Of a stretch of DNA of 64,000 nt, positions 1-64,000 are shown one piece after another; positions within the stretch are counted from its first letter, which is position 1, and every line of letters starts with the position of its first letter. Below the pieces are notes generated by a model. The model was not told where the DNA came from. It did not search any database and was given only the letters and a program-made list of their open reading frames with translations. The DNA comes from Streptomyces harbinensis (lineage in GTDB: Bacteria > Actinomycetota > Actinomycetes > Streptomycetales > Streptomycetaceae). A program made the translations under genes and the position numbers. Where the stretch lies: the NCBI RefSeq assembly GCF_900116145.1, contig NZ_FPAB01000001.1, positions 248,001 to 312,000 on the forward strand. The letters are read 5' to 3'.

Positions 1-496
1 GCTCGTACAACGCCTTCTGCCGCTCCAACCGCTCAGCCACCGCTTCCTGGGTGTCCCGAGGGCTGTCGAAGAGACCGGCGTGCTCCCGGAAGCGGGCAGC
101 GGCGTATTCGGCGGTCTGCAGAAGGCCGGGAACCCAGCACGATTCGAAGGAACGGATGATGGTGGCCGACTCCTCCATCTGCTTCCATGAGCGCTGCACA
201 GCAGCATGTCCCTGGTGCAGTTGGCGACGCCATTCCGCATAACGCCGGTCCAGATCGCGCAGCAGAACAAGAAGTTCGCCGGCTGCCTGCGGTGCACCGC
301 AGGCAGCCGTCCATTCCCGGATGTCGCTCTCGGTGGGCGACTGACGGCCGAGTTGCAGCTTTGACACCTTGCTGGCCGGCCAGCCGAGCCGCCCAGCGAG
401 AGTACGGCCGTCAAGACCGGCCATCTGCCTCAGGGCACGCAGGCGTCCGCCAAGCTCCTGCCTGGCCTCCTGGACGCCTCTGAGCGCCGAACTCAA
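1..496 (-). CDS. XRE-family regulator with DUF5753 domain (3' end outside window)
   Basis: DNA-binding protein of the large Streptomyces class with an N-terminal helix-turn-helix and a C-terminal DUF5753 (Scr1-like) domain, usually paired with a small DUF397 protein. About 165 residues are visible. Residues 10-75 form the HTH ('LAGRLGWPASKVSKLQLGRQ'); residues about 110-130 hold the DUF5753 signature 'VPGLLQTAEYAAARF'. The start is the TTG at 494-496 with GGGAG about 9 nt upstream. The C-terminal part runs off the window. A 12-bp palindrome lies just upstream (515-526). The exact role is unknown; members are often development or antibiotic regulators. Family assignment is secure, start moderately so. 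Confidence 0.85.
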   Translation of the reverse strand, partial: MSSALRGVQEARQELGGRLRALRQMAGLDGRTLAGRLGWPASKVSKLQLGRQSPTESDIREWTAACGAPQAAGELLVLLRDLDRRYAEWRRQLHQGHAAVQRSWKQMEESATIIRSFESCWVPGLLQTAEYAAARFREHAGLFDSPRDTQEAVAERLERQKALYE

Positions 497-514
497 TAGC
501 GTTCTCCCTCAGGT

Positions 515-526
515 GAGAAATTTCTC
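515..526. promoter_or_regulatory. Palindrome upstream of the XRE/DUF5753 gene
   Basis: GAGAAATTTCTC is a perfect 12-bp palindrome 19 nt upstream of the TTG start, AT-rich in a GC-rich setting. It could be an autoregulatory operator. No experimental support is visible. The rest of 497-609 shows no gene. Confidence 0.35.
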
Positions 527-609
527 TGAGTTTCTTCCCCTGCCCAGCGCCTCCAACCCTGCCCCACCACCCGCGCGGAGCACCACGGCGCACCGGGGGC
601 GCACACGAC

Positions 610-635
610 AGCGCCCGGAGGGAACTCCGGGCGCT
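610..635 (-). terminator. Hairpin terminator after mshA-ybjN
   Basis: A perfect 11-bp stem (AGCGCCCGGAG / CTCCGGGCGCT) with a GGAA loop sits 28 nt past the ybjN stop. There is no U-tract, as is common in Streptomyces. Confidence 0.65.
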
Positions 636-662
636 GGGAGGGGGGAACGAGCCGTCGGGGGG

Positions 663-1151
663 TCAGTCCGGGGGGAAGAGGTGGCTGAACGCCGCCAGGT
701 TGTGGGTGGGTTCGCCGCGGGAGACGCGCCAGGCGTGTTCTTTGCGGATGGCCGTCGCGAAGCCCAGTTCCAGCAGGGTGTTGAACGCCCCGTCCGCCGT
801 CTCCAGGACCACGCCCAGCAGGCGGTCCAGTTCGCCGGGGGTCGCCGCCGAGAGGGGGAGGCGGCCGGCCAGGTAGATGTCGCCGTGGGTGTCCAGGGCG
901 TACGCCACCCCGTACAGCCGCGCGTTGCGTTCCAGCAGCCAGCGGTGCACCGCCGCGTGGTTCTCGTCCGGGCGGCGGATCACGAACGCGTTCACCGACA
1001 GCGCGTGCCGGCCAAGACGCAGCGAGCAGGTCGTGGACAGCTTGCGGGTGCCCGGGAGGGTGACCACGTAGTGGCCCGGGTCCGGGCGCTCCCACGTCAC
1101 GCCCAGGTCGTTCAGCGTGTCCTCGACGGTGTGCCCGGTGTCCTCAGCCAT
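663..1151 (-). CDS. YbjN-domain protein (T3SS-chaperone-like fold)
   Basis: 162-residue cytosolic protein of the YbjN family, whose fold resembles type III secretion chaperones; its function in actinomycetes is not established. The fold is recognised from the pattern around '[20 protein letters not shown]' and '[12 protein letters not shown]' in the middle of the protein. There is no signal peptide or membrane segment. The ATG at 1149-1151 lies inside the end of mshA (8-nt overlap), so the gene is translationally coupled to mycothiol biosynthesis, and a terminator follows at 610-635. Family assignment is good; function unknown. Confidence 0.8.
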
Positions 1152-2427
1152 GCGCCGATCGTAGGGCGAACCGGTGGGATTCCGTGGCCGCCCGGTACAC
1201 CGACACCGTGCCGGCCGCCGTCGCCGCCCAGCCGAAGCGGCGGGCGTGCAGCGCCGCCGCCCGGCCCAGCCGGTCGGACAGGCCGGAGTCGGCCGCGAAC
1301 CGGGCCAGCGCGTCCGCGTAGTGCACCGGGTCGTGGCCCTCGATCAGGTAGCCCGTCGCCTCGTCCCGTACGACCACCGGCAGCCCGCCCACCGCCGCCG
1401 CGACCACCGGGGTGCCGCACGCCTGGGCCTCGGCGGCCACCAGGCCGAACGACTCGCTGTAGGACGGCATCACCAGCGCGCTCGCCGCCCGGTACCAGTC
1501 GGCCAGCCGCTCCTGTCCGACCGGCGGGTGGAAGCGGACCAGGCCGGTGAGGCCGAGCCGGTCGGCGAGCCTGCGCAGCCGCTCGGGGCGGGCCAGGCCG
1601 GTGCCGGAGGGGCCGCCCACGACCGGTACGACGAGCCGGCCCGGGTCGGCCAGGGACGGGTCCCGGTCCAGCAGCTCCCGCACCGCGTACAGCAGCAGGT
1701 CCGGGGCCTTCAGCGGCTGGATGCGCCCCACGAACAGCGGGATCAGCGCGTCCTGCGGCAGCCCCAGCCGGGCCCGGGCCGCCGACCGGCCGTCCGCCGG
1801 GCGGAACACGTCCAGGTTGACGCCCGGGTGCACCACCGCCGTCCGCATCGGGTCGGCGTCGTAGTGGCGGACCAGTTCGGCGGCCTCCTCTGCGGTGTTG
1901 GCGATCAGCCGGTCGGCGGCCCGCACGATCTGCGTCTCGCCGATCACCCGCGCCGCCGGCTCCGGGGAGTCCCCGGCCGCCAGGGCGGCGTTCTTCACCT
2001 TCGCCATGGTGTGCATCGCGTGCACCAGCGGCACCCCCCACCGCTCGGCGACCAGCCAGCCCACCTGGCCCGACAGCCAGTAGTGCGAGTGCACGAGATC
2101 GAAGTACCCCGGCCGCTGCCCCGCCCAGATCTGGGTGACCCCGTGCGTGAACGCGCACATCTGGGCCGGCAGCTCCTCCTTGCTCAGCCCCTCGTACGGG
2201 CCCGCGTCCACGTGGCGCACCAGCACCCCGGGCGCCAGCTCGACGGTGGGCGGCAGCCCGCCGGCCGTGGCGCGGGTGAAGATCTCCACCTCGGTGCCCA
2301 GGGCCGCCAGCTGCCTGGACAGTTCGACGATGTAGACGTTCATGCCGCCCGCGTCGCCGGTACCCGGCTGGTGCAGCGGCGAGGTGTGAACGCTCAGCAT
2401 CGCCACCCGGCGCGGTCGGTGCCCCAC
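1144..2427 (-). CDS. mshA: D-inositol-3-phosphate glycosyltransferase (mycothiol step 1)
   Basis: 427-residue GT-B glycosyltransferase (GT4). It transfers GlcNAc from UDP-GlcNAc to 1D-myo-inositol 3-phosphate, the first committed step of mycothiol synthesis in the cytosol. Visible signatures are the N-terminal '[20 protein letters not shown]' acceptor-site loop, 'HSHYWLSG', '[11 protein letters not shown]', '[17 protein letters not shown]', and the donor-site EX7E region '[20 protein letters not shown]'. The GTG start at 2425-2427 has GGAG 5 nt upstream. It overlaps ybjN by 8 nt. The last enzyme of the pathway, mshD, lies 3.8 kb away, with unrelated genes between. Confidence 0.95.
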
Positions 2428-2539
2428 TGCGTCTCCTGACGGGCCGAGAGCGGAAAGCGGACGTCTCCCCCACACCAGTGTGCCCAACCCTTCCCGCTCG
2501 GCATCCTCCGGGTCGCCGCCGAAACGTACACTCGCCCCT

Positions 2540-3334
2540 ATGCCCGAGGGGACGGTGACCCGGGGGACGACCAACCCCAACCGCTTGCGGCGCATGGACC
2601 GCTGGCTCGGCCATGCGCACGGCACCGCGCTGCGCGGCGCGCCGCCGGCCCCGCTGGCCGTGGACCTGGGGTACGGGGCGGCGCCGTGGACCGCCGTCGA
2701 GCTGCTGGAGCGGCTGCGCCGGGTGCGGCCGGACGTCCGGGTGGCCGGGGTGGAGATCGACCCGGAGCGGGTGGCGGCGGCGCTGCCGTACGAGCGGGGC
2801 GGGCTGTCCTTCGTACGGGGCGGGTTCGAGCTGCCGCTGCCGGGCGGTGAGCGCCCGCTGCTGATCCGGGCCGCGAACGTGCTGCGGCAGTACCCGGAGG
2901 ACCGGGTCCGGGACGTGTGGGAGCGGCTGTGCGGGCGGCTGGCGCCCGGCGGGCTGCTCGTGGAGGGCACCTGCGACGAGCTGGGGCGGCGGCATGTGTG
3001 GGTGGCGCTGGGGCCCGAGGGGCCGCGCACGGTCACCTTCGCGGCCCGGCTCGGCGGGCCCGGCGGGCTCGGCGCCCCGTCCGATCTGGCCGAGCGGCTG
3101 CCCAAGGCGCTCATCCACCGCAATGTGCCGGGCGAGCCCGTGCACCGTTTCCTGCGGGACTTCGACCGGGCCTGGGCCACCGCCGCCCCGTACGCGCCGC
3201 TGGGGGCCCGGCAGCGCTGGGTCGCGGCGGTACGGGCGCTGGCGGCGGCCGGCTGGCCGCTGGCGGACGACGTACGGCGCTGGCGGCAGGGCGAGGTCAC
3301 CGTGCGGTGGGCGGCGCTGGCGCCCCGGGACTGA
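2540..3334 (+). CDS. Class I SAM-dependent methyltransferase-like protein
   Basis: 264-residue protein with a Rossmann methyltransferase core. The glycine-rich SAM loop is '[16 protein letters not shown]' (residues about 38-53), followed by an acidic strand end '[11 protein letters not shown]' and '[14 protein letters not shown]'. The substrate is not predictable. The ATG at 2540 is supported by a TACACT -10 box at 2527-2532, placing the transcription start at or beside the ATG (leaderless). It is divergent from mshA. Longer in-frame starts exist upstream but would run through that promoter. Confidence 0.75.
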
Positions 3335-3337
3335 GCC

Positions 3338-3384
3338 GGCGCGCGGCGGGGCGCGGCGGGCCGGGCAGGCGCGCGGCGGGGCGC
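3338..3384. repeat. 17-bp direct repeat between convergent genes
   Basis: GGCGCGCGGCGGGGCGC occurs at 3338-3354 and again at 3368-3384, in the 54-bp gap between the methyltransferase stop and the NUDIX stop. It is GC-only sequence and may be simple slippage. Confidence 0.5.
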
Positions 3385-3388
3385 CCCG

Positions 3389-3814
3389 CTACCGCACCAG
3401 CTCCGCCAGCGCCGCCTCCAGCAGCGGCCGGTCCTGGGCGTGGGTCAGCTGGGTCCGCGCCTGGCCGGGCGGCAGCCACAGCAGCCGGTCCACCTCGTCG
3501 TTGGGCGAGAACCGGCCGCCGACCGCCTCGCCGGTCCAGTACCTGACCTCCTTGGGCCGGCCCCGCACCAGATAGCGGGCGGTGGGCAGGGGGGCGCCCA
3601 GCACGCAGATCATGCCGGTCTCCTCCAGCACCTCGCGCAGCGCCGCGTCCTCCGGCTCCTCGCCCGGGTGCAGCTTGCCCTTGGGGTGCGACCAGTCGTC
3701 GTACCGGGGGCGGTGCACCAGGGCGACCTCCACCTCGCCGCCCGGGCCCGCCGCGTACCGCCACAGCACGCAGCCGGCCGCCCGTACCGTCTCCTCCTCA
3801 GCTGTTGCCGCCAC
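3389..3814 (-). CDS. NUDIX hydrolase
   Basis: 141-residue NUDIX protein, hydrolysing a nucleoside diphosphate linked to another moiety; the substrate is unknown. The NUDIX box is complete: '[20 protein letters not shown]' followed by TGM, matching GX5EX7REUXEEXGU. The GTG at 3812-3814 has GGAG 5 nt upstream. The start lies within the last 17 nt of ppk, so the two are co-translated, suggesting a link to polyphosphate or (p)ppN metabolism. It is shorter than mycobacterial MutT1, lacking the C-terminal histidine-phosphatase domain. Confidence 0.9.
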
Positions 3815-6107
3815 GGCGTCTCCTTCGTGCCTCGATCTGCATCTCCTGCACATTGCGCAGCGCCCGGCCGTCCGTGCCGGTCCAGTGCCGGGTCCACGTC
3901 CCGTCCGGGCCCAGGTGCCAGGACGCCGTGGTGTCGGCGGTCCCGGCGGCCAGCAGCCGGGTCAGGGTGGAGCGGTGCGCCGGGTCGGTGACCCGGACCA
4001 GTACCTCGATGCGGCGGTCCAGGTTGCGGTGCATCAGGTCGGCGCTGCCCAGCCACACCTCGCTCTCGCCGCCCGCCGCGAACGCGTACACCCGCGAGTG
4101 CTCCAGGAAGCGGCCCAGCACGCTGCGCACCCGGATGGTCTCCGACAGGCCCGGCACGCCGGGGCGCAGCGCGCAGATGCCGCGCACCCAGATGTCGACC
4201 GGGACGCCCTCCTGCGAGGCGCGGTACAGGGCGTCGATGACGGCCTCGTCCACGATGGCGTTGGTCTTGATCCGGATGGACGCCGGGCGGCCCGCCCGGT
4301 GGTGGGCTATCTCGCGGCCGATGCGGGCCAGCAGCCCGTCGCGCAGGGAGCGCGGGGCGACCAGCAGCCGGCGGTAGGTCTCGCGGCGGGAGTAGCCGGA
4401 GAGCCGGTTGAACAGGTCGGAGAGGTCGGCGCCCACCTCCGCGTCGGAGGTCAGCAGGCCCAGGTCCTCGTACAGCCGGGCGGTCTTGGGGTGGTAGTTG
4501 CCGGTGCCGACGTGCGCGTAGCGGCGCAGTGTCTCGCCCTCCTGCCGCACCACCAGCGACAGTTTGCAGTGCGTCTTGAGGCCCACCAGCCCGTACACCA
4601 CATGGCAGCCGGCCTCCTCCAGCTTGCGCGCCCACTTGATGTTGGCGTGCTCGTCGAAGCGGGCCTTGATCTCCACCAGCACCAGCACCTGCTTGCCGGA
4701 CTCGGCGGCGTCGATGAGGGCGTCGACGATCGGGGAGTCGCCGGAGGTGCGGTAGAGGGTCTGCTTGATGGCCAGCACGCCGGGGTCGGCGGCGGCCTGT
4801 TCGAGGAACGCCTGGACGGAGGTGGAGAACGAGTCGTACGGGTGGTGCAGCAGGACGTCGCGTTCGCGCAGCACGCCGAAGATGTCGGGGGCGGAGGCGG
4901 ACTCGACCTCGGCGAGTTCGCGGTGGGTGCCGGCCACGAACTTGGGGTACTTCAGCTCCGGCCGCTCCAGGGAGGCGATGTCGCCGAGCCCGGTGAGGTC
5001 GAGCGGCCCGGGGAGGGTGTACACCTCCTCCTCGCGGATCTTCAGTTCGCGCACCAGCAGGCTCAGCACGCCCGGGTCGATGGACTCCTCGGCCTCCAGC
5101 CGGACCGGGGGGCCGAAGCGGCGGCGCAGCAGTTCCTTCTCCAGGGCCTGGAGCAGGTTCTCGGTGTCGTCCTCCTCGACCTCCAGGTCCTCGTTGCGGG
5201 TGACGCGGAAGACGTGGTGGGCCAGCACCTCCATGCCGGGGAAGAGTTCCTCCAGGTGGGCGGCGATGACGTCCTCGACGGGGACGAAGCGCTGCGGCGA
5301 GGCTTCGAGGAAACGATCCAGCAGCGGCGGGACCTTCACCCGGGCGAAGTGCTTGTGGCCGGTGGCCGGGTTGCGCACCTCGACGGCCAGGTTGAGGGAG
5401 AGGCCGGAGATGTACGGGAAGGGGTGCGCCGGGTCGACGGCCAGCGGGGTGAGGACGGGGAAGATCCGCTGCCGGAAGAGGGTGAACAGCCGGGTCTGCT
5501 CGGCCTCGGTGAGGTCGGGCCAGCGCAGCAGGTGGATGCCCTCGGCGGCGAGTCCGGGGGCGACGGAGCGCTGGTAGCAGGCGGCCTGCCGCTCCATGAG
5601 TTCGCGGGAGCGGGACCAGATCTCCTGGAGCACCTCGCGCGGCAGCTGGCCGGTGAGCGAGCGGGTGGCGACGCCGGTGGCGATGCGGCGCTTGAGGCCG
5701 GCGACGCGCACCATGAAGAACTCGTCCAGGTTGCTGGCGAAGATGCTGAGGAAGTTGGCGCGTTCCAGCAGCGGGGTGGCGGGGTCCTCGGCCAGTTCGA
5801 GGACGCGTTCGTTGAACGCCAGCCAGCTGCGTTCGCGGTCCAGGAACCGGTCGCCGGGCAGCGGTTCGCCGGCCGGGCCGGCCACGGCGGCCGGGGCGGG
5901 CGCGGGGGCGGTGGCGGGCGGCGTCGCGCCGGGGGGTTCCGCCGCCGGTACGGGGGCGGCCGGGGGCGGCACCGTACGCTCCGGCTCCGGGCCGGACCCC
6001 GGGCCGGACCCCGGCGCGTCGCCGCCCGCCACCGCCGCCGCCTGCGCCGTCGCGGCCGTCTCGGGACCGGCCTGCGCGCCGCGCGCTCCCCGCACTTCAG
6101 GACTCAT
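3798..6107 (-). CDS. ppk: Polyphosphate kinase 1
   Basis: About 769 residues. It reversibly polymerises the gamma-phosphate of ATP into polyphosphate. The conserved body begins near residue 90 with '[20 protein letters not shown]' and '[20 protein letters not shown]'; the catalytic His region is '[20 protein letters not shown]', and '[17 protein letters not shown]' is also typical. Residues 1-88 are an Ala/Pro-rich tail outside the catalytic fold. I chose the ATG at 6105-6107 because GGGAG lies about 9 nt upstream; an ATG at 6116 is too close to it. NUDIX follows with a 17-nt overlap. A PHO-box-like repeat lies upstream, fitting known control of ppk by PhoP in Streptomyces. Confidence 0.95.
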
Positions 6108-6126
6108 ACCGCCCATTCTCCCGCCA

Positions 6127-6159
6127 GGAGTGCGAACGGAGCACGTCAGCGGTGTGACC
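6127..6159 (-). promoter_or_regulatory. Candidate PHO box (PhoP site) upstream of ppk
   Basis: Read on the minus strand, three 11-nt units follow each other: GGTCACACCGC, TGACGTGCTCC, GTTCGCACTCC. The first and third resemble the Streptomyces PHO-box direct repeat unit (GTTCACC-like). The match is imperfect. Confidence 0.35.
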
Positions 6160-6180
6160 GGGAGGTGGCCGGGATGCGGA

Positions 6181-7077
6181 TCAGGTTTCGGTGCGGTACA
6201 TGAGGTCGCGTTCGTGGGTGCGGAAACCGAGCCCCTCGTACACCCGCAGGGCCGCGGTGTTGTCGGCGTCGACGTACAGCATGGCGGTGGGCAGCGCCCG
6301 GTCGGCGGCCAGGTAGCGCAGGCCGATCAGGGTGAGCGCCTTGCCGAGCCCGAGGTTCTGCGCCTCGGGGGCGACGCCCACGACGTAGACCTCGCCCAGG
6401 GACTCGGCGCTGTGCACCTTCGTCCAGTGGAAGCCCAGCAGTTTCTCGCCGCGCACCGCGAGAAAGAACCCGGATGGGTCGAACCAGGGCTCCTTCTTCC
6501 GGGCGTCCAGGTCAATCTGGGTGAGGGCGCCCTGCTCGGGGTGGTGGGCGAACGCCTCCGCGTTGAGCGCCAGCCAGGCGGCGTCGTCCCGTCCCGGCAC
6601 GAAGCTGCGGACCGTCACCCCTTCGGGCAGTACCGGATCGACGTCGCGCAGTCCCCCCAGCGGGCGACGCAGCTGCCGCAGCTCGCGGAAGAGGGTGAGG
6701 CCGAGCACCTGCGCCAGGTGCCGGGCGGCCGGGTGGCCGCCGTGCGCCCACAGCCGCAGCCGGTGGCCCGAGGCGGCCAGCAGGGCGCCGCCGAGCAGCC
6801 GTCCGTGGCCCTGCCCGCGGTGCGCGGGGTGCACCACCAGCTCGGCCGAGGGGGCTTCGACCGGGTCGGTGCCGTCCAGCTGGGCGTAGCCCACCAGTTG
6901 GTCCGCGTGCTGCAGGAGCAGGTGCTTCACCCCGTCCCGCCGGCCGCCGCGCAGCAGCAGCCTGCCCTGTTCCGATACGGCGCTCTGCCCGTCGGTGCGG
7001 GCCGCCGCGTCGATCAGCCGCTCGGTCGCGCGCAGCTGGGGGCCCGTCACCTCGTCGACCACGATGACGTCACTCAT
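6181..7077 (-). CDS. mshD: Mycothiol synthase
   Basis: 298-residue protein with two tandem GNAT domains. It acetylates Cys-GlcN-Ins with acetyl-CoA, the last step of mycothiol synthesis. The C-terminal, active GNAT domain carries '[20 protein letters not shown]' (acetyl-CoA pyrophosphate loop) and '[20 protein letters not shown]'. The N-terminal copy has '[20 protein letters not shown]'. The ATG at 7075-7077 is preceded by TAGAGT on the minus strand (7085-7090), 7 nt away, so the transcript is probably leaderless. It is divergent from the secreted nucleotidase gene. Confidence 0.95.
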
Positions 7078-7305
7078 GACGGAGACTCTATGCCCATATC
7101 GCCCGGACCCTTCATCCGCTTGTTACCCGCGGCCCCCTGACACGCTACGCGCGTAGCCGTAGGCTGCCGTCGCACTGTCATGTCATCTCCCGCTGTCCGT
7201 CCCCTGCACTCCCTCGGTCCGCGGCGGCCGTGCCGGGGACCCCGCCGGCCGTCGCCCCCCTTCTCCTTGCTTGTCCCCTGATTCCACGAGAGGCAATCTC
7301 CGCTG

Positions 7306-9129
7306 ATGCGCACCTCGGCCGCCACGCGGCGTTCCCGCAGATTCAGACTGACGGCAGGCGCGGTCACCCTCGCCGCCGCCGGTGCCCTCGCCGTCGGAGT
7401 GCCGGCCGCCCAGGCCGGCCCCGGCAACGGCAACGGCAACGGCAACGGGCCGGGCGCCGGTCACCCCGGGCCCGGTCTCGACCTCCAGATCCTGGCCATC
7501 AACGACCTGCACGGCGCGCTGGAACCCCCGGAGGGCTCCGGCGGCCAGGTCACCCACGAACACGCGGACGGCAGCACCGAGACGCTGACCGCCGGCGGCA
7601 TCGAGTACCTGGCCACCGGGCTGCGCGAGGCCCGCAAGGGCCACCAGCGCTCGGTGACGGTCGCCGCCGGTGACCTGGTCGGCGCCACCCCGCTGCTCTC
7701 CGGTCTCTTCCACGACGAGCCCACCATCGAGGCCCTCAACCAGCTGAAGATGGACGTCGCGGGCGTCGGCAACCACGAGTTCGACGAGGGCTGGGAGGAG
7801 CTGATCCGCCTCCAGGAGGGCGGCTGCCACCCGGTGGACGGCTGCTACGCCGACGACCGCACCTTCGACGGCGCCGACTTCCCCTACCTCGCCGCCAACG
7901 TCGTGCACGAGGACACCGGCGAACCGGTGCTGGCCCCGTACACCGTCCAGAACATCAAGGGCGTCAAGGTCGGGTTCATCGGCGTCACCCTGGAGGGGAC
8001 GGCCGACATCGTCACCCAGGAAGGCATCGAGGGCCTGGAGTTCCTGGACGAGGCCGAGACCATCAACCGCTACACCGCCGAGCTGGCGGCGCAGGGCGTC
8101 AACGCGGTCATCGCGCTGATCCACGAGGGCGGCTACCCGGCCAACCCCGCCTACAACGCCGACTGCGACGCGGGCGCCGACGGCATCTCGGGGCCGATCG
8201 TGGAGATCGCCCGGACCATCGACCCGGGCGTCGACGCGCTGATCACCGGCCACACCCACCAGCCGTACGTGTGCACCATCCCCGACCCGGACGGCAACGA
8301 CCGGCTGGTCACCTCCGCCGCCTCCAACGGCCGGCTGTTCACCGAGCTGACCATGCGCTACGACCCGCGCACCAAGGACATCGTGCGCACCTCCGTCGAG
8401 GGCACCAACCGCGTCGTGCACCGCGACCAGAAGCCGGCCCGGGACCTCACCCGGCTCATCGACTACTGGAACGAGCTGGCCGCCCCGGTCGCGGGCGCTC
8501 CCATCGGCTACATCTCCGAGGACATCCCCGGGCGCGGCGCCGGCACCCCCGAGTTCCCGCTCGGCGACCTGATCGCCGACGCCCAGCTGGCGCACGCCAT
8601 CGAGCTGGAGGGCAGCGCCGACCTGGCGCTGATGAACCCCGGCGGGGTGCGCGCCGACCTGGTGTACGCCGCGAGCGGCGACGAGGGCGACGGCGTCGTG
8701 ACGTACGGCGAGGGCTTCACCGTCCAGCCGTTCTCCAACACCGTCAACCTGCTGTCCCTCACCGGCGAGCAGCTGCTCCAGGTGCTGCGCGAGCAGGTCA
8801 GCGGCCCGAACGCCGCCGCGCCCAAGATCCTCCAGCCCTCCGCCGGGCTCAGCTACACCCTGGACCTCACCCGCTCCGGCGCCGACCGGATCGTGGCGGA
8901 CACCGTCCGGCTGGACGGTGAGCCGATCGAGGACGGGCGCACCTACCGGATCGCGGTCAACTCCTTCCTGGCGGGCGGCGGGGACGGCTTCCCGACCCTG
9001 GCGGAGGGCACGGACCCGCGCGTCGGCAACGACGACATGCGGGTGCTGGCCGACTACCTCCTGGCCCACTCCTCCCCCGAGAACCCGCTGGCCGCGCCGG
9101 CGGCCGACCGGATCACCGTCATCCAGTGA
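7306..9129 (+). CDS. Secreted bifunctional metallophosphatase/5'-nucleotidase
   Basis: 607-residue exported enzyme of the UshA/5'-nucleotidase family, releasing phosphate from nucleotides outside the cell. Residues 1-36 are a Sec signal peptide (Arg-rich start, hydrophobic core, cleavage near 'PAAQAG'). A Gly-Asn tract encoded by four GGCAAC repeats (7423-7446) forms a short linker. Metal-site motifs follow in order: 'AINDLHGAL', 'AAGDLVGATPLLSGL', 'VGNHEFDEGWEE', 'ALIHEGG', 'ITGHTHQPY'. The C-terminal substrate domain includes 'MNPGGVRADLVYA' and 'FSNTVNLLSLTGEQLLQVLR'. The ATG start has GAGAGG about 12 nt upstream. The last 11 nt overlap the convergent PPTase gene. Confidence 0.93.
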   Translation: MRTSAATRRSRRFRLTAGAVTLAAAGALAVGVPAAQAGPGNGNGNGNGPGAGHPGPGLDLQILAINDLHGALEPPEGSGGQVTHEHADGSTETLTAGGIEYLATGLREARKGHQRSVTVAAGDLVGATPLLSGLFHDEPTIEALNQLKMDVAGVGNHEFDEGWEELIRLQEGGCHPVDGCYADDRTFDGADFPYLAANVVHEDTGEPVLAPYTVQNIKGVKVGFIGVTLEGTADIVTQEGIEGLEFLDEAETINRYTAELAAQGVNAVIALIHEGGYPANPAYNADCDAGADGISGPIVEIARTIDPGVDALITGHTHQPYVCTIPDPDGNDRLVTSAASNGRLFTELTMRYDPRTKDIVRTSVEGTNRVVHRDQKPARDLTRLIDYWNELAAPVAGAPIGYISEDIPGRGAGTPEFPLGDLIADAQLAHAIELEGSADLALMNPGGVRADLVYAASGDEGDGVVTYGEGFTVQPFSNTVNLLSLTGEQLLQVLREQVSGPNAAAPKILQPSAGLSYTLDLTRSGADRIVADTVRLDGEPIEDGRTYRIAVNSFLAGGGDGFPTLAEGTDPRVGNDDMRVLADYLLAHSSPENPLAAPAADRITVIQ

Positions 9130-9817
9130 TCCCCCCGGCCGGTACGGGGCGCGGCGCGGGGACGGCGATCGCCGTCACCAGCAGCCCGTCCCGTACCAGC
9201 CACCGGCCGGCGAAGCGCCGGATCGGCACCCCGTCGACCACCGGGCCCGGCACCAGCAGTTCGGCGGTGAACGCCCCGGCGTCCGGGTCGAAGGCGATCC
9301 GCGCCTCCTCGAAGCCCAGCCAGCGGCCGGTCAGCGGGAACCACGCCTTGTAGACGCTCTCCTTGGCGCTGAACAGCAGCCGCTCCCAGCGCACCCGGGG
9401 GTGCGAGGCGGCCAGCTTCGCCAGGTGCTCGCGCTCCCCGGGCAGCGTCACCATCTCCACCACGCCCGGGTCGCGCAGCGCCTCGTGCGGCTCGGCGTCC
9501 ACCCCGAGCGAGGCCAGCCCCCGGCCGGCGGCGGCCACCACGGCGGCCCGGTAGCCGGTGCAGTGCGTCATCGAGCCGATGAACCCCGGCGGCCAGCCCG
9601 GCGCCCCGCGCTCGCCCGGCAGCAACGGCACCCGGGGGCCGCCGATCCGCTCCAGGGCGGTACGGGCGCAGGCCCGCACCGTGGCGAACTCCTGGCGGCG
9701 CTTGGGCACCGCGCGGGCCACCACCGCCGCCTCCTCGGGGAAGAGGTCCGGTGTGCCGTCCGGGTCCCCGAACATCTCGACCGCGCTCACCTCGCGCGGC
9801 AGCAGTTCCGCGATCAC
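9119..9817 (-). CDS. 4'-phosphopantetheinyl transferase (Sfp/EntD type)
   Basis: 232 residues. It transfers phosphopantetheine from CoA to carrier-protein domains of PKS, NRPS or fatty acid synthases. Motifs: 'GFIGSMTHCTGYRAAVV' (P2 region), 'SLGVDAEPHEALRDPG' (Mg-binding D and E) and 'LLFSAKESVYKAWFPLTG' (W/F-S-x-K-E-S-x-Y-K). The GTG at 9815-9817 overlaps the TGA of the upstream phosphoesterase gene in a GTGA, so the pair is coupled. The same pairing of PPTase with a metallophosphoesterase is frequent in Streptomyces, but the carrier-protein partners are not in this window. Confidence 0.92.
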   Translation of the reverse strand: MIAELLPREVSAVEMFGDPDGTPDLFPEEAAVVARAVPKRRQEFATVRACARTALERIGGPRVPLLPGERGAPGWPPGFIGSMTHCTGYRAAVVAAAGRGLASLGVDAEPHEALRDPGVVEMVTLPGEREHLAKLAASHPRVRWERLLFSAKESVYKAWFPLTGRWLGFEEARIAFDPDAGAFTAELLVPGPVVDGVPIRRFAGRWLVRDGLLVTAIAVPAPRPVPAGGITG

Positions 9818-10635
9818 GCGCGGATCACCACCGGCCGGCCGGGCGTCCCGCCGCGCGGGCGCCACTCGCGCGGGTAGCCCAGCGACACCTCGTGGTGCGG
9901 GACGCCGTCGCGGGTGATGCGGCGCGGGATGTGCAGATGCCCGTAGACGACGGCGGCAGCCCGGAACCGTACCGGCCAGTCGTCGGTGGCCTCGGTCCCG
10001 CACCACAGCGCGAACTCCGGGTAACGCAGCACCCGGGTGGGCTGCCGGATCAGCGGATGGTGGTTGATCAGCACGGTGGGCACCCCGTCGGGCAGCGCGG
10101 CCAGCCGCTCCTCGGTGTACTCCAGGCGGGCCCGGCACCACGCCTGGCGGCTGGGGTACGGGTCGGGGTGCAGCAGGTATTCGTCGGTGCACACCACCCC
10201 GGCGGCCTCCGCCACGGCCAGCGCCTCGGCGGTGGTGCGGGTGCCGGGCGGCCGGAAGGTGTAGTCGTACAGCAGGAACAGCGGCGCGACGGCGACCGGG
10301 CCGCGCTCACCCTGCCACAGGGCGTACGGGTCCTCGGGGGTGAGGACGCCCAGGCCGCGGCAGAGTTCGACCAGCCGCTGGTAGCGGTGCTCGCCGCGCA
10401 GTTGCACCGGGTCGGAGGCGGGTGTCCACAGCTCGTGGTTGCCCGGGACCCACACCACCTGCGCGAACCGGTCGGCGAGCAGCGTCAGCGCCCACTCGAT
10501 GTCCGCGAACGTCTCCCCCACATCGCCTGCGACCAGCAGCCAGTCGTCGTCCGACTCCGGTCTCAGCTCCTCGGTGATCTTGCGGTTCTCGTCGTAGGCC
10601 ACATGCAGATCGCTGATGGCCAGCAGTCTCCCCAT
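9814..10635 (-). CDS. Calcineurin-like metallophosphoesterase
   Basis: 273 residues with a complete dimetal phosphoesterase motif set: 'ISDLHVAY', 'VAGDVGE', 'VPGNHELW', 'INHHPL' and 'YGHLHIPR'. The substrate is unknown. The ATG at 10633-10635 has GGGGAG about 10 nt upstream. It is translationally coupled to the PPTase gene (4-nt overlap), suggesting a role linked to CoA, phosphopantetheine or carrier-protein turnover; this is inference. It diverges from soxR. Confidence 0.85.
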   Translation of the reverse strand: MGRLLAISDLHVAYDENRKITEELRPESDDDWLLVAGDVGETFADIEWALTLLADRFAQVVWVPGNHELWTPASDPVQLRGEHRYQRLVELCRGLGVLTPEDPYALWQGERGPVAVAPLFLLYDYTFRPPGTRTTAEALAVAEAAGVVCTDEYLLHPDPYPSRQAWCRARLEYTEERLAALPDGVPTVLINHHPLIRQPTRVLRYPEFALWCGTEATDDWPVRFRAAAVVYGHLHIPRRITRDGVPHHEVSLGYPREWRPRGGTPGRPVVIRA

Positions 10636-10677
10636 GTGCTGGGTACTCCCCACCCGGGAGGACCGCCGAAACGCAGA

Positions 10678-10695
10678 GTTCAATGGGGATTGAGG
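10678..10695. promoter_or_regulatory. SoxR-box-like dyad
   Basis: GTTCAATGGGGATTGAGG resembles the 18-bp SoxR operator, keeping the TCAA...TTGA half-sites around an 8-nt centre. The wider dyad extends to CAGA (10674) and TCTG (10699). It lies in the 70-bp gap between divergent phosphoesterase and soxR genes, so SoxR may control itself and the phosphoesterase-PPTase pair. Confidence 0.45.
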
Positions 10696-10705
10696 TCTGC
10701 GTACC

Positions 10706-11203
10706 ATGGCGGACGTGCCTCCCACGATCACCAGAGAACTCACCATCGGACAGCTCGCCGAACGCAGCGGCGTCGCCACCTCCGCGCTGCGCTTCTACGA
10801 GGACCAGGGCCTCATCAGCAGCCGCCGCACCTCGGGCAACCAGCGCCGCTACCACCGCGACACCCTGCGCCGGGTGGCGTTCATCAAAGTCTCGCAGAAC
10901 GTCGGCATGCCACTGAACGCCATCCGCGAGGCCCTGCACGAGCTGCCGGAGGGCCGCACCCCCACCAAGGCGGACTGGGCCCGGCTGTCCGAGTTCTGGA
11001 AGGCCGATCTCAACGCGCGGATCTGGCAGCTCACCCGGATCAGGGACGACCTGACCGGCTGCATCGGCTGCGGCTGCCTGTCGCTGGACAGCTGCGCGCT
11101 GGCCAACCCGCAGGACGTCTACGGCCAGCGCGGCACCGGGCCGGTGCGGCTCCTGGAGGACGCCCCCGAGGGCGCCCCCGGCTGCGGCGTCAGCTGCTCC
11201 TGA
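10706..11203 (+). CDS. soxR: Redox-sensing MerR-family regulator SoxR
   Basis: 165-residue MerR-family activator whose [2Fe-2S] cluster is oxidised by redox-cycling compounds; in Streptomyces it responds to self-made redox-active antibiotics. The HTH is residues 14-60 ('LTIGQLAERSGVATSALRFY'), followed by a dimerisation helix and the cluster motif 'GCIGCGCLSLDSCAL' (CX2CXCX5C). The ATG at 10706 has GAGG 10 nt upstream. An in-frame GTG at 10715, 7 nt after TACCAT (10702-10707), would be a leaderless start and fits family N-termini equally well. Confidence 0.93.
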   Translation: MADVPPTITRELTIGQLAERSGVATSALRFYEDQGLISSRRTSGNQRRYHRDTLRRVAFIKVSQNVGMPLNAIREALHELPEGRTPTKADWARLSEFWKADLNARIWQLTRIRDDLTGCIGCGCLSLDSCALANPQDVYGQRGTGPVRLLEDAPEGAPGCGVSCS

Positions 11204-11211
11204 CCCGCTGG

Positions 11212-11226
11212 GGCCCGCCGCGGGCC
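11212..11226. terminator. Short hairpin between convergent soxR and sensor kinase genes
   Basis: GGCCCG-CCG-CGGGCC forms a 6-bp stem 8 nt after the soxR stop and could serve both strands. Confidence 0.45.
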
Positions 11227-11237
11227 GCCCGGCCCGG

Positions 11238-12653
11238 TCACGGTACGGACGGCGGCGGGGTCGGGGCACCGGGAAGCCGCAGCACCGCCTCGATACCGCC
11301 GCCCGCCGCCGGGTGCAGCGCCACGTCCCCGCCGCTCTCGCGCACCGTCCGCGCCACGATCGACAGCCCGAGCCCGGAGCCCGGCAGCCCGCGCGCGCCC
11401 GGGGAACGCCAGAACCGTTCGAAGACGTGCGGCAGTTCGTGCGGCGGGATGCCGGGCCCGTGGTCGCGGATGCGCAGCAGCCCGCCGTGCAGCGTCACCT
11501 CCACCACCTCCCCGTCGCCGCTGAACTTCACCGCGTTGTCGAGCAGGTTGACCAGCGCCCGCTCCAGCGCGGCCGGTTCGGCGCGCACGAACCAGTCCTC
11601 CAGTTCGGCCTCGATGGCCAGGCCGCGCGCCCGGCCGCGCAGCCGCACCCGGTCCACGGCGCGGCGCGTCACCTCGTGCAGCCCCACCACCTCCAGCCGG
11701 CTGCCGTGCCCGGCGGGCTTCTCCGGGCGGGACAGCTCCTGGAGATCGCCGATGAGCGCGGCGAGTTCGGCCAGCTGATCGGTCACCGACTCCAGCAGCC
11801 GCCGCCGGTCGTCCGGCGGCAGCGGGCGCCCGGTCTGCTCGCTGCGCACCAGCAGGTCGATGTTGGTGCGCAGCGAGGTCAGCGGGGTGCGCAGCTCGTG
11901 TCCCGCGTCGGCGATCAGCTGTTGCTGGAGCTCGCGGGAGGAGGCGAGGGCGGCCGTCATGGAGTTGAAGGCGGCCGAGAGCCGGGCGATCTCGTCGTCG
12001 CCGGCCACCGGGATGCGGGTGCTCAGATCCTCGGTCGCGGCCACGTGCTCGGCCGCCGCCGTCAGCCGGTCCACCGGCCGCAGCCCGGCCCGGGCCAGCG
12101 CCACCCCGGCCCCGGCGGCGGTGATCGCCCCGGCGGCGGCGACCAGGGCCAGCACCACGACGAGGGAGCGCAGCGGGTCGGTGACCTCGCTCAGCGGGCG
12201 GGCCACGGTGACGGCGCCGTTGGTGGTGGTCTCCAGCGGACGGGTGAGCACCCGGTAGGTGACGCCGTCCGAACCGGTGGCGTTGTGGAAGGACTCGGCG
12301 GCCCTGCGGCCCGCGACGGCGGTGTCGGAGGGCGAGACGTCCAGGGTCGCCGCCCCGGAGATGATGCAGCTCGACCCGTCGGCCGAGACCACCTGGATGG
12401 TGGAGTCGAACGGCATCGGCACGTTCTGCGGGACGTCGGCCGGTTCCGCGTAGCACTGGCCGTTCTGCCACATGCGGTAGACCGCCACCGGGTCGGCCCG
12501 GTTGTCCCGCAGCGTGTCGTCGAGGGACCTGATCAGCTGGTCACGGACCAGGAACCAGGCCGCGATCGCGCACGCCGCCACGGCCACCGCCACGGCCGCC
12601 GCCGTCAGCAGCGCCAGCCGGGAGCGCAGCGACAGACCGCGGCCGGACCTCAC
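11238..12653 (-). CDS. Sensor histidine kinase (MprB/CssS-like)
   Basis: 471-residue membrane kinase. Order: TM1 (residues about 8-32), an extracytoplasmic sensor of about 120 residues, TM2, HAMP, then HisKA with '[20 protein letters not shown]' (phospho-His) and HATPase_c with '[11 protein letters not shown]' (N box), 'IRDHGPGIP' (G1), 'FERFWRS' (F) and 'GSGLGLSIV' (G2). The GTG at 12651-12653 overlaps the regulator stop in a GTGA. The order regulator-kinase beside an HtrA-like protease gene matches mycobacterial mprAB-pepD and the Streptomyces CssRS secretion-stress module. Confidence 0.9.
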
Positions 12654-13381
12654 GGCGCGTCCCGCAGCACGTAGCCGACGCCGCGCACGGTGTGCACCAG
12701 GCGCGGCTCGCCGCCGGCCTCGGTCTTGCGGCGCAGATACATGATGTAGACGTCCAGGGAGTTGGACGACGGCTCGTACTCGAAGCCCCACACGGCGTGC
12801 AGGATCTGCTCCCGGGTGAGGACCTGGCGGGGGTGGGTGAGGAAGAGCTCCAGCAGCGTGTACTCGGTGCGGGTCAGCTCCACCGGCCGCTGCCCGCGCC
12901 GTACCTCCCGGGTGGCGGGGTCCATGCGCAGTTCGCCGAAGGTCAGCAGCCCGGCGTCCGGGTCGGGCCCGGTGCCGTCGCCGCCGTCCGGCGCGGCCGG
13001 GCGGGCGTAACCGCTGCGGCGCAGCAGGGCCCGCAGCCGGGCCAGCAGCTCGTCGAGTTCGAAGGGCTTGACGAGGTAGTCGTCCGCCCCGGCGTCCAGG
13101 CCGCTGACCCGGTCGCCGATCGTGTCGCGGGCGGTCAGCATCAGGATGGGCACCCGGTCCCCGGTGGCGCGCAGCCGCCGGGCGGTGGTGAGGCCGTCCA
13201 TGCGGGGCATGAGCACATCGAGGACGATCGCGTCCGGGTGGTAGCGCTCGGCCTTGGTGAGGGCGTCGAGGCCGTCGACGGCGGTCTCGGTGGCGTACCC
13301 CTCGAAGGCCAGGGAGCGCTGGAGGGCGTCCCGCACGGCCGGCTCGTCGTCGACGATCAGCACCCGCGAACCATCACTCAT
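12650..13381 (-). CDS. OmpR-family response regulator (MprA/CssR-like)
   Basis: 243 residues. The receiver domain (3-115) carries the acidic pair 'VDDEPAVRD', the phospho-acceptor Asp in '[14 protein letters not shown]', the Thr in 'MLTARD' and the Lys in 'YLVKPFEL'. The C-terminal winged helix (about 150-240) includes '[20 protein letters not shown]' and '[11 protein letters not shown]'. It is coupled to the kinase gene. The likely target is the HtrA-like gene 34 nt upstream of it in the same orientation. Tandem 11-bp repeats in that gene's promoter (14430-14451) are a candidate binding site. Confidence 0.9.
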
Positions 13382-13415
13382 GCGCGTCAGTCTCGCATCA
13401 CTCGCACCGGCCGGA

Positions 13416-14405
13416 TCAGACGTTGCCGACCGCGCCGGAGCCGCCGCTCTCCAGGTCGCTCAGGACGGTCTTGACGGTGTTGACGGGGATGGCGAAGCCC
13501 AGTCCCGCGCTGCCGGAGTCGGCGGAGGCGCTGTACATGGCGGAGTTGATGCCGATGATCTCGCCGTTCATGTTGACGAGCGCGCCGCCGGAGTTGCCGG
13601 GGTTGAGGGAGGCGTCGGTCTGGATCGCCCGGTAGGTGGTGGTGCCGCCGGAGCCGAGATCGCCGTTGTACCGTCCGCCGCCGGACTCGAACGGCCACTG
13701 CTGCTGCTGTTGCTGCTGCGGGGTGCTGTCCTCGGTGGAGACGGTGACCTCGCGGTCGAGTGCGGAAACGATCCCGCTGGTGACGGTGCCGGACAGCCCC
13801 TCGGGCGAGCCGATGGCCACCACCTGGTCGCCGACGGCCACCGCGTCGGAGTCGCCGAGCGTCGCGGCGGGCAGCCCGGAGACGTCCCGGGCCTGGATGA
13901 CGGCGAGGTCGGTGTCCGGGTCGGTGCCGGTGACGGTCGCGGTGGCGGTGGAGCCGTCGGAGAAGGTCACCTGGACCTCGCCGGCGCCGGAGACGACGTG
14001 GTTGTTGGTGAGGATTTTCCCGTCCGAGGAGAGGATCACCCCGGAGCCGGTGGCGGTCTGCGTGGAGATCTCCACGACGGACGGCGCCACGGCGGCGGCG
14101 ACGGAGGCCACCGTGCCGTCGGTGTGCACCGACACATTGGTGCCGCTGACGCTGGTCCCGGTGCCGGTGGCCCCCACCTGCGCGTCCCCGAGCAGCGCGG
14201 CGGTCCCGCCCCCGACCCCGGCGGCGACCACGGCCACGGCGGCCAGCAGCGCCACGGACCTCCCGGCCCGGCGCCTTCTCCCCCGGTGGCTGGCCGGCCC
14301 GGCCGGCGGAGCACCACCGTCCACGGCGGCATCGGGCGCGTGCCCGGGCAGCGGCGGGTAGGCGTGGAAGGGCTCGTTCTCCTGGTTCCCCTGGTGTTCG
14401 CTCAT
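13416..14405 (-). CDS. HtrA-like trypsin-fold serine protease without PDZ domain
   Basis: 329-residue membrane-anchored protease facing the outside. A Pro-rich cytoplasmic N-terminus (1-45) precedes one membrane segment (about 50-72). The chymotrypsin-fold domain shows the triad His ('LTNNHVVSG'), Asp ('[11 protein letters not shown]') and Ser ('[13 protein letters not shown]'). The protein ends about 15 residues after the protease domain, so the PDZ domain of typical HtrA/DegP is missing. A run of seven glutamines (near residue 230) sits in a surface loop before the Ser strand. Role by analogy with PepD and HtrA: clearing misfolded exported proteins. Confidence 0.9.
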
Positions 14406-14429
14406 GCCCCGAGCGTGCGCCCGGAAGAT

Positions 14430-14451
14430 GAGAGGCGCCTGAGAGGCGCCT
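14430..14451. repeat. Tandem 11-bp repeat in the HtrA-like gene promoter
   Basis: GAGAGGCGCCT occurs twice head-to-tail, 25-46 bp upstream of the protease start. An 11-bp period suits OmpR-type regulators. A single diverged copy (GAGAGGTGCTT) lies at 15108-15118, downstream of the second Uma2 gene, within a longer homologous stretch. The repeat may therefore predate or follow the Uma2 duplication rather than be a dedicated operator. Confidence 0.5.
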
Positions 14452-14481
14452 CAGAGTTCCCCTGCGATTTCCGCGGGGCGG

Positions 14482-15072
14482 TCAGCCGGCGGGGAAATCA
14501 CTGGAGTCGATGGCGTGCTCGAAGGGGTCGGGCAACGGGATCGGATCGCCGAATTTCCCGGTCCACAGCGTCCGGTACACCCCGCTGCGGGGTTCACCGA
14601 ACAGCGTGATCACGGGCCCCTGAGAAGCGACCCGGTCCACCAGCAGATAGAGCGGGACACCGGCCCGTGCGTACCCGGCGAGCTTTTCGACGCGGTCCCG
14701 GCCCGCGTTCCCGCGCGATGTGACCTCCACGACCAGGGCGGCGTCTCCCGCCTGGGTCTCCGGCGTGCCGTCTAGCATCAGGGCTTCGGGCAGCACCACC
14801 AGGTCGGGCTGGAAGACACCCGAGCGCAGCGGAATCCGCACGTCGACGTTCTGGTAGACGTCCCAGCCCTCGGGCAGCACCGGAAGCAGCCTCCGGTGCA
14901 GCTTGCTCGCGATATAGGTGTGCGGCTTCGACGGCGCGGGCCGCACGATGATGTACCCCTCGATGATCTCCGCTTTCCAGCCCTCGGGAACATCCAGCGC
15001 TTCCCAGGTCCTGAGGAGCTCATCCCAGGTCTCTCCCCTGATGTACGGGGGTTCAACGGCAGGCACACTCAC
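14482..15072 (-). CDS. Uma2-family putative endonuclease (copy 1)
   Basis: 196-residue protein of the Uma2/DUF820 family, which has a PD-(D/E)XK restriction-like fold; its biological function is not settled. Motifs: 'AEIIEGYIIVRPAPS', 'FQPDLVVLPE' (Asp), and 'AALVVEVTSRGNAGRDRVEK' (E-x-T/S with trailing Lys). The GTG at 15070-15072 has AAGGAG upstream. It shares length, domain order and upstream sequence with the next gene, from which it is separated by 64 bp: a tandem duplication. Confidence 0.88.
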   Translation of the reverse strand: MSVPAVEPPYIRGETWDELLRTWEALDVPEGWKAEIIEGYIIVRPAPSKPHTYIASKLHRRLLPVLPEGWDVYQNVDVRIPLRSGVFQPDLVVLPEALMLDGTPETQAGDAALVVEVTSRGNAGRDRVEKLAGYARAGVPLYLLVDRVASQGPVITLFGEPRSGVYRTLWTGKFGDPIPLPDPFEHAIDSSDFPAG

Positions 15073-15136
15073 AGCGGACTCCTTACCTTGCCGTCAGCGG
15101 CCGAGATGAGAGGTGCTTCAGAGCTCCCCTGTGTTC

Positions 15137-15727
15137 TCAGCTGGGAAAGCTGCTGGTGTCCAGCTCCAGGCCGAGGGGCTCGGGCACGAGGACGGGCTCG
15201 CCGAACTTGACGGAGGCCAGGGTCCGGTACACACCGGAGACCGGGGATCCGAACAGCGTCACCATGGGGCCGGCTGCGCCCAGAGCGTCCACCAGCAGAT
15301 ACAGCGGTACGCCCCCGGCAGCGTAGACCGCCGCCTTGTTGATCCGGTCATGATTGGCGTTGCTGGGGGAGGTGATTTCCACGATCAGCTCGGCCTCATC
15401 GGCCTCGATCCTGCGCTCGGGCCCGCACACCTGATCCCGGAGTGCCACCACAAGATCGGGGATGTACACCCTCTTCTGCCCGGAGGCGGCCACCCCGATG
15501 TTCTGAAATGTCTCGTACTCCTCGGGCAACCGCTTGACCAGTTGCCGGTGCAACAAGCTGGCGATGGCGGCGTGGTCCAGCGAGGGCGGCGGTGTCAACG
15601 TGATCGACTTCCCGTCAATGATCTCCGCCCTGTACCCGGGGGGAACATCGAGCTCTTCCCAGTTCCGGACGAGCTCGGGCCAGTCATCCGGCTGGAGCGC
15701 CGGGAAATCGGTCGCGGCTGCGCTCAT
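15137..15727 (-). CDS. Uma2-family putative endonuclease (copy 2)
   Basis: 196 residues, a diverged paralogue of the neighbour at 14482. Motifs: 'AEIIDGKSITLTPPPS', 'YIPDLVVALRD', 'AELIVEITSPSNANHDRINK', and the shared C-terminal 'FGSPVSGVYRTLASVKFGEP'. The ATG at 15725-15727 has AAGGAG 9 nt upstream, identical to copy 1. Both genes read toward the HtrA-like gene. The two proteins differ throughout, so the duplication is old or they were acquired as a pair. Confidence 0.88.
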   Translation of the reverse strand: MSAAATDFPALQPDDWPELVRNWEELDVPPGYRAEIIDGKSITLTPPPSLDHAAIASLLHRQLVKRLPEEYETFQNIGVAASGQKRVYIPDLVVALRDQVCGPERRIEADEAELIVEITSPSNANHDRINKAAVYAAGGVPLYLLVDALGAAGPMVTLFGSPVSGVYRTLASVKFGEPVLVPEPLGLELDTSSFPS

Positions 15728-15825
15728 GGCGGTCTCCTTACATGGCCGACACCAACTCCAGCATGCCCGGACCACCCGAATCAGGTCCACCGACCCACTT
15801 CACCCGAACGTATGACCATCCGCCG

Positions 15826-16857
15826 TCAAGGTGACGGCCGCTCCGCCGGGCAGCCGCAGGAGCGGCGGATGCGCAGCTGGGAGGGGAAGCGGCGGTGGCG
15901 CTCCAGGGGTGGGCCGTCCTGGTCGTTGATCGCCAGGTCCACCGCCGCGCGGGCCATGCCCACCCGGTCGGAGCCGACCGTCGTCAGCGGGGGATCGGTC
16001 AGCGCCGCTTCCTTCACGTCGTCGAAACCGGCCACCGCCAGCTCGCCGGGGACGTCGATCCGCAGTTCGCGCGCCGCCCGCAGCACGCCGATCGCCTGGT
16101 CGTCGGTGGCGCACACCAGCGCCGGCGGCCGGTCGGGGCCCGACAGCAGGTCCAGGGCCACCCGGTAGGCGTCGTACCGGTTGTACGGGGCCTGGAACAG
16201 CCGGCCCTCGGTGGACAGGCCCGCCTCGTCCATCGCCCGGCGCCAGCCGGTCACATGGTCGGTCACCGGGTCGCCGGACTCCGGGGTGGACTCCACCCCG
16301 CCCAGGCACGCCACGTACGGGTGTCCGTGGTCCAGCAGGTGCCGGGTGAGCCGGCGGGCGCCGCCGATGTCGTCGAGGACCACCGCCACGTCGTCGATGG
16401 CGTCCGGCCGGCGGTGCAGCAGCACCACCCGCGCGTCCCACGCGTCGATCTCCGCCGCCGCGTGCTCGCTCGGGCCCTGGCTGATCAGGATCAGGCCCGA
16501 GACCCGCATCCCGAGGAACGCCCGCAGGTAGTGGACTTCGCGCTCGTCCAGGTAGTCGGAGTTGCCGACGAGCACCATCTTCCCGCGCTCGGCCGCCGCC
16601 TGTTCCACCGCGTGCGCCATCTCCGCGAAGAACGGCTGCCGGGCGTCCGGCACGATCAGACCTATGAGATCGGTGCGCTGGGAGGCCATCGCCTGCGCCA
16701 CCCGGTCCGGGCGGTAGCCCAGTTCCTTGATCGCCGCGAGCACCCGCTCGCGCGTACCGGCCGCGACGGGGCGCGGTCCGTTGTTGATGACATAGCTCAC
16801 GACCGCGGTCGACGTACCCGCCAGTCGCGCCACATCGTCCCGCGTCACCTTGGCCAC
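15826..16857 (-). CDS. LacI-family transcriptional regulator
   Basis: 343 residues. The LacI HTH is at 3-50 ('[20 protein letters not shown]', hinge '[16 protein letters not shown]'), followed by a periplasmic-binding-protein-like effector domain ('[19 protein letters not shown]', '[19 protein letters not shown]', '[12 protein letters not shown]'). It ends in a Cys-containing tail 'RRSCGC'. The effector is probably a sugar but no sugar genes are adjacent. The GTG start at 16855-16857 is set by the HTH position. It lies downstream of glnR, separated by a terminator. Confidence 0.92.
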
Positions 16858-16880
16858 CGGGGCAGTCTACGCGCGCAGCC

Positions 16881-16906
16881 GCCCCCGGAACACAGGTCCC
16901 GGGGGC
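16881..16906 (-). terminator. Hairpin after glnR
   Basis: GCCCCCGGAAC / GTCCCGGGGGC form an 11-bp stem (one G-T-type mismatch) with an ACAG loop, 22 nt beyond the glnR stop and upstream of the LacI gene. Confidence 0.65.
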
Positions 16907-16928
16907 GGAAGACGGGCCGGTGGGGCGC

Positions 16929-17681
16929 TCAGGCGCGCCGCGCCGCCTCCTTGATGAGCTGCTCGGCCTCGCGGGTGACCGCGCGCGCGTGCTCGTCGGC
17001 CGGCTTCTCCTTCTCGGGGACGACGAAGCGGTAACCGACGTTGCGCACCGTGCCGATGAGCGACTCGTGCTCGGGCCCCAGCTTGGCGCGCAGCCGCCGC
17101 ACGTGGACGTCCACGGTGCGGGTGCCGCCGAAGTAGTCGTAGCCCCAGACCTCCTGGAGCAGCTGGGCGCGGGTGAAGACCCGGCCCGGGTGCTGCGCCA
17201 GGTACTTCAGCAGCTCGAACTCCTTGAAGGTGAGGTCGAGGACGCGTCCCTTGAGCTTGGCGCTGTAGGTGGCCTCGTCGACCGACAGGTCGCCGTTGCG
17301 GATCTCCATCGGGCTGTCGTCGTTGCTGAGCTGCTGGCGGCCGGTGGCCAGCCGCAGCCGTGCCTCGACCTCGGCCGGGCCGGCGGTGTCCAGGACGACG
17401 TCGTCCACGCCCCAGTCGGCGGTGACGGCGGCGAGGCCGCCCTCGGTGACGATCAGCACGAGCGGGCAGCCGGGGCCGGTGGAGCGCAGCAGCTGGCACA
17501 GGGAGCGGACCTGGGGGAGGTCCTTGCGGCCGTCCACCAGGATCACGTCGGCGGTGGGGGCGTCCACCAGGGCGGGGCCCTCGGCGGGTGCGACGCGTAC
17601 GTTGTGCAGCAGCAGTTCGAGGGCGGGGAGCACGTGCGAGGACGGCTGGAGTGCGTTGGTCAGCAGCAGCAGGGAACTCAT
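16929..17681 (-). CDS. glnR: Orphan nitrogen-response regulator GlnR
   Basis: 250-residue OmpR-type regulator, the master activator/repressor of nitrogen assimilation (glnA, amtB, nir) in Streptomyces. It begins '[20 protein letters not shown]' after Met and contains '[20 protein letters not shown]' and '[20 protein letters not shown]' in the winged helix, near-identical to S. coelicolor GlnR as I remember it. It has no cognate kinase. The ATG at 17679-17681 is fixed by this conserved N-terminus; AAGGA lies 12 nt upstream. The Ala/Glu-rich C-terminal tail (about 215-250) is variable among species. Confidence 0.97.
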
Positions 17682-17865
17682 GGGGGGCGGTTTCCTTCCT
17701 CGGTCCTGACGGCGGCGGGGGCGACGGGACGTTGTGAGCGGCTCTGCCCTGAAAGCACGAAAGGACCCGGTACGGCGCCATCGCCCGGATCCTTTACTTG
17801 GCGAGCAGCATAGCCGAAACAGTTCATCTCGCGCAGGGGCCGTCTTAAGGAGCGGGACGGACACC

Positions 17866-17881
17866 AGCCATCATGATGGCT
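17866..17881. promoter_or_regulatory. 16-bp perfect palindrome upstream of the MoaD-like gene
   Basis: AGCCATCATGATGGCT is its own reverse complement and ends 26 nt before the MoaD-like start, inside the glnR/MoaD divergent region. A dimeric repressor could bind here. The rest of this 226-bp region shows no clear GlnR box. Confidence 0.45.
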
Positions 17882-17907
17882 GCGCGCACATCTCTTCGGG
17901 AGGCTTG

Positions 17908-18174
17908 ATGGCGAGCGGGACCATCCGGTACTGGGCGGCGGCGAAGGCCGCGGCCGGTACGGCTGAGGAGGGGTACGAGGCCGCCACCCTGGGCGCGGCG
18001 CTGGCGGCGGCGCGGGAGCGGCACGCGGCCCGGCCGGAGTTCGCGCGGGTGCTGGCGCGCTGCTCCTTCCTGGTGAACGGGGAGCAGGTGGGGCGCCGCG
18101 GGCACGACGAGGTGGCGCTGCCGGAGGGCGCGGTCGTCGAGGTGCTGCCGCCGTTCGCGGGGGGCTGCGCGTGA
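17908..18174 (+). CDS. MoaD/ThiS-type sulfur carrier protein with GGCA tail
   Basis: 88-residue beta-grasp protein. It has the MoaD-like pattern 'GTIRYWAAAKAAAGTAEEGY', 'FLVNGEQVGRRGHDEVALPE' and the end 'VVEVLPPFAGG', where a C-terminal Gly-Gly is normally adenylylated and thiocarboxylated. Here two residues, Cys-Ala, follow the Gly-Gly, so maturation would need a protease. It could serve molybdopterin, thiamin, cysteine or secondary-metabolite sulfur transfer. The ATG at 17908 has GGGAGG 7 nt upstream. The next gene overlaps by 4 nt. Confidence 0.85.
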   Translation: MASGTIRYWAAAKAAAGTAEEGYEAATLGAALAAARERHAARPEFARVLARCSFLVNGEQVGRRGHDEVALPEGAVVEVLPPFAGGCA

Positions 18175-19034
18175 GCGGGCCGGGCGACGGGCCACGGTCA
18201 CCCGTCCATCCGTACGAAAATAGCGCCGTGAGTGACACCACTGATCCCGCCACCCGTCCGTCCGGCGACCCCCGCGCGACGAGCACGTCGCACCGGGCCG
18301 CCTCGCCGATCATCCCGCCCGGTATCCAGCCGGCCCTGCTGACGGCGGTGCTGGCGGCGCTGTTCGCCGTCACCGCGCCGCACGGGCAGTGGGCGCTGCT
18401 GGGGCCGGTGGTCGTGCTCCAGGCGGTCACCGCGGCCGGCTGGTTCCGGCTGAACGGGATGTGGCCGGCCCGGCAGGGCATCCTGCTGGCGTTCGCGGCG
18501 GGCCTGGCGGCCGATGTCGCGCTGCTGTCCACCTCCCGCGAGCACGGCATCACCGCCATGGTGGGCACGCTCGGCGTCTGGTTCCTGCTGGTGGTGCTGC
18601 TCCAGCTGCGGCACCGGGGCGGCGGGGACGAGCGGCTGGACGCGCTGACCGCGACCGCCGCGTCCACGCTGCTGACGGTGGTGGCCGCCGGTCATCTGGC
18701 GGCGGTGGAGTTCTCCTCGACGGCGGTGGTGGTGGCCGCGACGGCCGTCGCCGTGGCGGCGGTGGCGCGCGGGCTGGTGACGGCGGCGTTCGTGGCGCCC
18801 GCTCTCGCCTTCGTGCTGGCCACGGCGGCCGGGGCCGGGGCGGCGCAGCTGGCGGACCTGGAGCTGTGGAAGGGCGCGGCGCTCGGCGCGGCGGCCGGGG
18901 CGTGCGCGCTGGCGGGGCTGCGGGTGGCCAGTTACGACTTCCCGTCCCGGTTCGTGCACTTCACCGCGGGGGTGGCGCTGCCCCTGACGGCGGCGGCCCC
19001 GGCGGTGTATCCGCTGGCCCGGGTGCTCTTGTAA
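18171..19034 (+). CDS. Polytopic membrane protein of unknown function
   Basis: 287 residues with about eight hydrophobic segments after a Pro/Thr-rich 50-residue cytoplasmic start. The segments include 'ALLTAVLAALFAVTA', 'LLGPVVVLQAVTAAGW' and 'GVWFLLVVLLQLRH'. I recognise no functional motif; conserved homologues sit beside glnR in other Streptomyces. The GTG at 18171 overlaps the MoaD-like stop (GTGA), implying coupling. A second GTG at 18228 is preceded by TACGAAAAT-like sequence and could be an alternative leaderless start. Confidence 0.75.
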   Translation: MSGPGDGPRSPVHPYENSAVSDTTDPATRPSGDPRATSTSHRAASPIIPPGIQPALLTAVLAALFAVTAPHGQWALLGPVVVLQAVTAAGWFRLNGMWPARQGILLAFAAGLAADVALLSTSREHGITAMVGTLGVWFLLVVLLQLRHRGGGDERLDALTATAASTLLTVVAAGHLAAVEFSSTAVVVAATAVAVAAVARGLVTAAFVAPALAFVLATAAGAGAAQLADLELWKGAALGAAAGACALAGLRVASYDFPSRFVHFTAGVALPLTAAAPAVYPLARVLL

Positions 19035-19129
19035 CGGAGCTGCTGCAAGGCGATCGTCCGCCCGCCGCGAACCGGAGGGCCGGGTTACGCTCGCGGCAGA
19101 CCGGACATACGACGGGGGAACCACACCCA

Positions 19130-19861
19130 ATGCGCGCCTTGCGAATATCAGTGATCGTGCTCGTCGTCCTCGGCGTGCTCTTCACCGTGGCCGACCGGCT
19201 CGCGGTGTCGTACGCCGAGGACGAGGTCGCCGCGAAGGCACAGAGTTCGCTCGGCCTCTCCGAGACCCCGGACGTGTCGGTCAAGGGTTTCCCCTTCCTC
19301 ACCCAGATCCTGGGCAAGAACCTGAGCCGGGTCGATGTCGGTCTCGACTCCTACCCGGCGCAGGTGGACGGCACCTCGATCACGGTGGAGCAGCTGGACA
19401 TCGAGCTGCGCGATCTGAAGCTCGGCTCGAACTACTCGACCGCCACCGCGCGGCAGGCGGACGGCACCGGGCTGATCACGTACGAGGAGCTGGGCCGGGC
19501 GTACGGCGAGCTGCTGGGCTCGGACAGCACGGGGCTCGGCATCGCCTTCGGTCTCGCGGACGACGGGCGGCTGCTGATCACGCTCCAGGCGTCGGTGATG
19601 GGGCAGCGCCTCAATGTGGGGGACGTGCCGGGGGACATCACCCTGGAGGGCGACCGGGTGCGGGTGAACGTCGACAAGGACGAGCTGCCGAGTCTGCCCG
19701 CTGCCGCGCTGTCGCAGGTGGAGGCGCTGATCGACGAGCAGGCCGGGGTGGAGCGCACCATCTCGGGGCTGCCGGACGGGCTGAGCCTGGACGCGGTGAC
19801 GCCGGGTGAGCAGGGCCTTGAGCTGTCGGTGAGCGGGAGCGATCTGCGGCTGGTGGGCTGA
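19130..19861 (+). CDS. DUF2993 (LmeA-like) phospholipid-binding protein
   Basis: 243-residue exported protein. An uncleaved signal/anchor at residues 3-22 ('LRISVIVLVVLGVLFTVADR') is followed by the DUF2993 domain ('VKGFPFLTQILGKNLSRVDV', 'VEQLDIELRDLKLG'). Mycobacterial LmeA of this family binds phosphatidylinositol in the periplasm during mannolipid elongation; the Streptomyces role is unknown. The ATG at 19130 has GGGGGAA 9 nt upstream. Confidence 0.85.
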   Translation: MRALRISVIVLVVLGVLFTVADRLAVSYAEDEVAAKAQSSLGLSETPDVSVKGFPFLTQILGKNLSRVDVGLDSYPAQVDGTSITVEQLDIELRDLKLGSNYSTATARQADGTGLITYEELGRAYGELLGSDSTGLGIAFGLADDGRLLITLQASVMGQRLNVGDVPGDITLEGDRVRVNVDKDELPSLPAAALSQVEALIDEQAGVERTISGLPDGLSLDAVTPGEQGLELSVSGSDLRLVG

Positions 19862-19963
19862 CCGGCTCCGCGCACCGCCGGACCGCCGCCGCACCGCCGC
19901 CGGACGGGGCCTCGCCCCGTTGTCCGGATGGCGGACATCCACATCTCAGCATCCGGAAGCCTG

Positions 19964-19993
19964 GTGACAGGCCGGGGACCGTATCCGTACGAT
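19964..19993 (+). promoter_or_regulatory. Promoter for the cysteine leader peptide and sulfurtransferase genes
   Basis: A -35 GTGACA (19964-19969) and a -10 TACGAT (19988-19993) are 18 bp apart. The -10 ends 7 nt before the leader-peptide ATG at 20001, so transcription probably starts at that ATG. Confidence 0.6.
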
Positions 19994-20000
19994 CACGGAC

Positions 20001-20102
20001 ATGATGCGTCAGGCTGCGGGCACCCCCGCCGGGGGACTCACCAAGCGGCGGGCAGTGGACCTCTGCCGCGTCGCCGCCATGCTCTGTCGCCGCGCCGGCT
20101 GA
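20001..20102 (+). CDS. Cysteine-responsive leader peptide
   Basis: 33 codons ending 'LTKRRAVDLCRVAAMLCRR' then Ala-Gly-stop. This is the recurrent actinobacterial leader-peptide pattern (R-R-x-V-D-L-C-R-V-x-x-x-L-C) found upstream of sulfur and cysteine genes. The two Cys codons (TGC, TGT) near the end are where ribosomes would stall when Cys-tRNA is scarce. It is probably leaderless. The sulfurtransferase follows 167 nt later, with a hairpin between. Confidence 0.8.
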   Translation: MMRQAAGTPAGGLTKRRAVDLCRVAAMLCRRAG

Positions 20103-20196
20103 CAGCCGCGCCCTTCCCGCGCACCGCCGTACCACCCCCGCACCGCCACCGGTGCGCCGCGCCGTGCCCTCGGCCCGTGCGTACGCCGGTCCGCGT

Positions 20197-20220
20197 CCGG
20201 TACGTATCGGTACATACCGG
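20197..20220 (+). promoter_or_regulatory. Candidate attenuator hairpin between leader peptide and sulfurtransferase
   Basis: CCGGTA at 20197-20202 pairs with TACCGG at 20215-20220; two further pairs inside are separated by one mismatch. It sits 49 nt upstream of the sulfurtransferase ATG. The rest of 20103-20269 is noncoding leader. Confidence 0.4.
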
Positions 20221-20269
20221 CATGAACTCCCGACTCCCCCCTGCTCACCACAGCCGAAGGAGAACGAGC

Positions 20270-21109
20270 ATGAGCCGCAGTGACGTCCTGGTGGACGCCG
20301 ACTGGGTCCAGCAGCACCTCGACGACCCCAAGGTCGTCATCGTCGAGGTGGACGAGGACACCTCCGCCTACGAGAAGAACCACATCAAGAACGCCATCCG
20401 CATCGACTGGAAGCAGGACCTCCAGGACCCGGTGCGCCGCGACTTCGTCGACCGCGAGGGCTTCGAGAAGCTGCTGTCCGCCAAGGGCATCGCCAACGAC
20501 GACACGGTGGTGCTGTACGGCGGCAACAACAACTGGTTCGCGGCCTACGCGTACTGGTACTTCAAGCTGTACGGCCACGGCGACGTCCGGCTGCTGGACG
20601 GCGGGCGCAAGAAGTGGGAGCTGGACTCCCGCGACCTGGTGGCCGAGGTGCCGCAGCGCGCCGCCACCGAGTACCGCGCCCAGGAGCAGGACCTGTCCAT
20701 CCGCGCCTTCCGCGACGAGGTCGTGGCGGCGATCGGCACCCAGAACCTGGTCGACGTGCGCTCCCCCGACGAGTTCACCGGCAAGCTGCTCGCCCCGGCG
20801 CACCTGCCGCAGGAGCAGTCGCAGGTGGCCGGCCACGTGCCGTCCGCCCGCAACATCCCGTGGTCGAAGTCCGCGAACGACGACGGCACCTTCCGCTCGG
20901 ACGAGGAACTGACCGCGCTGTACGAGGGCGAGGGCGTCGACCTGAGCAAGGACACCATCGCGTACTGCCGCATCGGTGAGCGCTCGGCGCACAGCTGGTT
21001 CGTGCTGCACGAGCTGCTGGGTCAGCAGAACGTCAAGAACTACGACGGCTCGTGGACCGAGTACGGCTCGCTGGTGGGCGTCCCCGTCGAGACCGGCCCG
21101 GCGAAGTAA
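20270..21109 (+). CDS. Thiosulfate sulfurtransferase (rhodanese)
   Basis: 279-residue protein with two rhodanese domains. The inactive N-terminal domain (8-130) precedes the active C-terminal one, with catalytic Cys in 'IAYCRIGERSAHSWF' (CRxGxRS, typical of actinobacterial SseA/CysA-type enzymes). It moves sulfane sulfur from thiosulfate to a thiol acceptor. The ATG at 20270 has AAGGAG 6 nt upstream. It is under the leader peptide's control and followed 21 nt later by the DUF1416 gene, its constant partner in actinomycetes. Confidence 0.95.
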   Translation: MSRSDVLVDADWVQQHLDDPKVVIVEVDEDTSAYEKNHIKNAIRIDWKQDLQDPVRRDFVDREGFEKLLSAKGIANDDTVVLYGGNNNWFAAYAYWYFKLYGHGDVRLLDGGRKKWELDSRDLVAEVPQRAATEYRAQEQDLSIRAFRDEVVAAIGTQNLVDVRSPDEFTGKLLAPAHLPQEQSQVAGHVPSARNIPWSKSANDDGTFRSDEELTALYEGEGVDLSKDTIAYCRIGERSAHSWFVLHELLGQQNVKNYDGSWTEYGSLVGVPVETGPAK

Positions 21110-21130
21110 GAGAAGACGGAGACAGGAATC

Positions 21131-21418
21131 ATGTGCGGAGCGAAGTCCGGCGGCCCCGACGCCGCCGCCACGGTGGGCCAGACGACCATCCAGGGCGTGG
21201 TCACGCGGGACGGGGTACCGGTGACGGGGTACGTCCGACTGCTTGACGGCACCGGCGAGTTCACGGCGGAGGTGCCCACCTCGGCGACGGGCCAGTTCCG
21301 GTTCTTCGCGGCCGAGGGCACCTGGACGGTGCGCGCGCTGGTTCCCGGCGGGAGCGCCGACCGCACCGTGGTGCTCGCCGAGCGCGGCGCGCTGGCCGAG
21401 GTCGCCATCGCGCTGTAG
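21131..21418 (+). CDS. DUF1416 protein, sulfurtransferase partner
   Basis: 95 residues. It starts 'CGAKSGGPDA' after Met, then an Ig-like/transthyretin-like beta domain ('GVVTRDGVPVTGYVRLLDGT', 'GTWTVRALVPGG'). The family is almost always directly downstream of a sulfurtransferase gene; Cys2 may accept sulfur, which is inference. GGAGACAGGA precedes the ATG. A hexamer run of CCGGCC follows the stop. Confidence 0.9.
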   Translation: MCGAKSGGPDAAATVGQTTIQGVVTRDGVPVTGYVRLLDGTGEFTAEVPTSATGQFRFFAAEGTWTVRALVPGGSADRTVVLAERGALAEVAIAL

Positions 21419-21458
21419 CCCCGGCCCCGGCCCCGGCCCCGGCGGAAACGCAAAACGA

Positions 21459-21493
21459 CCGCGCCCCTTACGGTGTCACCGGAGGGGGCGCGG
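21459..21493 (+). terminator. Terminator of the sulfurtransferase operon
   Basis: CCGCGCCCC / GGGGCGCGG form a perfect 9-bp stem around a 17-nt loop, 40 nt past the DUF1416 stop. It may also stop transcription from the opposite-strand micro-ORF. Confidence 0.7.
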
Positions 21494-21571
21494 CCTTCGG
21501 GTATCAGGGGGTTCGGAGTCCTGGGATTCCTGGTTGGTCGACGGTGTTTCCGGGTTCAGCGGCAAGGTCGG

Positions 21572-21655
21572 TCAGCTCGCCGTCCCGCAGTTGCCGCAGA
21601 CCCAGTCGCCCGCGGGTCCTTGATGCATGTTACCGCCACAGTTCGGACAATTCAT
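21572..21655 (-). CDS. 27-residue zinc-ribbon microprotein
   Basis: A short ORF encoding M-NCPNCGGNMHQGPAGDWVC followed by GNCGTAS and stop: two CxxC knuckles (C3/C6 and C20/C23) separated by 13 residues, the geometry of a rubredoxin-like or FmdB-like zinc ribbon. GAGAGG lies about 9 nt before the ATG (21653-21655). Function unknown: perhaps a regulator, metal buffer or protein-interaction module. Too short for most gene callers. Confidence 0.65.
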   Translation of the reverse strand: MNCPNCGGNMHQGPAGDWVCGNCGTAS

Positions 21656-21845
21656 GATCACATCCTCTCCACGCCGTTAGACGCACGAGCCGCCGAACCC
21701 GTTCAGTCCGGCGTGATCACAAAACGGTCAATGGGCACGGCACGCCACCCAGCCAACTGGCCTACCTCCCTCGGCTTCCCCAGGATGCGGCCCGCTAGAC
21801 TCGGCAGAGCACCGTATTTTTCCCGCCGACGCACTAGGAGCCCCC

Positions 21846-21947
21846 GTGCTCGAGGCATTCTTCATCACCCTGATGGTTCTGGTCGCCGTGGGCACCGCGG
21901 CGTTCACCGGCCTGGTCGTGAAGAAGCTCTACCAGGGCCAGCGCTGA
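21846..21947 (+). CDS. 33-residue single-span membrane protein coupled to nitrobindin
   Basis: GTG start with AGGAG 5 nt upstream. The product is one hydrophobic helix ('FFITLMVLVAVGTAAFTGLV') with a basic cytoplasmic end 'VKKLYQGQR'. Its TGA overlaps the nitrobindin ATG (TGATG), so the two are made together. A TAGACT -10 box lies at 21796-21801. I know of similar short proteins at this locus in other Streptomyces, without a function. It may anchor or recruit nitrobindin to the membrane (inference). Confidence 0.75.
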   Translation: MLEAFFITLMVLVAVGTAAFTGLVVKKLYQGQR

Positions 21948-22510
21948 TGATCGAGATCCCCTCCGATCTGCACCCCGATCTCGTACCGCTGGTCTTCCTG
22001 CTGGGCAACTGGACCGGCGCGGGCGTGGCCGAGTTCGCCGGTGAGGAAGCCACCAACTTCGGCCAGGAAGTCAGCTTCTCGCACGACGGCCGGGACTTCC
22101 TGGAGTACTCCTCGCACACCTGGCAGCTGGACGACCAGGGCGAGAAGGTCCGCCCGCTGGAGTCCGAGCACGGCTTCTGGCGGGTGACGGGCGAGCGCAA
22201 GGTCGAGGCCGTCCTGATCCGCCAGGACGGGGTCGCCGAGGTCTGGTACGGAGAACTGGCCGAGGGCAAGCCGCGCATCGACCTGGCCACCGACGCCATC
22301 GCGCGTACGCCGTCCGCCGGTCCCTACACGGGCGGAAAGCGGCTGTACGGCTACGTCAACAGCGATCTGATGTGGGTCGGCGAGAAGGCGACCCCCGAGG
22401 TGCCGCTGCGCCCGTACATGTCGGCGCACCTGAAGAAGGTCGTCGACCCCAGCACCTGGGCCAAGGACCTGAAGGACCTGCCGGACGACGGCATCGCCTT
22501 CTTCCGCTGA
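21947..22510 (+). CDS. Nitrobindin / FABP-like heme-binding protein (peroxynitrite isomerase)
   Basis: 187 residues forming a 10-strand beta-barrel of the nitrobindin (THAP4 C-domain, DUF1794) family. These bind ferric heme and isomerise peroxynitrite to nitrate. The family motif GxWxGxG appears as 'LLGNWTGAGVAEF' (residues 18-30), followed by 'QEVSFSHDGRDFLEYSSHTW' and 'ESEHGFWRV'. The start overlaps the upstream micro-ORF stop. A terminator follows at 22558. Confidence 0.9.
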   Translation: MIEIPSDLHPDLVPLVFLLGNWTGAGVAEFAGEEATNFGQEVSFSHDGRDFLEYSSHTWQLDDQGEKVRPLESEHGFWRVTGERKVEAVLIRQDGVAEVWYGELAEGKPRIDLATDAIARTPSAGPYTGGKRLYGYVNSDLMWVGEKATPEVPLRPYMSAHLKKVVDPSTWAKDLKDLPDDGIAFFR

Positions 22511-22557
22511 CCGGCGCGGGCCGGGCCCGGCGGGCGCCGGAGCCCGGACAGCAGAAC

Positions 22558-22587
22558 GCCCCCGGCCGCGTGCGCGGCACCGGGGGC
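22558..22587 (+). terminator. Terminator after nitrobindin
   Basis: GCCCCCGG / CCGGGGGC stem with a 14-nt loop, 47 nt past the stop. A second inverted repeat, GCCTCGGG (22603-22610) / CCCGAGGC (22633-22640), follows. The rest of the 206-bp gap shows nothing else. Confidence 0.65.
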
Positions 22588-22716
22588 ATCCGGTGAAGCC
22601 CTGCCTCGGGCGGCATGTCGGTCAGAGGCGGACCCGAGGCTCACCTTGCGAACGTACCACGAGGGCCCCGGCCCGGCGAGAGCGCGTCCGGGGCGGGGGC
22701 GAGGAGTGCGGACCGG

Positions 22717-23394
22717 ATGACCGAGCAGCCGCCCGTGTGGATGACCCGGGCGTTCTCCCGGCCCCGGCTGGCCGGCTATCTGCGGGCCAGTGACGGCGAC
22801 CCCGGGCGGGCCGAGCGGCTGTACTGGTGGAACGTCGAGGCGTCGGCGGCGCTGTACGGGCCGCTGCACTGCCTGGAGATCTCCTTACGCAACGCGCTGC
22901 ACGAGCGGCTGCGGGACGCCTACGGGCGGCCCGACTGGTGGCATGCGGCCCCGCTGAACGACGCCGGGCGGCGGCTGACGCGGGAGGCCGGCCGCATCAG
23001 CCGGCGGCGGCGCCCCGGGCCCGTCCCGCCGGACCATGTGGTCGCCGAGCTGAACTTCGGCTTCTGGGTGTCGCTGCTCAGCAAGGGCGGCCGGGGCGGC
23101 CAGTACGACCGCCAGCTGTGGGTGCCCGTGCTGCACCGGGCGTTCCCGCACTACTCCGGGCGCCGCGACGAACTGCACGGCACGCTGGACGCGCTGCGGC
23201 TGCTGCGGAACCGGGTGATGCACCACGAGCCGATACACCACCGCGATCTCGTGCACGACCACCGGATGATCTACCGGGTGCTCGGCTGGATCAGCACCGA
23301 GGCGGCCAAGGAGATCCAGGTCCTGGACCGCTTCCCGGCCGTGCTGGAGCACCGGGCCGCCACCTGCGGCGGCGGCCGGAGCCCACGGTTCTGA
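22717..23394 (+). CDS. Abi-family protein with HEPN RNase-like motif
   Basis: 225 residues related to the Abi_2/AbiD-F abortive-infection group. Helical throughout; 'ALYGPLHCLEISLRNALHER' is typical of the N-terminal half. Near residue 175, 'LRLLRNRVMHHEPIHHR' contains RX4H (R-NRVM-H), the HEPN ribonuclease active-site motif. It may degrade RNA upon phage infection; no antitoxin or partner gene is adjacent. The ATG at 22717 has GAGGAG 13 nt upstream, rather far. Confidence 0.75.
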   Translation: MTEQPPVWMTRAFSRPRLAGYLRASDGDPGRAERLYWWNVEASAALYGPLHCLEISLRNALHERLRDAYGRPDWWHAAPLNDAGRRLTREAGRISRRRRPGPVPPDHVVAELNFGFWVSLLSKGGRGGQYDRQLWVPVLHRAFPHYSGRRDELHGTLDALRLLRNRVMHHEPIHHRDLVHDHRMIYRVLGWISTEAAKEIQVLDRFPAVLEHRAATCGGGRSPRF

Positions 23395-23413
23395 ACCGGC
23401 GGGGGCACCGCCC

Positions 23414-24166
23414 TCACAGGGTGCGCAGCGCGCCGCCGTCCACCGGGATGACCGAGCCGGTGAGGTAGGAGGCCGCCGGGGAGAGCAGGAACGCGGCCGT
23501 GCGGCCGAACTCCTCCGGCTCGCCGTAGCGGCCCAGCGGGATGCCCGCCAGCGCGGACTCGCGGGCGTCGGGGAACGCCGCGTCCAGCTGCGTCATCCGG
23601 TCGGTGGCGATCCGGCCCGGCAGCAGCCCGAGCACCCGCACGCCGCGCGGCCCGAACTCGTCCGCCATGTCCTTGGCCACCATCGCCAGGCCCGGGCGCA
23701 GCCCGTTGGAGATGCCGAGCCCGCCGATCGGCGAGCGCACCGAGGTGGAGAGCACCAGGCCGATGGCGCCCTCGCCGGTGAGCGCGGCGGCGAAGGTCCT
23801 GGCGGCGCGGACGGCGCCGAGGAAGACCGATTCGAACGCGGTGCGCCACTGCTCGTCGGTGACCGAGGCGGCGGTACCGGGCGGCGGGCCGCCGACCGAG
23901 ATCAGCGCGCCGTCCAGCCGGCCGAACCGGTCCAGGGCGAGCGCCGTCAGCCGTTCTGCCGCCTCCGGGTCGGCCAGGTCGGCGGCCAGGCCGGTCACCC
24001 GGTCCGGGGCGCCCAGGGCCGCCGCCGCGGCCTCGACGCGCTCCGCGTCCCGGGAGGCCAGTACGACCCTGGCCCCGTCCGCGACGAGGGCGGCGGCCGT
24101 GGCGTGGCCCAGGCCCTTGCTGCCTCCGGTGACGATGTGGACGCGATCCGCCAGTCCGAGATCCAT
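23414..24166 (-). CDS. Short-chain dehydrogenase/reductase, atypical active site
   Basis: 250-residue SDR with an intact nucleotide-binding loop ('IVTGGSKGLGHATAAALV') and the family C-terminus 'YLTGSVIPVDGG'. The catalytic Tyr-x-x-x-Lys is replaced: aligning 'GISNGLRPGLAMVAKDMADE' to normal SDRs puts Ser at the Tyr position and Arg at the Lys position. A set of SDRs with this S-N-x-L-R-P-G pattern exists, so the change is lineage-typical, but normal proton relay is unlikely. The ATG has GGGAGG 11 nt upstream. Confidence 0.85.
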   Translation of the reverse strand: MDLGLADRVHIVTGGSKGLGHATAAALVADGARVVLASRDAERVEAAAAALGAPDRVTGLAADLADPEAAERLTALALDRFGRLDGALISVGGPPPGTAASVTDEQWRTAFESVFLGAVRAARTFAAALTGEGAIGLVLSTSVRSPIGGLGISNGLRPGLAMVAKDMADEFGPRGVRVLGLLPGRIATDRMTQLDAAFPDARESALAGIPLGRYGEPEEFGRTAAFLLSPAASYLTGSVIPVDGGALRTL

Positions 24167-24335
24167 CGCTTGGGTTCCTCCCGTGCGCTGTGGGCTTTAC
24201 GCCCGTTTGACATACCCCCGGGCAGGGTGGGAACCGCCTCCCCGCACGGGGGCCGCCGATCCCCTCCGGCCGCCTCCGTGCGGAGGCGCTAACGGGCGAC
24301 CCTATGCCCTGGCGGATTCCTCCTACACTGGGCTC

Positions 24336-24776
24336 GTGGTGAGCACCGACTGGCAGACCTCGCTCCGTGATCGCGGATACCGGCTGACGCCCCAGCGGCA
24401 GCTGGTGCTGGAGGCTGTCGACAAGCTGGAGCACTCCACGCCGGAGGACATCCTCACCGAGGTGCGCCGTACCGCCGGCGGGGTCAACATCTCCACCGTC
24501 TACCGCACGCTGGAGCTGCTGGAGGAGCTGGGCCTGGTCTCGCACGCCCACCTCGGCCACGGGGCGCCCACGTACCACCTGGCGGAGCGCCACCACCACA
24601 TGCATCTGATGTGCCGGGACTGCGGCACGGTGCTGGAGGCGGACCTGGAGGTGGCCGAGCCGTTCGCCCGGCAACTGCGCAAGGACTTCGGCTTCGAGAC
24701 CGATCTGCGGCATTTCGCGATTTTCGGCCGCTGCGGGGACTGCACGGCCGGTCCGGACGGAACGGCCGCGCCGTAG
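24336..24776 (+). CDS. nur: Nickel-responsive Fur-family regulator Nur
   Basis: 146 residues, closely matching S. coelicolor Nur, which uses Ni(II) to repress sodF and nickel uptake genes and indirectly favours nickel SodN. The HTH is 'RGYRLTPQRQLVLEAVDKLE' plus 'NISTVYRTLELLEELGLVSH'. The metal sites include the His cluster 'AERHHHMHLMC' and a C-terminal CxxC, 'FGRCGDC'. A GTG start at 24336 follows TACACT (24324-24329) by 6 nt, indicating a leaderless mRNA. Its known targets are not in this window. Confidence 0.95.
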   Translation: MVSTDWQTSLRDRGYRLTPQRQLVLEAVDKLEHSTPEDILTEVRRTAGGVNISTVYRTLELLEELGLVSHAHLGHGAPTYHLAERHHHMHLMCRDCGTVLEADLEVAEPFARQLRKDFGFETDLRHFAIFGRCGDCTAGPDGTAAP

Positions 24777-24785
24777 GCTGGCGGT

Positions 24786-25757
24786 ATGTCGTACGCCAGT
24801 CCTCTGCTGTCCCTGCCCGGCGCGGTCGCCGCGGATGCCCCCGATGCCGGGGTCGCCGCGCACTACGGTGATCTCTTCCGGGAACAACGGGCGCTGGACC
24901 AGGGGCGGGGCCTGGTGGATCTCTCCCACCGCGAGGTGGTCGCGGTCACCGGCGCCGACCGGCTGAGCTGGCTGCATCTGCTGCTGACCCAGCACGTGGA
25001 GCAGCTGCCCGCCGGGCAGGCCACCGAGGCGCTGATCCTGTCCGCGAAGGGCCACATCGAGCATGCCCTGTACCTGGTGGACGACGGCACCACCACCTGG
25101 ATGCACACCGAGCCCGGCAGCCGGGCGGCGCTGATCGGCTATCTGGAGTCGATGACGTTCTTCTACCGGGTGGAGGTCGCCGACCGCACGGACGCGTACG
25201 CGGTGGTGTTCCTGCCGGCCGGCTCGATCACCGAGGTGCCGGGCGACTGGGTGGTGCGCGAGACGCCGCACGGCCGGGACGTGTTCGTGCCGCGCGGCGA
25301 GCTGGCGGCGTTCGCGGACCGGGCGGGCCCGGCGGCCGGGGTGCTGGCGTACGAGGCGCTGCGGGTGGCCGGGCACCGGCCGCGTCTCGGCCGGGAGACC
25401 GACCACCGGACGATCCCGCACGAGCTGGGCTGGATCGGCGGCGCGGTGCATCTGGCCAAGGGCTGCTACCGGGGTCAGGAGACGGTGGCCCGGGTCCACA
25501 ACCTGGGCCGGCCGCCGCGCCGCCTGGTCTTCCTGCACCTGGACGGCAGCGAGGTGAAGATCCCCGAGCACGGGGCGCCGGTGCGCCTGGCGTCGGAGGG
25601 CGCGGAGGGCCGGCAGCTGGGCTTCGTCACCACCTCGGCCCGCCACCACGAACTGGGCCCGATCGCGCTGGCCCTGGTGAAGCGCAACGTCCCGGCGGAC
25701 GCCCCGCTGCTGGCCGGGGACACCCCGGCGGCGCAGGAGACGATCGTCGAGCCCTAG
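24786..25757 (+). CDS. ygfZ: YgfZ/GcvT-like folate-binding Fe-S cluster assembly protein
   Basis: 323 residues. YgfZ proteins bind folate and help assemble or repair [4Fe-4S] enzymes. The signature KGCYxGQE is present in 'LAKGCYRGQETVARVHNLG' (near residue 235), and 'GLVDLSHREVVAVTGADRLS' is the GcvT-type N-terminal motif. A TAGGCT -10 box (24774-24779) overlaps the nur stop and ends 6 nt before the ATG, giving a probable leaderless transcript. The 138-bp gap that follows shows no feature. Confidence 0.9.
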   Translation: MSYASPLLSLPGAVAADAPDAGVAAHYGDLFREQRALDQGRGLVDLSHREVVAVTGADRLSWLHLLLTQHVEQLPAGQATEALILSAKGHIEHALYLVDDGTTTWMHTEPGSRAALIGYLESMTFFYRVEVADRTDAYAVVFLPAGSITEVPGDWVVRETPHGRDVFVPRGELAAFADRAGPAAGVLAYEALRVAGHRPRLGRETDHRTIPHELGWIGGAVHLAKGCYRGQETVARVHNLGRPPRRLVFLHLDGSEVKIPEHGAPVRLASEGAEGRQLGFVTTSARHHELGPIALALVKRNVPADAPLLAGDTPAAQETIVEP

Positions 25758-25895
25758 GTGTACTGACCACAGAGGTTGGTACTGCGGCTGGCCCGGGTGA
25801 GCACCGGACCGCCCCGGCGCCCGGCGAGCGTGTCGGGGCCGCGGCGCGGCACGGCGTGCGGGTGGGGCTGTCGCCGGGGCAGGCGACGCGGGTCG

Positions 25896-26354
25896 TCACG
25901 GCGTTTCCTCCGGGCCGGGCGGGCCGGCGTGCTCGCCGGTCCGGGGCCGGTGGTCGGTGCCGAGGCCGGCGGTGATGGTCAGGATGGACGCCGGCCCCGT
26001 CATGTCGACCGCGTGCCATGCTCCGGCCGGGTTGATGGTGGCCTCGCCCGGTCCGAGCAGCACGCGGTCGGGCACCCCGTCCAGGTCGCGGGTGACCGTC
26101 ACGGACCCGCTGAGGCAGACGACCAGTTCGTCGCCGGCGGGGTGGCGCTCCCAGTGGTCGCCGGGGCCGTCGCCGTCGAAGATCGTCACCATCCGGCCCT
26201 CGGCGCCGTCCGCCGCGACCGCGGCGCTGTAGGCCTGGAGCACCTGAGGGTCCCAGGCGAACCCCTCGACGGGTTTCGCGCTCGATCCCAGTCCGAGGTG
26301 CACGGGGGTGGTCCGCAGGTCGATGGCGTTGCGTGCGTTGTCGACGAGTCTCAT
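25896..26354 (-). CDS. Cupin-domain protein
   Basis: 152 residues with a single small beta-barrel cupin domain: motif 1 'GDHWERHPAGDELVVCLSG' (H-x-H-like with E) and motif 2 'PGEATINPAGAWHAVDM'. Ligand or enzyme role unknown. It lies 82 bp downstream of the AraC gene on the same strand, probably as its co-transcribed partner or target. Confidence 0.8.
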   Translation of the reverse strand: MRLVDNARNAIDLRTTPVHLGLGSSAKPVEGFAWDPQVLQAYSAAVAADGAEGRMVTIFDGDGPGDHWERHPAGDELVVCLSGSVTVTRDLDGVPDRVLLGPGEATINPAGAWHAVDMTGPASILTITAGLGTDHRPRTGEHAGPPGPEETP

Positions 26355-26436
26355 GCCGGTGATCGTCGCAGGACGGCGACCGGGTGGTCTTGAAGAAATG
26401 GGAAGAGAGGCCGGTGCGAGGGCGGACGGTCGGCGG

Positions 26437-27279
26437 CTACCCGGCCGCGAGGAGGACTTCGCCGTCCCGCCAGGCCGTCGGCGACCGGCCGGTGAACTCG
26501 CGCCAGTCCCGGACGAGATGGGCCTGGTCGGCGTAGCCGGCGACAGTCGCCACCTCGGTCCACGGGGGCGGGTCCTGCGCCGTCGCCAGTGCGTGCGCGT
26601 GCTCGAAGCGCAGGACCCGGGCGAAGGTCTTCGGCGACATCCCCACCTCGCCGCGGAACCGCTCGGCGAGGTACCGACGGCTCCAGCCGAGTTCCGCGGC
26701 GACCGCGCCGACCTGGACGCGACCCCGCGCGGCGACAAGGCGGCGCCACGCCTCGGCCACCTCGGGGCGCACGCCGCGCACACGGTCGCCGTGGGCGCCA
26801 AGGCCGCGCTGGACGGCTCGCAGGAGCAACGCGTCCAGCGCGGCGAACCGCGCCGCCCAGGTCGTCGCCGATCGGAGCCGGTCGACCAGTTCGGCGGCGA
26901 GCGCTCCGAGAAGTGCGTCGAGCGGGACCAGCCGGTGGGCGAGTTCGGCGGACGGCATGCCGTAGACGGCCCGGGCGCCGAGCGGTGTCAGCGCGATCCG
27001 CACACCCTGCTGGCGTCCGTCGTGGTGGATCGCGACGGACCGGGCCATCAGACCGCCGGCCACGCTGCCGAAGCGGGTGACCGGTGACCCGTCGTCAACG
27101 CCTGCCGCCACCTCCAGAGGCTCCGACAGGCTGATCACCGCGGTGAGCGCGCGGCCCGGCGGGCCGCAGTGCACCCCCGTCGGGAACCCGCGGAGGTCGA
27201 AGCCGACATACGAGTCGACGTACTCCCGCAAGACGGGCGCCGGACGGGCACGGATCCCGGTGGCCGTGTGGTCCTCCAT
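26437..27279 (-). CDS. AraC-family transcriptional regulator
   Basis: 280 residues. The N-terminal sensing region (1-150) is followed by the two-HTH AraC domain ('VGAVAAELGWSRRYLAERFR', 'MSPKTFARVLRFEHAHAL', 'VATVAGYADQAHLVRDWREF'). The ATG at 27277-27279 is 7 nt from a minus-strand TACACT (27287-27292), so leaderless. The likely target is the adjacent cupin gene. Confidence 0.88.
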   Translation of the reverse strand: MEDHTATGIRARPAPVLREYVDSYVGFDLRGFPTGVHCGPPGRALTAVISLSEPLEVAAGVDDGSPVTRFGSVAGGLMARSVAIHHDGRQQGVRIALTPLGARAVYGMPSAELAHRLVPLDALLGALAAELVDRLRSATTWAARFAALDALLLRAVQRGLGAHGDRVRGVRPEVAEAWRRLVAARGRVQVGAVAAELGWSRRYLAERFRGEVGMSPKTFARVLRFEHAHALATAQDPPPWTEVATVAGYADQAHLVRDWREFTGRSPTAWRDGEVLLAAG

Positions 27280-27362
27280 TGTCGCGAGTGTACGAGCCGC
27301 CCGGCCCGGGAGAACGCGCGGAGCCCGGCCCGGCTGCGTCGTCCAGCTCCCGGACACCGCGC

Positions 27363-27983
27363 CTAGGGTGTGTCCGCTTCCTCCGCCTCCTCCGCCGCCC
27401 CGGCCGCGCGCCAGGGGCCGACGCCCAGGGTGCCGGTGGTGCCGAGGTCGACGACGGCCGGGACGCGCTGGGCGGGGAGGCCCTCGGCGGGGCTGACGCT
27501 GATCCGTTCCCCGTTGGCCAGGGGTCGGGAGAGGTCGTCGACGGTGTTGCGCCACACGAGCGCGGCCGTGGCGTACTCCCCGGGGGCCACGGTGAGCGGC
27601 TCGGGCTCGCTGTCCAGGGCCTCCAGGTCGCTGGTGATGGGGCCGGTGCCGCGCAGGACCTTGATGGGGTACGGGTCGCCGTCCTCGTCCAGCACGGCGA
27701 CGGCGGGGTAGCCGTGCAGTTCGTAGGGTTCGGTGCCGCAGTTGGTCAGCCGCAGGCCCAGGACGCGCAGGCCCATGGCGGCGTCCCCGCCGTCCTCGGT
27801 GATGCGGACGCCGGACGCGGGGCAGTCGGGGCGTTCGGGGGCGGGGGTGCTCGGCCGGGGTGCGGCGGCGTCCGCGTCCGGGGGCGGTGGAGTGCCGGCG
27901 GGGGCGGTGCCGCAGCCCGCGGTCAGCAGGAGCAGCGCGGGGGCGAGTACGCCGGCGGCGCGGGCGAGCGGCGGACGGCGCAC
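27363..27983 (-). CDS. DUF4232 lipoprotein
   Basis: 206-residue exported lipoprotein. The signal peptide ends in the lipobox LTAGC (lipidated Cys about residue 22), followed by a Pro/Ala-rich linker and a DUF4232 beta domain ('MGLRVLGLRLTNCGTEPYEL', 'VAPGEYATAALVWRNT'). Function unknown. The GTG at 27981-27983 has GGAGG 8 nt upstream, inside the end of dtd, 2 nt after whose stop it begins, so the genes are co-transcribed. Confidence 0.85.
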   Translation of the reverse strand: MRRPPLARAAGVLAPALLLLTAGCGTAPAGTPPPPDADAAAPRPSTPAPERPDCPASGVRITEDGGDAAMGLRVLGLRLTNCGTEPYELHGYPAVAVLDEDGDPYPIKVLRGTGPITSDLEALDSEPEPLTVAPGEYATAALVWRNTVDDLSRPLANGERISVSPAEGLPAQRVPAVVDLGTTGTLGVGPWRAAGAAEEAEEADTP

Positions 27984-27985
27984 GC

Positions 27986-28411
27986 TCAGACCTCCAGCAG
28001 GACGGTGAACGGCCCGTCGTTGGTCAGCTCGACCCGCATTTTCGCGCCGAATCGTCCCGTCTCGACGTGCGCCCCCAGCGCGCGCAGATGAGCACACAAC
28101 TTCTCGACCAGGGGTTCGGCCACCTCGCCGGGGGCTGCGGCGTTCCAGGTGGGCCGTCTGCCCTTCCTGGCGTCACCGTAGAGTGTGAATTGCGAAACAA
28201 TCAGCAACGGAGCGCCCACATCCGAACAGGACTTCTCAGCATCGAGCACGCGCAGCGTCCAGAGCTTCTTCGCCAGCCGCGCCACCTGCTCATCGGTGTC
28301 CTCGTGCGTGGCGCCGACCAGCACACACAGTCCTTGGCCAACGATCTCGCCCACTGTTTCGCCGTCCACGGTGACCCGGGCACCGTCCACTCTCTGCACC
28401 ACAGCTCGCAT
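27986..28411 (-). CDS. dtd: D-aminoacyl-tRNA deacylase
   Basis: 141 residues, the exact family length. It hydrolyses D-amino acids (and Gly mischarged on tRNA-Ala) from tRNA. Motifs: N-terminal '[20 protein letters not shown]', '[19 protein letters not shown]' (SQFTL) and '[13 protein letters not shown]' (cis Gly-Pro screen in NxGPFT). I chose the ATG before RAVVQRV from the family; two in-frame ATGs at 28420-28423 have a better-spaced GAGGGA and may be the true start. Confidence 0.93.
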
Positions 28412-28563
28412 GCCGGCCATCATGCCGGAACGTTCCCTCGCACTGAATGGCGGCCGGATGCATGCGAAGACGCTGCGTCAGGTGGGTACACAGTGACACG
28501 ATGCGTGGCACGGGGTACGTACCGCGCCAGCAACCCGAAATGGGGATGAGGGGACAATTCCGC

Positions 28564-29172
28564 ATGATCACACCGGGCCCTGGCTCACAGCCCGCCGCCG
28601 CTGCCACCACCACGGTCGCCGAGGACGCGTCCGCCCGGAGGGACGGCGCCCCACGGGTACGGCTCGGCGGCGAGGGGGGCGAGCGCGAGCACTCCCTCGC
28701 CCGGCTGCGCCGGCTGCGGCTGGCCGAATTGCGGGAGCTGCGCCGCGAGGCGCAGCGCGAGGAGGCCGATCTCAGTTTTGTGCGGCGGCTGCTCCAGGGG
28801 CGGATCGACATCCTGGAGGCGGAGCGCCGCAGACGGCTGGCCCCGGACGCCGATCTGCTGGACCGGCTGCCGCAGATCCTGGCCGACAGCCCGTCGCCGC
28901 ACCGCTCCTCGGCCCGCCATGTGACGCTGGGGCCGCCGTCCGGGCAGCGGTACCGCGAGCTGGCCGAGGAGATGCTGGCCGAGGTGGAGCTGTCGGATCT
29001 GCTGGCCCGCACGGACGACGAACTGCACGACGCGCTGGGCCGGCTGGCCCGGTACGAGACGCGGGTGTCGCGGCGGCGCCAGGCGCTCCAGCGGACGGCG
29101 GACGGGTGCAGCGCGGAGATCGCCCGCCGGTACCGGGAGGGCGAGGCGCAGGTGGACGACCTGCTGGCCTGA
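28564..29172 (+). CDS. rsiG: Anti-sigma-WhiG factor RsiG
   Basis: 202-residue coiled-coil protein. It holds sigma-WhiG inactive when loaded with cyclic di-GMP, delaying sporulation. Both diagnostic c-di-GMP motifs E(X)3S(X)2R(X)3Q(X)3D are exact: 'EADLSFVRRLLQGRID' in helix 1 (near residue 70) and 'ETRVSRRRQALQRTAD' in helix 2 (near residue 170). The stretch between is Arg/Leu/Glu-rich helical. The first 40 residues are low-complexity. The ATG at 28564 has GAGGGG upstream; 28546 is an alternative. The sigma factor gene is not in this window. Confidence 0.92.
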   Translation: MITPGPGSQPAAAATTTVAEDASARRDGAPRVRLGGEGGEREHSLARLRRLRLAELRELRREAQREEADLSFVRRLLQGRIDILEAERRRRLAPDADLLDRLPQILADSPSPHRSSARHVTLGPPSGQRYRELAEEMLAEVELSDLLARTDDELHDALGRLARYETRVSRRRQALQRTADGCSAEIARRYREGEAQVDDLLA

Positions 29173-29176
29173 GCGG

Positions 29177-29215
29177 GGCCGGCCGGTCCGGCGGGCGGGC
29201 GCCACCGGCCCGGCC
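29177..29215 (+). terminator. Hairpin after rsiG
   Basis: GGCCGGCCGGT pairs with ACCGGCCCGGCC (one bulged C), directly after the rsiG stop. Confidence 0.45.
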
Positions 29216-29268
29216 GGTGCGCGGAAATTCCGTGGCGGCCCGGTCGCGGCCCGGTTAGCCTCGGGATC

Positions 29269-30516
29269 ATGTCCCTGAGCACCCGTATTGTCGCCGGCAG
29301 CGACGCCGACACCGACGCCTGGAACCGGGCGGTCATGCTGGGCTTCCAGCACCCGTTCGCCCTCACCGACGACGAGCTGAAGCTGCGCCGGGAGAAGCAG
29401 GAGTACCGGCGGGCGCGCGGCGTGTTCGACGGGGATCAGTGCGTGGCCACGTTCAAGAGCTTCGATCAGGAGCTGACGGTGCCGGGCGGCGCGCTGCTGG
29501 GTGTCAACGCGGTGAGCGCGGTGACGGTGAACCCGGCCTACCGCCGCCGGGGTCTGCTGAGCGAGCTGATGGGCACGGATCTGGCGGAGGCGAAGGAGCG
29601 GGGCGACGCCGCCGCGACGCTGATCGCCGCCGAGTACCGGATTTATGGCCGATTCGGGTACGGTCCGGCGGCCTCGCTCGCCGGTTTCACCGTCAAGGGG
29701 CTGCGTTCGGGCGTCCCGTCGCGGTGGACGGCGCCCGAGGAGGGCGCCACGGTGGCGTTCGTCGACGGCGCCGAGGTCCGCAAGATCGGCCCGGAGCTGC
29801 ACGAGCGGTTCCGGCGCGGCCAGCCCGGTGCGGTGAACCGTCCGGCCCTGTGGTGGGAGAGGTTCACCGGCGAGGTGCGCTTCGGCCACGAGACCTGGGA
29901 GGACCCGTTCTACGTGGTCTACCGGGACGGCGCCGGGGTGCCGCAGGGCCTGCTGAAGTACACGACGGACAAGAAGTGGGACGTCGACCTGCCGGACAAC
30001 ACGGCCACGGTGCACGAGTTGATCGCCACCACGCCGGCCGCGCAGCGCGGGCTGTGGCACTTCCTGCTGTCGGTCGACTGGGTCACCACCCTGCGTACCG
30101 AGAACCGGGGCCCGGACGATCTGCTGCCGCTGCTGCTGCCGGACCCGCGCTCGGCCCGGCTGACCGAGCAGAGCGACTTCTTCTGGCTGCGTCCGCTGGA
30201 CGTTCCGGCGCTGCTGGCGTCCCGTTCGTACGCGACCGCCGGTGAGCTGGTGTTCGAGGTGCGCGACGCGATGGGTCTGGCGGGCGGGCGGTTCGCGCTG
30301 ACCGCGTCGGCGGAGGGTGCCGAGTGCGCGCCGACCACGCGGAGCGCCGATCTGACGCTGGACGTGGGGACGCTGGGGACGCTCTTCCTGGGGGACATCA
30401 GTGCGGTGCGGCTGGCCGGGGCCGGCCGGCTCACCGAGGAGACGCCGGGTGCGGTGGCCCGGGCGAACACGCTGCTGAACACGGGAGCGCGCCCCTGGTG
30501 CCCGGACAGCTTCTGA
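29269..30516 (+). CDS. Eis-like GNAT N-acetyltransferase
   Basis: 415 residues, the Eis architecture: GNAT domain, degenerate GNAT domain and C-terminal SCP2-like domain. The acetyl-CoA loop is 'SAVTVNPAYRRRGLLSELMG' (about residues 82-101), and 'AAEYRIYGRFGYGPA' is a family hallmark. Mycobacterial Eis acetylates aminoglycosides at several positions; the natural substrate here is unknown. It ends in a free carboxylate Phe ('WCPDSF'), which acts as base in Eis. The ATG is 7 nt after TAGCCT (29256-29261), leaderless. Confidence 0.9.
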   Translation: MSLSTRIVAGSDADTDAWNRAVMLGFQHPFALTDDELKLRREKQEYRRARGVFDGDQCVATFKSFDQELTVPGGALLGVNAVSAVTVNPAYRRRGLLSELMGTDLAEAKERGDAAATLIAAEYRIYGRFGYGPAASLAGFTVKGLRSGVPSRWTAPEEGATVAFVDGAEVRKIGPELHERFRRGQPGAVNRPALWWERFTGEVRFGHETWEDPFYVVYRDGAGVPQGLLKYTTDKKWDVDLPDNTATVHELIATTPAAQRGLWHFLLSVDWVTTLRTENRGPDDLLPLLLPDPRSARLTEQSDFFWLRPLDVPALLASRSYATAGELVFEVRDAMGLAGGRFALTASAEGAECAPTTRSADLTLDVGTLGTLFLGDISAVRLAGAGRLTEETPGAVARANTLLNTGARPWCPDSF

Positions 30517-30555
30517 CCGTTCCCGGTCGGGCTGTCGGGCGCCCAGAGGCGCTTC

Positions 30556-30741
30556 TCACAGCGTGTTCAGTCCCAGCATCACCAGCACTGTGATTCCCAC
30601 ACAGGTGCAGGTGAAGTTGCGCTTCCGCAAGCCGGTCCGCAGGATCAGCAACCCGATCACGCCCGGCAGCCCGAACTGAACCTCCACTGCCTGATCGACC
30701 ACGATGGCGAAGGCAGCGGCGATGATGGTTGAAACGATCAT
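30556..30741 (-). CDS. Small two-span membrane protein
   Basis: 61 residues: hydrophobic stretch 'IVSTIIAAAFAIVVDQAVEV', a basic loop 'LRTGLRKRNF', then 'CVGITVLVMLGLNTL'. GGAGGAGGGA precedes the ATG, a strong ribosome site. It is transcribed away from the GntR gene, sharing the repeat-rich intergenic region, so it may be a target of that regulator. Resembles small Spd-type hydrophobic proteins of Streptomyces plasmids only in general character. Confidence 0.7.
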   Translation of the reverse strand: MIVSTIIAAAFAIVVDQAVEVQFGLPGVIGLLILRTGLRKRNFTCTCVGITVLVMLGLNTL

Positions 30742-30803
30742 GATCCCTCCTCCTCATCGACACATCGGCGGCAACTGGCAGAATTCTTTTCGGTAGTTGG
30801 TGA

Positions 30804-30849
30804 AGTTGGCGACCAACTCTAAGGTGGTTATCCCCAGTTGGTCGAACTG
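30804..30849. promoter_or_regulatory. Operator-like palindromes between small membrane gene and GntR gene
   Basis: AGTTGG-CGA-CCAACT (30804-30818) is a perfect inverted repeat; CAGTT-GGTCG-AACTG (30835-30849) is a second. A further AGTTGG lies at 30795 and CCAAACT at 30851. The cluster is likely bound by the adjacent GntR protein. The GntR GTG is 6 nt after TAAGGT (30894-30899), a leaderless start. Confidence 0.55.
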
Positions 30850-30905
30850 GCCAAACTCTTTCCCGCCAACCTCTGCCGCCCGATGTCAAGTTGTAAGGTG
30901 TCCGC

Positions 30906-31754
30906 GTGAGCGAGGAGATCGCCCCCGAACGCATCGCCGAGACGCTGCGCAGCCGGATACGTTCCGGCGAGCTGCCCCGGAACTCCCGGCTGCCCACCCA
31001 GCGCGCCCTCTCCGAGGAGTTCGGCGTCAACCGGGGCATCGTCCGCCAGGTCCTCGCGGTCCTCGAACGCGAGGGCTTCGTCAGCGCGCGCGGCCGGGGC
31101 GCCCCCGCCGTCGTCTCCGCACCCGCCTCCGACACCCCGCGTCCGGCCGGCGTCGAGGTCGCCGACCGGATCGCCCTCGCCTTCCAGGCCGAGCGGGTCT
31201 CCATCGACGCCTTCACCCTGACCACCGAGACGCTCAGCTCCGCCCTGGCCGGGCCGCTGATAGCGATCTCGGCGGGCGAACTGAAGCCGCGCTCCATCAC
31301 CGTGCGCGTGCTGCTGCCCTCCTGGGACGCGCCGCTCGCCTTCCCCCGGCTGATCACCGACCCCGCCGACCCCCGCCCCATGGCCCGGCTGCGCGAACTC
31401 ACCCGGACCTTCTCCACCTCACTGCGCCACCAGCTCAACTCCCTCGCCGAGATGCACCTGGTGCCCGAGGTGAGCGTCGAGATCCGCACCGTGGCCGTCA
31501 CCCCGCTCCAGAAGCTCTACCTCCTCAACGGCACCGAGGCCCTCACCGCGTACTACACCGTCGTGCCGCGCACCGTGGAGTACGAGAAGGAACAGCTGGA
31601 GATCTACGACGTTCTGGGCCTGTCCTCCAAGATCTTCCGCTCCTCGTCGGACAAGGACAGCCGCGACGAGCAGGAGGCCGCCTACGTCACCGAGTCGCGT
31701 CTGTGGTTCGAGTCCCTCTGGTCAACGATCTCGCGACCACTCACACTCGGTTAG
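30906..31754 (+). CDS. GntR-family transcriptional regulator
   Basis: 282 residues. The winged HTH (5-75) contains 'RIRSGELPRNSRLPTQRALS' and 'GIVRQVLAVLEREGFVSARG'. The C-terminal 180 residues lack a recognisable FCD or UTRA pattern and include 'LYLLNGTEALTAYYTVVPRT', suggesting a nucleotide or small-molecule sensor specific to this group. It is immediately followed (no gap) by a HAD gene and then a phosphotransferase, a cassette I recall in other Streptomyces. Confidence 0.85.
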   Translation: MSEEIAPERIAETLRSRIRSGELPRNSRLPTQRALSEEFGVNRGIVRQVLAVLEREGFVSARGRGAPAVVSAPASDTPRPAGVEVADRIALAFQAERVSIDAFTLTTETLSSALAGPLIAISAGELKPRSITVRVLLPSWDAPLAFPRLITDPADPRPMARLRELTRTFSTSLRHQLNSLAEMHLVPEVSVEIRTVAVTPLQKLYLLNGTEALTAYYTVVPRTVEYEKEQLEIYDVLGLSSKIFRSSSDKDSRDEQEAAYVTESRLWFESLWSTISRPLTLG

Positions 31755-32447
31755 ATGAGGAGACTTCTCAGTAACGCCCACTGTGTTCTCTTCGACTTCG
31801 ACGGCCCCGTCTGCCGCCTGTTCTCCGCCCGCCCGGCCGACGCCATCGCGCACCGCTTGCGCGCACTGGCCGTCGAACTGGGCGCCGACTCGCTGCTGAC
31901 GCCCCAGTTACGGGCCTCCCCCGACCCGCAGCAGGTGCTGCGCGGCATCGCCAGGCACCACCCCTCCCCCACCGTGGTCCACCGCATCGAGGCGGCCCTC
32001 ACCCGCGAGGAGATCTCCGCCGCCGCCACCGCCGCCCCCACCCCGTACGCCGCACCGCTGATCGCCGCGCTCTCCACCCGGGGCCGCCAGGTCGCCATCG
32101 TCACCAACAACTCCCCGCTGGCCGCCGAGTTTTATCTGCGCCGCCAGCAGCTGTCCGGCTACGTGGCCGGCCGGGTGCACGGCCGCACCCGCGACATCAC
32201 GCTGCTCAAGCCGCACCCCGATGTCGTCCTGCGCGCCCTGCGCTCCACCGGCACCCCGGCGGGACGGGCGCTGATGATCGGCGACACGAGCACGGATCTG
32301 ACCGCCGCGCGCTCCGCCGGCGTCCGGTTCCTCGGCTACGCGCTGGACGACGCGCAGGCCGCCGCCTTCCGCCGTGCGGGCGCCGATTATGTCACTCGCT
32401 CGCTGGAGCATGTCCTGACTGCGCTTATTGCCCCAACTCACGGGTGA
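31755..32447 (+). CDS. HAD-family hydrolase
   Basis: 230 residues with the four HAD motifs: nucleophile 'VLFDFDGPVCR', Ser/Asn 'AIVTNNSPLA', Lys 'LLKPHPDVV' and acidic 'MIGDTSTDLTAARSAG'. The cap domain between motifs I and II is helical. Likely a phosphatase of a small phosphorylated metabolite. The ATG abuts the GntR stop codon, so translation is coupled. It may reverse the phosphorylation done by the next gene's product (inference). Confidence 0.88.
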   Translation: MRRLLSNAHCVLFDFDGPVCRLFSARPADAIAHRLRALAVELGADSLLTPQLRASPDPQQVLRGIARHHPSPTVVHRIEAALTREEISAAATAAPTPYAAPLIAALSTRGRQVAIVTNNSPLAAEFYLRRQQLSGYVAGRVHGRTRDITLLKPHPDVVLRALRSTGTPAGRALMIGDTSTDLTAARSAGVRFLGYALDDAQAAAFRRAGADYVTRSLEHVLTALIAPTHG

Positions 32448-32530
32448 TTTGAGTGCTTTGCCTCATGTCATGAGGCTCTGGGGGCGTACGGTGTCGCTAC
32501 CTCGCGACCGTACAGCTCTCGGAGCCGATC

Positions 32531-33706
32531 ATGACGAGACAGACAATGCCCCTGCTCGGCGGTCACCACCGGGTCTGGCATGTGCTCAGCCCGCAAGGCC
32601 GGCTGGCCGGACTGGGCCGGCTGAAGGCCGGCCGGGCGCGGCCCGGCGTGGCGCACTTCGATCCGCGGTGCTTCGCCGCGGAGGAAGACGTACTGATCGA
32701 ACTGTCCCTGCTCGGCATGGACCGCATCCCGCCCGTGCACCACGTGGGCGAGGACGGGCTGCGCGTCCACGGCTACATCGAGGGGGAGACCCTCTCCCGC
32801 CCGCACCCCCCGGGCACCCCGCTCCCCGAGGCTCATCTGGCGCACCTGATGGAACTGTTCGGGCAGCTGGCCGCGATCCGGCCCGGCGCGCTGGAACTCG
32901 TCCACCGCTGCCCCGCCGGCCGCAGACCCCGCACCAGCGGGGACTTCCTGCGCCGGCTGATCAGCTTCACCCGCACCCGGGTGTACGAGGTGCACCGCCC
33001 GGAGCTGCACCGGCTGTTCGCGGCACTGCGCATCGAAGGCGATACGGTACTCGGCCCGTACGGGGCGCTGGCCCGCGAGGCGGACCAGCTGACGGACCGG
33101 CCGTTCTGCCTGCTGCACGGCGATCTGCACCGGGACAACCTCATCATCGCCGAATCCGACGGCGCGTTGTGGACCATCGACTGGGAACTGGCCCTGCTCG
33201 GTGACCCCGTCTACGACCTCGCCACCCATCTGCATCTGATGGGCTACCCGGCCGGCTGGCAGCGCGGGCTCACCCGCCGCTGGTCGCAGGCCGTCGAGGC
33301 GGCGCTGCCGGGCGCCTCGGCAGGGGTGTCGAAGGATTTGCCCCGCTATCTGGCGTACAAGCGCGTCCAGTCCGTGTTCACCGATGTCGTACGACAAGCG
33401 CAGATAGTCCGCTCCACCTCCGCCGCCGATCTGCCGGAACAACTCGAACGCACCGCCGGCACGATCAACACCGTACTGAGACGGGCGGCCAAACCGCTGG
33501 GGCTGGGCCGTGTGCCCAGCCCCAGCGCTGTGGAGGCCGCCTACGCCGGTTACGCGGCGCTGGCCGCACAGCCCGGCGCCGCGGTCACGGCCGGTGCCGC
33601 GGCTTCTCCAGCTCCACCGCAGGCAGCAGCCGGGCCAGCGGGGCCGGGAGCCACCACGCGCGGCGTCCCATCAGGCGCATGGCCGCTGGGACGATCAGGC
33701 ACCTGA
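32531..33706 (+). CDS. APH-family phosphotransferase
   Basis: 391 residues with an aminoglycoside-phosphotransferase/choline-kinase fold. The catalytic loop is 'LLHGDLHRDNLIIAES' and the metal Asp is in 'WTIDWELALLGDPVYDLATH'. The substrate is unknown. The last 40 residues are an Ala/Pro/Gly tail that lies antisense to the final 122 nt of the MMPL gene; the true stop is unambiguous but the tail is probably recent. It forms an operon with the GntR and HAD genes. Confidence 0.82.
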   Translation: MTRQTMPLLGGHHRVWHVLSPQGRLAGLGRLKAGRARPGVAHFDPRCFAAEEDVLIELSLLGMDRIPPVHHVGEDGLRVHGYIEGETLSRPHPPGTPLPEAHLAHLMELFGQLAAIRPGALELVHRCPAGRRPRTSGDFLRRLISFTRTRVYEVHRPELHRLFAALRIEGDTVLGPYGALAREADQLTDRPFCLLHGDLHRDNLIIAESDGALWTIDWELALLGDPVYDLATHLHLMGYPAGWQRGLTRRWSQAVEAALPGASAGVSKDLPRYLAYKRVQSVFTDVVRQAQIVRSTSAADLPEQLERTAGTINTVLRRAAKPLGLGRVPSPSAVEAAYAGYAALAAQPGAAVTAGAAASPAPPQAAAGPAGPGATTRGVPSGAWPLGRSGT

Positions 33707-35726
33707 TGACCACCGCGTCCAGGAAGATGGCCACCGCCATCCCGAACCCGAACTGCTGGAGCATCCGGTCCGCGCTCAGCATGAACGCGGAGAACACCAC
33801 GATCATGATGGCGCCCGCCGCCGTGATGACCGACCCGGTGTGCGCCAGCCCCTCCCGGACCGCCAGCCGGTGGTCCCCGGTACGCGTCCACTCCTCGTGG
33901 ATGCGGGAGATGAGGAAGATCTCGTAGTCCATCGACAGCCCGAAGACGATGGCGAAGATCAGCACCGGGATGAACGCCTCGATCGGGCCCGGCTCGAAGC
34001 CCAGCAGGCCGTGCTGGAAGACCAGGGTGACCGCCCCCAGCGCGGCCCCGATGGAGAGCAGGTTCAGCAGCGCCGCCTTGAGCGGGATGAGGAGGGAGCG
34101 GAAGACCACCATCAGCAGCAGCACCGAGAGACCGACCACGATCGCCACGAACAGCGGCATCCGCTCGGCGACCGTGGCCGAGAAGTCCTCGACGGCGGCC
34201 GTCGCGCCGCCGACGAGATAGCCGGCGCCGGTCCGCTCGGCGAGCCCGGGCAGCACCTCGGTCCGCAGCGCCGCCACCAGCTCGGAGGTCGCCTCGTCCT
34301 GCGGCGCGGAGGCCGGGAAGACGATCACCGTGGCCACCGTGCCGTCGGCGGCCGGGATCGGCGGGGTGGTGGCGGCCACCCCCGGCGTACCGGCGAGCAC
34401 CCCGGCCGCCTCCCCCGCGGCCTCCAGCGCCGTACCGCCCGGCTCCTCGGCCACCACCACCAGCGGCCCGTTGAAGCCCGGACCGAAGCCCTGCGACATC
34501 AGGTCGTACGCCGCCCGGCTGGTGGACCCGGCCGGATCGTTGCCGGCGTCGGCGAAGCCGAGCCGCAGGCCGGCCGCGGGCACCGCCAGCGCCCCCAGCG
34601 CCGCCACCGACACCAGCAGCACCGCCACCGGACGCCGCTGCACGGCCGCGCCCCAGCGGCGCCAGCCCGCGCCGGTGGCCGCCTTGCCCCGGGCGGCGCG
34701 GCGCGCCGCCCGGGCCGGGAACTGCCGGGCGAACCGGGCACCGAAGATCGCCAGCAGCGCCGGCAGCAGGGTGAGCGAGGCCAGCATGGTGACCAGCACC
34801 GTCAGCGCCACCCCCAGCGCCATGCCCTGGAGCGAACCGAGCCCCAGTGCCACCAGCCCGAGCAGCGCCAGGATCACGGTGCAGCCGGCGAAGAAGACGG
34901 TACGGCCGGCCGCGTCCAGCGCCCGGCGGCTCGCCTCCTGCGGCCCCGCCCCGGCCACCAGCTCGGAACGGAACCGGGCGAAGACCAGCAGCGCGTAGTC
35001 GATGCCCACCCCCAGGCCGACCAGCATCATCACGTACGGCGTGTAGTCGGCGATGGTGAACCAGTGCGAGGCCAGCACGATCACGGCCATGGTGCTGCCC
35101 ACCGCGAAGACCGCCGTGATGACCGGCAGCCCGGCGGCGATCACCGTGCCGAACATGAACACCAGGATGACCAGCGCGGCCATGATCCCGGCCCCCTCGG
35201 CGCCGCCCCCGTCGCTCTCGGCCAGCGCCCGGGCGGCCTCCCCGCCCAGCTCCACCCGCAGCCCGTCCCCGGCCGCCGCGCTCGCCGTGTCGTACAGGTG
35301 CTGGGTGTCCGCCACGGCCATCTGCTCGGACCGCACCTGGAGCACCACCGTGGCGTAGCCGACGGTGCCGTCGGCGGAGAGCGCGGCCGTACCGTCCTCG
35401 TACGGGGTGCGGACCTGCGCCACCAGCGGCAGCTCGGCGACCTCCGCGAGCATCGCCTCCACCCGCTCGCGCACCTCGGTGCGCTCCAGGCCGTTGGCGT
35501 CGTGCAGGACGATCTCCAGGCTGTCGCCGGCCTGGTCCGAGCCGTGCTCGGTGAGCAGTTCCAGCGCGCGCTGCGACTCGGTGCCGGGCAGGGAGTGGTC
35601 CTGCCGGTAGCGGTCCCCGGCGGCCGAGGCGCCCGCCCACAGGGCGGCCAGGACGACGACCCACACGATGAGGGCCGTCCAGCGGTGCCGGTGCGAGAAC
35701 CCGGCGAGCCGTTCGAAAACGGTCAT
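33585..35726 (-). CDS. MMPL/RND-family transporter
   Basis: 713 residues, about 12 membrane spans in two repeats with two large extracytoplasmic domains, as in MmpL lipid exporters. The paired Asp-Tyr proton-relay motifs are present: 'GLGVGIDYALLVFARFR' in the first half and 'FGLSMDYEIFLISRIHEEW' in the second. Cargo unknown; close to actinorhodin-type and lipid MMPL exporters. It lies 48 nt downstream of the cytochrome bd genes on the same strand. The ATG start fits the first TM segment. Confidence 0.9.
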   Translation of the reverse strand: MTVFERLAGFSHRHRWTALIVWVVVLAALWAGASAAGDRYRQDHSLPGTESQRALELLTEHGSDQAGDSLEIVLHDANGLERTEVRERVEAMLAEVAELPLVAQVRTPYEDGTAALSADGTVGYATVVLQVRSEQMAVADTQHLYDTASAAAGDGLRVELGGEAARALAESDGGGAEGAGIMAALVILVFMFGTVIAAGLPVITAVFAVGSTMAVIVLASHWFTIADYTPYVMMLVGLGVGIDYALLVFARFRSELVAGAGPQEASRRALDAAGRTVFFAGCTVILALLGLVALGLGSLQGMALGVALTVLVTMLASLTLLPALLAIFGARFARQFPARAARRAARGKAATGAGWRRWGAAVQRRPVAVLLVSVAALGALAVPAAGLRLGFADAGNDPAGSTSRAAYDLMSQGFGPGFNGPLVVVAEEPGGTALEAAGEAAGVLAGTPGVAATTPPIPAADGTVATVIVFPASAPQDEATSELVAALRTEVLPGLAERTGAGYLVGGATAAVEDFSATVAERMPLFVAIVVGLSVLLLMVVFRSLLIPLKAALLNLLSIGAALGAVTLVFQHGLLGFEPGPIEAFIPVLIFAIVFGLSMDYEIFLISRIHEEWTRTGDHRLAVREGLAHTGSVITAAGAIMIVVFSAFMLSADRMLQQFGFGMAVAIFLDAVVIRCLIVPAAMRLMGRRAWWLPAPLARLLPAVELEKPRHRP

Positions 35727-35774
35727 GACGTATCTCTTTCTCGGTCGGTTGAACGGAAGCAGGCCGATGGGGGA

Positions 35775-36539
35775 TCAGAAGAAGAAGGCGGTGGTGCGCG
35801 CGGCGCCCTCGCGCGGGCCGGTGCGGGCCGTCGCACGCCACAGCCACAGCTGGGCGGCGAGCAGCACCGGGACGAACGCCGTCAGCGCCGGGACGAGCAG
35901 CCCGAGCACCGGGCCCGCGGCGGCGTTCTCGCGCAGCGGCAGTCCGGCGCCGGCCAGCAGCGGCAGCGCCGCCAGTACGGCCCCGGTCAGCGCGAACGTC
36001 TGGCCGCGTCCCGGGCCGCCGGCCAGCTGCCGCGCCCGCCGGTACGGCTCGCCGGTCAGCCGCAGCGCCCCGTAGCCCAGGCCGTGCGCGGCGAACAGCA
36101 GCGCCACCCCGGCGACCGTGGCGAGCGCCAGGCCGCCCGCGCCGCCGAGCAGTCCGGCCAGCGCCCAGCCCCAGGCGGCCACCACCGTCCAGCTGCCGGC
36201 GCAGATCATGACGTCCGGGACCCGGCCGCCGTGCACCCGCCACCACAGCCCGGCGTCCCGCACGATCCAGCCGGCCAGCAGCAGCACGAGGACCGGCAGC
36301 AGCTCGGTGAACAGCTCGCCCTCCAGCTCGGGGAAGCAGCCGATGAACACCCCGGCGGCGGCCACCAGCCACACCTCGCTGCCGAGGAAGTACGGGGCGA
36401 GGGCGGCGGCGATCCGGTCCCGGTCGGCGCGGTCGCGGCCCAGCAGTGGCAGCAGCATGCCGAGGCCGAGGTCGGCGCCGGCGAGCGCGAAGTAGCCGGC
36501 GGTGAAGAAGCCCAGCAGGCCGATGGCGAGCGTTTCCAT
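35775..36539 (-). CDS. cydB: Cytochrome bd oxidase subunit II-like protein (short)
   Basis: 254 residues with seven to eight hydrophobic segments. The N-terminal helix 'GYFALAGADLGLGMLLPLLG' corresponds to the subunit II quinol-side motif, and 'FLGSEVWLVAAAGVFIGCFP' to helix 2. Normal actinobacterial CydB has about 330 residues, so some 80 are missing, though the reading frame is clean. It begins 14 nt after the cydA stop, with AAGGA upstream of the ATG. A reduced subunit II may still pair with CydA. Confidence 0.75.
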   Translation of the reverse strand: METLAIGLLGFFTAGYFALAGADLGLGMLLPLLGRDRADRDRIAAALAPYFLGSEVWLVAAAGVFIGCFPELEGELFTELLPVLVLLLAGWIVRDAGLWWRVHGGRVPDVMICAGSWTVVAAWGWALAGLLGGAGGLALATVAGVALLFAAHGLGYGALRLTGEPYRRARQLAGGPGRGQTFALTGAVLAALPLLAGAGLPLRENAAAGPVLGLLVPALTAFVPVLLAAQLWLWRATARTGPREGAARTTAFFF

Positions 36540-36553
36540 GGCGGACGTCCTTC

Positions 36554-37891
36554 TCAGCGGGGGCCGGGGCCGGCGAGCGGCGCGACGGGCGGGGCGGCGG
36601 GCGGGCCGGCGGGCGGGCCGGGCGGGCCGGGTGGTACGAGCGGGGTGGGCGGGGGCAGCGGCCCGCTGAGCGGGGCGGTGGGCCCGCGCCGGGCGGTGCG
36701 CAGCAGCAGCACGGTGTTCACCGCGATCAGGACGGCGAAGAGCGTGCCGAAGACGGCCAGCGAGAGCGCCATCGCCCCGGCGGAGAGGTCGGAGACGGCG
36801 TCCTCGGTGCGCAGCACCCCGTACACCACCCACGGCTGGCGGCCGGCCTCCCGGAAGACCCAGCCGGCGGTCATCGCCACGTACGGCAGCGGCACCATCG
36901 CCATCAGCACCGTGTGCCACAGCCGGAACCGGTGCACCGCGCGGGGGAAGCAGGCCAGGATCGCCGAGGCCAGCAGCCCGTACATCAGCAGCGCGAACAT
37001 CAGCATCATGACCGTGCCGGCGCCGCGGGTGAGGGCTTCGTGGGGCAGGTAGTCGCCCGGGCCGAAACGTTCCGTCAGCTCGGCTTGGAGCCGGGCCGTC
37101 TCCGCGGCGTCCTGCCGGAAGACGGCCGACTTCATCGGCTGGAGGGTGGTCAGCGAGGCCAGCTGCACCCCGCCGAAGACCACGGTGACGAACAGCGCGG
37201 GCAGCGCGGTGAAGACCCCCAGGCGCAGCGAGCGGCGGAACAGCGCGTGGTGCTCGGTGCGCCGGGAGAGGTGGTAGGCGCTCACCCCGGCCAGGAACAG
37301 CCCGGCGGTCACCAGGGCGCCGCCCGCGATGTGGCCGAAGGCGAGCAGGGTGGAGGGGTTGGTGAGCAGCGCCACCGGGTCCTCCAGCACCAGCGCGCCG
37401 TCACCGTCGGTGGCGTACCCGACGGGGTTGTTGAGGAAGCCGTTGGTGACCAGGATCCAGTAGGCGGACAGATAGGCGGTGCCGGTGACCACCCACAGGA
37501 TCGCCAGGTGCACCCACCGGTTGAACCGGTCCCAGCCGAGGATCCACAGCCCCAGGAAGACGGACTCGACGAAGAACGCGAACACGGTCTCCACCGCGAG
37601 CGAGGCGCCGAACACGGCGCCCGCCGTGTGGCCGAGACCGCTCCAGGCCATCCCGAACTGGAACTCCATCACCAGTCCGGTGACGATGCCGATGCCGTAG
37701 TTGATCAGGTACAGCCGGCCCCAGTAGCGGACCATCGCCGTGTGCACCGGGGCGCCGCCGCGCAGCGTCGCCCGGGTCTGGAGCACCGCGAGCAGCGGCG
37801 CCAGCCCGAGCGTCAGGGAGACGAACAGGAAGTGTCCGGCGGCGGTGAGGCCGAACTGCCAGCGGGCGAAATCAAGGGTCTGCGGATCCAC
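36554..37891 (-). CDS. cydA: Cytochrome bd quinol oxidase subunit I
   Basis: 445 residues. Reduces O2 to water with electrons from menaquinol, without pumping protons. Heme ligand and channel motifs: His in 'ARWQFGLTAAGHFLFVSLTL', 'METVFAFFVESVFLGLWILG'-like stretch (paired acidic residues of the proton path; shown here from 'AVETVFAFFVES'), and 'AGWVFREAGRQPWVVYG' (quinol site). The last 40 residues are a Pro/Gly tail. The GTG at 37889-37891 is chosen to match family N-termini; a GTG at 37915 is possible. cydB follows. Confidence 0.9.
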   Translation of the reverse strand: MDPQTLDFARWQFGLTAAGHFLFVSLTLGLAPLLAVLQTRATLRGGAPVHTAMVRYWGRLYLINYGIGIVTGLVMEFQFGMAWSGLGHTAGAVFGASLAVETVFAFFVESVFLGLWILGWDRFNRWVHLAILWVVTGTAYLSAYWILVTNGFLNNPVGYATDGDGALVLEDPVALLTNPSTLLAFGHIAGGALVTAGLFLAGVSAYHLSRRTEHHALFRRSLRLGVFTALPALFVTVVFGGVQLASLTTLQPMKSAVFRQDAAETARLQAELTERFGPGDYLPHEALTRGAGTVMMLMFALLMYGLLASAILACFPRAVHRFRLWHTVLMAMVPLPYVAMTAGWVFREAGRQPWVVYGVLRTEDAVSDLSAGAMALSLAVFGTLFAVLIAVNTVLLLRTARRGPTAPLSGPLPPPTPLVPPGPPGPPAGPPAAPPVAPLAGPGPR

Positions 37892-38008
37892 GTCCCCACG
37901 GTCGCGGCAGGACACCCCCGCGCGCGTCGGCCCGTGGCGTACACCCGCCGTACCACCGGGGTACCGGACCGGGGGCCCGCGCGTACTCCCCCGGTGGTGC
38001 TCGCGGCG

Positions 38009-38710
38009 CTACGCCAGCCAGCCCGGGGTGATCATGCCGCTCTCGTAGGCGAGGACGACCAGCTGGGCGCGGTCGCGGACGCCGAGCTTGGTCATGACAC
38101 GGGAGACGTGGGTCTTGGCGGTGGACGGGCTCAGGACGAGCCGGCGGGCGATCTCGTCGTTGCTGAGCCCGGCGCCGACCAGGCCGAGGACCTCGCGCTC
38201 GCGCTCGGTGAGCGCGTTCAGCCGGGGGCCGGGGTCGGGCTGCTTGACGCGGCCGGCGAACTCGGCGATCAGCCGGCGGGTGATGGCGGGGGCGATCAGC
38301 GCGTCGCCGCGGGCGCAGACCCGTACCGCGTGCAGCAGTTCCTCCGGTTCGGTGTCCTTGAGGAGGAAGCCGGAGGCGCCGGCGCGCAGCGCGCCGTAGA
38401 CGTAGTCGTCCATGTCGAAGGTGGTGAGGATGACCACCTTGACCCCGGCCAGCCGGGGGTCGGCGGCGATGTCGCCGGTGGCGGCGAGGCCGTCGCGGTC
38501 GGGCATCCGGATGTCCATCAGCACGACATCGGGCCGCAGTTCGCGGGCGAGCCGCAGCGCCTCGTGGCCGTCGCCCGCCTCGCCGACGACCTCGATGTCG
38601 TCCTCGTCGTCCAGGATCGAGCGGAAGCCCGCCCGGACCAGCCGCTGGTCGTCGGCGAGGAGAACTCTTACACATCCTGCGTCGGGGTCCCCGTGGGGCG
38701 TGGTGGCCAT
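38009..38710 (-). CDS. NarL-family response regulator (probably the separated partner of the kinase at 49.6 kb)
   Basis: 233 residues. Receiver domain with 'LLADDQRLVRAGFRSILDDE', phospho-Asp in 'PDVVLMDIRMPDRDG', Thr in 'VILTTFD' and Lys in 'GFLLKDTEPEEL'; LuxR-type HTH 'LTEREREVLGLVGAGLSNDE'. No kinase is adjacent; the matching NarL-type kinase lies at 49624-50802 on the same strand, separated by the island. The N-terminus carries 13 extra residues before 'CVRVLLADD' and has no clear ribosome site, consistent with an altered 5' end. Confidence 0.9.
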   Translation of the reverse strand: MATTPHGDPDAGCVRVLLADDQRLVRAGFRSILDDEDDIEVVGEAGDGHEALRLARELRPDVVLMDIRMPDRDGLAATGDIAADPRLAGVKVVILTTFDMDDYVYGALRAGASGFLLKDTEPEELLHAVRVCARGDALIAPAITRRLIAEFAGRVKQPDPGPRLNALTEREREVLGLVGAGLSNDEIARRLVLSPSTAKTHVSRVMTKLGVRDRAQLVVLAYESGMITPGWLA

Positions 38711-38897
38711 GCTTCACAGGGTAGGCGTGGGCGTATATGAAGAAGCCCCGCCCATGCGCCACAGGGGCGTACACAGACGGGGCTCAGGTGAGGTCAGACG
38801 CCCCTTGCTGGCAGGCGGGGGTGGGACTCGTACCGCTCGGCATGACGGCACCGAGGCCGAGGCCATGCCGTTCGCCACGGCCCACACGCTTCCTTGA

Positions 38898-40046
38898 CTA
38901 TGAAGACGGCAAAGATCTCCCCACAACCTCATGGATTCGAGCACCGGCCTCGGCCCTGACGGGGATGAGCGCGATAACGCCGGACACCACCAATGACCAC
39001 ATTGCCGCCTGCGCCAATTGGGGACTGCTCGCAATCTGCGGAATCATCGGGACAAGCCAGGCTGCGATGAACAGCGGGAGAGCCGAAAGCAGCCCTGAAA
39101 AGATCCTGGCAATAGAGCGGCTCGGCGCCAGGACGGCAGGCGCTGTCGACAGCAGAACGGTCCGCTCGTAACGTGCGATCTGAATCATTCCACGGGTCAG
39201 ATTACCTACCACAGCCACAATATCCGCCTCCGAGGAGGCGGTTGCCAGCTCCTTCTTCAGCAAGCGAATCCCTGTAGCGATCTTTTCGGCCTCAGCTCTC
39301 AGTTCGTGTCGCAACCTCCGATCTGCCATATCGGCCCTCTTCCCGAGCGCGAGATGCACGCTCGCATCCACTGCAATGCCATCAACCAGGCCAACCCATC
39401 GTCTGCACGCCCTGGAAGAACGCCATTCCATTCGTTCGCAGTGAATACGATAAGTCACCTGGACGATGCCAAGTACAACTGAATCGTGAGGATGACATTC
39501 CCGGTCGATCCTGATCCGATGACGCACCAGCAGCCATACGAGCAAGGGAATTTCAACGAAGAGGAAGACAGCAAGTGCGACTTTTCCCATCTGGGGGAAC
39601 AGCCACGGAGCATCCCACTCATTCGGCAAGCGCACCACCATGAACCACAGGAAACTGGTGAGCCCGACAGCAAGGCCGATCGAGAATTGAGCCAAGAGCA
39701 CCCGCAGCTTCAGTGAACGTCCGAATTGCGCGACAGCAATGGTCCACACCACAGCGGTCAAGGTGAAAGAAGTGCGCTGGCTACCGCCAAGGACGACCAA
39801 TACTGGCGGCACCGCCAGAGGAACCATCCAAGGTGAAAATCGACTGTGATAGAGCCGATGTCCCACACCGATTCTCCGTTGGATCGAGGCGCGAACAGGT
39901 TCCCAGGCCAACTGGTCTGAAGGCTGGTATCCCTGAGTGGCCATGAGAAAGCGTGCCATCCGCCAGGCGTCGATCATCTCGTCACGCTGACACCGCTCGA
40001 CTGTTCGACCCTGTATCCAATCCTTGAATGAACACCACAGACCCAT
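38898..40046 (-). CDS. Membrane protein of unknown function (lower-GC gene)
   Basis: 382 residues. About 60 cytoplasmic residues precede membrane segments around 'WMVPLAVPPVLVVLGG', 'FSIGLAVGLTSFLWFMVV', 'VALAVFLFVEIPLLVWLLV'; then a 130-residue helical, charged domain (about 205-320) and two more segments near the C-terminus. No known domain is recognisable. Codon use is visibly less GC-biased than neighbours. GGGGGA precedes the ATG by 6 nt. It is the first gene inside the putative island. The 187 bp between it and the response regulator hold only a GCCCCG...CGGGGC hairpin, and the 287 bp beyond its start show no gene. Confidence 0.65.
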   Translation of the reverse strand: MGLWCSFKDWIQGRTVERCQRDEMIDAWRMARFLMATQGYQPSDQLAWEPVRASIQRRIGVGHRLYHSRFSPWMVPLAVPPVLVVLGGSQRTSFTLTAVVWTIAVAQFGRSLKLRVLLAQFSIGLAVGLTSFLWFMVVRLPNEWDAPWLFPQMGKVALAVFLFVEIPLLVWLLVRHRIRIDRECHPHDSVVLGIVQVTYRIHCERMEWRSSRACRRWVGLVDGIAVDASVHLALGKRADMADRRLRHELRAEAEKIATGIRLLKKELATASSEADIVAVVGNLTRGMIQIARYERTVLLSTAPAVLAPSRSIARIFSGLLSALPLFIAAWLVPMIPQIASSPQLAQAAMWSLVVSGVIALIPVRAEAGARIHEVVGRSLPSS

Positions 40047-40333
40047 GTTCAGTCCCCCGTTGCCCTTGCTCCGTCAAAGGACCGACCATACGTGGCAGAT
40101 CTGACACGGGCCCCACAGGAGCGAAGCGCATCGGTCCCCTGTAGAGCAACGGGCCCGGAACGACGGTTGCGGGTTCTGCCGTTCGTGCTTCTCCAGCAGA
40201 CCAACGAGCCGGGTAGCTGAGAATGGCCGGCGAAGGCGGTGCTTGCCGTGTGGGCGGGTCAGCTGAAGTCCTGTCCCGGTGTCGTGCGGACCAGTTCTGG
40301 TTCGGGGAAGCGTCCGGGAGCGGGCGGGCTGCC

Positions 40334-40690
40334 TCAGCCGGGCAGGAGGGCGAGGTGGACGGCGAAGACGCCGAGGGCTTCCTTCTCCGGCGGGTAGATC
40401 TCGCGGATCACGGCGACGAGTTGGGCGTGGGTCATGTCGGGGCCGCCGATCGCGGCCGGATCCTCGGTGTCGAGCATGGTGGTGAAGGAGTCGTATCGCT
40501 TCACGGCGGTGACGCGAGTGGTCAGCGACTCGTCCGCGCAGGTGATCCGCAGACTGTCACCGGCCACGATCTTGCGGATCTTGGGATAGCCGACGCGGAC
40601 CTCGATGGTTTTGGCGCCGGACGCGATGAGGTCGAAGTATGGCTTGCGGATGGTGAGGGAGTGCTCCGATGGCAGTTGAGAGCCGGTCAC
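40334..40690 (-). CDS. ASCH-domain protein
   Basis: 118 residues forming one ASCH domain, a PUA-like RNA-binding fold; some members hydrolyse N4-acetylcytidine or bind tRNA-like RNA. Signature: 'SLTIRKPYFDLIASGAKTIE' then 'VRVGYPKIRKIVAGDSLRI'. GTG start overlapping the XRE-TPR stop (GTGA), so it is co-translated with that regulator. In an island that also encodes a tRNA synthetase, an RNA role is plausible (inference). Confidence 0.85.
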   Translation of the reverse strand: MTGSQLPSEHSLTIRKPYFDLIASGAKTIEVRVGYPKIRKIVAGDSLRITCADESLTTRVTAVKRYDSFTTMLDTEDPAAIGGPDMTHAQLVAVIREIYPPEKEALGVFAVHLALLPG

Positions 40691-42264
40691 GTGATCTCTC
40701 CTTCGGTCCGTACTCCCGGGGCTGGGGCCGCGTCGGCGGCGGTCAGCCGTTCGCGAAGTTCCTCGACGTCGGCCTGACGAGGGTAGCGGCGGGCGAGGAA
40801 CGTGGTGAGATCCCCGGCCCGGTGGCGGACGGAGTCCACGACGCGGGCGGAGTCAAGAGCCTGGTGGCCGAGGGCAACGGCGTCGTGGAGGTCTCCTAGT
40901 TGGGCGTGGGCGAGGGCTAGGTCGATGCGGGCGATGGCCTCGCGGCTCGGGGACCTGGAGGCCGCGGGGGCCGCCTCGTAGGTGGCCAGCGCTCGTTCAG
41001 CGTGCTGCTGGGCCTGCTCGGCCTGACCGAGCCAGACGAATGAGGTCGCTGGATACGAGGTCAGTGCGTAGTCGGCCAGGGGTAGTACGTCCAGGCCGAA
41101 GCGGCGGGGTGAGCGGGGCGGCAGCAGGCGGTAGGCGTCCTCGGCGGCGTGGAAAGCCGTGGTGAAGCCGTTCGCATCGCCCTCGGCAGCTGCCGCCCTG
41201 GCCGCCTGGGCGTGCAGCCGTACGGTCAGCGGATGGTCGGTGGGGGCCTCGACGAGTCCTTTGAGGGCGGCGTCGCGGGCTTTGCCGGGCCGTTGTTCGT
41301 ACAGGTTGATGGAAGCGGCGGCGTCCATCGCCCATGCGCACAGCTGTCCGTGTCCGGCTTGCCGGCCGTGGACGAAGGCGTCGGTGGCGAATGCCAAGCC
41401 GGTGCGGGCGTCGCCGAGGTCGTGGGCGAGCCAGGCCAGCAGTTCGGACATCCATCCGGCGAACGCCAGCAGCTCGCGTTGTTGCCGGTGGGTGTGTCGG
41501 CCTTTGAGGAGGGCGTCTACCTTGCGCCGGTAGTCCATCACCGCGGCGAAAACCGTGTGGGGCGGTTTGAGCGAGTACGCACGGTTGAACTCGGTCACCA
41601 CGAGATCGAGGTGACCGAGGGTTCCCGAGCCGAGAGCGGTGCATTCAGCCTGCTTGGTGAACTCCAGTGCCTCAGCGGCTGCCTGTTCGAGGACCTGTGC
41701 TGCGGCGACCGGGGAGGCCAGGGCCAGTCCGGCCAGTTTCACCGCGTTGCGTCGCTTCGTCTCCTCCACCTCCGTGAAGGCCGGCGAGCCCGCGCTGATG
41801 CGGGCCCCTTCTCGTCCTGAAAGTGTTCCATCGCTCGGTCCCGCGTTCCACCGTGGAGTGCCCTGCTCCCCCTGAGCGGGGGGCGAGTAATCGTGCGCGA
41901 AGCCCAGCTCGACCGGGTTGGTGGTGAACAGGCGGCACAGCAGGTCCTGATAGTCGGGGCTGGGCAGGACGCCCGCTTCCCAGTCCTTCCAGGAGCGTTC
42001 GCTCAGTCCGACTTTCCCGAGCTGTTCGGCCTCGACAAGGTCGTGGGCGGCCCTGACGGCCTGGGTGACGGTCCACCCCATCGCCAGGCGGCGACACTTG
42101 AGGAGCCGGTGTCCGCAGTGGTCCGCTATCGCTCTGGCGATCTGCACGATGAGCGCCACCGGCACTGGCTCCGGTGAGCCGGCCTGGCCGAGCGCCCGTT
42201 CGCGCAGAGCGCGGCCGCAGGAGATGCCGTGCACCGTTGTTGACCGCTTTGCCTGGATGCTCAC
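40687..42264 (-). CDS. XRE-type regulator with TPR repeats
   Basis: 525 residues. The N-terminal 110 residues hold a Cro/C1-like HTH ('MGWTVTQAVRAAHDLVEAEQ', 'GLSERSWKDWEAGVLPSPDY'). A linker with a twin hydrophobic motif ('KLAGLALASPVAAAQVLEQA') leads to a C-terminal TPR superhelix ('LAFATDAFVHGRQAGHGQLC', 'AQQHAERALATYEAAPAASR', 'ALAHAQLGDLHDAVALGHQA'). Such NsdA-like regulators sense peptides or partner proteins. I chose the GTG at 42262-42264 because GGGGAGG lies 9 nt upstream. It diverges from the hydroxylase operon, whose probable regulator it is. Confidence 0.85.
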   Translation of the reverse strand: MSIQAKRSTTVHGISCGRALRERALGQAGSPEPVPVALIVQIARAIADHCGHRLLKCRRLAMGWTVTQAVRAAHDLVEAEQLGKVGLSERSWKDWEAGVLPSPDYQDLLCRLFTTNPVELGFAHDYSPPAQGEQGTPRWNAGPSDGTLSGREGARISAGSPAFTEVEETKRRNAVKLAGLALASPVAAAQVLEQAAAEALEFTKQAECTALGSGTLGHLDLVVTEFNRAYSLKPPHTVFAAVMDYRRKVDALLKGRHTHRQQRELLAFAGWMSELLAWLAHDLGDARTGLAFATDAFVHGRQAGHGQLCAWAMDAAASINLYEQRPGKARDAALKGLVEAPTDHPLTVRLHAQAARAAAAEGDANGFTTAFHAAEDAYRLLPPRSPRRFGLDVLPLADYALTSYPATSFVWLGQAEQAQQHAERALATYEAAPAASRSPSREAIARIDLALAHAQLGDLHDAVALGHQALDSARVVDSVRHRAGDLTTFLARRYPRQADVEELRERLTAADAAPAPGVRTEGEIT

Positions 42265-42598
42265 GGCTGCTGCCTCCCCGCGTGGCATGGATGGGCGCCG
42301 GATGCGCCGTCCGTGCTGCCGGAGGTTGACTGCCTGCCGGGGGATGCGATCAAACCCCCGGCCGTGGGCGGGACTGACTCCCTCACCGGGCGGTCATCCC
42401 GCCCGATGAGGGCGGATACCTCTCACTACCTGCATAAAGGTCAGCGGATCACTCTGATAGCGGCGCCGGTCCGGCCGTCGGTCCCACCGTGCGGGCTCAT
42501 CAGCCGCAAGGTGGGGCATCCGGCCGGACACGGCGCGACTTCCACCCGTCCTCACTTTCCCGGGCCGGTCCCGGGGCGAGAGACCAAGAGGGAAACCC
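42265..42598. promoter_or_regulatory. Divergent control region of the island operons
   Basis: 334 bp with no gene. It contains the inverted repeat ACCT-N6-AGGT (42428-42441) and a TTGACT element at 42326. It must hold promoters for the XRE-TPR/ASCH pair and for the hydroxylase-to-alaS operon. I cannot place a convincing -10 box. Confidence 0.35.
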
Positions 42599-43438
42599 AT
42601 GGAAGAAGCACAGGCACTCCGTGGCTTGTCCGGGCAGATCGCCCAGCTGGACAGGCTGGACGAGACGTTGATCGAGCGGATGCGGCACGAGGCCCTGACC
42701 GCGCCGGCCCCCTGGAAAGCCGAGTACGGGGAGTTCCAGTCGGGCGGCTGGTGGACCACGTCCCTGATGAACGCCTCCGGCGAAGCGGGGGACGTGCTGA
42801 TCGCCGATGGCAGCGCGCGCTCCACTCCGCTGCTGAAGCACATGCCCACCACCGCCGGCCTGCTGGCCGATCTCGGGTTGTCCTACATGTGGGTGCGGCT
42901 CGCCCGTCTGGAAGCGAACGCGTTCCTGTGGGAACACCGCGATTACAACGAACTCGACCAGGTCGAGCGCCACCGGCTGCACATCCCACTGCACACCAAT
43001 TCCTCCGCGTTCCTGGTCACCGGCGGCACCAAGGTCCACATGGCCGGTGGGCGGATCTGGCGGCTGACACCGACATACGCGCACGGGGTCTGCAACCTTC
43101 TGGGCCCGGGCCGGATCCATCTGATCGCGGATGTCTACGCGGACGACGCCTACGACCGCCTCGCCAGGCGCACTCAGCTGCATCCCTCGGTCGCCGAACC
43201 CCTGCCGCAGGCGTCGGAGGCCGTCCTGGCCGAGCGGTTCGCCGCCGCGCGGCGCCTGGCCGGCCTCGGCTACATCGACGCCGCAGAGCAACTGCTGCTG
43301 CGGCTGTTCTACTCCTTCGCCCTGCCCGAGGGCACCGTCTACGACCTGATCGCCGATCTGCACACCGTGCTCGGCGACAGCGAGGCGAACCAGCGCTGGA
43401 CGACCGCGAAGGCCAAGCTGCTCGCCCTCGCTTCGTGA
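42599..43438 (+). CDS. Aspartyl/asparaginyl beta-hydroxylase-domain protein
   Basis: 279 residues. The cupin-type Fe(II)/2-oxoglutarate dioxygenase core (about 60-180) shows the HxD ligand pair in 'FLWEHRDYNELDQVERHRLH' and the distal His in 'RLTPTYAHGVCNLLGPGRIH'; the Arg after it would bind 2-oxoglutarate. The family hydroxylates Asp, Asn, Arg or small carrier-bound amino acids. A helical 85-residue C-terminal extension is unassigned. GAGGGAA precedes the ATG. It is the first gene of the island operon; the nucleotidyltransferase starts 56 nt after its stop. Confidence 0.85.
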   Translation: MEEAQALRGLSGQIAQLDRLDETLIERMRHEALTAPAPWKAEYGEFQSGGWWTTSLMNASGEAGDVLIADGSARSTPLLKHMPTTAGLLADLGLSYMWVRLARLEANAFLWEHRDYNELDQVERHRLHIPLHTNSSAFLVTGGTKVHMAGGRIWRLTPTYAHGVCNLLGPGRIHLIADVYADDAYDRLARRTQLHPSVAEPLPQASEAVLAERFAAARRLAGLGYIDAAEQLLLRLFYSFALPEGTVYDLIADLHTVLGDSEANQRWTTAKAKLLALAS

Positions 43439-43494
43439 CACCGCCCGCACCAGCCACACCTGTCCGCGCCATCTCCAGCCCGGAAGGACCGCAC

Positions 43495-44388
43495 ATGCCC
43501 ACCCTGTCCCTGGCCCCGGCCGAACTGCGCCTGGCCGAACTCACCGAAGCCAACCAGCCCAGCCAGCTGCCGCTGCTGACCCGCATCGCCGGGCTGCTGT
43601 CCGCATCGGCGGCGGTGACCCACCTGCTGGTCCGGGGCTCGCTCGCCTCCGGCACCGCCGACCGCCTCTCGGACGTCGATTTCATCGTCGGCGTCCACGA
43701 CCGCGACCTGCCCGCCTTCACCTTGGCTCTGAACGACCTGATGACCGTGGCGGGCGGGGCCCTGCTGCCAGGCTGGCGCGACACCATCGTCGCCGATCTG
43801 GGTGGTATCGGGTTCGTCTTCCTCGTCCAGCACGAGGGAAAGCTCCAGCAGGTTGACCTCTACCTCGCTCCCGCCTCTCAGATCGCCACCGTGCGGCGGA
43901 AAGTCGCCGGGAAGGTGCTGCTGGACCGTCCGCCAGCCGAGGTTGCGCCCGAGCAGACCGAGCGGGCCACGGCGTATGTCTCCGAGCTGCTGAAGCGGCC
44001 GAAGTCCTGCGCCGAGTTGCTGATCGAGCACCTGGTGCTGGCTGTGCTGCTGCACAAGCGGATCCGGCGTGGTCAGCGGTTCATCGCCTACGCCGAGTGG
44101 CATCTGCTGCACTGTGCGACGAAGGACCTGGTGAAGGCCGCTCTCGCACCGGCCTCACGCTTCTGGGGCTGGTATCAGCTGCGGGAAGAGATCGCGCTGA
44201 CCCCGATCGGCCGAGCCTGCCTGGCCGATCTGGACGCGGCGATCACCTCCCCGGCCGTCCCCGATGCCACCGACGTGGAAGCCGCTTTGGACCGAGTCCT
44301 GGCGCTGACCGAACGGGCCTGCCCCGACGCCTTGGACGGCCTGTCGGACGCCATCACCGCGTACCGCACCTACCTGGAGCTGGCATGA
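43495..44388 (+). CDS. Nucleotidyltransferase-domain protein
   Basis: 297 residues with a pol-beta-type nucleotidyltransferase domain: 'HLLVRGSLASGTADRLSDVD' gives the GSxxxG and SDxD metal motif (residues about 45-63), with a third acidic residue in 'QQVDLYLAP'. The C-terminal half is helical, like aminoglycoside adenylyltransferases. It would transfer an NMP to an unknown acceptor. GGAAGGA precedes the ATG. Its stop overlaps the next start (ATGA). Confidence 0.85.
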   Translation: MPTLSLAPAELRLAELTEANQPSQLPLLTRIAGLLSASAAVTHLLVRGSLASGTADRLSDVDFIVGVHDRDLPAFTLALNDLMTVAGGALLPGWRDTIVADLGGIGFVFLVQHEGKLQQVDLYLAPASQIATVRRKVAGKVLLDRPPAEVAPEQTERATAYVSELLKRPKSCAELLIEHLVLAVLLHKRIRRGQRFIAYAEWHLLHCATKDLVKAALAPASRFWGWYQLREEIALTPIGRACLADLDAAITSPAVPDATDVEAALDRVLALTERACPDALDGLSDAITAYRTYLELA

Positions 44389-44969
44389 CGCCCCAAGCCG
44401 ACCGGTCGGGTGGTCAGCAGATGACGGCGTCGTTCTTCGGCGGGGTGGTTCCCGCCTCACCTGACGAGGAACGGCTGGCGGAGGAGGTGGGCGTGGCCCT
44501 GGCCCGGGCCGGGTTCGCCCTCCTGCACGGCGGCTACAACGGGCTGATGGAAGCTTGCGCGCGGGGGGCCTCCTCCGAGGGTGGCACGGTCACCGCGGTG
44601 ACGCTGGCGGACAAGCACGCCGAGTGGGGCGGCTTCAACCGGTACGTCACCGGCGAGGTGCACCTGCCCGATCTCGGCTCCCGTCTCCACCACTACCTCG
44701 ACCACGCGGACCTCGTGGTCGCGATGGGGGGCGGCGTCGGCACCCTGCACGAACTGACGTCGGCGGTCTACTACGCGAGCAGCATCCGGCCCGTCCCCGT
44801 ATGGATCACCGGACCCACAGCGCTCGGGCTGCTGGACTTCCTCCACCGGGAACGGTGGCTGTTCGAGACACCCACCAGGCCGCTGGGATTCCTGAGCCGG
44901 ATCGAGTCGGCAACAACGTTCACCGCCCGGCTGCGTGACCTGACCGACGATATGGAGGCCGACACATGA
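44385..44969 (+). CDS. LOG-family nucleotide phosphoribohydrolase-like protein
   Basis: 194 residues with a Rossmann fold. LOG proteins split nucleoside 5'-monophosphates into base and ribose 5-phosphate. The two family motifs are present: 'LLHGGYNGLMEACARGA' (GGxxGLM-like) and 'AMGGGVGTLHELTSAVYY' (GGxGTxxE), with the catalytic Glu. Four-nt overlaps join it to both neighbours. With the phosphoribosyltransferase next door it could exchange bases on ribose phosphate (inference). Confidence 0.85.
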   Translation: MTPQADRSGGQQMTASFFGGVVPASPDEERLAEEVGVALARAGFALLHGGYNGLMEACARGASSEGGTVTAVTLADKHAEWGGFNRYVTGEVHLPDLGSRLHHYLDHADLVVAMGGGVGTLHELTSAVYYASSIRPVPVWITGPTALGLLDFLHRERWLFETPTRPLGFLSRIESATTFTARLRDLTDDMEADT

Positions 44970-45508
44970 GCGCCACCACCCTGACCCTGGCGGCCAGGAT
45001 CGCCGAGGTGGCGTGCGTCACCGACGCGTTCGCACTGGCCGACGCCAGGGTGCTGGAGTCGTACTTCGACGAGTACCGGCTCGCCGCCGACCCGCAGCTG
45101 CTGCACGACGTCGCCGACGCGATGGCCGCGCTCGTGCCCGAGGATGCCGAGGCGCTGGCCGGCGTCGAGCTGGGCGGGGTCCCGCTGGTCGTCGCCCTGT
45201 CGGCGGCCACCGGACTGCCTGCCGCGTTCCTGCGCCGGGTGCCCAAGCGCTACGGTTCCAGGCGACAGGTCGAGGGCGCCGCCGTCGAAGGGCGGCGGAT
45301 CGTCCTGGTCGATGACGTGGTCCGTTCCGGCGGGCAGCTGCTGGCGATGTCCCGGATGCTCCGGGTCGCCGGTGCCCCGGTCGCCGACGCGCTGTGCGTG
45401 CTGGAACGGCCACTGGGCGGGCGGCGGCTGCTGGACGATCACGGTGTCAGGCTGCATCCGCTGCTGGTCGAGGCCGACCTGCCCACCCAGTCGAGGGCGG
45501 CGTCATGA
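44966..45508 (+). CDS. Orotate-phosphoribosyltransferase-like PRTase
   Basis: 180 residues. The PRPP-binding motif is 'RIVLVDDVVRSGGQLLAM' (near residue 112), and 'LAGVELGGVPLVVALS' plus 'RRVPKRYGSRRQVEG' match the OPRT flexible-loop region. It couples a base to PRPP; the base is unknown and it is not the usual pyrE setting. ATGA overlaps with LOG upstream and HAD downstream. Confidence 0.87.
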   Translation: MSATTLTLAARIAEVACVTDAFALADARVLESYFDEYRLAADPQLLHDVADAMAALVPEDAEALAGVELGGVPLVVALSAATGLPAAFLRRVPKRYGSRRQVEGAAVEGRRIVLVDDVVRSGGQLLAMSRMLRVAGAPVADALCVLERPLGGRRLLDDHGVRLHPLLVEADLPTQSRAAS

Positions 45509-46182
45509 CGGGGGCGGTGCTGTTCGACATGGACGGGGTCCTGCTGGACAGCCGAGACGCGATGCTGGCCACCCTCGCCGGCGTCGCCACCGCAGCCCTC
45601 GGCAGGCGGGTGAGCGTGGCCGAGCTGCCGCCGGACGCCGTGACCACACCGAGGGTCAAGGTGCTGACCGGGCTCGGGGTCGCTGAACCGGACGAACTCT
45701 GCGAGCGCTGGTGGGATCCGTCCCTGGCCACCGCAGCAGGTACCCGGCTCTTTCCTGGCGCCTTGGAGGGATTGGCCGCGATCAAGGACGCCGGGATCGC
45801 GACGGGCCTGGTCACCTTGCAGACCCGGGCCCGGCTGCACTGGCTGCTGCCGCCAGCCGCCCTCGCCCTGCTCGATGTGACCGTCTGCCGAGAGGACGCC
45901 GAGCCGAAACCGGCCCCGGACGGGCTTCTGCTCGCCCTGGCCGAACTCGGCGTCGGGCCGTCCGAAGCGGTGTTCCTCGGCGACACCACGGGGGACATCG
46001 CCGCCGCCCGCGCGGCCGGTATCACCCCGCTCGGAGCCGGCTGGGGCTACGCCGGACCCGCCGCCCTGACGGCGGCCGGGGCAACCACCGTCCTGGACGA
46101 CGCGGACCTGATCGGGCCCGGCCTGCTGGACTTCATCCCCTGCCGGCCGACCACGCTCACGGGAACCGCGCACACACGCTAA
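45505..46182 (+). CDS. HAD-family phosphatase
   Basis: 225 residues with motif I 'AVLFDMDGVLLDSRDAML', motif II 'GLVTLQTRAR', motif III Lys in 'EDAEPKPAPDGLL' and motif IV 'FLGDTTGDIAAARAAG'. It resembles phosphoglycolate phosphatase-type enzymes with a helical cap. Substrate unknown; a nucleotide or sugar phosphate made by the two genes before it is a reasonable guess. It overlaps the PRTase stop by 4 nt and is followed by the alaS leader. Confidence 0.88.
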   Translation: MTGAVLFDMDGVLLDSRDAMLATLAGVATAALGRRVSVAELPPDAVTTPRVKVLTGLGVAEPDELCERWWDPSLATAAGTRLFPGALEGLAAIKDAGIATGLVTLQTRARLHWLLPPAALALLDVTVCREDAEPKPAPDGLLLALAELGVGPSEAVFLGDTTGDIAAARAAGITPLGAGWGYAGPAALTAAGATTVLDDADLIGPGLLDFIPCRPTTLTGTAHTR

Positions 46183-46422
46183 GCGATCTTGACACCGGAC
46201 CCGCTACAGTCGGTGGTGCGGCAGACCAGGACAGCAACTCCGCCGGTCTTCCGCACCACCGATGTGATCAACGGATCTGGAGTCAAGGTGCGGCCCATGA
46301 GGGCGCGAGCTATCTGCGTCGAGCCGGAGAACTGAGAACCCTCTCAGTCCCTGTTCTCGGCCCGGCTCGGCGTGTGATCTCCCCACCACCTTCCGCGACT
46401 CCTTCCGTGAGGCCATGCCGCC
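46183..46422 (+). promoter_or_regulatory. Structured leader of the island alaS with alternative pairings
   Basis: 240 nt without a long ORF. Hairpin A: GGTGGTGCGG (46212-46221) pairs perfectly with CCGCACCACC (46251-46260). Hairpin B: 46321-46337 pairs in three blocks with 46342-46368. ATCTGCGTCGAGC (46312-46324) is exactly complementary to 46427-46439, codons 2-6 of alaS, and shares GAGC with hairpin B, so the two folds exclude each other. GGTGCGG at 46287 can also compete for hairpin A. TTGACA (46189) and TACAGT (46205) are too close (10 nt) for one standard promoter. No T-box consensus is seen. Confidence 0.65.
46297..46335 (+). CDS. Putative alanine-sensing leader peptide (12 residues)
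   Basis: ATG with AAGGTG 6 nt upstream encodes MRARAICVEPEN. Ala codons are GCG (46303-46305) and GCT (46309-46311), the second rare in such GC-rich genomes. The next four codons, ATC TGC GTC GAG, lie within the sequence complementary to the alaS start region. A ribosome paused on the Ala codons would cover that sequence and free the alaS start. Its translation is unproven. Confidence 0.5.
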   Translation: MRARAICVEPEN

Positions 46423-49063
<2,641 letters not shown>

Positions 49064-49080
<17 letters not shown>

Positions 49081-49615
49081 GCGGTGCTGTCGGTCGGAGG
49101 GGGTCGTCTGGCTTCGGCGACGCCCTCCGACATCCGAACCGCCTGGTTGGCTGCCGGAACAGACAATGGCTCCGATCCGCCAGGAACTCGGCGACGAAGG
49201 CGCGGAAGGCGGCGCGCGGCATGAGCAGGAGTCGCACGTTCGGGTCCTTGGAGCGCTCCAGGGAGAAAGGGAGTAGCTGGACCGTGGTGATCGGTTGCTC
49301 GCTGGCGGACCGCAGCTTCCCCAGTTGCTTCGCCGTCACCGCCGGCGAGCCGATGATGCGGCGCAGCACCGCCTCGTCGAGGATCGCCGTCAGCGTGGCC
49401 GGCTGATCTCCGGCCAGGCAGCTGCTCGGGCGGCGCATCCGCACCCGTACCGGGTCCTCGCTGGGCGAGCTCCGGGTCCTGCGCATCCGAGAGATGACGG
49501 CGCGGGCGCAGTCCTCTGTCCGGAGCAGTCCTGGCACCAGCGTCGGCTGGTAATCCCCGGTCGTCAGCGCCGCCTACTCCAGCGCGAGATGGCCGTCGTA
49601 GCGCGTCTTGAGACG
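49064..49615 (-). pseudogene. Degraded XRE/DUF5753 regulator remnant
   Basis: The minus strand reads 'TRYDGHLALE', stop, 'AALTTGDYQPTLVPGLLRTE', which is the DUF5753 entry region interrupted by an in-frame TAG. It continues through 'TLTAILDEAVLRRIIGSPAV' and 'PITTVQLLPFSLERSKDPNV', then loses similarity. The N-terminal HTH is absent. The residual frame overlaps the alaS end by 17 nt. It marks the right end of the island, adjoining the histidine kinase stop. Confidence 0.75.
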
Positions 49616-49623
49616 TACCCGGA

Positions 49624-50802
49624 TCATGCCTGTCCTTCGGAGAGGGGCGCCAGCGGCAGCCGGGCGGTCACCCGGAAGCCGGAGTCAGTATGACCGGCGG
49701 TCAGCTCTCCGCCCAGGGCGCGGGCCCGCTCCCGCATGCCGCCGATCCCGGAGCCGGTGCCGTCGTCGGGTCCGGTGCTGCCGCCGCCCGGGGGCGCGCC
49801 GCCGCTGCCGTCGTCCTCGACCAGGATCCGCAGCTCCGCGGCGTCCCGGGTGACCTGCACCCGTACGGCGGTGGCGCCGGCCGCGTGCCGGGTGACGTTG
49901 GTCAGCGACTCCTGCACGATGCGGTACGCGGCCAGCGCGGTGCCCGTTCCCACCGCGTCCGGCGGCAGCGGGTCGGGGTCGGTGCGGAGGGTGACGGCGA
50001 GGCCGGTGGCGCGGGCCCGGTCCGCGAGCCGGCCGAGGTCGGCGAGGCCGGGGGCGGGGGCGGTGGGGGCGCCGCCGGGCTCCTCGTCCACCTGGCGCAG
50101 CATGCCGAGGGTGCCGCGCAGTTCGCGCAGCGCGTCCTTGCTGGTGTCGCGGACGGACTCCAGGGCGCGGGTCAGTTCGGCCGTCTCGCCCGGCCGCTTG
50201 GCGCTGCGGTGCAGGGCGGCGCCGGCCTGCACGCTGATCAGCGAGAGGCTGTGGCCGAGGACGTCGTGGATCTCGCGGGAAATGCGCAGCCGCTCGGCGA
50301 CGGCGGCGCGGCGTTCGCTCTCCTCCTGGTAGGCCTGGCGCACCCGCATGGCGTGGCCGAAGGCGATGACCGCGAGGAACCAGCCCTCGAAGAGCACCAT
50401 CGACATGTTGTCCACGTGCCGCTGGTCGGCGTTCGAGGCGACGAACTCGCCGTAGGTCATGGCCAGCATGGTGGCGACGGCGAGGGTGACGGCGGCGATC
50501 AGCTGCCCGGCGCGGGAGAGGGTGTAGAGGGCGAGGACGAAGGCGACGCCGGGCGTCAGTCCGTCCAGGGAGGACAGCGGGTAGTAGACGCCTGCCGCGA
50601 CCAGGGTGAACAGGGCGACGGCGAGCGGCCGGCGGTGCCGCAGGCCGAGGGCCGCCCAGCACAGGGCGCCCAGCAGCCAGGTGGTGAGCAGGACGGGCAG
50701 CGTCTCGTCGGCGTGGCGCACGGCGAACAGAACGGTGTCCACGAGCAGCGGCAGCCCGGCGAGCAGTATCACCCGGTCCATCCGGAACATCGGCGGGGTC
50801 AT
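49624..50802 (-). CDS. NarL-type sensor histidine kinase
   Basis: 392 residues. Four to six membrane segments (about 8-150) precede HisKA_3 with the phospho-His in 'ISREIHDVLGHSLSLISVQA' and an HATPase domain ('IVQESLTNVTRHAAGATAVR', 'LVEDDGSG', 'GSGIGGMRERARALGGEL'). A minus-strand TACTCT (50810-50815) lies 7 nt before the ATG, a leaderless start. The 3' end, with GAAGGA ahead of an ATGA, looks like the coupled start of a response regulator, but none follows; the likely partner is at 38009-38710. Confidence 0.9.
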   Translation of the reverse strand: MTPPMFRMDRVILLAGLPLLVDTVLFAVRHADETLPVLLTTWLLGALCWAALGLRHRRPLAVALFTLVAAGVYYPLSSLDGLTPGVAFVLALYTLSRAGQLIAAVTLAVATMLAMTYGEFVASNADQRHVDNMSMVLFEGWFLAVIAFGHAMRVRQAYQEESERRAAVAERLRISREIHDVLGHSLSLISVQAGAALHRSAKRPGETAELTRALESVRDTSKDALRELRGTLGMLRQVDEEPGGAPTAPAPGLADLGRLADRARATGLAVTLRTDPDPLPPDAVGTGTALAAYRIVQESLTNVTRHAAGATAVRVQVTRDAAELRILVEDDGSGGAPPGGGSTGPDDGTGSGIGGMRERARALGGELTAGHTDSGFRVTARLPLAPLSEGQA

Positions 50803-50868
50803 AGCCGACAGAGTACGTAGGCTGGAGCCCCCGGCCCGCCCGCTTTCCGTCCCCAGGAGGCACCGCCC

Positions 50869-51282
50869 ATGACGTCCCCGAAGAGCAACGAGCCCGCGCA
50901 CGACCCGGAGGTGCTCCAGCTCGCGGCGAAGATCTTCGATCTCGCCCGGGACGGGGACACGGCCACGGTCGCCGCCTACGTGGACGCGGGTGTGCCGCCG
51001 AATCTCAGCAACGACAAGGGGGACACGCTGCTGATGCTGGCCGCGTACCACGGGCACGCGGCCACGGTGGAGGCGCTGCTGGCGCGCGGCGCCGACCCCG
51101 GCCGGGCGAACGACCGGGGCCAGACGCCGCTGGCGGGGGCGGTGTTCAAGGGCGAGACGGAGGTGGTCCGCACACTGGTGGCGGCGGGCGCCGACCCGGC
51201 GGCCGGCCAGCCCTCGGCCATCGACACCGCCCGGATGTTCGCCAAGACGGACCTGCTGGAACTGTTCGGCGCGGCCGGCTAG
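50869..51282 (+). CDS. Ankyrin-repeat protein
   Basis: 137 residues with about three ankyrin repeats: 'TVAAYVDAGVPPNLSNDKGD', 'TVEALLARGADPGRANDRGQ', 'VVRTLVAAGADPAAGQPSAI'. It is a cytosolic protein-interaction module of unknown partner. AGGAGG lies 9 nt before the ATG. It diverges from the histidine kinase and converges on nadE. Confidence 0.88.
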   Translation: MTSPKSNEPAHDPEVLQLAAKIFDLARDGDTATVAAYVDAGVPPNLSNDKGDTLLMLAAYHGHAATVEALLARGADPGRANDRGQTPLAGAVFKGETEVVRTLVAAGADPAAGQPSAIDTARMFAKTDLLELFGAAG

Positions 51283-51368
51283 GCGGGCCGGCTAGGCGGT
51301 TTTCGGGGGTACGGGTCACCGGCTCCCGGCGTCCCGCCGAGTGCTGTGCCCGGCCGCGGCGCCCCCGC

Positions 51369-53408
<2,040 letters not shown>

Positions 53409-53509
53409 GCGAGAGGCCCCTTTCCGGCGACAAGATTCTTTGGGAATCGTATGCCGTGCGCCGGGGCAGGCGCGGGGTGGCGCCGTCCGGGGTGGTGTGG
53501 CGCACATCT

Positions 53510-53536
53510 GTTAGCGAAACGCTTGCAAAAGTTAGC
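53510..53536. promoter_or_regulatory. Repeat elements upstream of the XRE/HbhA-like pair
   Basis: GTTAGC occurs twice 21 nt apart (53510-53515 and 53531-53536), flanking AGCG-AAA-CGCT and TTGCAA. AT-rich for this genome, 22 bp from the ATG, and a likely self-operator of the XRE regulator. Confidence 0.45.
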
Positions 53537-53557
53537 ACCGTGCTGCACGCTGGGGAC

Positions 53558-53926
53558 ATGGCCTCACTCGGGGAGTTTCTGCGGGAGCAGCGGCGGCAGG
53601 CGAAGCTGTCGCTGCGGCAGCTCGCGGACATGGCCGGGGTGTCCAACCCGTACCTGAGCCAGATCGAGCGCGGGCTGCGCAAGCCCAGCGCGGAGATCCT
53701 GCAGCAGATCGCCAAGGGGCTGCGGATCTCGGCCGAGACGCTGTACGTGCAGGCCGGGATCCTCGACGCCGAGGCCGTCAAGGAGGAGCCCGGCGCGGGC
53801 GGGGTGCCGGCGGCGGTGCTGGCCGACCCGGAGCTGTCCGACGAGCAGAAGCAGGCGCTCCTGCAGATCTACACCTCGTTCCGCAACGACCGGAGCCGAC
53901 AGGAGAAGGAGAAGGAGTCACCATGA
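53558..53926 (+). CDS. XRE-family helix-turn-helix regulator
   Basis: 122 residues. The HTH is near-canonical ('LREQRRQAKLSLRQLADMAG', 'VSNPYLSQIERGLRKPSAEI'); the C-terminal 50 residues include 'LSDEQKQALLQIYTSFRNDR'. Conserved among Streptomyces together with the following gene, which starts within its stop (ATGA). GGGGA lies 2-3 nt before the ATG, so initiation may depend on a short leader. Confidence 0.9.
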   Translation: MASLGEFLREQRRQAKLSLRQLADMAGVSNPYLSQIERGLRKPSAEILQQIAKGLRISAETLYVQAGILDAEAVKEEPGAGGVPAAVLADPELSDEQKQALLQIYTSFRNDRSRQEKEKESP

Positions 53927-54294
53927 CCATCACCGACGAGATCCGCAAGACGGTCACCACCGCGACGTACGCGGCGGCGGGCACCGCCGACCTGGCCGCC
54001 GAGAAGCTGCGCGAGCTGCGCAGCCACGCCCCCGAGCTGCGCGAGCAGGCGCAGAGCACCTTCCGGGTGTACGCGGCCAAGGCCAAGGAGACCTACGGCG
54101 AGCTGAGCGAGCGCGGCAAGGGCGCGGTGGAGACCTGGCGCGCCGAGCGGGCCGCGCGGGAGGCCGAGGAGGCGCGGGAGCAGGAGGCGAGCACCCCCGA
54201 GGTGATCGTGGAGCGCGCCGAGCCGGAGAACGGCCGGCTCGCCAAGGGCGAGAGCACCGAGGACAAGGGCGAGGACGCCTCACCGCGGGTATGA
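53923..54294 (+). CDS. HbhA-like helical protein
   Basis: 123 residues, almost entirely helical and charged. 'MTITDEIRKTVTTATYAAAG' and 'ELREQAQSTFRVYAAKAKET' resemble mycobacterial heparin-binding hemagglutinin/apolipoprotein-like coiled coils. The acidic C-terminus differs from the Lys-rich HbhA tail, so heparin binding is not implied. Translationally coupled to the XRE regulator. Confidence 0.75.
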   Translation: MTITDEIRKTVTTATYAAAGTADLAAEKLRELRSHAPELREQAQSTFRVYAAKAKETYGELSERGKGAVETWRAERAAREAEEAREQEASTPEVIVERAEPENGRLAKGESTEDKGEDASPRV

Positions 54295-54372
54295 GGTGAC
54301 TTTGGGCACCTTTCAGCACTACGCGCCCGGCGCCGCGCCCGGTAGCGTGGACTCGGACGGACTGCGCGGACC

Positions 54373-54726
54373 ATGGTGGTGGACAGCATGCTGATGAACG
54401 GGTTCTACTCCCTGTGGGGGCTCATCACGCTCGGATTGCTGATCCTGAGCGTGTACGCCCTGGTGCACGCCGCCCTCCAGCGCGAGGACGCCTACCGGGC
54501 CGCCGACAAGCAGACCAAGCCGTTCTGGCTGGTCATCCTGGGGGTGTCGGTCGCCGCCCAGCTGATCATCCCGATGATGCTGCTGGTGCTGGCCGGTACC
54601 GTGGCCGCCATCGTCTACATCGTGGATGTGAAGCCCGCCATCACCGGTGTCGGCGGGCGCGGCGGCCGGGGCGGCGGCTGGAGCAGCAGCGACGGCCCCT
54701 ACGGGCCGTACAACGGCAACCGCTGA
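54373..54726 (+). CDS. DUF2516 membrane protein
   Basis: 117 residues, two membrane helices ('[20 protein letters not shown]', '[20 protein letters not shown]' and following) with a conserved loop '[14 protein letters not shown]', then a Gly-rich tail. Function unknown; conserved in actinomycetes. A TAGCGT -10 box lies at 54342-54347. An in-frame ATG at 54388 is an alternative start. Confidence 0.82.
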
Positions 54727-54830
54727 TCCGCGGCGCAAAGGTAACAACTGCGGCCGGATGGTTAGCCGTGGCTGGAATCAGCCCTTAGCATCATCGGGTA
54801 CACCCGTTGATGAACCCCAGAGGAACTCCA

Positions 54831-55451
54831 GTGCGATTTCGCCTGACGCCCCGGGAGACGAGCTTTTACGATCTGTTCGCCATCTCGGCCGACAACGTCC
54901 TCAGTGGCTCCAAGCTGCTGATGGAGCTACTGGGGGCGGAGCCCGCTACGCGCGGAGAAATCGCCGACCGGATGCGCGCGGCGGAGCACGCGGGGGACGA
55001 CGCGACGCACGCGATCTTCCACCAGCTGAACTCCTCGTTCATCACCCCGTTCGACCGTGAGGACATCTACCGGCTGGCCTCCCGGCTCGACGACATCATG
55101 GACTTCATGGAGGAGGCCGTCGACCTCGTCGTCCTCTACGAGCTGGACGAGCTGCCCAAGGGCATCGCGCAGCAGATCGAGGTCCTGCACCGGGCCGCCG
55201 AGCTGACCGCCGAGGCGATGCCCAACCTCCGCACCATGGAGCACCTCAACGAGTACTGGATCGAGGTCAACCGGCTGGAGAACCAGGCCGACCAGATCCA
55301 CCGCAAACTGCTCGCCCACCTCTTCAACGGCACCTACGAGGCCATAGAGGTGATGAAGCTCAAGCAGGTCGTGGACGTCCTTGAGGAAGCGGCGGACGCC
55401 TTCGAGGCCGTCGCCAACACGGTGGAGACCATCGTGGTCAAGGAGTCCTGA
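54831..55451 (+). CDS. DUF47/PhoU-like accessory protein of the Pit transporter
   Basis: 206 residues, helical PhoU-like bundle with metal-binding E/D-x-x-D motifs ('ADRMRAAEHAGDDATHAIFH', 'EDIYRLASRLDDIMDFMEEA', 'VNRLENQADQIHRKLLAHLF'). The family regulates the partner phosphate transporter encoded next. GTG start with AGAGGAA 6 nt upstream; Pit begins 5 nt after the stop. Confidence 0.92.
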   Translation: MRFRLTPRETSFYDLFAISADNVLSGSKLLMELLGAEPATRGEIADRMRAAEHAGDDATHAIFHQLNSSFITPFDREDIYRLASRLDDIMDFMEEAVDLVVLYELDELPKGIAQQIEVLHRAAELTAEAMPNLRTMEHLNEYWIEVNRLENQADQIHRKLLAHLFNGTYEAIEVMKLKQVVDVLEEAADAFEAVANTVETIVVKES

Positions 55452-55456
55452 CCCCC

Positions 55457-56455
55457 GTGGACACGTTCGCCCTCCTCGTCGTCATCGGCGCGGCGCTCTT
55501 CTTCACCTACACCAACGGTTTCCACGACTCGGCGAACGCCATCGCCACCTCGATCTCCACCCGGGCGCTGACCCCGCGCGTCGCCCTGGCCATGGCCGCC
55601 GTGATGAACCTGGCCGGGGCCTTTCTCGGCAGCGGCGTGGCCAAGACCGTCAGTGAGGGGCTGATCGACACCCCGACCGGCAAACAGGGGATGATCATCC
55701 TCTTCGCCGGGCTGCTCGGGGCGATCACCTGGAACATGATCTCCTGGTATTTCGGGCTGCCCTCGTCCTCCTCGCACGCCCTGTTCGGCGGCCTGGTCGG
55801 CGCGGCGCTCGCCGGGGCGAGCACCGTGCACTGGGACGGGGTGCTCACCAAGATCGTCATCCCGATGTTCGTCTCGCCGCTCATCGGCCTGGTGCTGGGC
55901 TATCTGGTGATGGTCGGCATCATGTGGATCTTCCGGCGCGCCAACCCGCACCGGGCGCAGCGCGGCTTCCGGATAGCGCAGACGGTCTCCGCCGCCGGCA
56001 TGGCGCTCGGCCACGGCCTCCAGGACGCGCAGAAGACCATGGGCGTGGTCTTCATGGCGCTGGTGATCGCGGACGTGGAGCCGGAGGGCGGCTCGATCCC
56101 GGTCTGGGTCAAGATCGCCTGTGCCGGGATGCTCTCCCTCGGGACGTACGCGGGCGGCTGGCGCATCATGCGCACGCTGGGGCGCCGGATCATCGAGCTG
56201 GACCCGCCGCGCGGATTCGCCGCCGAGACCACCGCGGCCTCGGTGCTGTACTCGGCCTCGTACATCTTCAACGCCCCGATCTCCACCACCCATGTGATCA
56301 CCTCGGCGATCATGGGCGCGGGGGCCACCAAGCGGGTGAGCGCGGTGCGCTGGGGGGTGGCCAAGTCGATCGTGGCGGGCTGGTTCATCACGATGCCGGC
56401 GGCCGGCGGGGTGGCGGCGGTCACCTTCTGGGTGATCCATCTCTTCACCGGCTGA
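55457..56455 (+). CDS. pit: Low-affinity inorganic phosphate transporter (Pit)
   Basis: 332 residues, about 10 membrane spans. PiT signatures occur in both repeats: 'FTYTNGFHDSANAIATSIST' and 'MALGHGLQDAQKTMGVVFMA', with 'GLPSSSSHALFGGLVGAALA' and 'APISTTHVITSAIMGAGATK'. It imports metal phosphate with protons. GTG start, in an operon with the DUF47 gene. Confidence 0.95.
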   Translation: MDTFALLVVIGAALFFTYTNGFHDSANAIATSISTRALTPRVALAMAAVMNLAGAFLGSGVAKTVSEGLIDTPTGKQGMIILFAGLLGAITWNMISWYFGLPSSSSHALFGGLVGAALAGASTVHWDGVLTKIVIPMFVSPLIGLVLGYLVMVGIMWIFRRANPHRAQRGFRIAQTVSAAGMALGHGLQDAQKTMGVVFMALVIADVEPEGGSIPVWVKIACAGMLSLGTYAGGWRIMRTLGRRIIELDPPRGFAAETTAASVLYSASYIFNAPISTTHVITSAIMGAGATKRVSAVRWGVAKSIVAGWFITMPAAGGVAAVTFWVIHLFTG

Positions 56456-56485
56456 CCCGGCCCGGCCCGGCACCGGCTGAAAACA

Positions 56486-56499
56486 GCCCCAAAAGGGGC
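56486..56499. terminator. Hairpin after pit
   Basis: GCCCC-AAAA-GGGGC, 30 nt past the pit stop, in the unusual A-rich gap (to 56560) before the subtilase. Confidence 0.5.
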
Positions 56500-56657
56500 C
56501 AAAAAAGAGCCAACAGCGAAAAATATCCGCAACTTCCGCACAGATTCTCCATCGATCGCGATCGCCTGCCCCGGCTGACCTGGACATGATCTGGGGCGGC
56601 GCGGGAGGCAGCGGACGCCTCCCGCCATCGGTTCACCACCGACATGTGGGGGCACAG

Positions 56658-59600
56658 TTGCGGAAGACATTCCATCGATCCCTCGCCGCCGGCGCCATCG
56701 CGGTCGCGATGGCCGCGGGCGCGGCCGTTCCGGCCGCAGCCGTCCCGGACGGCCCTCAGGGGGGCATCGACTCCATCACCTCCGAGAGCCCGGGGGTGCG
56801 CGTCACCCTCATCACCGGCGACCAGGTGGTCGTCGGCCAGGACGGCCGCGTCAGGGGACTGATACGGGCCGAGGGCCGCGCGTCCATACCCGTCCAGCAC
56901 CTCACCCTGGACGGCGACTCCTACGTCATCCCGCAGGACGCCCGCTCGCTCATCCGGGCCGGCAGCCTGGACCAGCGGCTGTTCAATGTCACCCAGCTCG
57001 CGACCGAGCGCTACCAGCAGGCCGGCGGGCTGCCGCTGATCGTCACCTACGGCGGCGCCGCACGCTCCCAGGACAGCGCCGCCGCACAGCTGGCCGAGGC
57101 CGCGCCGGAGGGCTCCGGGGACAGCACACCCCTGACGGCCATCAACGGCGAGGCGTTCACCGTCACCGCCGAGGAGACCACCGATGTCTGGGCCGCGCTC
57201 ACCCGCGGCGCGGGCGGCGACGACGCCTTCGCCCTGGCCGCCGCGCCCGGCATCACCACCGTCGCGCTGGACGGCACCGTCGAGAAGACGCTCGCCGAAT
57301 CGGTTCCGCAGATCGGCGCCCCCGAGGCGTGGGAGGCGGGCTACGACGGCGAGGGCGTGACGATCGCCGTTCTGGACACCGGCGTCAGCGAGGAGCACGC
57401 CGATCTGGCCGGCGGCAAGGTCACCGCGGCCGAGAACTTCTCCGACGCGGCCGACGCCGGCGACCGCGACGGCCACGGCACTCACGTCGCCTCCACCGCC
57501 GCCGGAACCGGTGCGCACGCGGGCGGCACGTACACCGGGGTCGCCCCGGGCGCGGACATCCTCAACGGCAAGGTGCTGGACGATTACGGCTCCGGCTGGG
57601 AATCGGACATCATCGACGGGATGACCTGGGCGGTCGAACAGGGCGCCGACATCATCTCCATGAGCCTGGGCGGCTCGGCCGGCCCCGCCATCGACCCGAT
57701 GGAGGACGCGGTCAACCAGCTGTCGGCCGGTTCCGACGTGCTGTTCGTCATCGCGGCCGGCAACTCCGGGCCGTACGCCGGCACCATCGGCTCCCCCGGT
57801 ACGGCGGACGCCGCGCTCACCATCGGCGCCGTCGACAAGTCCGACCAGCTCGCCGACTTCTCCTCGGTCGGCCCGCGCACCCGCGACGGCGCCCTCAAGC
57901 CCGATGTCACCGCCCCCGGCGTGGACATCGCCGCCGCCGGCGCCCCGGACGCGGCGATCTGGAGTTACGGCGACCCGGTCGACGACGGGTACGTCGCCAT
58001 TTCCGGCACCTCCATGGCCACTCCGCACGCGGCCGGCGCCGCCGCCCTGCTCAAGCAGCGCCACCCCGACTGGACCGGCGAGCAGCTCAAGGCCGCCCTC
58101 ACCGGCTCGACCACCGGCGGCGAAGGGCTGACCGCCACCCAGCAGGGCTCCGGACGCATCGACGTCCCGGCCGCGCTGGAGACCACCGTCATCGCCGAGA
58201 CCACCTCGCTCAGCTTCGGCACCGTGCCCTTCCCGCACGAGGACGCCGACCCGGTCACCCGCGAACTGACCTACCGCAACCTCGGCGACACCGACATCAC
58301 CCTCGACCTCGCCCTGGACACCCTCGACCCCGAAGGCGCCCCGGCCCCCGAGGACTTCTACACCCTCGCCGCCGAGCAGCTGACCGTCCCGGCCGGCGGC
58401 ACCGCGAGCGTCGAGGTCACCGCCGACACCTCCCGGGGGACGGCGTACGGCGCGCACAGCCTGTACGTCACCGCCACCGGCGACGACGGCCGGACCGTGC
58501 GCACCGCCGGGGTCGTCGACCGGGAGGAGGAGATGTTCGAGGTCGCGGTCGACGCCCGCGACCTGGCCGGCGAGCCGGCCGCCCTGTGGGACGGCCATCT
58601 CGTCAACCTGGACACCGGTGAGTTCCGGTGGCTGGACTCCGAGGAGGCCGGCAGCGTCCGGGTCCCCGGCGGCCGGTACCTGGTGGACATCAGCATCCAC
58701 GAGGAGGACGGGCTGACCTGGCTCATGCACCCCGCGCTGACGGTGGACGCCCCGGTGACGGTCGACGCGCACGTCGCGGACGCCGGCGAGATCGCCCTCA
58801 CCGCCCCCGATCCTGCCGCCACCCGGCAGGACCAGGTGCTGGTGTACCGGCTCGTCGAGGACGGCACGGAGGACGGTTTCTACTCCTCCTGGGGCATGGG
58901 CGGCTTCGACGGCTCCTTCCGCACCGCGCAGCTGGGCGAGCCGGCGGACGACTGGCGGCTCGCCGGCCATCTGACGACCCTGCTCTCGAACGGCGACGCC
59001 GACTACCACACCTTCGACGAGAACCTCTCGGGCTTCTTCACCGGACTGGGCCGGGAGATTCGGCGGCAGGATCTGTCCGAGGCCGTCACGCACTTCGGTT
59101 CGCCGGACGGCTCCACCCAGGGGTCGCTGCTCACCTGGCCCTTCGTGACGGGCGGCGAGCCCGTGGGGCACGAGATCGAACTGCCGGGCACCCGGCGGGT
59201 GTTCATGGAGGGCGACCTCGGCTGGATCCATCAGCTGTGGGTGTCCGAGCCCGAGTGGTCCTCGGTCATCGCCCGCGACCTGCCCGCCGAGCCCGGCGCG
59301 ACCTACGAACGCACCCTGAACACCGGCGTGTTCGGCCCCGCCCTGACCGGCTACTGGGGTGGCGTGCACCGCGACGGCGACGAACTCTCCGGCGCCCTGC
59401 ATCTGCTGACGGACGGCGCCGGGCACGAGGGGTTCGGCGCGTTCGCCGACGCGTCCGCGGTGCTCTACCGCGACGGCGAGGAGTACGCGCGGTCGGACAC
59501 CGAGCTCGACACCATGTGGCCCGGGTTCGTGCTGCCCGCCGAGGAGGCGGAGTACCGCCTGGTCACCCGGGGCAGCCGGGACCCCGGGGTGTACCCGGTG

Positions 59601-59966
59601 AGCACGGAGGTCAGCGCCGACTTCACCTTCCGCTCCGCCCGGACGGAGGAGATCACAGCGCTGCCGGTCAGCGTGGTGCGGTTCACGCCGGAGGTGGCGC
59701 TGGACTCCACCGCGCCGGCCGGGGTGGACGGCTTCGCCGTTCCGCTGGTGATCCAGGGCGCGGCGCTGGACAATGGGGTGGACTCGCTCGCCGTCGAGGT
59801 GTCCCTCGACCGCGGCGCGAGCTGGTCCGCCGTGCCCGTCGAGGACGGCGCGGTGGCGGTGGACAATCCGGCGGCCGGCGGCTCGGTGTCGCTGCGCGCG
59901 ACGCTGACGGACGGGGCGGGCAACGTCTCGGTCGTCACCGTCATCGACGCCTACCGCACCGCCTGA
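56658..59966 (+). CDS. Secreted S8 subtilisin-like serine protease
   Basis: About 1102 residues. Sec signal peptide (1-30, 'HRSLAAGAIAVAMAAGAAVP'), propeptide to about residue 210, then the peptidase S8 domain with Asp ('VTIAVLDTGVSEEHADL', about 240), His ('DRDGHGTHVASTAAG', about 275), oxyanion Asn ('FVIAAGNSGPY') and Ser ('SGTSMATPHAAGAAALL', about 451). Some 600 C-terminal residues are beta-rich, without a recognisable anchor. I prefer the TTG at 56658 with GGGGG 5 nt upstream, giving a normal signal peptide; GTG 56646 is possible. It lies between pit and the pst operon. Confidence 0.9.
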   Translation: MRKTFHRSLAAGAIAVAMAAGAAVPAAAVPDGPQGGIDSITSESPGVRVTLITGDQVVVGQDGRVRGLIRAEGRASIPVQHLTLDGDSYVIPQDARSLIRAGSLDQRLFNVTQLATERYQQAGGLPLIVTYGGAARSQDSAAAQLAEAAPEGSGDSTPLTAINGEAFTVTAEETTDVWAALTRGAGGDDAFALAAAPGITTVALDGTVEKTLAESVPQIGAPEAWEAGYDGEGVTIAVLDTGVSEEHADLAGGKVTAAENFSDAADAGDRDGHGTHVASTAAGTGAHAGGTYTGVAPGADILNGKVLDDYGSGWESDIIDGMTWAVEQGADIISMSLGGSAGPAIDPMEDAVNQLSAGSDVLFVIAAGNSGPYAGTIGSPGTADAALTIGAVDKSDQLADFSSVGPRTRDGALKPDVTAPGVDIAAAGAPDAAIWSYGDPVDDGYVAISGTSMATPHAAGAAALLKQRHPDWTGEQLKAALTGSTTGGEGLTATQQGSGRIDVPAALETTVIAETTSLSFGTVPFPHEDADPVTRELTYRNLGDTDITLDLALDTLDPEGAPAPEDFYTLAAEQLTVPAGGTASVEVTADTSRGTAYGAHSLYVTATGDDGRTVRTAGVVDREEEMFEVAVDARDLAGEPAALWDGHLVNLDTGEFRWLDSEEAGSVRVPGGRYLVDISIHEEDGLTWLMHPALTVDAPVTVDAHVADAGEIALTAPDPAATRQDQVLVYRLVEDGTEDGFYSSWGMGGFDGSFRTAQLGEPADDWRLAGHLTTLLSNGDADYHTFDENLSGFFTGLGREIRRQDLSEAVTHFGSPDGSTQGSLLTWPFVTGGEPVGHEIELPGTRRVFMEGDLGWIHQLWVSEPEWSSVIARDLPAEPGATYERTLNTGVFGPALTGYWGGVHRDGDELSGALHLLTDGAGHEGFGAFADASAVLYRDGEEYARSDTELDTMWPGFVLPAEEAEYRLVTRGSRDPGVYPVSTEVSADFTFRSARTEEITALPVSVVRFTPEVALDSTAPAGVDGFAVPLVIQGAALDNGVDSLAVEVSLDRGASWSAVPVEDGAVAVDNPAAGGSVSLRATLTDGAGNVSVVTVIDAYRTA

Positions 59967-59980
59967 GCCGCACCAGGACC

Positions 59981-60014
59981 TGAGCGGCCCGCCCGGCTGG
60001 GGGCGGGCCGCTCA
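59981..60014. terminator. Bidirectional terminator between subtilase and pstB
   Basis: A perfect 14-bp stem (TGAGCGGCCCGCCC / GGGCGGGCCGCTCA) with loop GGCTGG lies between the two convergent stops. Confidence 0.8.
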
Positions 60015-60049
60015 GCCCTGCGGGCGTGCGTCCCGGGGGGCGGGCCGGC

Positions 60050-60826
60050 TCAGCCGAAGCGGCCGGAGATGTAGTCCTCGGTGGCGCGGACGGTGGGGTT
60101 GGAGAAGATCCGGTCGGTGTCGCCGATCTCGATCAGCTTGCCGGGCTGGCCGACCGCCGCCAGGTTGAAGAACGCGGTGCGGTCCGAGACCCGCGCCGCC
60201 TGCTGCATGTTGTGGGTGACGATCACGATGGTGAAGGTGGACTTCAGCTGCCCGATCAGATCCTCGATGGCGAGGGTGGAGATCGGGTCGAGCGCCGAGC
60301 AGGGCTCGTCCATCAGCAACACCTCGGGTTCGACGGCCGTGGCGCGGGCGATGCACAGCCGCTGCTGCTGACCGCCGGAGAGGCCGGAGCCCGGCTTGTT
60401 GAGCCGGTCCTTGACCTCGTTCCACAGGTTGGCGCCGCGCAGGTTCTTCTCCACGATGTCGTCCAGCTCGGACTTGCGGTACGAGCCGTTCAGCCGCAGC
60501 CCGGCCGCCACGTTGTCGTAGATGGACATGGTGGGGAAGGGGTTGGGCCGCTGGAAGACCATGCCGACGGTGCGGCGCACGGACACCGGGTCGACGCCCG
60601 GCCCGTACAGGTCCTCGTCGTCGAGCAGCACCTTGCCCTCGACCCGGCCGCCGGGGGTGACCTCGTGCATCCGGTTGAGGGTGCGCAGGAAGGTGGACTT
60701 GCCGCAGCCGGAGGGGCCGATGAACGCGGTCACCGACATCGGCTCGACGTGCATGGAGATGTCGTCGATCGCCTTGTGGGTGCCGTAGTACGCGGTCAGG
60801 CCGGTGACGTCGATGCGCTTGGCCAT
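60050..60826 (-). CDS. pstB: Phosphate ABC transporter ATPase
   Basis: 258 residues. Walker A '[20 protein letters not shown]', signature '[20 protein letters not shown]' and Walker B '[20 protein letters not shown]', with the H-loop '[20 protein letters not shown]', all typical of PstB. It powers high-affinity phosphate import. The ATG at 60824-60826 has AAGGAGG about 11 nt upstream. Last gene of pstSCAB. Confidence 0.97.
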
Positions 60827-60855
60827 GGGGGGTGTACCTCCTTGCAAGGTGGCCG

Positions 60856-61938
60856 TCAGCGGCCGGACTTCGGGGCCTTCCAGCGGGCGACGGCCCGGGC
60901 GGCCAGATTGAGGATCATGACGAAGGCGATCAGCACCAGGGCGGCGGCCCAGGCCCGGTCGTAGGCGGACTCGGTGCCGAACGCCCACTGCTCGTACACG
61001 AACAGCGGCAGCGAGGACTGGGCGCCCTCGAAGGGGTTGCCGTTGATCATGTTGTTGCCGAAGACCAGCAGGATGATCGGCGCGGTCTCGCCGGCGATCC
61101 GGGCGAGGGCGAGCATGATGCCGGTGGTGATGCCGCCGATCGCGGTGGGCAGCACCACCTTGAGGATGGTGCGCCACTTGGGGACGCCGAGGGCCAGGGA
61201 CGCCTCGCGCAGCTCGTTGGGGACGAGCTTGAGCATCTCCTCCGTCGAGCGTACGACGATCGGCATCATCAGGATGGACAGGGCGAGGGCGCCGGCGAAG
61301 CCGGAGTAGCCGAAGCCCATCATCATGATCCACATGGAGAGGATGAACAGGCCCGCCACGATGGAGGGGATGCCGGTCATCACGTCCACGAAGAAGGTGA
61401 TGGCGCGGGCGAGCCGCCCGGAGCCGTACTCGACCAGGTAGACGGCGGTGAGCAGGCCGAGCGGGATGGCGATGACGGAGGCGAGCAGCACCTGCTGGAC
61501 GGTGCCGAGCAGCGCGTGGTAGATGCCGCCGCCGTCCTGCCAGCTGAGCACGCCGTTCATGGAGTGGGTCAGGAAGTACCAGCTGACGCCGGGGATGCCG
61601 CGCGCGATGGTCTCCCACAGGAGGGAGGCCAGCGGGAGGACGGCGACCAGGAAGCTGGTCCACACCAGGGAGGCGGCCAGCCGGTCGACGGCCTGGCGGC
61701 GGCCCTCGACGGCCGAGGTGAGGGCGAATCCGCCGACGACGAAGACGAGGGCGGCGATCAGGCCCCACTGGACGCGGCTCTCCAGGCCGGCGACCAGGCC
61801 GGTGGCGGTGCCGATGGCGGCGGAGCCGAGCAGCAGCGCGCCGCGCGACCAGCCCGGCAGCCGGGGGCGGCGCAGGGTGGTGGGCCGCACCGAGGGCCGG
61901 GGCCGCGGCGGTTCTTCGGTCACGGTGGTCTGGCTCAT
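60856..61938 (-). CDS. pstA: Phosphate ABC transporter permease PstA
   Basis: 360 residues. The permease core of about six spans carries the binding-protein-dependent transport motif '[20 protein letters not shown]' (EAA loop). The N-terminus is longer than in enteric PstA, with two added hydrophobic segments ('[18 protein letters not shown]', '[16 protein letters not shown]'), usual in actinomycetes. The ATG at 61936-61938 begins the conserved '[10 protein letters not shown]'; pstB follows after 29 nt. Confidence 0.95.
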
Positions 61939-62026
61939 GCGTTGCCCCTCGCGTTCGTTGCCCGGCCCGCGTGGCAACCCGCGGGCCTCGTCGTCGTCTG
62001 CGGCACGGCCGCCGGCTGTGTGTCGC

Positions 62027-62995
62027 TCACAGGGACCCCGAGTACTCCTTGCGGCGCGCGATGATGAGCCGCGCGGCGCCGTTGACCAGCAGGGTGAGGA
62101 CGAACAGCACCAGGCCGGAGGCGATGAGCGCGTCGCGGCCCATGGAGCCGGCCTCCTTGAACTGGCTGGCGATGTTCTGGGCGAAGGTGCCGCCGCCGGA
62201 CTCCAGCAGGCTGGCGTTGATGAGGAAGCTGGGCGACAGGACGGTGGCCACGGCCATCGTCTCGCCGAGCGCCCGGCCCAGGCCCAGCATCGAGGCGCTG
62301 ATGATCCCGGAGCGGCCGAAGGGCAGCACGGTCATCCGGATGACCTCCCAGCGGGTGGCGCCCAGGGCCAGGGCGGCTTCCTCGTGGGCCTTGGGGGTCT
62401 GCTTGAAGACCTCCCGGGTGACGCTGGTGATGATCGGCAGGATCATGATGGCCAGCAGGATGCCGACGGTCATCAGGGAACGGGCCGGGGTGCCGTCGTA
62501 GGCGAAGATCCCGGTCCAGCCGAAGAACCGGTCCAGCCAGTCGAAGAGGCCGGTCATGTGCGGCACCAGGAAGAGCGCGCCCCACAGGCCGTAGATGATG
62601 CTCGGGACGGCGGCCAGCAGGTCCACCACGTAGCCGATGATCCCGGCCAGGCGGCGCGGCGCGTAGTGCGAGATGAACAGCGCGATCCCTATGGCCACCG
62701 GGACGGCGAGCGTCATGGCGATCACCGAGGAGACCACGGTGCCGAAGAGCAGCACCGCGATGCCGAAGACCGGCGGTGAGGCGTTGGCGTCCCACTGGAA
62801 GGTGGTGAGGAAGTTTCCCTCGTTGTGGGCGATGGCGATCGCGGCGCGGATGGTGAGGAAGACGGCGATGGCCGCCATGATCACCAGCAGGGCGATGCCG
62901 GAGCCCTTGGAGAGGCCGCTGAAGACCCGGTCACCGAGGCGCACCGTGTTCTTCCGGGGGGCGGTGGCGGGCGTTCCCATGGGTGTTCCGCTCAT
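62027..62995 (-). CDS. pstC: Phosphate ABC transporter permease PstC
   Basis: 322 residues, six membrane spans, EAA loop 'EEAALALGATRWEVIRMTVL' and the PstC pattern 'LLAAVPSIIYGLWGALFLVP'. It pairs with PstA to form the channel. The ATG 57 nt downstream of the pstS stop fits an operon. Confidence 0.95.
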   Translation of the reverse strand: MSGTPMGTPATAPRKNTVRLGDRVFSGLSKGSGIALLVIMAAIAVFLTIRAAIAIAHNEGNFLTTFQWDANASPPVFGIAVLLFGTVVSSVIAMTLAVPVAIGIALFISHYAPRRLAGIIGYVVDLLAAVPSIIYGLWGALFLVPHMTGLFDWLDRFFGWTGIFAYDGTPARSLMTVGILLAIMILPIITSVTREVFKQTPKAHEEAALALGATRWEVIRMTVLPFGRSGIISASMLGLGRALGETMAVATVLSPSFLINASLLESGGGTFAQNIASQFKEAGSMGRDALIASGLVLFVLTLLVNGAARLIIARRKEYSGSL

Positions 62996-63052
62996 ATCGA
63001 CTCGCAGGTACGGACGGCGTCGGCAGCGTACGGGGCAGGTGGGTGCGTCATG

Positions 63053-64000
63053 TCAGGACATCCCGGCCACTCGGTCGCGCACCTGCTCGATGATGCCGTC
63101 CGGGATCGGCGCGTAGTCGATCTCGGCGAGCGCGCCCTGTCCCTCCTCGCCCGCGGCGTAGCCGAGGAAGGCCCTGGTGAGATCGAGCGTGCCCGGGTTG
63201 TTGCCCTTGTCGCAGATGATCTCGTACGTGACCAGCACGATCGGGTAGGCGCCGGGCTCGCGGGTGGCGTAGTCGAGTTCGAGGGCGAGGTCGCCCCCGG
63301 TGCCGACGACCTCGCCGGCGGCGATGGCGCTGGAGGCGTTCTCCACGGAGACCGCGACCGGCTCGGGGGCGCCGGTGTCGATGGCGACCGTGCTGATGCC
63401 GTTCTGGTGGGCGTAGGACAGTTCGAAGTACGCGATGGCCCCGGCGTTCTGCTGCACCATGCCGACCAGCCCGGAGGAGCCGTCGGCGGCCTGGCCGCCC
63501 TTGCCGGTCCAGTTCTTGTTGGGCTCGTACGGCCACTGCTCGGGGGCCGAGCCGTGCAGGTACTGGGTGAGGTTGTCGGTGGTGCCCGAGCCGTCCGACC
63601 GGTGGAACGCGGTGATGGGGAGGTCGGGCAGGTCGGCGCCCGGGTTGAGCGCCGCGATGGCCGGGTCGTTCCAGCGGGTGATGCCGGAGTCGAAGATCAG
63701 GGCCAGGGTGGGGGCGTCCAGGACGAGGTCGTCCACGCCGGGCAGGTTGTAGCCGATGGCGATCGGTCCCGCGGCCATCGGCAGGTGGATGGCCTGGCCG
63801 CCGTCCCGGCACACCGCGCGGGAGTCCGCCAGCTCCTGGTCGCCGAGCAGGGAGTCGGAGCCGGCGAAGGCGGTCCGGCCCTGGAGGAACTCCTGGATGC
63901 CGGCGCCGGAGCCGGTCGCCTTGTAGTTGATCTGACTGTCGTCACAGTTGGCCTGGTAGGTGTTCACCCAGACCTCCATGGCGTTGGCCTGCGCGCTGGA
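63053..64000 (-). CDS. pstS: Phosphate-binding protein PstS (5' end outside window)
   Basis: About 315 C-terminal residues of the extracellular phosphate-binding lipoprotein. Phosphate-site motifs: 'INYKATGSGAGIQEFLQGRT' (S/G loop), 'FAGSDSLL' and 'FHRSDGSGTTDNLTQYLHGS' (R-S-D-G-S-G-T). The signal peptide, lipobox and any upstream PHO box are beyond the window end. Confidence 0.96.
   Translation of the reverse strand, partial: SSAQANAMEVWVNTYQANCDDSQINYKATGSGAGIQEFLQGRTAFAGSDSLLGDQELADSRAVCRDGGQAIHLPMAAGPIAIGYNLPGVDDLVLDAPTLALIFDSGITRWNDPAIAALNPGADLPDLPITAFHRSDGSGTTDNLTQYLHGSAPEQWPYEPNKNWTGKGGQAADGSSGLVGMVQQNAGAIAYFELSYAHQNGISTVAIDTGAPEPVAVSVENASSAIAAGEVVGTGGDLALELDYATREPGAYPIVLVTYEIICDKGNNPGTLDLTRAFLGYAAGEEGQGALAEIDYAPIPDGIIEQVRDRVAGMS

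Follow-up and report, generated by a model that had tools for sequence, protein, structure and literature searches.

Does a 27-codon open reading frame (ORF) on the minus strand of a Streptomyces harbinensis contig represent a gene, and if it does, what might such a small protein do? The ORF lies in the window, a stretch of 64,000 nucleotides of contig NZ_FPAB01000001.1. A preliminary description, made from the letters of this DNA, had pointed to an unlisted zinc-ribbon microprotein at this site.

The Microprotein Gene and Its Surroundings

Translation of positions 21655-21572 of the minus strand yielded the sequence MNCPNCGGNMHQGPAGDWVCGNCGTAS, followed by a TGA stop codon. The 27-residue protein contains two CxxC pairs, C3/C6 and C20/C23. 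The following features were located in the region:

Up to 21109, plus strand: rhodanese-domain ORF, beside the DUF1416 gene
21131-21418, plus strand: DUF1416 gene, the convergent neighbour
21450-21495, minus strand: possible terminator, a GC-rich hairpin with a T-rich tail, separating the microprotein gene from DUF1416
21572-21655, minus strand: ORF of the Cys4 ribbon microprotein, 27 residues, ATG to TGA, read from the translation and from 19 of 19 syntenic copies
21661-21656, minus strand: GTGATC copy before the ATG
21664-21670, minus strand: ribosome-binding site GGAGAGG, 8 nt 5' of the ATG
21677-21705, minus strand: ECF (sigma-E type) promoter-like element TGAAC-N17-CGTCTAA, a conserved upstream motif
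21713-21720, minus strand: palindrome GTGATCAC, upstream of the promoter-like element
21846-21947, plus strand: 33-residue ORF with a GTG start, membrane-type, overlapping the start of the nitrobindin-like gene
21947-22510, plus strand: THAP4/nitrobindin-like gene, the neighbour on the other side

Thus, the two CxxC pairs, the clean stop, the plausible ribosome site and the orientation opposite to the surrounding genes, which are all encoded on the plus strand, were found as the preliminary description had given them. A GTG two codons upstream of the ATG would extend the product to 29 residues. We prefer the ATG since its spacing to GGAGAGG fits. The hairpin of the possible terminator was only modestly more stable than shuffled sequences (z −2.11; 7 of 200 shuffles were equally stable). 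The microprotein ORF was the only ORF of 20–60 residues in the window with the pattern CxxC-x(8-20)-CxxC, and 60 first-order Markov sequences of the same composition contained one such ORF in all (mean 0.017). The 33-residue ORF is a second microprotein of this region; of 150 genomes sampled in the genus, 148 have it, and Pfam gave no match.

Conservation and Distribution

With a six-row alignment as query, 31 loci were recovered from named genomes, 17 from Streptomyces and 14 from Bacillota. The Bacillota matches, whose ribbons lie within frames of 168–468 codons, were not counted as orthologues and were set aside. Among the 17 Streptomyces species are S. hainanensis, S. sedi, S. hoynatensis, S. 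avicenniae, S. radicis, S. specialis, S. triticirhizae, S. zhaozhouensis, S. otsuchiensis, S. bohaiensis, S. lonarensis and S. spiramenti. In all 17 the gene is flanked by the 33-residue ORF and the nitrobindin-like gene on one side and by DUF1416 and the rhodanese gene on the other.

Some match at E ≤ 1e-5 was obtained in 54 of 392 sampled genomes of the genus. Ten of the 392, including the window genome, combined a match above 52 bits with an adjoining 33-residue ORF and nitrobindin-like gene. Eight of these ten repeat species of the 17 (three of them with 600 identical bases), and one, G330, is additional; no DsrE, DUF1416 or rhodanese match was detected within the 5 kb fetched around its locus L067. 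The comparison below therefore comprises 19 distinct copies, namely those of the 17 species, the window genome and G330. Since only 10 of 392 sampled genomes have the gene, it is dispensable for most Streptomyces. In the family, 8 of 121 genomes gave a match at E ≤ 1e-6, and of the six new loci retrieved through this search (L123–L128) none showed the neighbours of the microprotein gene. A first search of the genus at E ≤ 1 had given matches in 150 of 150 genomes. What these genomes have in common is a match of about 25 bits inside long frames (mostly 424–450 codons), which was rejected; judged by one annotated record (H8), it is probably the ribbon of MurT. A phage source was likewise rejected, since comparison of the 27-residue protein with 50,697 phage records gave a single weak match (E 0.8).

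The preliminary description had proposed a check of the four cysteines across Streptomyces and had named frameshifts or loss of cysteines in orthologous regions as evidence against a gene. Start, length, stop and the four cysteines are kept in all 19 syntenic copies, and neither a frameshift nor a loss of cysteine was encountered among them. Every copy is 27 codons long and ends with TAG (14 copies) or TGA (5 copies). A ribosome-binding site of the form GGA(A/G)AGG or GGAAGGGG precedes each of the 19. Fifteen of the 27 residues are invariant: M1, C3, P4, C6, G7, M10, Q12, G13, P14, G16, D17, W18, C20, C23 and G24. For the 18 distinct DNA sequences the mean pN was 0.127 and the mean pS 0.608; pN was below pS in 153 of 153 pairs, which share ancestry and hence are not independent tests. 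Within codons 2–26, the first, second and third positions vary in 9, 7 and 21 of 25 codons, respectively. This substitution pattern, with low pN and changes at third positions, is of the type expected of a coding sequence. Judged from these comparisons, the ORF is almost certainly a genuine protein-coding gene conserved under selection, and it is probably missing from the annotation.

For comparison, 19 loci without the gene were hand-picked from the list of genomes with the 33-residue ORF and fetched along with G330. A six-frame scan of these 19 loci found no ribbon ORF in the gap beside the 33-residue ORF in any of them. Five short cysteine-rich ORFs in five of them fit CxxC-x(6-20)-CxxC, none in that gap. 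A tree of the nitrobindin-like proteins (19 with and 19 without the gene) required one change of state (support 99/94). Because this tree is unrooted, it fits a gain in one clade and a loss in the rest equally well.

Fold Prediction and Relation to Known Proteins

None of the 25 Pfam families shown reached its curated cut-off. The best match was the TFIIB zinc ribbon PF08271 with 18.1 bits against a cut-off of 29, and rubredoxin PF00301 scored 11.8 bits against 23. AlphaFold2 was run on a 34-residue reading, which is the protein preceded by seven codons from before the start. The model had a mean pLDDT of 79.5, a pTM of 0.46 and two short strands; residues 11–30 of this reading reached a pLDDT of 89 and form a predicted hairpin. 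Foldseek gave no match at E ≤ 0.001 (best 0.55), and VIA re-alignment gave a weak best Z of 3.7. The top structural matches were mostly ribbons, among them RNA polymerase subunits, eL43, eS31, NudC, NrdR and the small zinc-finger protein ZifS, on which a literature search returned nothing relevant. In sequence or structure the best though weak matches, TFIIB (PF08271), RPB9-type subunits, eL43, eS31 and NudC, share a CxxC...CxxC hairpin with the microprotein; unlike it, these ribbons of transcription and translation and that of NudC are domains of larger proteins or complexes. As all ribbon scores stayed below curated or significant levels, the matches appear to reflect a generic ribbon resemblance and no particular function.

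The closest known kind is the CPxCG small zinc finger protein, as defined in PMC2253796. The microprotein fits the pattern and length given there. Its two Cys patterns, CPNCG at residues 3–7 and CGNCG at 20–24, are separated by 12 residues, within the 7–40 that the definition sets for two Cys/His patterns; CPNCG is of the type asked for (at least one CPxCG, CPxCx or CxxCG), with C3, P4, C6, G7, C20, C23 and G24 invariant in all 19 copies; and its 27 residues, the same in every copy, are well below 100. The definition further leaves out proteins that match the Prosite patterns PS00198 and PS00202; zinc binding is expected of such proteins but lies outside this sequence definition. Brz of Halobacterium salinarum and the C(P)XCG micro-proteins of Haloferax volcanii likewise carry two CxxC-type patterns in far fewer than 100 residues, and such proteins are encoded by stand-alone small genes that are easily missed by annotation (PMC2253796, PMC6562870, PMC11241148). 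The microprotein differs from them by its bacterial lineage, by the motif QGPxGDW between the knuckles, by its putative ECF-type promoter and by being shorter than the 30 residues set as the limit for the six-frame search of PMC2253796; its likeness to Brz is one of pattern and length. According to the reports concerned, Brz is required for expression of the adjoining bop gene (PMC2253796), deletion of 16 such Haloferax genes showed all of them to be non-essential, with defects under certain conditions (PMC6562870), and of 14 Haloferax proteins produced, nine bound zinc and five held none (PMC11241148). The last report also states that AlphaFold2 cannot tell whether such cysteines bind metal. 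Taken together, the cysteine pattern and the predicted hairpin make a metal-binding ribbon very probable. The "zinc ribbon" of the preliminary description is thus backed as a ribbon, zinc itself being a prediction. In the literature searched, which consisted largely of papers outside subscription, we found no published Streptomyces peptide of this kind.

The Upstream Region

Beyond the preliminary description, the comparison revealed a conserved ECF-type promoter-like element, a narrow spread of the gene and a DsrE neighbour in the relatives. The element AAC-N17-CGTCTAA is present in 18 of the 19 copies, at −48 in 14 and at −49 in four, and the remaining copy (L067) has AAC-N17-CGTCCAA at −48. 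A count of this motif gave a single occurrence in the window and none in 40 Markov sequences. A looser form, AAC-N16/17-CGTCT, means little because the window holds five of them against 1.85 expected. Within 400 nt, one of the 19 gene-less loci, L094, has AAC-N19-CGTC, and the other 18 gave no AAC...CGTC match of this kind.

AAC, a 17-bp gap and CGTCT are shared with the regulon of Streptomyces coelicolor sigma-E, an ECF factor of the cell-envelope stress response. Of 24 sigma-E promoters from Table 1 of PMC6767563 that were compared, 19 have a gap of 17 bp and five a gap of 18 bp when counted in the same way; AAC occurs in 19 of these entries and CGTC in 12. PMC10771440 gives spacers of 16–19 bp by its own measure, with 18 as the most frequent. 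Unlike the members of that regulon, the microprotein gene is linked to sigma-E by a motif match alone. Since other ECF factors probably read such promoters too (PMC6767563, section 6), "sigma-E type" refers here to the motif and makes no claim of dependence on sigma-E itself. With this meaning, control of the gene by an ECF factor of the sigma-E type is likely.

GTGATC is found upstream, at about −65 (in the window at the palindrome, 21713–21720), in 18 of the 19 copies and again just before the ATG in 18 of 19. The pair flanks the promoter-like element and is possibly an operator pair.

The DsrE Neighbour

In all 17 Streptomyces relatives a DsrE gene (PF02635) follows 3' of the microprotein gene on the same strand. 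Its distance from the stop codon is about 30–60 nt in 13 of them and about 245–280 nt in the other four. The window has no DsrE gene between the microprotein gene and DUF1416 (21418–21572). A DsrE query was positive in four of six genomes, the window genome and G330 being the two without a match. The window genome also contained no other DsrE-family protein, in a search whose control was positive in 8 of 14 genomes. Loss of DsrE from the window genome and G330 is very likely, and it is not proven because both assemblies are drafts (98–100% complete). DsrE also adjoins the 33-residue ORF in seven of the gene-less loci, in the usual orientation in six and reversed in L095; none of the seven showed an AAC-N15-19-(C/G)GTC match.

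Related Ribbons in Streptomycetaceae

The ribbon core CxxCG-x4-xGPxGxWxCxxCG recurs in short ORFs elsewhere in the family, either single or in tandem. In L012, L014, L126 and L127 a 27-residue ribbon is followed by a second ribbon, and positions 1363–1682 of L127 hold three short zinc-ribbon ORFs close together. In L009, L010 and L128 a somewhat longer ribbon precedes a partner with NHWSEG. A third ribbon type, in a separately placed lineage, was found in L123–L125 (genus g11). In these three loci a GC-rich inverted repeat lies between GGAGG and the ATG (about 1350–1500, oriented), perhaps a hairpin controlling translation. AAC-N16/17-CGTCT occurred within 300 nt upstream in 3 of 26 loci of the wider family, all of the g11 type and at −147 to −151. 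The motif is missing from the other 23, so the wider ribbon family as a whole is not marked by ECF control.

Related ribbons also occur on plasmids. On CP108822.1 (L120, 8001–8350; 131 listed genes) and on NZ_CP107868.1 (L122, 1965–2302; 62 listed genes) the ribbon ORF is absent from the gene table, which does give the small gene directly behind it as hypothetical; on CP108822.1 this partner has 64 residues. The gene table used is known to be incomplete. No gene was listed beneath nine of the 11 plasmid matches, a count that is weak because at least one record is almost unannotated and another match may be a MurT gene. A plasmid-type relative gave no match at E ≤ 0.01 among the phage records. 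Comparison of the neighbours of ten other ribbon loci revealed no shared context; the cross-matches among them, L112/L114 (45.7%) and L112/L115 (35–36%), do not adjoin the ribbon in both loci.

Alternative Explanations

The ORF might have arisen by chance, or might be contained by accident in a regulatory RNA. It is indeed very short and without a curated family match, and the upstream block with GTGATCAC, the promoter-like element and the ribosome site is conserved as DNA too. Against this stand the fixed length and the four fixed cysteines, the concentration of changes at third codon positions and the low pN in all, though not independent, pairs; moreover, Rfam gave no match at gathering level in 21100–22600. 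A chance ORF is therefore rejected. Alternatively, translation of the ribbon ORF, or of its cysteine codons, could mainly control the downstream DsrE gene, as the constant order of the two genes in the 17 relatives would suggest. However, the window genome and G330 retain both the ORF and the promoter-like element without a detected DsrE gene, so the microprotein is not merely a DsrE leader. The constraint also spans the whole peptide, with its 15 invariant residues, and not merely a stalling stretch. We regard a leader peptide as highly improbable.

The main rival is a minimal rubredoxin-like peptide or a thiol/metal buffer, whose cysteines would hold iron, or zinc that is released on oxidation, and whose task would be redox or sulfur chemistry, in the vicinity of rhodanese, of DsrE and of the nitrobindin-like protein, which binds heme. 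The sequence GDWVCxxCG resembles the second knuckle of rubredoxin, and a profile match to rubredoxin chains was obtained with E 0.00039 over residues 17–25; rubredoxin-type models are also among the weak matches of several ribbon members. Furthermore, the sulfur- or heme-related genes for rhodanese, DsrE and the nitrobindin-like protein adjoin in 17 of 17 Streptomyces relatives. Yet the rubredoxin match is limited to this one knuckle, the window protein falls short of the PF00301 cut-off, and two genomes that retain the microprotein gene gave no DsrE match. We consider this rival rather unlikely, at about one chance in a few. For an adaptor or regulator rather than a redox or buffer peptide the odds appear even.

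Proposed Role

Our best overall reading, which we hold with about equal belief and doubt, is a stress-induced Cys4 metal-binding adaptor or regulator microprotein. In this proposal, RNA polymerase with a sigma-E-type ECF factor would start transcription behind TGAAC-N17-CGTCTAA and produce a very short leader, and ribosomes would begin translation at the ATG that follows GGAGAGG. The resulting peptide would form one small ribbon hairpin, with C3, C6, C20 and C23 as the ligands of a single metal ion, probably zinc. We infer this control, the fold and the metal from the motifs and models described above; what follows is a guess as to partner and effect. The conserved QGPxGDW might dock on RNA polymerase, the ribosome or another protein, and the docked peptide might then act as adaptor or regulator during envelope stress.

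More tentatively, and with less than even confidence, the observations can be joined into a wider picture. Minimal zinc-ribbon regulators might form a hidden family in Streptomycetaceae, encoded by single, paired or tripled ORFs and often missed by annotation. The window copy would then be an envelope-stress effector under a sigma-E-type factor, and the L123–L125 lineage, with AAC-N17-CGTCT about 150 nt upstream in three of three loci, would look as if stress control had arisen twice.

With 27 codons the gene is below usual gene-finding limits, and still it comes with a ribosome site, a promoter-like element that is conserved, and clear selection at the protein level. The action of a lone zinc ribbon in a bacterial cell could be put to the test in this minimal system. 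The gene also suggests that Streptomyces stress regulons may include effectors invisible to annotation-based studies.
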